DNA from: a virus
Direction: 5' to 3' (one strand)
Virus record (IMG/VR): IMGVR_UViG_3300044623_000353
Location: 1 to 21,025 of that record
Length of the DNA stretch: 21,025 bases
The position numbers and the translations under genes were made by a program. The notes under the pieces were generated by a model that was given only the letters and a program-made list of their open reading frames with translations, had not been told where the DNA came from and did not search any database. Positions 1 to 21,025 of the stretch are shown here, one piece after another (position 1 is the first letter of the stretch; each line of letters starts with the position of its first letter).

Positions 1-127
1 GGTAAAGAGATTGCAATCAATGAATACGCATCAAGATACTTTGATGGTGGCGTAAATCCAACAGCGGTTATTAAATCTGCAAACCCTGATCTATCACAAG
101 AAGAAGCTGATGCGTTAAAGAGCGCAT
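1..127. repeat. Terminal direct repeat, left copy (contig closure)
   Basis: Bases 1-127 match 20899-21025 exactly, in the same orientation, inside portal coding sequence. A 127-base overlap equals a common maximum assembly k-mer length, so it is most simply the artificial end overlap of a circular assembly rather than a biological terminal repeat. Confidence 0.95.
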
Positions 128-654
128 GGATGGCAATGTACTCATCACGCAATAGATCACCGGTAGTTATGAACTCATCAACTGATTTTGAAGTATTAAG
201 TTCTAATGCGGCTGAATCACAATTAGTAGAAGCACAAACAGCCGGACTAACAGAAGCGGCAAACATTTTAGGTTTACCGCCCTATTTCTTAGGATCACCT
301 AATTCAAGCCGCACTTATTCAAATGTCGTAGAAGAAAATTTACAATTGATTAAGTGGTCAATCCAGCCAATCGCTGAAAGAATAGAAGCGGCATTTTCTG
401 ATCTACTTGTCCGGGGTCAAACAGCCGGCTTTAAATATGATTCATTATTAAAAACAGATACAGCAAGTAGATATAACGCTTATGCAACTGCCTTGTCTAA
501 TGGCTTCTTATCTGTTGATGAAGTTAGAAATTATGAAAATCTTGATCCTATGGATTATGAAGAAGGGGATGAACAAGAAAATGAAGTAGAAGGCGTGGAT
601 GATTCATTACAAAGTGATGTAGTAGATACAGTAGAGGATGAAAACTATGTCTGA
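1..654 (+). CDS. Portal protein, C-terminal part (gene crosses the contig junction)
   Basis: This is the C-terminal 217 residues of the HK97-type portal, the dodecameric ring at the capsid vertex through which DNA is packaged. The frame is open from base 1 and continues the reading frame that begins at 20353. Bases 1-127 duplicate 20899-21025, so joining the ends gives one 399-residue protein, a normal length for a small siphovirus portal. An internal ATG at 130 is not a start, because coding sequence runs in from upstream. The tail end (about the last 45 residues) is strongly acidic, as is common in portals. Its stop (652-654) overlaps the protease start, so the two are probably translationally coupled. 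Large terminase lies upstream across the junction and the protease downstream, the usual order. Family identity is from sequence resemblance and context. Confidence 0.9.
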   Translation, partial: GKEIAINEYASRYFDGGVNPTAVIKSANPDLSQEEADALKSAWMAMYSSRNRSPVVMNSSTDFEVLSSNAAESQLVEAQTAGLTEAANILGLPPYFLGSPNSSRTYSNVVEENLQLIKWSIQPIAERIEAAFSDLLVRGQTAGFKYDSLLKTDTASRYNAYATALSNGFLSVDEVRNYENLDPMDYEEGDEQENEVEGVDDSLQSDVVDTVEDENYV

Positions 655-1198
655 GGAAAAAATGGAAAATAGAAATTACTCAGTAAATTTAGAGCTTCGC
701 GCCAATGGAGATGGCCGCACTATTTTTGGTATTGCCGTGCCTTACAATAAAGAACAGCGAATCACCAGCACAATGATTGAAGTATTTAGAAAAGGCGTGT
801 TTGCAGAAGTTATTAAAGCACCGCACCGGGTCAAACTTCTCAGGGGTCATGGTGAAAACAATGTGTTAGGCCGTGCCACATTACTTAGGGAAACTGAAGA
901 AGGCCTATATGCTGAATTTAAAATTTCAAAAACGCGTGAAGGTGATGAAGCGTTAGAGTTAGTCAAAGATGGCGCGTTAGATCAATTATCAGTTGGATTT
1001 ATGCCGATCAAGAATAAAAAACGGCCTGATGGGGTTATGGAAAGAATCAAAGCACATTTGGCAGAAGTATCACTTGTAACCTTTGGTGCTTATGGCGAAC
1101 TGGCCAGCATTACAGGTATGCGTGATGGCCAACCACAAATGACACCTAGACTAGATGAAGCAAGGAAGATATTAGATGCCATACAGCGTAGTAAGTAA
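647..1198 (+). CDS. Prohead (capsid maturation) protease, HK97 family
   Basis: Serine protease of the HK97/herpesvirus-assemblin type, which trims the capsid protein's N-terminal delta domain and other head proteins inside the prohead. Visible signatures are RGHGENNVLGRA, with the candidate catalytic His, then the conserved stretch running from GLYAEFKISKT to LDQLSVGF, whose Ser is the candidate nucleophile. It is about 183 residues, typical of the family. The start is uncertain: ATG codons lie at 638, 647 and 662. I prefer 647 because AGAGGA lies about 8 bases upstream; 662 also has a GAGG at suitable spacing, while 638 is too close to its GAGG. It overlaps the portal stop by 8 bases and is itself overlapped at its 3' end by the next gene. 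Position between portal and major capsid protein supports the call. Confidence 0.9.
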   Translation: MSEEKMENRNYSVNLELRANGDGRTIFGIAVPYNKEQRITSTMIEVFRKGVFAEVIKAPHRVKLLRGHGENNVLGRATLLRETEEGLYAEFKISKTREGDEALELVKDGALDQLSVGFMPIKNKKRPDGVMERIKAHLAEVSLVTFGAYGELASITGMRDGQPQMTPRLDEARKILDAIQRSK

Positions 1199-1706
1199 CC
1201 ACCCTGATTGTGAAGGGTATGCAGTTGTAAAAACTGATACCAATGAGCTAATGGGTTGCCACAAAACGCAATCTCAGGCAGAAGATCAAATGACCGCTAT
1301 TAACATTTCAGAGTATGGTGAGAATCGTGCCGAAGGTTATGCACCTACTGATGCAATGAAGACAGAAGCACAAAGAGGATTAGATTGGCGTAGTGAATTT
1401 GGTCGCGGTGGTACAGAGATAGGAATTGCCAGGGCTAGAGATATTGTCAATGGTAAAAATTTACCTTTGGAAACTGTTAATCGTATGGTGTCATTTTTTG
1501 CTAGGCATGAAGTAGATAAAAAGGCAGAAGGCTTTAGCCCAGGCGAAGATGGCTATCCTTCTAATGGTCGCATTGCCTGGGCTTTATGGGGTGGAGATGC
1601 CGGCAAGTCATGGTCAGAAAAGATTGCTAACCAAAATCGTACTGAAGAAAAAACAAGATTTAACACTGCCCTACAAATACTAAAAGATTTAAAAAAAGAG
1701 ATATAA
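1176..1706 (+). CDS. Accessory head-associated protein, overlapping the protease
   Basis: A 176-residue protein of unknown biochemical role. Two segments are visible. Residues 1-45 hold a short motif with NHPDCEGYAVVK and GCHKTQSQAEDQM, often met near actinophage head proteins. Residues 65-150 hold a Trp/Gly-rich block (GLDWRSEFGRGGTEIG, then FFARHEVDKKAEGFSPG and RIAWALWGGDAGKSW). From memory this second block recurs next to, or fused to, protease or portal proteins of environmental phages. The gene begins inside the end of the protease gene in the +1 frame (23-base overlap). It has its own good ribosome site, AAGGAAG at 1162-1168, seven bases before the ATG, which favours separate translation over frameshift fusion. 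A role in head assembly is inference from position. Confidence 0.75.
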   Translation: MPYSVVSNHPDCEGYAVVKTDTNELMGCHKTQSQAEDQMTAINISEYGENRAEGYAPTDAMKTEAQRGLDWRSEFGRGGTEIGIARARDIVNGKNLPLETVNRMVSFFARHEVDKKAEGFSPGEDGYPSNGRIAWALWGGDAGKSWSEKIANQNRTEEKTRFNTALQILKDLKKEI

Positions 1707-1788
1707 TTTTGTCAAGTCGTAGAACACCTAACCCTGGTATCCAGCGCGTTACACCTTCTCACTAAAACAACTAACTAATAGGAGAAAC

Positions 1789-3147
1789 ATGTCTAATACT
1801 TTTCTAACTTCTCTTCGTGAGAAGCGCGAATCAAAGACATCTCTAATTCAGGCAACTTTAGATCGTGCGGCAGAAGAAGCACGCGATCTATCCGAAGTTG
1901 AGTTGGCTAATGTAGAAGCCCTTAACCTAGAGATTAAAAAGTTGGATGAGCGAATTGAGCAGATGTCCGATATTGAAATACGCAATCAAAAAGCCGCTGA
2001 TCTAGCCGCTAAAGTTGATGCAAACATTGAGCCAAAGAAAGAGGCACGCGCCGGTGGCTTTATTGTTACCAGTGAGGCACTTACTTACTCAGAGAGATCA
2101 AACAATGATTTCTTAACTGATGCACTAAAAGCACAATTTAAAACAGATGGTGAAGCTAGTGCGCGCATTGCACGCCACCAACAGGAAATGGCAATTGAGA
2201 AGCGTGCAGTTGGTACATCCAATTTTGCAGGCTTAGTAGTGCCACAATACCTAGTTGATCTGTATGCACCATTAGCACGCGCAGGCCGCCCATTTGCGGA
2301 TGCCGCACGCAAGCATCAATTACCAACACAGGGTATGTCAGTAGTTATCTCTAAGATAAATACCGGCACAACTACTGCATATCAAACATCACAAAACACA
2401 GCCGCAGTATCACAAGATATTGAGGATACAACTCTAACTGTAAATGTAAACACAATTGCAGGCCAACAATCAGTATCTAAGCAAGCATTGCTACGCGGAT
2501 ACAACATTGAGGGAATTGTTTTAGGTGATTTGATTCGTGATTACCACACTAAGTTGGATAACTCACTTCTAAATGGTACAGGGTCAAATGGTCAACCATT
2601 AGGACTTGTAAACATGACAACTGGAGTTCTAGTAACTTACACCGCTACAACCGGTACAGTTGCAGGTTTGTATCCAAAGATTGCAGATGCAATTCAACAG
2701 ATTCAAAGCAATATCTATGTAAATCCAAATGCAGTAATCATGCACCCACGCCGTCTAGGATTTCTATTAGCCGGTGTTGATAGTTCAAATAGGCCGTTGA
2801 TTGTGCCGCAGGCATACAACCCTATGAACGCAATGGGTACAGGTAACGGCACACCTACTTACGGTAACTCAGGTTATTCAATTCTAGGATTGCCAATTAT
2901 TGTGGATGCTAACATTGCAACCAATAAGGGTACAAGCACAAATCAAGACACAATCTTTGTGGTTGATTTGAATGAAACCCATCTATGGGAAGAAGCCGCC
3001 GCACCAACTTATGTTACATTTGAAGAACCAAATGGCAAGGTTGCAATTAATATCGTTCTATTCGGTATGTCAGCATTTACCGCAGAGCGTTATTCAAAGG
3101 CTGTTGCACAAATTAACGGTACAGGTTTAGCAACACCAAGTTTCTAA
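1789..3147 (+). CDS. Major capsid protein, HK97 fold
   Basis: The main shell protein, 452 residues. Residues 1-75 form a charged, heptad-like helical segment that fits the delta (internal scaffold) domain removed by the protease. The shell domain follows, roughly from residue 90 or later, with family-typical segments such as GLVVPQYLVDLYAPLARAGR, the central VSKQALLRGYN region and a late ILGLPIIVDANI stretch. The start is clear: AGGAGA lies 6 bases upstream of ATG 1789. No scaffold gene is seen, as expected when scaffold and shell are fused. The upstream gap (1707-1788) holds only a possible 18-codon TTG mini-ORF. A strong hairpin follows the stop and may separate or stabilise this very abundant message. 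The cleavage site cannot be fixed from sequence alone. Confidence 0.95.
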   Translation: MSNTFLTSLREKRESKTSLIQATLDRAAEEARDLSEVELANVEALNLEIKKLDERIEQMSDIEIRNQKAADLAAKVDANIEPKKEARAGGFIVTSEALTYSERSNNDFLTDALKAQFKTDGEASARIARHQQEMAIEKRAVGTSNFAGLVVPQYLVDLYAPLARAGRPFADAARKHQLPTQGMSVVISKINTGTTTAYQTSQNTAAVSQDIEDTTLTVNVNTIAGQQSVSKQALLRGYNIEGIVLGDLIRDYHTKLDNSLLNGTGSNGQPLGLVNMTTGVLVTYTATTGTVAGLYPKIADAIQQIQSNIYVNPNAVIMHPRRLGFLLAGVDSSNRPLIVPQAYNPMNAMGTGNGTPTYGNSGYSILGLPIIVDANIATNKGTSTNQDTIFVVDLNETHLWEEAAAPTYVTFEEPNGKVAINIVLFGMSAFTAERYSKAVAQINGTGLATPSF

Positions 3148-3158
3148 ACCAATAAGTT

Positions 3159-3188
3159 TCCAGGCCGCTACCCTTCCAGTGGCCTGGA
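3159..3188 (+). terminator. Strong hairpin after the capsid gene (attenuator/terminator-like)
   Basis: An inverted repeat with an 11-bp stem (arms 3159-3169 and 3178-3188, one G-T wobble) and an 8-base loop. The core CCAGGCC/GGCCTGG is perfect. It starts 11 bases after the capsid stop codon. The following bases are TTCT rather than a long T run, so it is not a textbook intrinsic terminator. It may act as a partial terminator, or as a 3' stabiliser that raises capsid mRNA relative to downstream genes. Confidence 0.6.
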
Positions 3189-3263
3189 TTCTAACTATGA
3201 TCGGTATTTAATGAATGGAGTTTGTCTAATGTCCCAGGGCAGTACAGGATTTGGATACCGATC

Positions 3264-3887
3264 ATGGCTATAACAAATGGATATGCAACATTAACTCAAA
3301 TTAAGGCCTACATGTCTATATCAGATAATACTGATAATGACCTGCTAGAAGATTTAGTTGAATCAGCTTCAAGATCAATTGATCGGATTGCTAACAGAAG
3401 ATTTTATTTAGATGCAACTGCATCAGCACGGCTTTATCGTGCTTACTCAGATATTTTTGTTTATGTAGATGATATTGGCACTACATCAAGTTTAGTTGTA
3501 CAAACCGATTCAAATGGCAACGGCACATACGCAAAAACTTTAACTTTAAATCAAGATTACATTTTAGACCCATTAACCGCATCATCTTTAAACCGGCCAT
3601 TTACCCAATTAACTATGGTATCTAATACCGAAACCTGGCCGATATTTCCAGGGCTAACACAAAATGGATTACGCCCAGGTGTACAAGTAACTGCAAGATG
3701 GGGCTGGCCGTCAGTGCCGGATGATATAAACATGGCCTGTTTAATTCTTACCGCTGATCTATACAAGCGTAAAGATGCCCCAGGTGGAATTTTAGGATTA
3801 GGTGATTTAGGTGTTGTAAGAATGTCCCCAATCGGTAGAGATGTAACCGCAATGGTTAGAGCATATAAAAAAGAAGTGGTTGCATGA
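3264..3887 (+). CDS. Head-tail connector protein (HK97 gp6-like)
   Basis: A 207-residue protein of the phage head-tail connector (gp6/adaptor) type, which extends the portal channel and receives the neck. The N-terminus MAITNGYATLTQIKAYM, followed by a helical DNDLLEDLVESASRSIDRIANRRFY segment, is characteristic of the family, including the helix that ends in RRF. I chose ATG 3264 because the family start fits there. The longer in-frame TTG at 3222 has its GGAG only one base away. The ribosome site for 3264 is weak (GGA at about 8 bases), so coupling to the short upstream ORF at 3229-3273 is possible. It is followed by an ATGA-type overlap with the next gene, consistent with a neck operon. 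Confidence 0.85.
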   Translation: MAITNGYATLTQIKAYMSISDNTDNDLLEDLVESASRSIDRIANRRFYLDATASARLYRAYSDIFVYVDDIGTTSSLVVQTDSNGNGTYAKTLTLNQDYILDPLTASSLNRPFTQLTMVSNTETWPIFPGLTQNGLRPGVQVTARWGWPSVPDDINMACLILTADLYKRKDAPGGILGLGDLGVVRMSPIGRDVTAMVRAYKKEVVA

Positions 3888-4294
3888 CCCCAAGTACAGT
3901 TAGAGATAATTTGAAAACTGCACTGCAAGCAATAACCGGCTTGCGTGTATTTGATTATGTGCCTGATTCTACAAACATACCAACCAACAACGCCTTTGCA
4001 ATAGTTGGCCAATTATCTATGAATTATGATTACACATTAAACCGGGGCTTTGATTCAGCATCATGTCAGATCATTGTTGTAGTTGGTAGAATGAGTGAAA
4101 GAAATGGGCAGGAAAGATTGGATGGGCTACTTGCTTCATCCGGTTCAACTTCAATCAAAGCCGCCGTTGAAGTTGATAAAACTTTAGGTGGTGCTGTACA
4201 AACGCTCAGGGTTGTGTCTGCTTCCCCGGGAACAATAACATCCGCTAATATTGACTACCTAAGTTATCAATATTCAGTAGAGTTGATAGGTTAG
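3884..4294 (+). CDS. Tail terminator / neck-completion-like protein
   Basis: A 136-residue protein starting within the connector stop (ATGA, 4-base overlap). The N-terminal segment STVRDNLKTALQAITGLRVFDYVPDS matches the pattern of small actinophage proteins found between the connector and the major tail protein. These are generally thought to be tail terminators that cap the tail tube and dock to the head. The body is predicted alpha/beta with strands such as CQIIVVVGRM and a C-terminal YQYSVELIG strand. No catalytic motif is seen. The exact choice between tail terminator and head-tail stopper rests mainly on gene order. Confidence 0.65.
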   Translation: MTPSTVRDNLKTALQAITGLRVFDYVPDSTNIPTNNAFAIVGQLSMNYDYTLNRGFDSASCQIIVVVGRMSERNGQERLDGLLASSGSTSIKAAVEVDKTLGGAVQTLRVVSASPGTITSANIDYLSYQYSVELIG

Positions 4295-4310
4295 TAACGA
4301 AAGGAAAAAT

Positions 4311-4718
4311 ATGGCCATATTTATGGGTAACAAAGTTGCCGTGATTGTTGGTACAACTACCATTACTGATCATGTCAGCACTGTAAGCCTAGCACGCGAA
4401 ATTGATCAAGTAGAGATCACCGCAATGAATGACAATGTACAAAACATGATTGGTGGGATTGAACGCCCAACGCTTAATCTTGAACTGTACAATGATTTTG
4501 CATCAGCATCAGTGAACGCACTATTTGAAGATGCGCTAGGTACTAAACTGAATATCAAATTGATACCAGTATCAGGTACAGTAACCGCAACAAACCCAAG
4601 TTATACAATGTCATGCCTTATCTCATCATGGACACCTGTAAATGGTGCTGTTGATGCGGTAGCAAGCGTATCTGTATCACTGCCGGTAACTGCATTAACA
4701 AAATCAACAAGCGCGTAA
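4311..4718 (+). CDS. Major tail (tube) protein
   Basis: A 135-residue beta-rich protein that fits a compact siphovirus tail-tube subunit. It opens with MAIFMGNKVAVIVGTTTITD, alternates short strands, and contains ITAMNDNVQNMIGGIERPTLNLELYNDF, a pattern recalling the tube fold used by lambda gpV-like proteins. A near-consensus AAGGAAA ribosome site lies 5-6 bases before the ATG, as expected for an abundant structural protein. It sits directly upstream of the frameshifted tail assembly chaperone pair and the tape measure, which is the conserved position of the major tail protein. Its short length suggests a single domain without an added Ig-like domain. Confidence 0.85.
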   Translation: MAIFMGNKVAVIVGTTTITDHVSTVSLAREIDQVEITAMNDNVQNMIGGIERPTLNLELYNDFASASVNALFEDALGTKLNIKLIPVSGTVTATNPSYTMSCLISSWTPVNGAVDAVASVSVSLPVTALTKSTSA

Positions 4719-4736
4719 TAAGAAAAGGGTGGGACA

Positions 4737-4994
4737 ATGCACAAGATTGAAATTGTTAAAAAAGATGGTAAAAAAGTAACCTATGATCTTACGCCATCCG
4801 CAAAGGTGGCGTTTGAAGCTGAATTTAAAACTGGCTGGCGTAAGAGATTAGGCGAACTACAAATGGAGTCGGATTTGTGGTGGTTTGCCTGGCGTTTAGA
4901 AAAAGATGCTGGCAAAACTGATTTAGCCTTTGGTGATGATTACATCAATCAATATTTAGATATTGATTTGGTTTATGATTCAAAAAATGGATAG
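4737..4994 (+). CDS. Tail assembly chaperone, short form (G-like)
   Basis: The 85-residue zero-frame product of the tail assembly chaperone locus. In siphoviruses this protein and its frameshifted extension coat the tape measure and recruit tube subunits, and they are absent from the finished virion. The start has a strong purine-rich site, AAGGGTGGG, just upstream of ATG 4737. The protein is charged and mainly helical, with a Trp-rich middle (DLWWFAWRLEKDAG). The last codons contain the slippery heptamer at 4982-4988 and the frame stops at TAG 4992-4994, directly after it. Position between major tail protein and tape measure is diagnostic. Confidence 0.85.
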   Translation: MHKIEIVKKDGKKVTYDLTPSAKVAFEAEFKTGWRKRLGELQMESDLWWFAWRLEKDAGKTDLAFGDDYINQYLDIDLVYDSKNG

Positions 4995-5155
4995 ACCGCC
5001 ACGGCCAAATTTATGAAATCGCATCTGTGGCGGTTAGTACCGGGATCAGCCCTAAAGATTTATTAGAAGTTGATCCAGCGATTTATTCAGCCATTAAAGC
5101 TATCTTGCAAGAACGCCATTATCAAAACAAAAAGGCAACAGTTAGGCGAAAGTAA
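4737..5155 (+). CDS. Tail assembly chaperone, -1 frameshift fusion (G-T-like)
   Basis: The long form made when ribosomes slip -1 on A AAA AAT (4982-4988). The first 84 residues come from the zero frame. Reading then continues at 4988 in the -1 frame as WIDRHGQIYEIASVAVSTGI and on to TAA at 5153-5155, giving 139 residues. The extension has no stop and no plausible independent start, and it looks like the T-domain seen after chaperone frameshifts in many siphoviruses. An 8-bp hairpin begins 6 bases after the heptamer. The stop overlaps the next ATG (TAATG). The fused product is inferred from sequence; the frequency of slippage cannot be read here. Confidence 0.85.
4982..5034 (+). promoter_or_regulatory. 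Programmed -1 frameshift element (slippery heptamer plus stem-loop)
   Basis: The heptamer AAAAAAT at 4982-4988 is in the required phase, A AAA AAT, relative to the upstream ORF. After a 6-base spacer, ACCGCCAC (4995-5002) pairs perfectly with GTGGCGGT (5027-5034), with a possible extra G-U pair outside and a 24-base loop. Heptamer, spacer length and stem match the known architecture of tail chaperone frameshift sites. Confidence 0.9.
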
Positions 5156-5829
5156 TGATTGAACCTAGATACTCAGGATTGCCTGGCCGTACTAGATCAT
5201 TGGCGGCAGTGCCATCAATCTATGTTGAAAATTTAACTGAACTTCTTGCAAAAATGAAAAAGGTTGATCCTGATTTACAAAAAGAATTTAGAAGGGAATT
5301 AAGTAAGGCTGTTAAGCCAGTTGCAAAATTAGCTCAAAGTTTTGTGCCACACTCACCATTCCCAGGATGGCGTGATGTTGAGCCTAATTATCCACCACAA
5401 TGGGGTTGGGCTAATGATGAAGCACATAGGGGTAGAACAATTGGCCAGGATAAAAGAAGCCGTTGGAAGTGGTCGCAAACAGAAGTTATACGCGGCATAA
5501 GAGTTAGTACAGCTAAAAGTAAAGTACAAAGAATTAAAGGCGTTACATTTGGTGTAACTGCATTAGCGATAGTAAATAAATCTGTACCAGGTATAATTTA
5601 TGAATTGGCAGGTTTTGGATCATCAAAATCAAGGGGAAGAACTAGGCGCGTAAGCCGTAACCCAAATGCTAGTGAATCGTTTATTGGTAAATTGCAAGGT
5701 ACTGCCAATAGTGGTGCTTACAAAGAAAAAAGATTGATTTATAGGGCATCACAACAATTAGGTGGCCAAGTAAATGATAATCTATACGGAGTATTAAAAA
5801 AATATCTAGGCAAAGAATTTAGGGGTTAA
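5155..5829 (+). CDS. HK97 gp10-like tail/neck protein
   Basis: A 224-residue basic protein. Residues 22-65 (ENLTELLAKMKKVDPDLQKEFRRELSKAVKPVAKLAQSFVPHSP) show the pattern of HK97 gp10-like proteins, where an N-terminal helix is followed by K/R-rich segments and a 'P.SP..G' turn. HK97 gp10 relatives act in tail completion or head-tail joining. Here an aromatic insert (PPQWGWANDEAHRG) and a basic C-terminal half are visible. It starts in a TAATG overlap with the frameshifted chaperone. The position between chaperone and tape measure is not where gp10-like proteins usually sit (normally before the major tail protein), so the functional assignment is tentative. Confidence 0.55.
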   Translation: MIEPRYSGLPGRTRSLAAVPSIYVENLTELLAKMKKVDPDLQKEFRRELSKAVKPVAKLAQSFVPHSPFPGWRDVEPNYPPQWGWANDEAHRGRTIGQDKRSRWKWSQTEVIRGIRVSTAKSKVQRIKGVTFGVTALAIVNKSVPGIIYELAGFGSSKSRGRTRRVSRNPNASESFIGKLQGTANSGAYKEKRLIYRASQQLGGQVNDNLYGVLKKYLGKEFRG

Positions 5830-5831
5830 TC

Positions 5832-7706
5832 ATGGCACTAAGTCAATATGTTGCGATTAACTTCTTAACCAAGTTTGATAAAAAAGGCTTAGAGCGTGCT
5901 ACTAAAGAGTTAAAGGGTTTTGACAAGGTAGTTGCCACCGGTTCATTTAGATTAAGAGCCTTTGCCAAAGCCGGTGGGATTGCCGCCGCCGCTGGCCTTG
6001 CTTTATTTACTAAGCGATCAATTGAAGCGGCGTTAGCTCAGGAAAGATTAGATAAACAATTACAGCTATCATTAAGAAGCCTTGATGAAGAGTTTAGATT
6101 TCCCGAAGTAAAAGGGTTTTTAGATAGTTTAGAACGCGCAACAAATATTACTGGCGAACAGTTAGTACCTGCATTTAGAAAATTAGTAAGCCAAACAGGA
6201 GATTTACAATCAGCGCAATTTTTATTAAGCACGGCTTTAGATACATCAGCCGCGACAGGTGCGGATTTAAATAGTGTTTTAGATGCTATAAATAAAGCGG
6301 CAGTTGGTAATTACAAATCAATAGTATCCCTGGGTATTGGGTTCACCACCGCCGAAGCAAAGGCCGCTGGATTTACTAAGATTATTCAAAGCCTTGATAA
6401 GTACCAGGGTGCGGCAGAAAAACAAACTGAAACATTTTCAGGTCAATTAAAATCTTTTCAAATAAGCGCAGGCAAAGCCACCGAAACTTTGGGTTTAGGA
6501 TTTTTAACTGCCGGCGCATACATAACCGGCGCACAAGGTAAATTAGATGTTTTTGGTGCAACCCTTGAAACTACTGCCACACAATTTTCAGATATTTTAG
6601 TTGGATCAGCAAAATCATTTGGCGATAAAGGTTTAGGTGGTTATTTAGATTTAGCGTTAGTCGCACTAGAAGGTTTAGTTGGCGAATCAGTAACCCTACA
6701 AAGATTAGAAAAAGAAGGCATTAAAGTAAGAGAACAGCGCATATTGCAAGAACGCGGTTATTTAGGTTTATCACAATTAACAATTGATGCGTTAGAAAAG
6801 CAAAGATTATATGGCAAAAAAGAATTAACCACAGAACAAATTTTAGCAAAAATACAAAAAGATATTTTGGCTAAAGAAAAAGCCATGACTAAAGAAAAAC
6901 GCGCCCAACAGGAATTAGATAAAAAGAAGGCTGAGTTGTCGGCCATGTTTGATCTTGACCGGATTAACCTACAAGCGGCACTGAGCCGTAAATTAAATGG
7001 TGAAGATGAGTTGCGTGTAAAGATATTACAGAAGTTGGCAGATGGCACAAAGGCCGCCGTTGATGAAGCACAACGCTATGCAGATGTATTAAAGGTTATT
7101 GAAGATGGAAAAATCACTACTGATGAAATTGAAATGTTGGCTCAAAAATGGGGTATAAGTACTAAAGAAGTTGAATTATATTTGACTAAACTTTTTGCCG
7201 CTAATGAAGAGTTACGTAAAATGTTGGCATTGTTGGATGAAATAAATAAAAAGAAAATAAGCCAGGGCATACAACAGGTACAGGCTACGACAGCCAAAAT
7301 TGATCAATTTGTTTATACAACTGCATTGGAAAGTGTTAGAAATTTAAATACTGATATTTCAGAATTTTTACAAAAAAATCAACCTGCACCAATAACTCAA
7401 CAATCAGCATTAACGGATGTTAGAGCAACCAATACTAATATTGCTAGTTTTCTATCTCAATTTACAAGTGTGCCAAAATTGGCAGAAGGTGGAATCGTTA
7501 GCCAACCTACTTTAGCAATAATTGGTGAAGCCGGTTCAGAAGCGGTTGTGCCATTAGATCGCATGGGTAGCATGGGAACTACTGTAAATATCAATGTAGC
7601 CGGCTCAGTTATATCAGAAGGTGAATTGCAATCTGTAATTCAAGATGCTTTGTATAACTTAAACCGATCAGGTGCAGTAACTCAATTAACTAATTTAGGA
7701 AGATAA
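5832..7706 (+). CDS. Tail tape measure protein
   Basis: A 624-residue protein that sets tail length and is probably ejected into the cell envelope with the DNA. It is the longest gene of the window. It shows an N-terminal helical region with a hydrophobic Ala/Gly stretch at about residues 46-60 (AGGIAAAAGLALF), long charged helices at about 330-480 with few breaks, and the family-typical C-terminal GEAGSEAVVPLDRMG segment. By the usual ~0.15 nm per residue rule, the tail would be about 90-95 nm; this is an estimate. AGGGG lies upstream of ATG 5832. No lysozyme or peptidase domain is evident inside it, so wall penetration during entry may rely on other proteins. It overlaps the next gene by one base (TAATG). 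Confidence 0.92.
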   Translation: MALSQYVAINFLTKFDKKGLERATKELKGFDKVVATGSFRLRAFAKAGGIAAAAGLALFTKRSIEAALAQERLDKQLQLSLRSLDEEFRFPEVKGFLDSLERATNITGEQLVPAFRKLVSQTGDLQSAQFLLSTALDTSAATGADLNSVLDAINKAAVGNYKSIVSLGIGFTTAEAKAAGFTKIIQSLDKYQGAAEKQTETFSGQLKSFQISAGKATETLGLGFLTAGAYITGAQGKLDVFGATLETTATQFSDILVGSAKSFGDKGLGGYLDLALVALEGLVGESVTLQRLEKEGIKVREQRILQERGYLGLSQLTIDALEKQRLYGKKELTTEQILAKIQKDILAKEKAMTKEKRAQQELDKKKAELSAMFDLDRINLQAALSRKLNGEDELRVKILQKLADGTKAAVDEAQRYADVLKVIEDGKITTDEIEMLAQKWGISTKEVELYLTKLFAANEELRKMLALLDEINKKKISQGIQQVQATTAKIDQFVYTTALESVRNLNTDISEFLQKNQPAPITQQSALTDVRATNTNIASFLSQFTSVPKLAEGGIVSQPTLAIIGEAGSEAVVPLDRMGSMGTTVNINVAGSVISEGELQSVIQDALYNLNRSGAVTQLTNLGR

Positions 7707-8956
7707 TGCCAGCGGCAATATTTAGAGCTGAGATTGATTTCTCCGGCGGTGCTTCATTTGATCCAGCATTAGTGTTAGATGATCCTTCAACACCATTAGA
7801 TGCCGCCGTATTAGGTACAGTTGCCGCTGATGTAGTAGATATTACAAACTTTGTAACTCAATGTTATATTCGCCGTGCATTTAATAGATCATCAGATTCT
7901 TTTATTGGCGGTTCTGCACGCATAACTTTTGTTGATGAAACTGGTGAATTTAATCCAGCCAATACCGGTTCTAGCTTGTACAGCAAGATTAAGCCTATGC
8001 GTAAAATTCGTTTTACGGCAGACTATTTAGGTGTTACATATAATTTAGGTTCTATGTATGTACAGGAATGGAATTACCAAAGCCCCACCGGATTTGATCC
8101 AGCCTATGTAACTTTGGCATGTGTAGATGGATTTCAATTATTAAACTTAACTACAATTACATCAGTTAGTGGTGGCATTGCCGGACAAACTACTGCACAA
8201 AGAATTTCAAGTTTGTTAGATGCCGGGGAATGGCCAGGTGGTATGCGTGATATATCTACAACCGCAACTACAACAGTACAGGCAGATACCGGTAATTCAA
8301 GATCATTATTAGCCGCCTGCCAAGAAGTAGAAACTACCGATTTGGGTTCTTTTTATATGGATCAACGCGGCTATGCAAAATTTTTATCACGCACTGACAT
8401 TATTAGCGCATCAGGTGGCACGGCAACGGCCTTTAGTGATGTACCAGGCTCAGGTGATGTTACCTATCAGGCAGTGCAATTTGATATTTCAGATTATCAA
8501 ATGGTTAATAAAGTAACAGTTACTCCAACTGGATTAACCGGTCAAACTGCCAGCGATACTCAAAGCATCAATGATTACTTTCAACATAGCCGGCTAAGAA
8601 ACGGCATTATGCAAACAGAAGCGGATGCCCTAAATCAAGCCCAAATGATTATTGCTAGCCGAAAAGAGCAGGGCGTAGATTTACAGCTTAACTCACTGAC
8701 AGTTGATGCCTTTGGTGAGGACGATTCTAGCCGGGTGGTAGCGGCTTTAAATTTAGATGTATTTGATCCAATAGAAGTAACTCAAACCTTACCGGCTGGC
8801 AATGTGGTTACAGATAGCGTGATAACAGGTCTTACCTATCAGATAACCCCTAAATCTTTCTTAGTAACTTTTACATGCGCTCAACCTTTTGCCGTTGGAA
8901 TTGTGTTAAACTCAACTGTTGATGGGGTTCTTGATGAAGATTCTTTGGCTTATTAG
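7706..8956 (+). CDS. Minor tail protein (distal tail/hub region)
   Basis: A 416-residue beta-rich protein directly after the tape measure, the place of distal tail and hub proteins in siphoviruses. Recognisable stretches include FVTQCYIRRAFNRSSDSFIGGSARITFVDETGEFNPANTG within residues 45-95 and a C-terminal half (VFDPIEVTQTL, VITGLTYQITPKSFLVTF) that resembles tail baseplate/hub proteins of actinophages with repeated beta domains. No enzymatic motif is seen. Only one such protein of this size is present, so the tail tip must be simple. It begins in a TAATG overlap with the tape measure, and the following fibre gene has its own AGGAG site. Confidence 0.75.
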   Translation: MPAAIFRAEIDFSGGASFDPALVLDDPSTPLDAAVLGTVAADVVDITNFVTQCYIRRAFNRSSDSFIGGSARITFVDETGEFNPANTGSSLYSKIKPMRKIRFTADYLGVTYNLGSMYVQEWNYQSPTGFDPAYVTLACVDGFQLLNLTTITSVSGGIAGQTTAQRISSLLDAGEWPGGMRDISTTATTTVQADTGNSRSLLAACQEVETTDLGSFYMDQRGYAKFLSRTDIISASGGTATAFSDVPGSGDVTYQAVQFDISDYQMVNKVTVTPTGLTGQTASDTQSINDYFQHSRLRNGIMQTEADALNQAQMIIASRKEQGVDLQLNSLTVDAFGEDDSSRVVAALNLDVFDPIEVTQTLPAGNVVTDSVITGLTYQITPKSFLVTFTCAQPFAVGIVLNSTVDGVLDEDSLAY

Positions 8957-8966
8957 GAGTGTGTAA

Positions 8967-9827
8967 ATGGCAAAACAATCATTTAGCGTAGGGCAGGTTC
9001 TTACAGCCGCACAAATGCTATCACTGCAACAAACTGCAATGGGTGGTGGATCGGCTACTGCCAAAACTGCAAGTTATACATTAGTTGCCGCTGATGCCGG
9101 TACGGTGGTATCAGTTAATAGTACAAGTGCAACTACGATTACAGTTAATACAGGATTGTTCGCATCCGGAGATACTGTAACCATACAAAATTTAAATGAA
9201 GGGGTTTGTACAATAACCGCTGGTACTGCAACTGTTAATACTTCTTCTTCATTAGAATTAGCAGAATATGAAGGTGGTCAATTATATTTTGTAAGCGCTT
9301 CAGCCGCTATATTTTTCAAATCAGATGGCGGTGCTGCCGCTGCTGGTGGAATGACTTTAATTTCAACAACTACTTTAAGCGGTTCAACAACAACTTTAAC
9401 AAGCATTCCCGGAACTTACAAAGATTTAAGAATAATTGTTAGAAATATGGATAGTAATAATGATCCTGCATATTTAGGAATAAGAATGAACGCAGATGCT
9501 AATTCTTCAAGGCATAGAAATATAACAAGTTTTGGCACAACAAATAACTCATCTTTTAACGATACTATTTGGGAAGTTATGTATCCAGTAGATGATGTAA
9601 GTATTGATAATTTTGCTTTAATAAATATTTACGATTACACAAACACCACGACATTTAAGATGGGTAATATTTTAAGTGTTGGAAATAATGAAACCACAGT
9701 TACAAACATAAATGTAAAAACAAGCCTTGGAATTTACAATCAATTATCTGCAATTACTTCTTTAGAATTTCGTGCTGTAATTGGAAGTTTTACAGCAGGA
9801 ACAATCCTACTATACGGAGTATCATAA
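8967..9827 (+). CDS. Tail fibre / receptor-binding-like protein
   Basis: A 286-residue protein poor in charged residues and very rich in Thr, Ser, Asn and Ala. The N-terminal 30 residues (SFSVGQVLTAAQMLSLQQTAMGGG) look like a fibre attachment segment. Residues 33-120 form a beta module (TASYTLVAADAGTVVSVNS, then TVTIQNLNEGVCTI and ELAEYEGGQLYFVS) seen in many environmental phage fibres. Residues 130-286 form a C-terminal beta domain with Asn/Asp clusters that may bind a surface glycan. AGGAG precedes ATG 8967. It is the last large structural gene before the lysis cassette, fitting a host-recognition protein. The receptor is unknown. Confidence 0.7.
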   Translation: MAKQSFSVGQVLTAAQMLSLQQTAMGGGSATAKTASYTLVAADAGTVVSVNSTSATTITVNTGLFASGDTVTIQNLNEGVCTITAGTATVNTSSSLELAEYEGGQLYFVSASAAIFFKSDGGAAAAGGMTLISTTTLSGSTTTLTSIPGTYKDLRIIVRNMDSNNDPAYLGIRMNADANSSRHRNITSFGTTNNSSFNDTIWEVMYPVDDVSIDNFALINIYDYTNTTTFKMGNILSVGNNETTVTNINVKTSLGIYNQLSAITSLEFRAVIGSFTAGTILLYGVS

Positions 9828-9828
9828 A

Positions 9829-10038
9829 ATGACTAAGCCAACAATAAGAATCCACAATCTTGAAACAAATGAAGTAATTGATAGAGAAATGAATGACGCT
9901 GAGTTTGCTCAACATGAAATTGATAAAGCAAATGCTCAGGTAGCAAAATCCGAAGCCGAAGCAAAGGCAACGGCTAGGGCTGTTTTACTAAAACGTTTGG
10001 GAGTTACTGAAGAAGAAGCCAGGTTATTGCTTTCATAA
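9829..10038 (+). CDS. Small helical protein following the fibre gene
   Basis: A 69-residue protein with a short beta-like N-terminus (PTIRIHNLETNEVIDREM) and a long Ala/Glu/Lys helix (residues 25-60), probably a coiled coil. The start is ATG 9829, one base after the fibre stop. GGAG at 9816-9819 gives a 9-base spacing. An upstream TTG frame extension at 9781 is unlikely because it lies inside the fibre gene. Small proteins of this make-up are common directly after tail fibre genes and may act as fibre chaperones or stalk partners. That role is inference from position only. Confidence 0.7.
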   Translation: MTKPTIRIHNLETNEVIDREMNDAEFAQHEIDKANAQVAKSEAEAKATARAVLLKRLGVTEEEARLLLS

Positions 10039-10049
10039 GCATGTAGGTG

Positions 10050-10523
10050 ATGGCCATTATTAGAGAACTTACCAGCCCTAATGGTTGGCCGGCTAGTGAT
10101 GATCGCAAAGAATTAGGCATTGAAACCTTTACAGTGCCAGGCACAAAGATTAGGTTTGCATGTGCCAAAGCCGTTGCACCAATCCTAGTAAGTTTTGCTA
10201 AAGATTTCCATGAGCTAGTTGAGCCAATAGATCAAGGCCAATTAGATGATTGGGGTTATGCCTTTAGGCAGACCAGGGGATCAGATAGAATTTTAAGTAA
10301 CCACGCATCCGGTACAGCCATAGATTTAAATGCAATTAAGCATCCGTTGGGCAAGTCAAATACATTTAATAAGCATCAGCGTAATACAATTAACCTACTC
10401 ATAACTAAATATGGTTTGACTTGGGGTGGCAATTACAAACGGCGTAAAGATGATATGCACTTTGAAATTGCGTTAGATCAAAATGAAGTTAAACAAAAAA
10501 TAAAAGAGTTAGGATTAAAATGA
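10050..10523 (+). CDS. Endolysin, M15 family (VanY/D-Ala-D-Ala carboxypeptidase-type) peptidase
   Basis: A 157-residue zinc peptidase predicted to cut peptide crosslinks or stems of the host peptidoglycan at lysis. The M15 signature is clear: H85-ASGTAI-D92 (HxxGxAxD) supplies two zinc ligands, and DDMHFEI supplies the third (H137), with WGG (residues 125-127) in between as usual. It has no signal peptide, so it needs a holin for release. I see no cell-wall-binding domain; the protein is essentially the catalytic domain. ATG 10050 is preferred over the adjacent in-frame GTG 10047. The 3' end overlaps the next gene by ATGA, and the two following small membrane proteins complete a lysis cassette. 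Confidence 0.88.
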   Translation: MAIIRELTSPNGWPASDDRKELGIETFTVPGTKIRFACAKAVAPILVSFAKDFHELVEPIDQGQLDDWGYAFRQTRGSDRILSNHASGTAIDLNAIKHPLGKSNTFNKHQRNTINLLITKYGLTWGGNYKRRKDDMHFEIALDQNEVKQKIKELGLK

Positions 10524-10714
10524 AATTAGATAAGAAGAAAAAAGAGATTCTAAAATCGTATGCCCGAAGCATTGCCGCGGCTACCATTACAACTGTATTA
10601 GCTTTGGTTGCAGATTGGAATCCTGAATACGCAATTTTGGCCGGTGCAATAGTCGCACCATTGGCACGATATTTTGATCCTAAAGATGATAAGTTTGGCA
10701 TCAATAGTAAATGA
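10520..10714 (+). CDS. Holin-like small membrane protein
   Basis: A 64-residue protein with a very basic N-terminus (MKLDKKKKEILK), a hydrophobic segment at about residues 17-36, a second at about 38-51 and a charged C-terminus (DPKDDKFG). Size, two hairpin-like membrane segments, charge ends and position right after the endolysin fit a class II type holin. It starts inside the endolysin stop codon (ATGA) and overlaps the next gene in the same way. The family is not certain from sequence alone. Confidence 0.65.
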   Translation: MKLDKKKKEILKSYARSIAAATITTVLALVADWNPEYAILAGAIVAPLARYFDPKDDKFGINSK

Positions 10715-10914
10715 GTACGAATGATTGGATGGCACTGGCAGTATCTAGCGTAACCATAATTGGTTCGTTAGTGGCTTCCGTGCGTTGGCTAACTAAGCAT
10801 TACCTATCTGAGTTAAAGCCTGATGGGAATGGTGGCCACAACTTAGAAGGTAGAGTTGTCCGCATAGAGCAAAAATTAGACACGCTATACGAAATCCTTA
10901 TATCTAAGAAGTAA
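10711..10914 (+). CDS. Second small membrane protein of the lysis cassette
   Basis: A 67-residue protein with one N-terminal membrane segment (about residues 6-25, WMALAVSSVTIIGSLVASVRW) followed by a polar linker and a short heptad-like helix (GRVVRIEQKLDTLYEILISKK). Single-span proteins with a cytoplasmic coiled coil commonly accompany holins in actinophages and may be a second holin, an antiholin or a lysis regulator. It starts in a 4-base ATGA overlap with the upstream holin-like gene. A precise role cannot be assigned. Confidence 0.6.
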   Translation: MSTNDWMALAVSSVTIIGSLVASVRWLTKHYLSELKPDGNGGHNLEGRVVRIEQKLDTLYEILISKK

Positions 10915-10935
10915 GTCAGCCTTATCCCCTACCCT

Positions 10936-11619
10936 ATGGCCATGAAGATGTGCGTGGTTGTACCCAGTAGGGGCAGGCCTGAAAATGCGGATCGGCTGGC
11001 CAAAGCCTTTATAGATACTAATACAGAAGCCGATCTTTATTTTATTGTAGATAATGATGATCCGCGTTGGGTGGAATATACAAACCATAACCGATACAAA
11101 GTTTTACCAGCGGATAATAAAACAGGTGGTTGTGCCGCTTCTCTTAATACCGGTGCGGTTTATCTGTTGGATATTACTAAGTTTCCTTTTTATGATTATT
11201 TTGTTTTCATGGGTGATGATCACTTACCTAGAACCGAAGGCTGGGATAAAGCCTTTATGGAAGCGTTAGCGCATAACACCGGTATTGTTTATGGTGATGA
11301 TCTATTGCAAGGTGCTAACCTGCCAACAGCCTTTGGCATGAGCCGGGATTTAGTTAATGAGCTACGCGGTATGACATTCCCAGGTTGCATACATTTATTC
11401 TTTGATAACTTTGTAAAGCAATTAGGATTAGATTTAAATTACTTAAAGTTTTTACCTGATGTAATTATTGAACACCTACACCCAGTAGCAGGCAAGGCTG
11501 AGATGGATGAAGGGTATGCCAGGGTTAATCAACCTAAGTGGTATGAACAGGATTTACTTATACTGCAAAGATACTTAGCAAGCGCGGAGTATGCAGAGTT
11601 GGTTAGAAAATATAGATGA
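10936..11619 (+). CDS. GT-A type glycosyltransferase (family 2-like)
   Basis: A 227-residue predicted glycosyltransferase. The N-terminus MKMCVVVPSRGRPENADRL is a nucleotide-sugar-binding start of the GT-A fold, FIVDNDDP follows at residues 36-43, and FMGDDHLPRT around 91-100 supplies the metal-binding DD/DXD-like site. The C-terminal part contains VIIEHLHPVAGKAEMDEGY with a His that often completes the site. The start could be 10936 or 10942 (two in-frame ATGs) and no clear ribosome site is visible. It overlaps the SDR epimerase gene by ATGA, so the two are probably co-translated and act in one sugar pathway. Acceptor (virion protein, host wall glycan or DNA) is unknown. Confidence 0.75.
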   Translation: MAMKMCVVVPSRGRPENADRLAKAFIDTNTEADLYFIVDNDDPRWVEYTNHNRYKVLPADNKTGGCAASLNTGAVYLLDITKFPFYDYFVFMGDDHLPRTEGWDKAFMEALAHNTGIVYGDDLLQGANLPTAFGMSRDLVNELRGMTFPGCIHLFFDNFVKQLGLDLNYLKFLPDVIIEHLHPVAGKAEMDEGYARVNQPKWYEQDLLILQRYLASAEYAELVRKYR

Positions 11620-12494
11620 ACATACTCATTACCGGTTCACATGGCTTTGTAGGCCGTGCCTTTAGGCGTGCGCTACCTTATGCCAATTTAACCTTAGTTG
11701 ATTTAAAGCAAGGTGTTGATTGCCGTAAATTCTTTCAGCTAGAAAAAAAACAATATGATCTAGTAATACATTTAGCCGCATTAGTTGGTGGCCGGATGGT
11801 TATAGAAAATGAACCATTATCACTAGCTGTTGATCTTGCCATTGATGCTGAGTTTGCTACCTGGGCTATGCGAACCGAACAGCCTTATGTTGTGTACTTC
11901 TCATCATCTGCCGCTTATCCAATAGAGCTACAAACCCTGGCAAAGAAAAAGAAGTTAAAAGAGAAAGATATAAATTTTAACAAAATAGGTAAACCGGATA
12001 TGACCTATGGCTGGACAAAACTAACCGGTGAAATGCTTATGAATTATTTGCGTGAAGAAGGTACAAAGGTATTAACCCTTAGACCATTTAGCGGTTATGG
12101 CACTGATCAAGACTTAGATTACCCTTTCCCATCAATTATTCAGCGTGCCATAATGAACTCAAATCCATTTAACATTTGGGGCAAGGCAACTACTACCAGG
12201 GATTTTATTCACATTGATGATGTGGTAGATGCAACAATTGAGATGGTTAAAAATGAGTGTAATCAAACAGTTAATTTATGTACCGGAAGGCCTACCACCT
12301 TTTTAGAGTTAGCAAAAATAGCAATGAGTACCCTGGGATATGAAAAGACATCTGCCAATAGATTCAAAATATTGACCGATAAGCCGGCAGGTGTGGCTTA
12401 TCGCGTAGGTGATCCAACAATGATGAGCGATTACTACACGCCAAAAATAACCCTGGAAGAAGGCGTTGAGCGTGCCATTCGCGGATTAGTATGA
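11616..12494 (+). CDS. Extended SDR nucleotide-sugar epimerase/dehydratase
   Basis: A 292-residue NAD(P)-dependent enzyme of the extended short-chain dehydrogenase/reductase group, acting on nucleotide sugars in the cytoplasm. The cofactor motif GSHGFVG (G7, G10, G13), LAALVGG at about 54-59, FSSSAAY at 95-101 and the catalytic Y131-x3-K135 (YGWTK) are all present, as is the late TRDFIHIDDVVDA segment. The order is that of GDP-fucose synthase and UDP-glucose 4-epimerase relatives; the exact substrate cannot be told. Length is close to the family norm and no active-site residue is missing. The 4-base overlap with the glycosyltransferase suggests a donor-making partner. Confidence 0.85.
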   Translation: MNILITGSHGFVGRAFRRALPYANLTLVDLKQGVDCRKFFQLEKKQYDLVIHLAALVGGRMVIENEPLSLAVDLAIDAEFATWAMRTEQPYVVYFSSSAAYPIELQTLAKKKKLKEKDINFNKIGKPDMTYGWTKLTGEMLMNYLREEGTKVLTLRPFSGYGTDQDLDYPFPSIIQRAIMNSNPFNIWGKATTTRDFIHIDDVVDATIEMVKNECNQTVNLCTGRPTTFLELAKIAMSTLGYEKTSANRFKILTDKPAGVAYRVGDPTMMSDYYTPKITLEEGVERAIRGLV

Positions 12495-12512
12495 TCTAAA
12501 ATTAGGGATACC

Positions 12513-12776
12513 ATGACCCCAAAAAAACCCCGCAAAGTTACAAAGCGCAAACGCCGTACACCGCGCAAAGCTGATGCGTTAAACAAATTAGAAAATCATT
12601 ACATCACATTAAACGAAATGTACAGAGCGGCCAAAGCCGCCGGTTTTAGTAGTGAAGTTGCATTTTGGTTAATAACAGAGCCAGGTGCATCACTACCTGA
12701 TTGGGTCAATCCGAACAATAAACCAACTGAGATCATTCCCCGAATTGATCCAACAGAAGATGAGGATGATTATTAA
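12513..12776 (+). CDS. Hypothetical protein with basic head and acidic tail
   Basis: An 87-residue protein I do not recognise. Residues 1-24 are extremely basic (KKPRKVTKRKRRTPRK), which suggests nucleic-acid binding. The middle is helical (NKLENHYITLNEMYRAAKAAGFSSEVAFWLI). The C-terminus is acidic (DPTEDEDDY). AGGG lies about 7 bases upstream of ATG 12513. The last bases overlap the start of the metallophosphoesterase gene, so the two may be coupled. Codon use and base composition look like its neighbours. No function is proposed. Confidence 0.65.
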   Translation: MTPKKPRKVTKRKRRTPRKADALNKLENHYITLNEMYRAAKAAGFSSEVAFWLITEPGASLPDWVNPNNKPTEIIPRIDPTEDEDDY

Positions 12777-13530
12777 ACGCGATAAAACCTTTAATGCTAA
12801 ATATTTAGTGGTGTCAGATTTGCAAGTACCCTTTCAATTTACAGAAGCCGTAATTAATTTAAAAAAATTGGTTAAGGCTTTTAAATTTGATTTGGTACTA
12901 AATGTTGGTGATGAAATGGATTTTAATACCATTAGTAGGTTTAGCGAAGGCCGTGCAGAATCTTTTATGCAAACACTAAATGAAGATCGGGAAACCTGCC
13001 AAGATATTTTGTACGATTTAAAAACACATGTAGTTAGCAGATCAAATCACTCAGATAGGTTATACAAAGCTATATCCCGAATACCTGGGTTAATGGAGTT
13101 GCCGGAGTTGCAGTATGCAAAATTTATGGGCTTTGATGATCTAGGCATACATTACGCAAAACAGCCTTACCCGATCCCTGGTACTAACTTTGTACTTTGT
13201 CATGGGGATGAGGGTGCTATATCTAAAATTGCCGGGCAAACTGCATTGAACATAGGCCGTAGGTGGGGGCGTTCAGTAATTTCGGGACACACGCACAGGC
13301 TGGGCTTTACATGCCACTCAGAAGCCTTTAACGGCCGTTTAGAGCGTGTTTTAGTGGGTATTGAGTGTGGTCATACTTGCGACATGAAAAAGATGGCTTA
13401 TACGAAAGGCTACGCCAATTGGCAGGCAGGTGCGGTAATTATCCATATCAAGCGGGGCAATGTGAGCGCGGAGATGATCCCATTCAATGCTGATGGGTCA
13501 TTTACAGCTATGGGTAAGGCTTTTGGGTGA
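12766..13530 (+). CDS. Calcineurin-like metallophosphoesterase
   Basis: A 254-residue enzyme of the calcineurin-like phosphoesterase superfamily, with a two-metal site. Motifs in order: VVSDLQVPF (D18, with Gln where the common form has His), NVGDEMDF (G48-D49), RSNHSDR (N94-H95), VLCHGDEG (H146) and SGHTHR (H175, H177). The Gln in motif I is common in phage versions from memory. Substrates vary across the family (nucleotides, phosphoproteins, nucleic-acid ends), so none is assigned. Start candidates are ATG 12760 and ATG 12766; a much longer frame upstream lies inside the preceding gene and lacks motif support. It overlaps the previous gene by 11 bases. Confidence 0.85.
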   Translation: MIIKRDKTFNAKYLVVSDLQVPFQFTEAVINLKKLVKAFKFDLVLNVGDEMDFNTISRFSEGRAESFMQTLNEDRETCQDILYDLKTHVVSRSNHSDRLYKAISRIPGLMELPELQYAKFMGFDDLGIHYAKQPYPIPGTNFVLCHGDEGAISKIAGQTALNIGRRWGRSVISGHTHRLGFTCHSEAFNGRLERVLVGIECGHTCDMKKMAYTKGYANWQAGAVIIHIKRGNVSAEMIPFNADGSFTAMGKAFG

Positions 13531-13560
13531 GGTAGATCACATGACACACCCCTATGGCAT

Positions 13561-13627
13561 ATTGCATTTGTCAGTGGGCTAGTGTTTAATTGCATTTACA
13601 AACGCAATTGACCGGAAGGGGTTAATT
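13561..13627 (+). promoter_or_regulatory. Possible promoter/operator before the replication genes
   Basis: The 97-base gap 13531-13627 is one of the few non-coding stretches. It contains two copies of ATTGCATTT (13561-13569 and 13589-13597) and an inverted repeat AATTGC/GCAATT (13588-13593 and 13604-13609). TTGCAT (13562-13567) and TTTAAT (13585-13590) are 17 bases apart and could be weak -35/-10 boxes. It lies at the switch from the accessory block to the small replication genes. All of this is pattern-based; the promoter match is poor. Confidence 0.3.
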
Positions 13628-13798
13628 ATGAAAGCTACAAAGAACCAAATATGTAATTGTAATCAATACTGTTTAGACACAATCTGTATATCAAGTGATA
13701 GCAATCTACGCGTGCGTAAATGTTGGTGTGCTGATTGCAAAATTGTGCGTAAAGAAATTAAGGCTAACGCTTACAAGATGATTATGGTGAACGCATGA
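13628..13798 (+). CDS. Small Cys-rich (zinc-ribbon-like) protein
   Basis: A 56-residue protein, too short for a 60-residue ORF cutoff. It carries CNC near the N-terminus (C9, C11), two further Cys (C15, C20), then CWCADC (C32, C34, C37) and a basic helix. The arrangement suggests a small metal-binding fold, perhaps nucleic-acid-binding. The start is well supported by GAAGGGG at 13614-13620, seven bases before ATG 13628. It overlaps the next gene by ATGA (13795-13798), so it heads a chain of coupled small genes. Confidence 0.7.
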   Translation: MKATKNQICNCNQYCLDTICISSDSNLRVRKCWCADCKIVRKEIKANAYKMIMVNA

Positions 13799-14001
13799 TT
13801 ATAGTTATTGAAAGCGTATTACAAACCAAGATTGATTTTAGGTATGTAAAAGATGAAGATAATTATGTTGCATCTACATCAAATGTATTAGGTGATTTCA
13901 CATCATTTGGTAAAACACCTGATGATGCAGTGCGTAGATTAAAATCTAAATTGTTTGGTTTATTGGCTGAGTATGTACACAATCAGAAGGTGAACCACTA
14001 A
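13795..14001 (+). CDS. Small HicB-like-fold hypothetical protein
   Basis: A 68-residue protein. The sequence VASTSNVLGDFTSFGKTPDDAVRRLKSKLFGLLAEYV has the strand-turn-helix pattern of the HicB-like (partial RNase-H-like) fold, in which a 'G.T..EA...L' segment precedes a helix. No HicA partner is seen nearby, so a toxin-antitoxin role is not suggested; similar stand-alone proteins are frequent in phages. ATGA overlap upstream and TAATG overlap downstream place it in a coupled string of small genes. Confidence 0.6.
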   Translation: MIIVIESVLQTKIDFRYVKDEDNYVASTSNVLGDFTSFGKTPDDAVRRLKSKLFGLLAEYVHNQKVNH

Positions 14002-14270
14002 TGAAAATTACAAAGAATCAATTTGAAGCCTTAACTGATGCACAAATGGAATGGGCAACTGAACCGGATTGGCTAAGCCAAAAAGATAGGTTTGAAGATT
14101 CAATTTGTTGGTCACATCTGTTTATTTACTGGGTAGAAAATTATGCTTCTGCAATATTGGCTACTGAGTTTTTAAAGCAAAATAAATATGATTTTAGCAT
14201 CTCTTTTGACAATGCTGTTGGTCAATATTGCTTTACAACCAACTATCGCGGGTCATGGGTTTACGCATGA
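14001..14270 (+). CDS. Hypothetical protein of the replication region
   Basis: An 89-residue acidic, aromatic-rich protein I do not recognise (six Trp, for example DAQMEWATEPDWLSQKD). It has no membrane segment and no obvious motif; a helix is likely over residues 35-60. GAAGGTGA about 8 bases before the ATG gives a good ribosome site. The start overlaps the upstream stop (TAATG) and the end overlaps the prim-pol start (ATGA), so it is very likely a real gene produced with the primase. Function is unknown. Confidence 0.65.
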   Translation: MKITKNQFEALTDAQMEWATEPDWLSQKDRFEDSICWSHLFIYWVENYASAILATEFLKQNKYDFSISFDNAVGQYCFTTNYRGSWVYA

Positions 14271-14752
14271 ACGCCGTAGCCTATGTAGAAAAGGGTTGGT
14301 TTGTACTACCACTTAAACCACAATCTAAAGAGCCATGTAAGTTTTTAAGGCATGGTTACCTTGATGCAAGCAATGATCTAACCACTGTACAAAGATGGTT
14401 TAAAGAAGAAGATCGCAATATTGGGTTGGCTATTGTGCAATCTAACTTAGTGGTTCTTGATTTTGATATACGCAATATAGCTTCAAGAACCCTATGGGAA
14501 GATTATCGCCGGCTATGTGTTAAGTCTAATACCCATACAGTTAAAACAGATAATGGATTTCACTTCTATTATGTAGCTGATAAGGATAAGCAATTTAAAG
14601 GCAAACTAATACCAGGTATAGATATTAAACATAAGGGTTATGTGGTACTACCACCATCAATACATCCAAATGGCAGTACATACCAGGTAATCAATGATGT
14701 TGATCCAGTTGCATTACCGGCTGAACTAGAAAAGGTGATGAGTTGGAATTAG
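14267..14752 (+). CDS. Stand-alone prim-pol (bifunctional primase/polymerase N-terminal) domain
   Basis: A 161-residue protein that is essentially one archaeo-eukaryotic-primase-like prim-pol domain, able in its family to make primers and in some cases extend them. Motifs: GWFVLPLKPQSKEP near the N-terminus, VVLDFDIR with D65 and D67 (metal ligands), DNGFHFYY with H99, and GIDIKHKGYVVLPPSIHPNG (residues 117-136), the hallmark third block. Prim-pol proteins are usually fused to a helicase; no helicase is joined or visible nearby. ATG 14267 forms an ATGA overlap with the previous gene; a longer frame from 14228 lies inside that gene. It is the only replication enzyme recognised in the window. 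Confidence 0.88.
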   Translation: MNAVAYVEKGWFVLPLKPQSKEPCKFLRHGYLDASNDLTTVQRWFKEEDRNIGLAIVQSNLVVLDFDIRNIASRTLWEDYRRLCVKSNTHTVKTDNGFHFYYVADKDKQFKGKLIPGIDIKHKGYVVLPPSIHPNGSTYQVINDVDPVALPAELEKVMSWN

Positions 14753-14940
14753 TTAAATATGATAAACAATCAGGTGCTTATGTGGATGAAAAACGCAAGC
14801 ACTTTGTAAAAGCTTCCCTGATCCGCCAACACGCCAAAAAGGCTATTGGTGCTAGGCAGATCAGAGGAAGGCTATCAGCCAAAATGGTTGAAGCCTATTG
14901 GTTAGACAAGTTCAAGGAAGCGGTGAAATATGAACTATGA
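14743..14940 (+). CDS. Small basic hypothetical protein (TTG start)
   Basis: A 65-residue Lys/Arg-rich, largely helical protein (DEKRKHFVKASLIRQHAKKAIGARQIRGRLSAKMVEAYW). I do not recognise it; the charge suggests DNA or RNA contact. The only credible start is TTG 14743, with AAGG at 14732-14735 about 7 bases upstream; the next in-frame ATG would leave fewer than 20 residues. It overlaps the prim-pol stop by 10 bases and the next gene by 11 bases. The overlaps suggest it is real, but short length keeps confidence moderate. Confidence 0.55.
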   Translation: MELVKYDKQSGAYVDEKRKHFVKASLIRQHAKKAIGARQIRGRLSAKMVEAYWLDKFKEAVKYEL

Positions 14941-15223
14941 AGTACTAGGGTGGTTAATCACCATCACATTGTTTGCATTGATTGGGGTAATGCTTACGGC
15001 AACCTGGATCATTGCAGTAGAAAATGGCTACGATAAAGGTTTTAAAAGTGGCTATAAACGCGGCACATTAGATGCCAAGCAATCAAGCGTAAAGGTACAA
15101 AGAGTTACAGTGAGTAATTATCCGACAACCAACCATCCAGCGTTGCGTGCTAAACAATTACAAGAAGATAATGATTACTTAATGGAAAAGGTTGTAAGCC
15201 TTTGGGATAGGGAGAACAAATAA
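14930..15223 (+). CDS. Hypothetical membrane-anchored protein
   Basis: A 97-residue protein with one N-terminal membrane segment (about residues 6-30, LGWLITITLFALIGVMLTAT) followed by a Gly/Lys/Tyr-rich linker (GYDKGFKSGYKRG) and a polar C-terminal helix. The topology is probably N-out/C-in by the positive-inside rule. The function is not known; single-span phage proteins in early regions may tether replication or alter the host membrane. It overlaps neighbours on both sides (11 bases upstream, TAATG downstream). Confidence 0.6.
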   Translation: MNYEVLGWLITITLFALIGVMLTATWIIAVENGYDKGFKSGYKRGTLDAKQSSVKVQRVTVSNYPTTNHPALRAKQLQEDNDYLMEKVVSLWDRENK

Positions 15224-15954
15224 TGAACATGAATGATTATGTTGATGTAGCTGAGCGCATAGCCCAGTTGAAAGAGGCTTATCCGGAATCATCATTGCAA
15301 CCCTATAACCCGAATAAACCTTATGAGATTGTGCAGGTTGAAGGTAAAAGTTATGTGGTTTATACAGCCGCCTGTTACCGCGATCCACATGATGTTCGCC
15401 CTGGGGTAGCCGTTGCCTGGGAACAAATCCCAGGTAAAGGCATGACCGCTGGTAGTGAACTTATGATATGTGAAACCAGTGCATGGGGTAGAGCGATAGT
15501 TGCGGCTATGAAAACTGCAACCAAGCGCGTTGCATCTAAGCAAGAAGTGATAGCGGCTCAGGCTAGGCAAACATGGGCAGTTACACCAACTGAGAAGTTG
15601 GATCAAGATTTATTAGCTAGGCCAGTTACGGAAGAACCCGTTAAAGCAATTTATGGTAGGCCTGGCAGTAAATCAGCATTGATGGAAAGGATTATGCGCC
15701 ATCAGTTTGTAGAGGAATCAAAGCCTGATGTTGATCCAGTACCAATGAGTTTAGAACAGGTAGTTGATGCAGTTGCATCAGATGTACCTGCAATTCAGTA
15801 TTGTGAACATGGTCAAATGATTCTTAAACAGGGAATTGCAAAGGGTCGTGGCACGCCGTATTACGGATACACATGCCCTAAAGGTTGTCCGGCTAAGTGG
15901 GCAACCATGAGCAAAGACGGCAAGTGGTTCTACCCTGGGGCAAGCAATGGGTGA
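15223..15954 (+). CDS. ERF-like single-strand annealing/recombination protein
   Basis: A 243-residue protein resembling an actinophage family near the ERF/Sak-type annealing proteins. Residues 5-115 carry DVAERIAQLKEAYPESSLQPY, then YTAACYRDPHDVRPGVAVAWE and E84TSAWGRAIVAAM, similar in layout to the ERF 'ET...R.A' core. A variable linker follows. The C-terminus (C194, H196, C218, C222 in YCEHGQM...YTCPKGC) looks like a zinc-binding module for DNA or partner contact. GGGAGAAC precedes ATG 15223. The next genes include a PD-(D/E)XK nuclease-like protein, so the two may form a recombination pair. ERF membership is from resemblance and needs profile confirmation. Confidence 0.6.
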   Translation: MNMNDYVDVAERIAQLKEAYPESSLQPYNPNKPYEIVQVEGKSYVVYTAACYRDPHDVRPGVAVAWEQIPGKGMTAGSELMICETSAWGRAIVAAMKTATKRVASKQEVIAAQARQTWAVTPTEKLDQDLLARPVTEEPVKAIYGRPGSKSALMERIMRHQFVEESKPDVDPVPMSLEQVVDAVASDVPAIQYCEHGQMILKQGIAKGRGTPYYGYTCPKGCPAKWATMSKDGKWFYPGASNG

Positions 15955-16126
15955 TATGGAAATGATTGATAAACATGGGGTCAAAGCTACATTCACTGAT
16001 GCAGGTGTTGAATTAGATATTGTGCCATTTGATCAGTGTTGCCAATTTTGCAATGATCCACGCATATTAAGTCAAGATGGTTTGCGTAAATGTGTGGGTT
16101 GTGGGTGTAACAATGACACAGTTTGA
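15947..16126 (+). CDS. Small zinc-ribbon-like protein
   Basis: A 59-residue protein below a 60-residue cutoff. Its C-terminal half has CCQFC and CVGCGC, which could form a compact four- or five-Cys metal site. ATG 15947 has GGGG about 6-7 bases upstream; ATG 15956 is an alternative in the same frame. It overlaps the ERF-like stop by 8 bases and the nuclease-like gene by 14 bases. It may be a DNA-binding accessory of those two, which is inference from position. Confidence 0.6.
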   Translation: MGDMEMIDKHGVKATFTDAGVELDIVPFDQCCQFCNDPRILSQDGLRKCVGCGCNNDTV

Positions 16127-16616
16127 TTACATGGCATCATTTCATAAAGGTCATAAATACAATGAGTATGTAGCTGAGGTATTACAAAGCTTTGGTGTAC
16201 CCAATGTATCTGTACCTGAACTATGGGATGCCAGTAATGCCCAGGAAAGATTAGATAAAACACTGAATGAAAAGGATGTGTTGGTGGATGATCTGATACT
16301 TGAAGTTAAAAGCCGTAATTTAAGCTTTAGATCAGGTTATGACTTTCCGTATGATCAGGTGATGGTTGATACAGTTAGTGGGTTTGATGCGAAAGTAGTC
16401 AAGCCCTGGGCTTATGTCATTGTGAGCCAAATCACAGAAGGTATGTTTGTTATTCCAACAGCTACTAAACAATATTGGACAATAAGAAGTTACCATGATG
16501 TTGATCGGGATATACAAGATAGGTTCTACATGACCAGTAGAAGGCATTGCAGGCCATTTGTAGAAATGGTTGATCTGTTATTGGAAAGAGCGCATGAACG
16601 AACCAATCAGATGTGA
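16113..16616 (+). CDS. PD-(D/E)XK nuclease-like protein
   Basis: A 167-residue protein with the layout of a small PD-(D/E)XK nuclease: an N-terminal helix with K12-x2-K15-YNE18-YVAEVLQSFGVPN, then DVLVDDLILEVKSR with a candidate metal-binding D59/D60 and the core E64-V-K66. Beta strands follow (AYVIVSQITEGMFVIPT). The family includes recombination exonucleases, Holliday junction resolvases and restriction-type enzymes; which applies is not clear. Placed directly after the ERF-like gene, it is a plausible exonuclease or resolvase partner. ATG 16113 is chosen; a longer frame from 16077 lies within the upstream gene. The upstream ribosome site is weak, so coupling is likely. Confidence 0.6.
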   Translation: MTQFDYMASFHKGHKYNEYVAEVLQSFGVPNVSVPELWDASNAQERLDKTLNEKDVLVDDLILEVKSRNLSFRSGYDFPYDQVMVDTVSGFDAKVVKPWAYVIVSQITEGMFVIPTATKQYWTIRSYHDVDRDIQDRFYMTSRRHCRPFVEMVDLLLERAHERTNQM

Positions 16617-16698
16617 TCAATGTGGTTCATGGATTATGAGAGATGATCCGTGCCTTACATGTAAGTTATTGGATAAAGCCAAACACGCCGGTTATTAG
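16594..16698 (+). CDS. 34-residue zinc-ribbon microprotein
   Basis: ATG 16594 to TAG 16698 encodes MNEPIRCDQCGSWIMRDDP and onward with a second CLTC pair, giving a clean CxxC-x12-CxxC zinc-knuckle pattern. GGAAAGAG lies 4-5 bases upstream. It overlaps the nuclease-like gene by 23 bases in another frame. The regular Cys spacing and good ribosome site make it likely real despite its size. It may help DNA binding; no firm role is known. Confidence 0.6.
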   Translation: MNEPIRCDQCGSWIMRDDPCLTCKLLDKAKHAGY

Positions 16699-16721
16699 AC
16701 TAAATTTGAAAGTTGGTGTTT

Positions 16722-17240
16722 ATGTTGTATCTTTTATCCCAGGGGGCTAAACGAAACTCAGTTATACAGGGTATTCAATTGCCATCTTCTCAGCCAACTC
16801 AGGCATCCAGCCGTGGGGGGGGTTTGGGGGGGGCATCACAAAATCTAGTTACCAGGGTATCCAATAAAAAACTAAAAACAGTTATATTGGTTTTAATAAT
16901 ATTATTGATAAATATTAAACCCGCTTTTGGGTTACCCCACTATAAGCCAAATCATTACAAGCAATATATTTACATTAGTTTGAAATACGATATTGAACAG
17001 ACCTATTGCCTAATTGAGCTATATCACCATGAAAGCCGGTTTAACCCCAAAGCGCGTAACGGTAGTCATTATGGGATTCCACAGGGCAGATCAGAATATT
17101 TAAAAACAGTGGGTGGCATAGAACAAATTGAATGGGGAAAGCGTTATATTGGCCACCGGTATGGCTGGATAGATGAAAAGGCCGGAATACCTGATGCTTG
17201 CAAGGCATTACAACATTGGGCTACGAAGGGATGGCATTGA
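16722..17240 (+). CDS. SLT-type lytic transglycosylase-like protein with membrane/signal segment
   Basis: A 172-residue protein (if started at ATG 16722). The C-terminal half carries an SLT/lysozyme-like core: LIELYHHE104SRFNPKARNGSHYGIPQG, where E104 is the candidate catalytic acid and SRFNPKA...GIPQ matches the 'ES.FNP.A...G..Q' pattern, plus ALQHWATKGW at the end. Residues 50-70 (KKLKTVILVLIILLINIKPAFG) form a signal-peptide or signal-anchor segment, implying export to the wall. Residues 1-49 are low-complexity and include a Gly run coded by two G8 tracts. The start is uncertain: no good ribosome site is seen. It lies away from the M15 endolysin, so it may serve entry or a second lysis route. 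Confidence 0.6.
   Translation: MLYLLSQGAKRNSVIQGIQLPSSQPTQASSRGGGLGGASQNLVTRVSNKKLKTVILVLIILLINIKPAFGLPHYKPNHYKQYIYISLKYDIEQTYCLIELYHHESRFNPKARNGSHYGIPQGRSEYLKTVGGIEQIEWGKRYIGHRYGWIDEKAGIPDACKALQHWATKGWH
16815..16833 (+). repeat. Paired homopolymer G8-TTT-G8
   Basis: Two runs of eight G (16815-16822 and 16826-16833) separated by TTT, inside the N-terminal region of the transglycosylase gene. This is highly unusual in an AT-rich phage. Runs of this length are prone to slippage in replication and sequencing and could form G-quadruplex structure. A change of one base in either run would shift the reading frame. Confidence 0.85.
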
Positions 17241-17971
17241 AAGATACTGAAAAAATTACAATTGGGGTTACATCACCCGGGTTTGTAGTAACAGACTTTA
17301 TGACTAGCATTTTAGATGTGGCTAGATCACAAAAACAGTTAGGGCAGTTTATTAGCCTACAAGGATCAGGTGTTATCAGTAGGTTACGCAATCAGATTGT
17401 TGCAACCTTCTTAGAAAAAACCACAGATGATTGGCTATTACAGATAGATACAGATCAGAGATTTACTGTTGATCACTTTAAGAAGTTAGTAGCCGCGGCA
17501 GATAAGGACAAGCGGCCTATTGTGTCAGGTGTGGTGCATGGTGGTTGGGATGTGGGTGAGCTGTATTTAGAGCCAGTGCCTTGCATCTTTAAGTTAGGTA
17601 CAGATAATGGATTGTATGCAGTACATGATTATGAAGAAGATAGCATCATTGAAGTAGATGCCGCTGGCACAGGTGCAATCATTGTGCATAGGTCAGTGTT
17701 TGAAAGGTTTGTAAAAGAAGCTGATGATACACATCAGGGTAGTAAGTGGTGCTTCTACCAGGATATGCCATTGCATAAAGAGTGGGTGGGTGAAGATTTG
17801 TTGTGGTGCATTAGAGCTAAGAGCTTTGGGTATAAACTATATGCACACACCGGCGTACAGATGGATCATCAGCGCAAGATGTGGATAGGTGCTAAACAGC
17901 ACAAAGACTTTGCACGCTTTAGGCGTGCAAGATTACAGAGTGAGGAACAGATTAATGGCAATAATAAATAG
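17231..17971 (+). CDS. GT-A type glycosyltransferase
   Basis: A 246-residue predicted glycosyltransferase, the second of the window. The N-terminal ITIGVTSPGFVV starts the GT-A fold; WLLQIDTDQRF (D73-x-D75) is the DXD metal-binding motif; PIVSGVVHGGWD lies in the middle; WVGEDLLWCIRAKSFGYKLYAHTGVQMDH carries the candidate ED catalytic pair and a late His, as in GT2-like enzymes. Start is ATG 17231 or TTG 17237; GAAGGG at 17225-17230 is better spaced for the TTG, which would give a TTGA overlap with the upstream stop. It is not similar enough by eye to the 10936 enzyme to be a recent duplicate. The acceptor is unknown. Confidence 0.75.
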   Translation: MALKDTEKITIGVTSPGFVVTDFMTSILDVARSQKQLGQFISLQGSGVISRLRNQIVATFLEKTTDDWLLQIDTDQRFTVDHFKKLVAAADKDKRPIVSGVVHGGWDVGELYLEPVPCIFKLGTDNGLYAVHDYEEDSIIEVDAAGTGAIIVHRSVFERFVKEADDTHQGSKWCFYQDMPLHKEWVGEDLLWCIRAKSFGYKLYAHTGVQMDHQRKMWIGAKQHKDFARFRRARLQSEEQINGNNK

Positions 17972-18212
17972 TCAGGTAGCAGTAACTACAACAAGTCAAT
18001 CAATAATCAGCGTGGATAATGTACAAAGAGATGTACTGTTACATGCTAAACATGCAGTGTACATTGGCAATAGTGGTGTGACATCAAGCAATGGTTACCT
18101 AATGGACAATGGTGATGAAGTTAGGTTGTCATTAACAGAGGGTGAAGATTTGTGGGCTGTAAGTGGTTCAGGTACAGGCACGCTTCATGTGTTGGTAAGT
18201 AAGGTAGATTAA
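17955..18212 (+). CDS. Small beta-rich, virion-type protein
   Basis: An 85-residue protein, almost all short beta strands: VAVTTTSQSIISVDN, HAVYIGNSGVTSSNGYLMDNGDEVRLSLTEGEDLWAVSGSGTGTLHVLVSKV. The 'VYIGNSGVT..NGY' to 'GEDLWAVS' pattern recurs in small proteins of many tailed phages, which from memory are thought to be virion-associated or decoration-like; I cannot confirm that here. ATG 17955 has GAGGA about 8 bases upstream and overlaps the glycosyltransferase 3' end by 17 bases; a longer frame from 17889 is not needed. It is the last gene before the non-coding candidate cos region. Confidence 0.7.
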   Translation: MAIINSQVAVTTTSQSIISVDNVQRDVLLHAKHAVYIGNSGVTSSNGYLMDNGDEVRLSLTEGEDLWAVSGSGTGTLHVLVSKVD

Positions 18213-18321
18213 ATAAAAATGGCCGTTTTTTCCTATTTTGAGCGTGTGCACAATACGCCGCCGTGCAGGTTTTCTCTCTCCCCGGCGCATCCAAAATTGT
18301 GCAGAAAAAAACTAATTAAAA
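18213..18321. other. Structured non-coding region, candidate cos (packaging) site
   Basis: A 109-base gap between the small beta-rich gene and HNH endonuclease, locally GC-rich in its centre. TGCACAAT (18247-18254) pairs with ATTGTGCA (18296-18303), enclosing CGCCG (18256-18260) and CGGCG (18283-18287), so the arms are nested. A pyrimidine tract and CCCCGGCGCAT (18280-18290) lie within. It sits immediately upstream of HNH, small and large terminase, where cos sites of HK97-like phages are found. A weak A5/T5 hairpin with a T run (18215-18231) could also act as a terminator at the 5' edge. Cutting position and overhang are not determinable from sequence. Confidence 0.45.
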
Positions 18322-18582
18322 ATGAAAACTTTAAAAAGTAGAAAATATAATGGGAACTATAAGAAAATCAGAGAAATTGTTTTGGCTCAAAAACCAAAAT
18401 GTTTTTACTGTAAAAAGGCTGTCGCAACCACACTAGACCATGAACCACCCATTGATTCCTTTCCGTCACCGGAACTTTGGGTGGGTTCATTAAGGCCAGC
18501 ATGTTCAAGCTGTAACTATTCAAGGGGTGCAAAATATGGAAATGCAAAACGCAAAGCAATTAAAAATAGTCGCAAGTGGTAA
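18322..18582 (+). CDS. HNH endonuclease (packaging-associated)
   Basis: An 86-residue HNH nuclease. C27-x2-C30 and C61-x2-C64 form a structural zinc site, TTLDHEPP (D39-H40) supplies the first His pair of the beta-beta-alpha-metal motif, and N65 follows the last Cys in SCNYSRGAK. HNH proteins beside the terminase genes of HK97-like phages are known to help terminase cut cos DNA, and this gene order (HNH, small, large terminase, portal) matches. It is short, with only a basic N-terminal helix besides the catalytic core. The small terminase starts inside its 3' end. Confidence 0.88.
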   Translation: MKTLKSRKYNGNYKKIREIVLAQKPKCFYCKKAVATTLDHEPPIDSFPSPELWVGSLRPACSSCNYSRGAKYGNAKRKAIKNSRKW

Positions 18583-18808
18583 GCCTAAAAAAAAGTTAGG
18601 CCGGCACACTTCCGCTATGGTCAAATCATTGCAAGGCCGTAATGATATTGATGATGTTAAGCGTGAAATGTTATTAGGTTTAGCACGCGCCTGGGATCGT
18701 ATTGAAGAATCCGGTAAAGGTGGCCATACCATTCCATCCATATCTAAAGAGTTGCGTGAGATATGGGATTCATGTGCATTACCTGATGAGGATGATATAT
18801 TTGAATAA
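18536..18808 (+). CDS. Terminase small subunit
   Basis: A 90-residue, mainly helical protein with a basic N-terminal segment (QLKIVASGKPKKKLGRHTSAMVKSL) followed by helices (DDVKREMLLGLARAWDRIEESG) and an acidic C-terminus (LPDEDDIFE). This composition and the place between HNH and large terminase fit the DNA-recognition subunit that marks the packaging site. ATG 18536 has AAGGGG at 18522-18527, eight bases upstream; a GTG at 18527 is not preferred. It overlaps the HNH gene by 47 bases and the large terminase start by 8-17 bases, a tightly coupled packaging operon. Confidence 0.75.
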   Translation: MEMQNAKQLKIVASGKPKKKLGRHTSAMVKSLQGRNDIDDVKREMLLGLARAWDRIEESGKGGHTIPSISKELREIWDSCALPDEDDIFE

Positions 18809-20207
18809 ATCCTTATGTACGCCTAGATGGGCATCATTAAGAGATGAAGCATGTGAAACAGATGGCGATAAATTAGCCCAGGTAGCAAAATTATTAGGCT
18901 TTGATTTGTTTGATTGGCAACGCTATGTAGCTGATGTAGGTTTAGAAAAAGATTCAACTGGGTTGTACAAGTACAGGTCTGTATGCGCTCAGGTAGGTCG
19001 CCAAAACGGAAAAAGCAAACTTATTGAAACGCGTATTGCTTATGAACTATTACAACCTAAAAGACATGTTGCCTATACAGCTCAAGATCGTAATATGGCT
19101 AAAGGTAAATGGGAAGAACATTTACTAAGTTTTCAGATGTCGCCTAAGTTTGCTAAACGCATTGCTAGGGTATCAAGGGTTAATGGCAGTGAAAAGATAT
19201 ACATGCGTAATGGCTCAACTTATGGAATTGTTACACCTAATGATAAAGGTGCACGCGGCCTAAGTTTAAATCTTATGGTTATTGATGAAGCATTAACCCA
19301 TCCACTATCACTTATAGCTAACTTACAGCCAACCCTTGCAACTAAACGCAATGGTCAATTATGGATTTTATCTAATGCCGGCAGGCCTGGAGAATCAGAG
19401 TTATTAGAACATTACCGGGAGATAGGCCACCGCGAAATAGCCGAACCACAAAACAAACTGGCATGGTTTGAATGGTGTCCATCAACAGATGACTTTGATT
19501 ATATGGATCAAGAAGTGTGGTATCAGGCTATACCTTCATTGCATGAAGAAAAGGGTGTATTGCTAGATGCAGTAAAAGAAGCCGCTACAACTAACAGCCC
19601 TGAGATATTTACAAAAGAATGGTTAAATGTTTGGCCATCAAGGGATGCAGTACAGGTGATCAATACTGAATTGTGGGATTCTTTAGCTAGAACAGATATT
19701 GCAGTAGGCAATCAAATTGTGTTTGGCGTGGATATATCGCGTGAGCGTGATAAGGCTTCTATTGGTGCATCAGGCTTAGTAAGAGATTTTACGCCGGTTG
19801 AGTTGATTGAATGTAAAGAAGGCACATCATGGGTATTACCACGCCTAGTTGAGTTATGTAAGAGATATAACACAAAGGTAGTAATTGATACTGGATCACC
19901 AGCGGCTTCACTTATAGCTGAACTGGAAAAGGAAAACATAGGCGTTATGTCTATCCACTTGCGTGATTACGCTATGGCATGTTGTTCATTTTATGATGCA
20001 GTACAAGCTAAAACTATATGCCACCTGGATGATCCCAATTTAAAGACAGCTATTATGGGTTCAACTAAACGGTCATTGGGTGATTCCTGGGCATGGAATC
20101 GCCAAAGCACAACTAACATCACGCCACTTGTAGCGGTTACGCTGGCACGCTATGGTGTAGTAACAAAAATAGAAGATCAGCCCGTTGCAAGGAGTAAAAT
20201 CTACTAA
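18792..20207 (+). CDS. Terminase large subunit
   Basis: The packaging motor and nuclease, about 471 residues. The ATPase domain shows AQVGRQNGKSK with the Walker A motif (G69-R-Q-N-G-K-S75), Walker B LMVIDEA (161-167) and the LSNAG coupling motif. The nuclease domain shows FGVDISRERDKASIG and VVIDTGSPAAS, with acidic residues suited to an RNase H-like metal site. Start choices are ATG 18786, ATG 18792 and TTG 18801; GAGGA at 18788-18792 is best spaced for the TTG. The long frame from 18702 lies inside small terminase and is not credible. The stop overlaps the next start (TAATG). Confidence 0.93.
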   Translation: MIYLNKSLCTPRWASLRDEACETDGDKLAQVAKLLGFDLFDWQRYVADVGLEKDSTGLYKYRSVCAQVGRQNGKSKLIETRIAYELLQPKRHVAYTAQDRNMAKGKWEEHLLSFQMSPKFAKRIARVSRVNGSEKIYMRNGSTYGIVTPNDKGARGLSLNLMVIDEALTHPLSLIANLQPTLATKRNGQLWILSNAGRPGESELLEHYREIGHREIAEPQNKLAWFEWCPSTDDFDYMDQEVWYQAIPSLHEEKGVLLDAVKEAATTNSPEIFTKEWLNVWPSRDAVQVINTELWDSLARTDIAVGNQIVFGVDISRERDKASIGASGLVRDFTPVELIECKEGTSWVLPRLVELCKRYNTKVVIDTGSPAASLIAELEKENIGVMSIHLRDYAMACCSFYDAVQAKTICHLDDPNLKTAIMGSTKRSLGDSWAWNRQSTTNITPLVAVTLARYGVVTKIEDQPVARSKIY

Positions 20208-20353
20208 TGAAATACATACCATCAGTTTTACAAGTAATAGGTTCTTTACTAATAGTTGCAGGTGTCGCAACAATTAGCCCACTAATCGCGGTAATATTAT
20301 CAGGTGCATTTTTAGTTTTATTTGGAATTGCTTTGGAAAACAGAGGTAAATAA
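20207..20353 (+). CDS. 48-residue membrane protein between terminase and portal
   Basis: A very short protein with two adjoining hydrophobic stretches (about residues 4-26 and 28-43, including SLLIVAGVATISPLIAVIL and GAFLVLFGIAL) and a charged ENRGK end. It starts in a TAATG overlap with large terminase and ends in a TAATG overlap with portal, so it is placed exactly as a translated link. The role is not known; a second holin-type or membrane-docking role would be guesswork. Confidence 0.65.
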   Translation: MKYIPSVLQVIGSLLIVAGVATISPLIAVILSGAFLVLFGIALENRGK

Positions 20354-21025
20354 TGCTAGGCCGATTGCTTAAAAGACAAATTCAATCATCTATGGTTTAC
20401 ACATCTTCCGGGTATGTAGATTCTTTAGGTAGGGTTGGCCGATTCTTTGAAGGTAATTGGGCAGGTGCTTATGTAGATCAAAACACCGCTTTAGGAATCC
20501 CGGCAATTTACCGCGGCATAACTTTAATCAGTGATGCGATTGGTGCGCTTCCACTTTGTGCATATCGCAATAAGCGCGAAGTATTACCAACACCACAAAT
20601 TTTAATGCGCCCAGTGCCAACTGAAACCCGGATGGAAACAATTAGTGCAATGGCGGCCGCTTTAATTATTCATGGTAACTATGTTGCAGTATTAGGTGAA
20701 CCAGGTGCTAATGGATTGCCTGATTCAATTTATCCAGTATCACCGGATCGTGTACAAGTAAGTACTGACAAAGGCAGAATCATTTACAAGATTGATGAGC
20801 GTACTTACGATCAATCAGAGATTATGCACATTAAGAATTTTACTTTGCCAGGTGATTTAGTTGGTAAAGGTATATTGGCTGTTGCTAAGCAAGCATTGGG
20901 TAAAGAGATTGCAATCAATGAATACGCATCAAGATACTTTGATGGTGGCGTAAATCCAACAGCGGTTATTAAATCTGCAAACCCTGATCTATCACAAGAA
21001 GAAGCTGATGCGTTAAAGAGCGCAT
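20353..21025 (+). CDS. Portal protein, N-terminal part (continues at base 1)
   Basis: The first 224 residues of the HK97-family portal, open to the end of the window. Family-typical stretches are TALGIPAIYRGITLISDAIGALPLCAYR (residues 46-74) and a later block with MHIKNFTLPGDLVGKGILAVAKQAL. The last 127 bases repeat bases 1-127 of the window in the same frame, so the gene continues there to the stop at 654, giving 399 residues. ATG 20353 overlaps the stop of the small membrane protein gene (TAATG). The portal therefore follows terminase and precedes protease, in normal order. Confidence 0.93.
   Translation, partial: MLGRLLKRQIQSSMVYTSSGYVDSLGRVGRFFEGNWAGAYVDQNTALGIPAIYRGITLISDAIGALPLCAYRNKREVLPTPQILMRPVPTETRMETISAMAAALIIHGNYVAVLGEPGANGLPDSIYPVSPDRVQVSTDKGRIIYKIDERTYDQSEIMHIKNFTLPGDLVGKGILAVAKQALGKEIAINEYASRYFDGGVNPTAVIKSANPDLSQEEADALKSA
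20899..21025. repeat. Terminal direct repeat, right copy (contig closure)
   Basis: Exact second copy of bases 1-127. Removing one copy leaves a 20,898-bp circle with an intact portal gene. The circle may reflect a circularly permuted genome, or a cos genome seen as concatemer or ligated DNA. Confidence 0.95.

Follow-up and report, generated by a model that had tools for sequence, protein, structure and literature searches.

A predicted -1 frameshift with a conserved downstream hairpin in a lambda G/GT-type gene pair of mostly uncultured phages

The 21,025 nt stretch of viral DNA analysed here (IMG/VR record IMGVR_UViG_3300044623_000353, positions 1 to 21,025; hereafter the window) very probably, at about 92% by our own estimate, has a siphophage tail-assembly-chaperone gene in which a programmed -1 ribosomal frameshift, assisted by a hairpin, produces a fusion of a G-like and a T-like protein. 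The signal in the sequence, its phase, the coding of the -1 frame and the conservation of both heptamer and stem were observed directly. Tail-chaperone frameshifting has long been known from phage lambda, and the frameshift described here is of the lambda G/GT type, a known kind. The phage group carrying this G/T frameshift signal is large and mostly uncultured, and our analysis suggests what an unnamed gene pair found in more than 100 phage contigs may do.

The frameshift signal in the window

A short ORF on the + strand (4737..4994) encodes an 85 aa G-like protein as its zero-frame product, and is represented by a 33-member family alignment (A5) and an AlphaFold2 model. Its final codons, from position 4980, read TCA (4980-4982) AAA AAT GGA TAG. 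Because the zero frame is read in this way, the slippery heptamer A AAA AAT (4982..4988, + strand), whose first A is the third base of the TCA codon, is phased for -1 tandem slippage. The gap between the heptamer and the zero-frame stop TAG (4992..4994, + strand) is 3 nt, and the stop itself lies within the spacer separating heptamer and stem. On the same strand the T-like domain (4988..5155) is read in the -1 frame for 55 codons after the slip, up to a TAA at 5153-5155 that overlaps the ATG at 5155 of the next ORF (TAATG). The slip adds 55 residues to the G-like ORF, for a predicted fused product of 139 aa. A heptamer in correct phase near the stop of the short ORF and a -1 frame open for 55 codons to a TAATG junction had both been claimed from a sequence-only reading of this DNA, and both were borne out.

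That reading had also described a perfect 8-bp stem beginning 6 bases downstream of the heptamer. The pairing and the spacing were as described: ACCGCCAC (4995-5002) pairs with GTGGCGGT (5027-5034), with a spacer of 6 and a loop of 24. The length had to be revised, since G5003-U5026 and G5004-C5025 extend this core to a helix of 10 bp, with one G-U pair and a loop of 20. The complete 5' arm, ACCGCCACGG (4995..5004, + strand), and 3' arm, CTGTGGCGGT (5025..5034, + strand), are both supported by the fold, the pairing and the alignment, and the 3' arm also by its fourfold degenerate sites. The RNA fold of 4989-5060 has a free energy of -24.3 kcal/mol (z -2.65), equalled or bettered by 4 of 200 shuffles.

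In-phase heptamers are not unusual by themselves, with 53 in the 6457 codons of 32 chosen window ORFs, and only at 4982 does the -1 frame run far beyond the ORF stop (161 nt; the runner-up has 59 nt). The 21,025 nt also contain 22 start positions of perfect 8-bp stems (loop 3-30), three of which have at least six G/C, the stem at 4995 included. A chance origin of the combination of heptamer, stem and extension is unlikely. It is the relatives that decide the case rather than the odds in a single sequence.

In another ORF of the window (1176-1706) the in-phase heptamers T TTA AAA and A AAA AAA overlap each other at 1688-1697, right before the stop. At this 1688/1691 site the -1 frame is open for 59 nt past the stop and ends in the gap before the capsid gene; these heptamers are probably there by chance.

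Heptamer and coding frame in close relatives

Two scans (best 80 of 268 and best 80 of 247 confirmed matches) yielded 156 loci, 93 of which were distinct over the gene pair and which, with the window, made up an alignment of 94 rows. From another scan the best 80 of 175 confirmed matches were used. Every one of the 94 rows has its zero-frame stop at codon 86, with a -1 frame that is free of stops until its terminal one. The longest invariant run in this alignment is 19 nt (4980-4998), comprising the heptamer, the stop and the start of the stem, and the second longest is 8 nt. Upstream of the heptamer, the variability per codon position has the pattern of the zero frame (0.21/0.11/0.55 bits), and from there on that of the -1 frame (0.22/0.10/0.57 bits up to the GTG at 5027 and 0.14/0.08/0.56 beyond), in a count that included L099, a locus out of register in its G half. 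The frame switch coincides with the heptamer and precedes GTG 5027, so T shows the behaviour of a region translated from upstream. The coding signature of the T-like domain thus runs from the heptamer onward, and in the relatives and the family alignment the -1 extension is conserved and has a signature of protein-coding selection.

A larger set used 252 of 269 loci and gave, with the window, 112 distinct rows; 110 of these have A AAA AAT and the other two, from a distant lineage, have C CCA AAC. The 17 loci left out were L019, L191, L307 and L313 (short or with N), L099, and 12 distant relatives with no zero-frame stop at the aligned place. L099 was left out since its match spans residues 57-85 only and its G gene is broken upstream; at approximately 2780-3004 it has a G without a stretch past the first codons and with an early stop, while T is intact, which reflects either an assembly error or a defective copy. 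We took the one odd row of the 93 close relatives to be L099.

The downstream hairpin

Conservation of heptamer and stem in related phages had been suggested as a check by the sequence-only reading, and was found for the stem as well, with at least nine of the ten pairs in every one of the 110 A AAA AAT rows (10/10 pairs in 104 and 9/10 in six). The two distant C CCA AAC rows are without the stem and form 5/10 pairs. Over the 38 distinct rows of the stem alignment, 99.2% of 380 cells are paired, compared to 31-52% with one arm slid by 1-3 columns. The covariation score of the stem was reached by none of 500 shuffles of these 38 rows. Three of five stem measures beat every shuffle, and two do not, being reached by 500/500 and 479/500 shuffles.

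Seven of the ten pairs are invariant in the 38 rows, and the covariation rests on one varying pair, which occurs as C-G, G-U, A-U and U-G, plus a single C-U mismatch. Its 5' base falls at the third position of an Arg CGN codon and its 3' base at the first of an Ala/Ser codon. In a tree analysis of this pair, the supported independent comparisons agreed in about 4-5 of 5 cases when taken one way and in 4 of 6 when taken the other, the remaining comparisons showing no difference and none opposing. The corresponding sign test does not reach 0.05, and the nearby columns 5041 and 5023 are nearly as linked (0.93 and 0.88 versus 0.96 for the pair). Covariation of the stem pair on the tree is suggestive, not significant.

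The fourfold degenerate sites of the stem likewise speak for pairing as RNA. Site 5032 is G in 110/110 rows, site 5029 is G in all 107 rows that have a Val codon there, and site 5026 is C or T only, either of which pairs with G. All four bases are seen at site 4999, which is unpaired in only three of the 110 rows. For control, fourfold sites elsewhere in the two genes were counted: in T 1 of 14 is invariant, and in G 4 of 21 are, including the heptamer's own A. Because such sites occur outside the stem too, two invariant sites of four within it is a small number.

In the window's lineage the stable, conserved stem lies 6 nt past the heptamer, within the spacing of 5-8 nt that PMC4066793 states for stimulatory hairpins. 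To characterize other branches, 30 representatives were chosen by similarity from 73 loci, 28 to 30 of them being readable per offset. The 50 nt starting 4 nt past the heptamer have a mean z of -1.23, lower in a paired test than six of seven other segments and indistinguishable from the segment at -110 (mean z -0.99, p 0.44). The exact form of the stem belongs to the window's lineage, and elsewhere the downstream structure is a mild statistical trend.

A wider family found without use of the heptamer

Viral contigs were scanned with the T-domain motif I-S-P-x-[D/E]-L alone; the heptamer was not used, and the motif's serine was coded so as to exclude the window's own sequence. At least 120 contigs matched, and all 120 were examined. 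A T profile built from alignment A6, in which 26 of 30 rows came from loci later scored, split them into 101 contigs with 36 bits or more and 19 with 17.1 bits or less. A geometry filter passed 103 rows, and the removal of L334 and L352 (less than 8 bits with the T profile) left the 101. These contigs are not independent, as the 103 rows contain 63 different T ends. The G half was read in the first 80 of the 120 loci and in L354.

All 101 of the T contigs listed have a zero-frame stop 31-80 nt before the motif, with T in the -1 frame, and so a single-frame fusion occurs in none of them. An in-phase X XXY YYZ heptamer was found within the overlap in 100 of these 101 T-domain contigs among the matches listed, the overlap averaging 12.8 codons in the 103 geometry-passing rows. 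By way of background, the same G ORFs in 73 loci have 6 in-phase heptamers per 5988 upstream codons. The heptamers among the 100 contigs, one of which has two sites, are of at least seven kinds: A AAA AAA (45), C CCT TTA (19), A AAA AAT (15), C CCA AAA (12), C CCA AAC (5), C CCA AAT (2) and G GGA AAA (1). The heptamer thus changes its letters in the course of evolution but retains its class and phase. The overlap also contains off-phase heptamers (45 and 17 of the 103 rows), which we attribute to the runs of A. The exception is L354 (motif at 5918), which has retained the two-frame layout without a standard heptamer; its zero frame ends GAC CCT ACG TAG, which would permit a P-site CCT/CCC slip only.

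Relatives fused in one frame, or a T-domain without a relative in any phage, had been named by the sequence-only reading as findings that would count against a frameshift. None of the 101 contigs is fused in one frame, 100 of them keep a slippery heptamer, and a family of phage T-domains exists.

Protein family and fold searches

Searches of Pfam, PHROGs and PDB sequences, using single proteins as well as families, returned no significant named chaperone. The profile search of the -1 extension that had been proposed as a check likewise recovered no named tail chaperone at significance: Phage_TAC_7 matches 5 of 30 T members weakly (best E 0.015), and phrog_166, a 'tail protein', matches 6 of 30 weakly (best E 0.0096). 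For the G half, phrog_6889 (function unknown) matches 17 of 33 members with a best E of 1.2e-9. Since the profiles gave no named match, the 'tail chaperone' label is based on the position of the genes, their architecture and the family-wide frameshift. Designed dTor repeat proteins were considered as relatives of T (E down to 2.7e-8) and rejected, since the similarity covers 17 residues with no stretch passing alone and was deemed compositional.

The AlphaFold2 model of G has a mean pLDDT of 91.5, and T is predicted as three helices with a mean pLDDT of 90.9. Foldseek comparison of the G model to the PDB found nothing at E 0.001 or better, and the best VIA-align Z of 3.7 excludes nothing. Against BFVD, G has 12 matches with E of 0.001 or less, 11 of them to uncharacterized phage proteins and one nameless, while the best E for T is 6.6e-3. 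A scan of the genome collection with the G protein produced 49 pattern matches and 0 confirmed relatives, and for this reason we name no host. In the phage collection the window's G has only chance-level matches, the G members L270 and L265 have no matches, and phiPsal1 is the sole match of the G member L252.

Gene neighbourhood and named relatives

The structural module of the window is arranged in the order prohead protease, HK97-type capsid protein, head-tail adaptor, tail terminator, major tail protein (4311..4718, + strand; phrog_4574, E 2.7e-13), the G/T ORF, a tail-module ORF and the tape measure protein (5832..7706, + strand; phrog_23574, E 1.1e-5; phrog_15478, E 6e-5), with the large terminase further on. 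The G/T genes are flanked by those for the major tail and tape measure proteins, with one additional ORF intervening (5155..5829, + strand; 224 aa), which is weakly HK97-gp10-like (PF04883, E 0.025, below its cut-off). In lambda, the tape measure gene directly follows the chaperone gene. An ORF is also present in phiPsal1 where the window has 5155-5829.

Two phage-collection records, Pontimonas phage phiPsal1 (MG835450) and EBPR siphovirus 6, were found by tblastn with the T member L308. PhiPsal1 shares the G/T family and the synteny of the window, and its -1 frame gives a T-domain containing ISPRELMELDP. Its gene 016 ends TCA AAA AAA TAA, so that the heptamer, A AAA AAA, abuts the stop, and the downstream sequence is unlike that of the window. 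The phiPsal1 record has two hypothetical proteins there and no frameshift annotated; the -1 T extension (5092-5255, locus L157) is unannotated, and the next CDS is called inside it in another frame. The paper reporting this phage states that it is not taken up further there (PMC6106888). For EBPR siphovirus 6, which likewise has no annotated frameshift, we infer from its two translations that the slip site would be C CCT TTG.

Rhodococcus phages with related major tail proteins have genes annotated as tail assembly chaperone. In one of these, Jflix2, which resembles the window in its related major tail protein, chaperone genes 18/19 form a two-piece joined CDS before the tape measure gene; its short product, however, is 132 aa, and the window's G has no tblastn match to it. 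The window shares with lambda G/GT, as outlined in part of PMC5009743, a short upstream ORF, a -1 extension near its 3' end and a location in the tail module. Unlike lambda's, its proteins match no named chaperone family significantly, and the extra ORF precedes the tape measure gene. In the window a conserved simple hairpin begins 6 nt past the heptamer. The IS911/IS3 cassettes have an X_XX.Z_ZZ.N heptamer and a structure 5-8 nt downstream, according to a passage of PMC4066793, much as in the window, but the genes and products are other ones, and an upstream Shine-Dalgarno-like stimulator was not seen in the window in an unsystematic look.

The mechanism is ordinary, because gpG/gpGT frameshifting is widespread and 2397 joined tail-chaperone genes were counted among 3679 SEA-PHAGES genomes in the PRFect study (excerpt of PMC10885494). 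The pertinent passages of PMC5009743 describe low-level -1 frameshifting as linking gpG and gpGT, and the frameshift as widely conserved in long-tailed phages despite low sequence similarity. The PRFect excerpt adds that the downstream part may need no start codon and that gene callers might miss it (PMC10885494), and phiPsal1 is a case of a public record losing the T half. What may be new here, against an open-access literature, is modest: a widespread G/T family without a significant named tail-chaperone match in Pfam or PHROGs, a frameshift that is unannotated in the two named records found (phiPsal1 and EBPR siphovirus 6), and a conserved downstream hairpin in the window's lineage.

Alternative explanations and proposed mechanism

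T could in principle be a separate small protein that needs no frameshift, its translation starting at GTG 5027 or through translational coupling. No start codon of the open -1 frame comes before this GTG, and some T-frame start codon precedes the motif in 71 of 103 rows, but the remaining 32 have none. Moreover, the -1 coding signature is already present between the heptamer and GTG 5027, a stretch which aligns within T across the family. The GTG lies inside the stem, and the 18 bases before it show no Shine-Dalgarno-like sequence. Such a start would also leave the conservation of the heptamer unexplained, and we regard it as very unlikely. Slippage of RNA polymerase on the A run, rather than of the ribosome, is similarly improbable. 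The runs comprise six A in the window, 7 in phiPsal1 and 8 in L162, and six A is short for transcriptional slippage. Furthermore, in 40 of the 100 members with a heptamer the site is neither A AAA AAA nor A AAA AAT. These other sites (C CCT TTA, C CCA AAC and others) have no long homopolymer and yet keep the phase required by tandem tRNA slippage. Readthrough of the stop in the zero frame would be compatible with its being TAG, but in 94/94 rows the 54-codon stretch of zero frame that begins with the TAG contains 2 to 4 stops (this TAG counted), and the coding signature is in the -1 frame; we consider readthrough extremely improbable.

It might also be that the frameshift is real and the stem is a by-product of coding constraint with no stimulatory role. 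The seven pairs that never vary, the invariant fourfold sites outside the stem (4/21 in G and 1/14 in T) and the mild structure downstream in other branches (z -1.23 versus -0.99 at -110, p 0.44) are consistent with this idea. Against it, fourfold sites 5032, 5029, 5026 and 4999 of the stem hold almost always to pairing bases, and the 6 nt spacer is within the 5-8 nt given for stimulators in PMC4066793 (in part). Taken together, a by-product stem seems to us unlikely.

A hairpin-assisted -1 frameshift is thus the reading that we prefer, and the fused tail chaperone proposed by the sequence-only reading is supported by the heptamers (110/112 in the larger set and 100/101 in the wider family), the coding in the -1 frame and the gene position. 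We infer slippage itself, its rate, stimulation by the stem and the chaperone function. Under this model most ribosomes would terminate at TAG 4992 and release the 85-residue G-like protein, while a smaller share, paused by the hairpin that lies 6 nt further on, would slip on A AAA AAT into the -1 frame and produce the 139-residue G-T fusion. If they act as in lambda, G and GT would coat the tape measure protein, with the T part recruiting the major tail protein. A broader and tentative proposal, which we consider possible rather than probable, is of a large chaperone family in uncultured phages whose G fold differs from those solved so far and whose heptamer letters turn over freely within one class, and in which the covarying 10-bp hairpin of one lineage sets the G:GT ratio. 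The family is also a natural series of at least seven heptamers, some followed by a strong hairpin and others not, in homologous proteins, suited to gauging the balance between slippery sequence and stem.

Other genes of the window

Outside the tail module, a Prim-Pol N-terminal domain (PF09250, E 6e-30) is encoded at 14228-14752 in an ORF of only 174 aa, so that no helicase part shares this ORF. The region 10936-12494 has an NAD-dependent epimerase (PF01370, E 6e-27) beside an ORF without a Pfam match, which we guess to be a glycosyltransferase. At 17198-17971 there is a weak match, below its cut-off, to family-2 glycosyltransferases. From their sequences, these epimerase and glycosyltransferase-like ORFs may function in modification of the virion or of the host surface.
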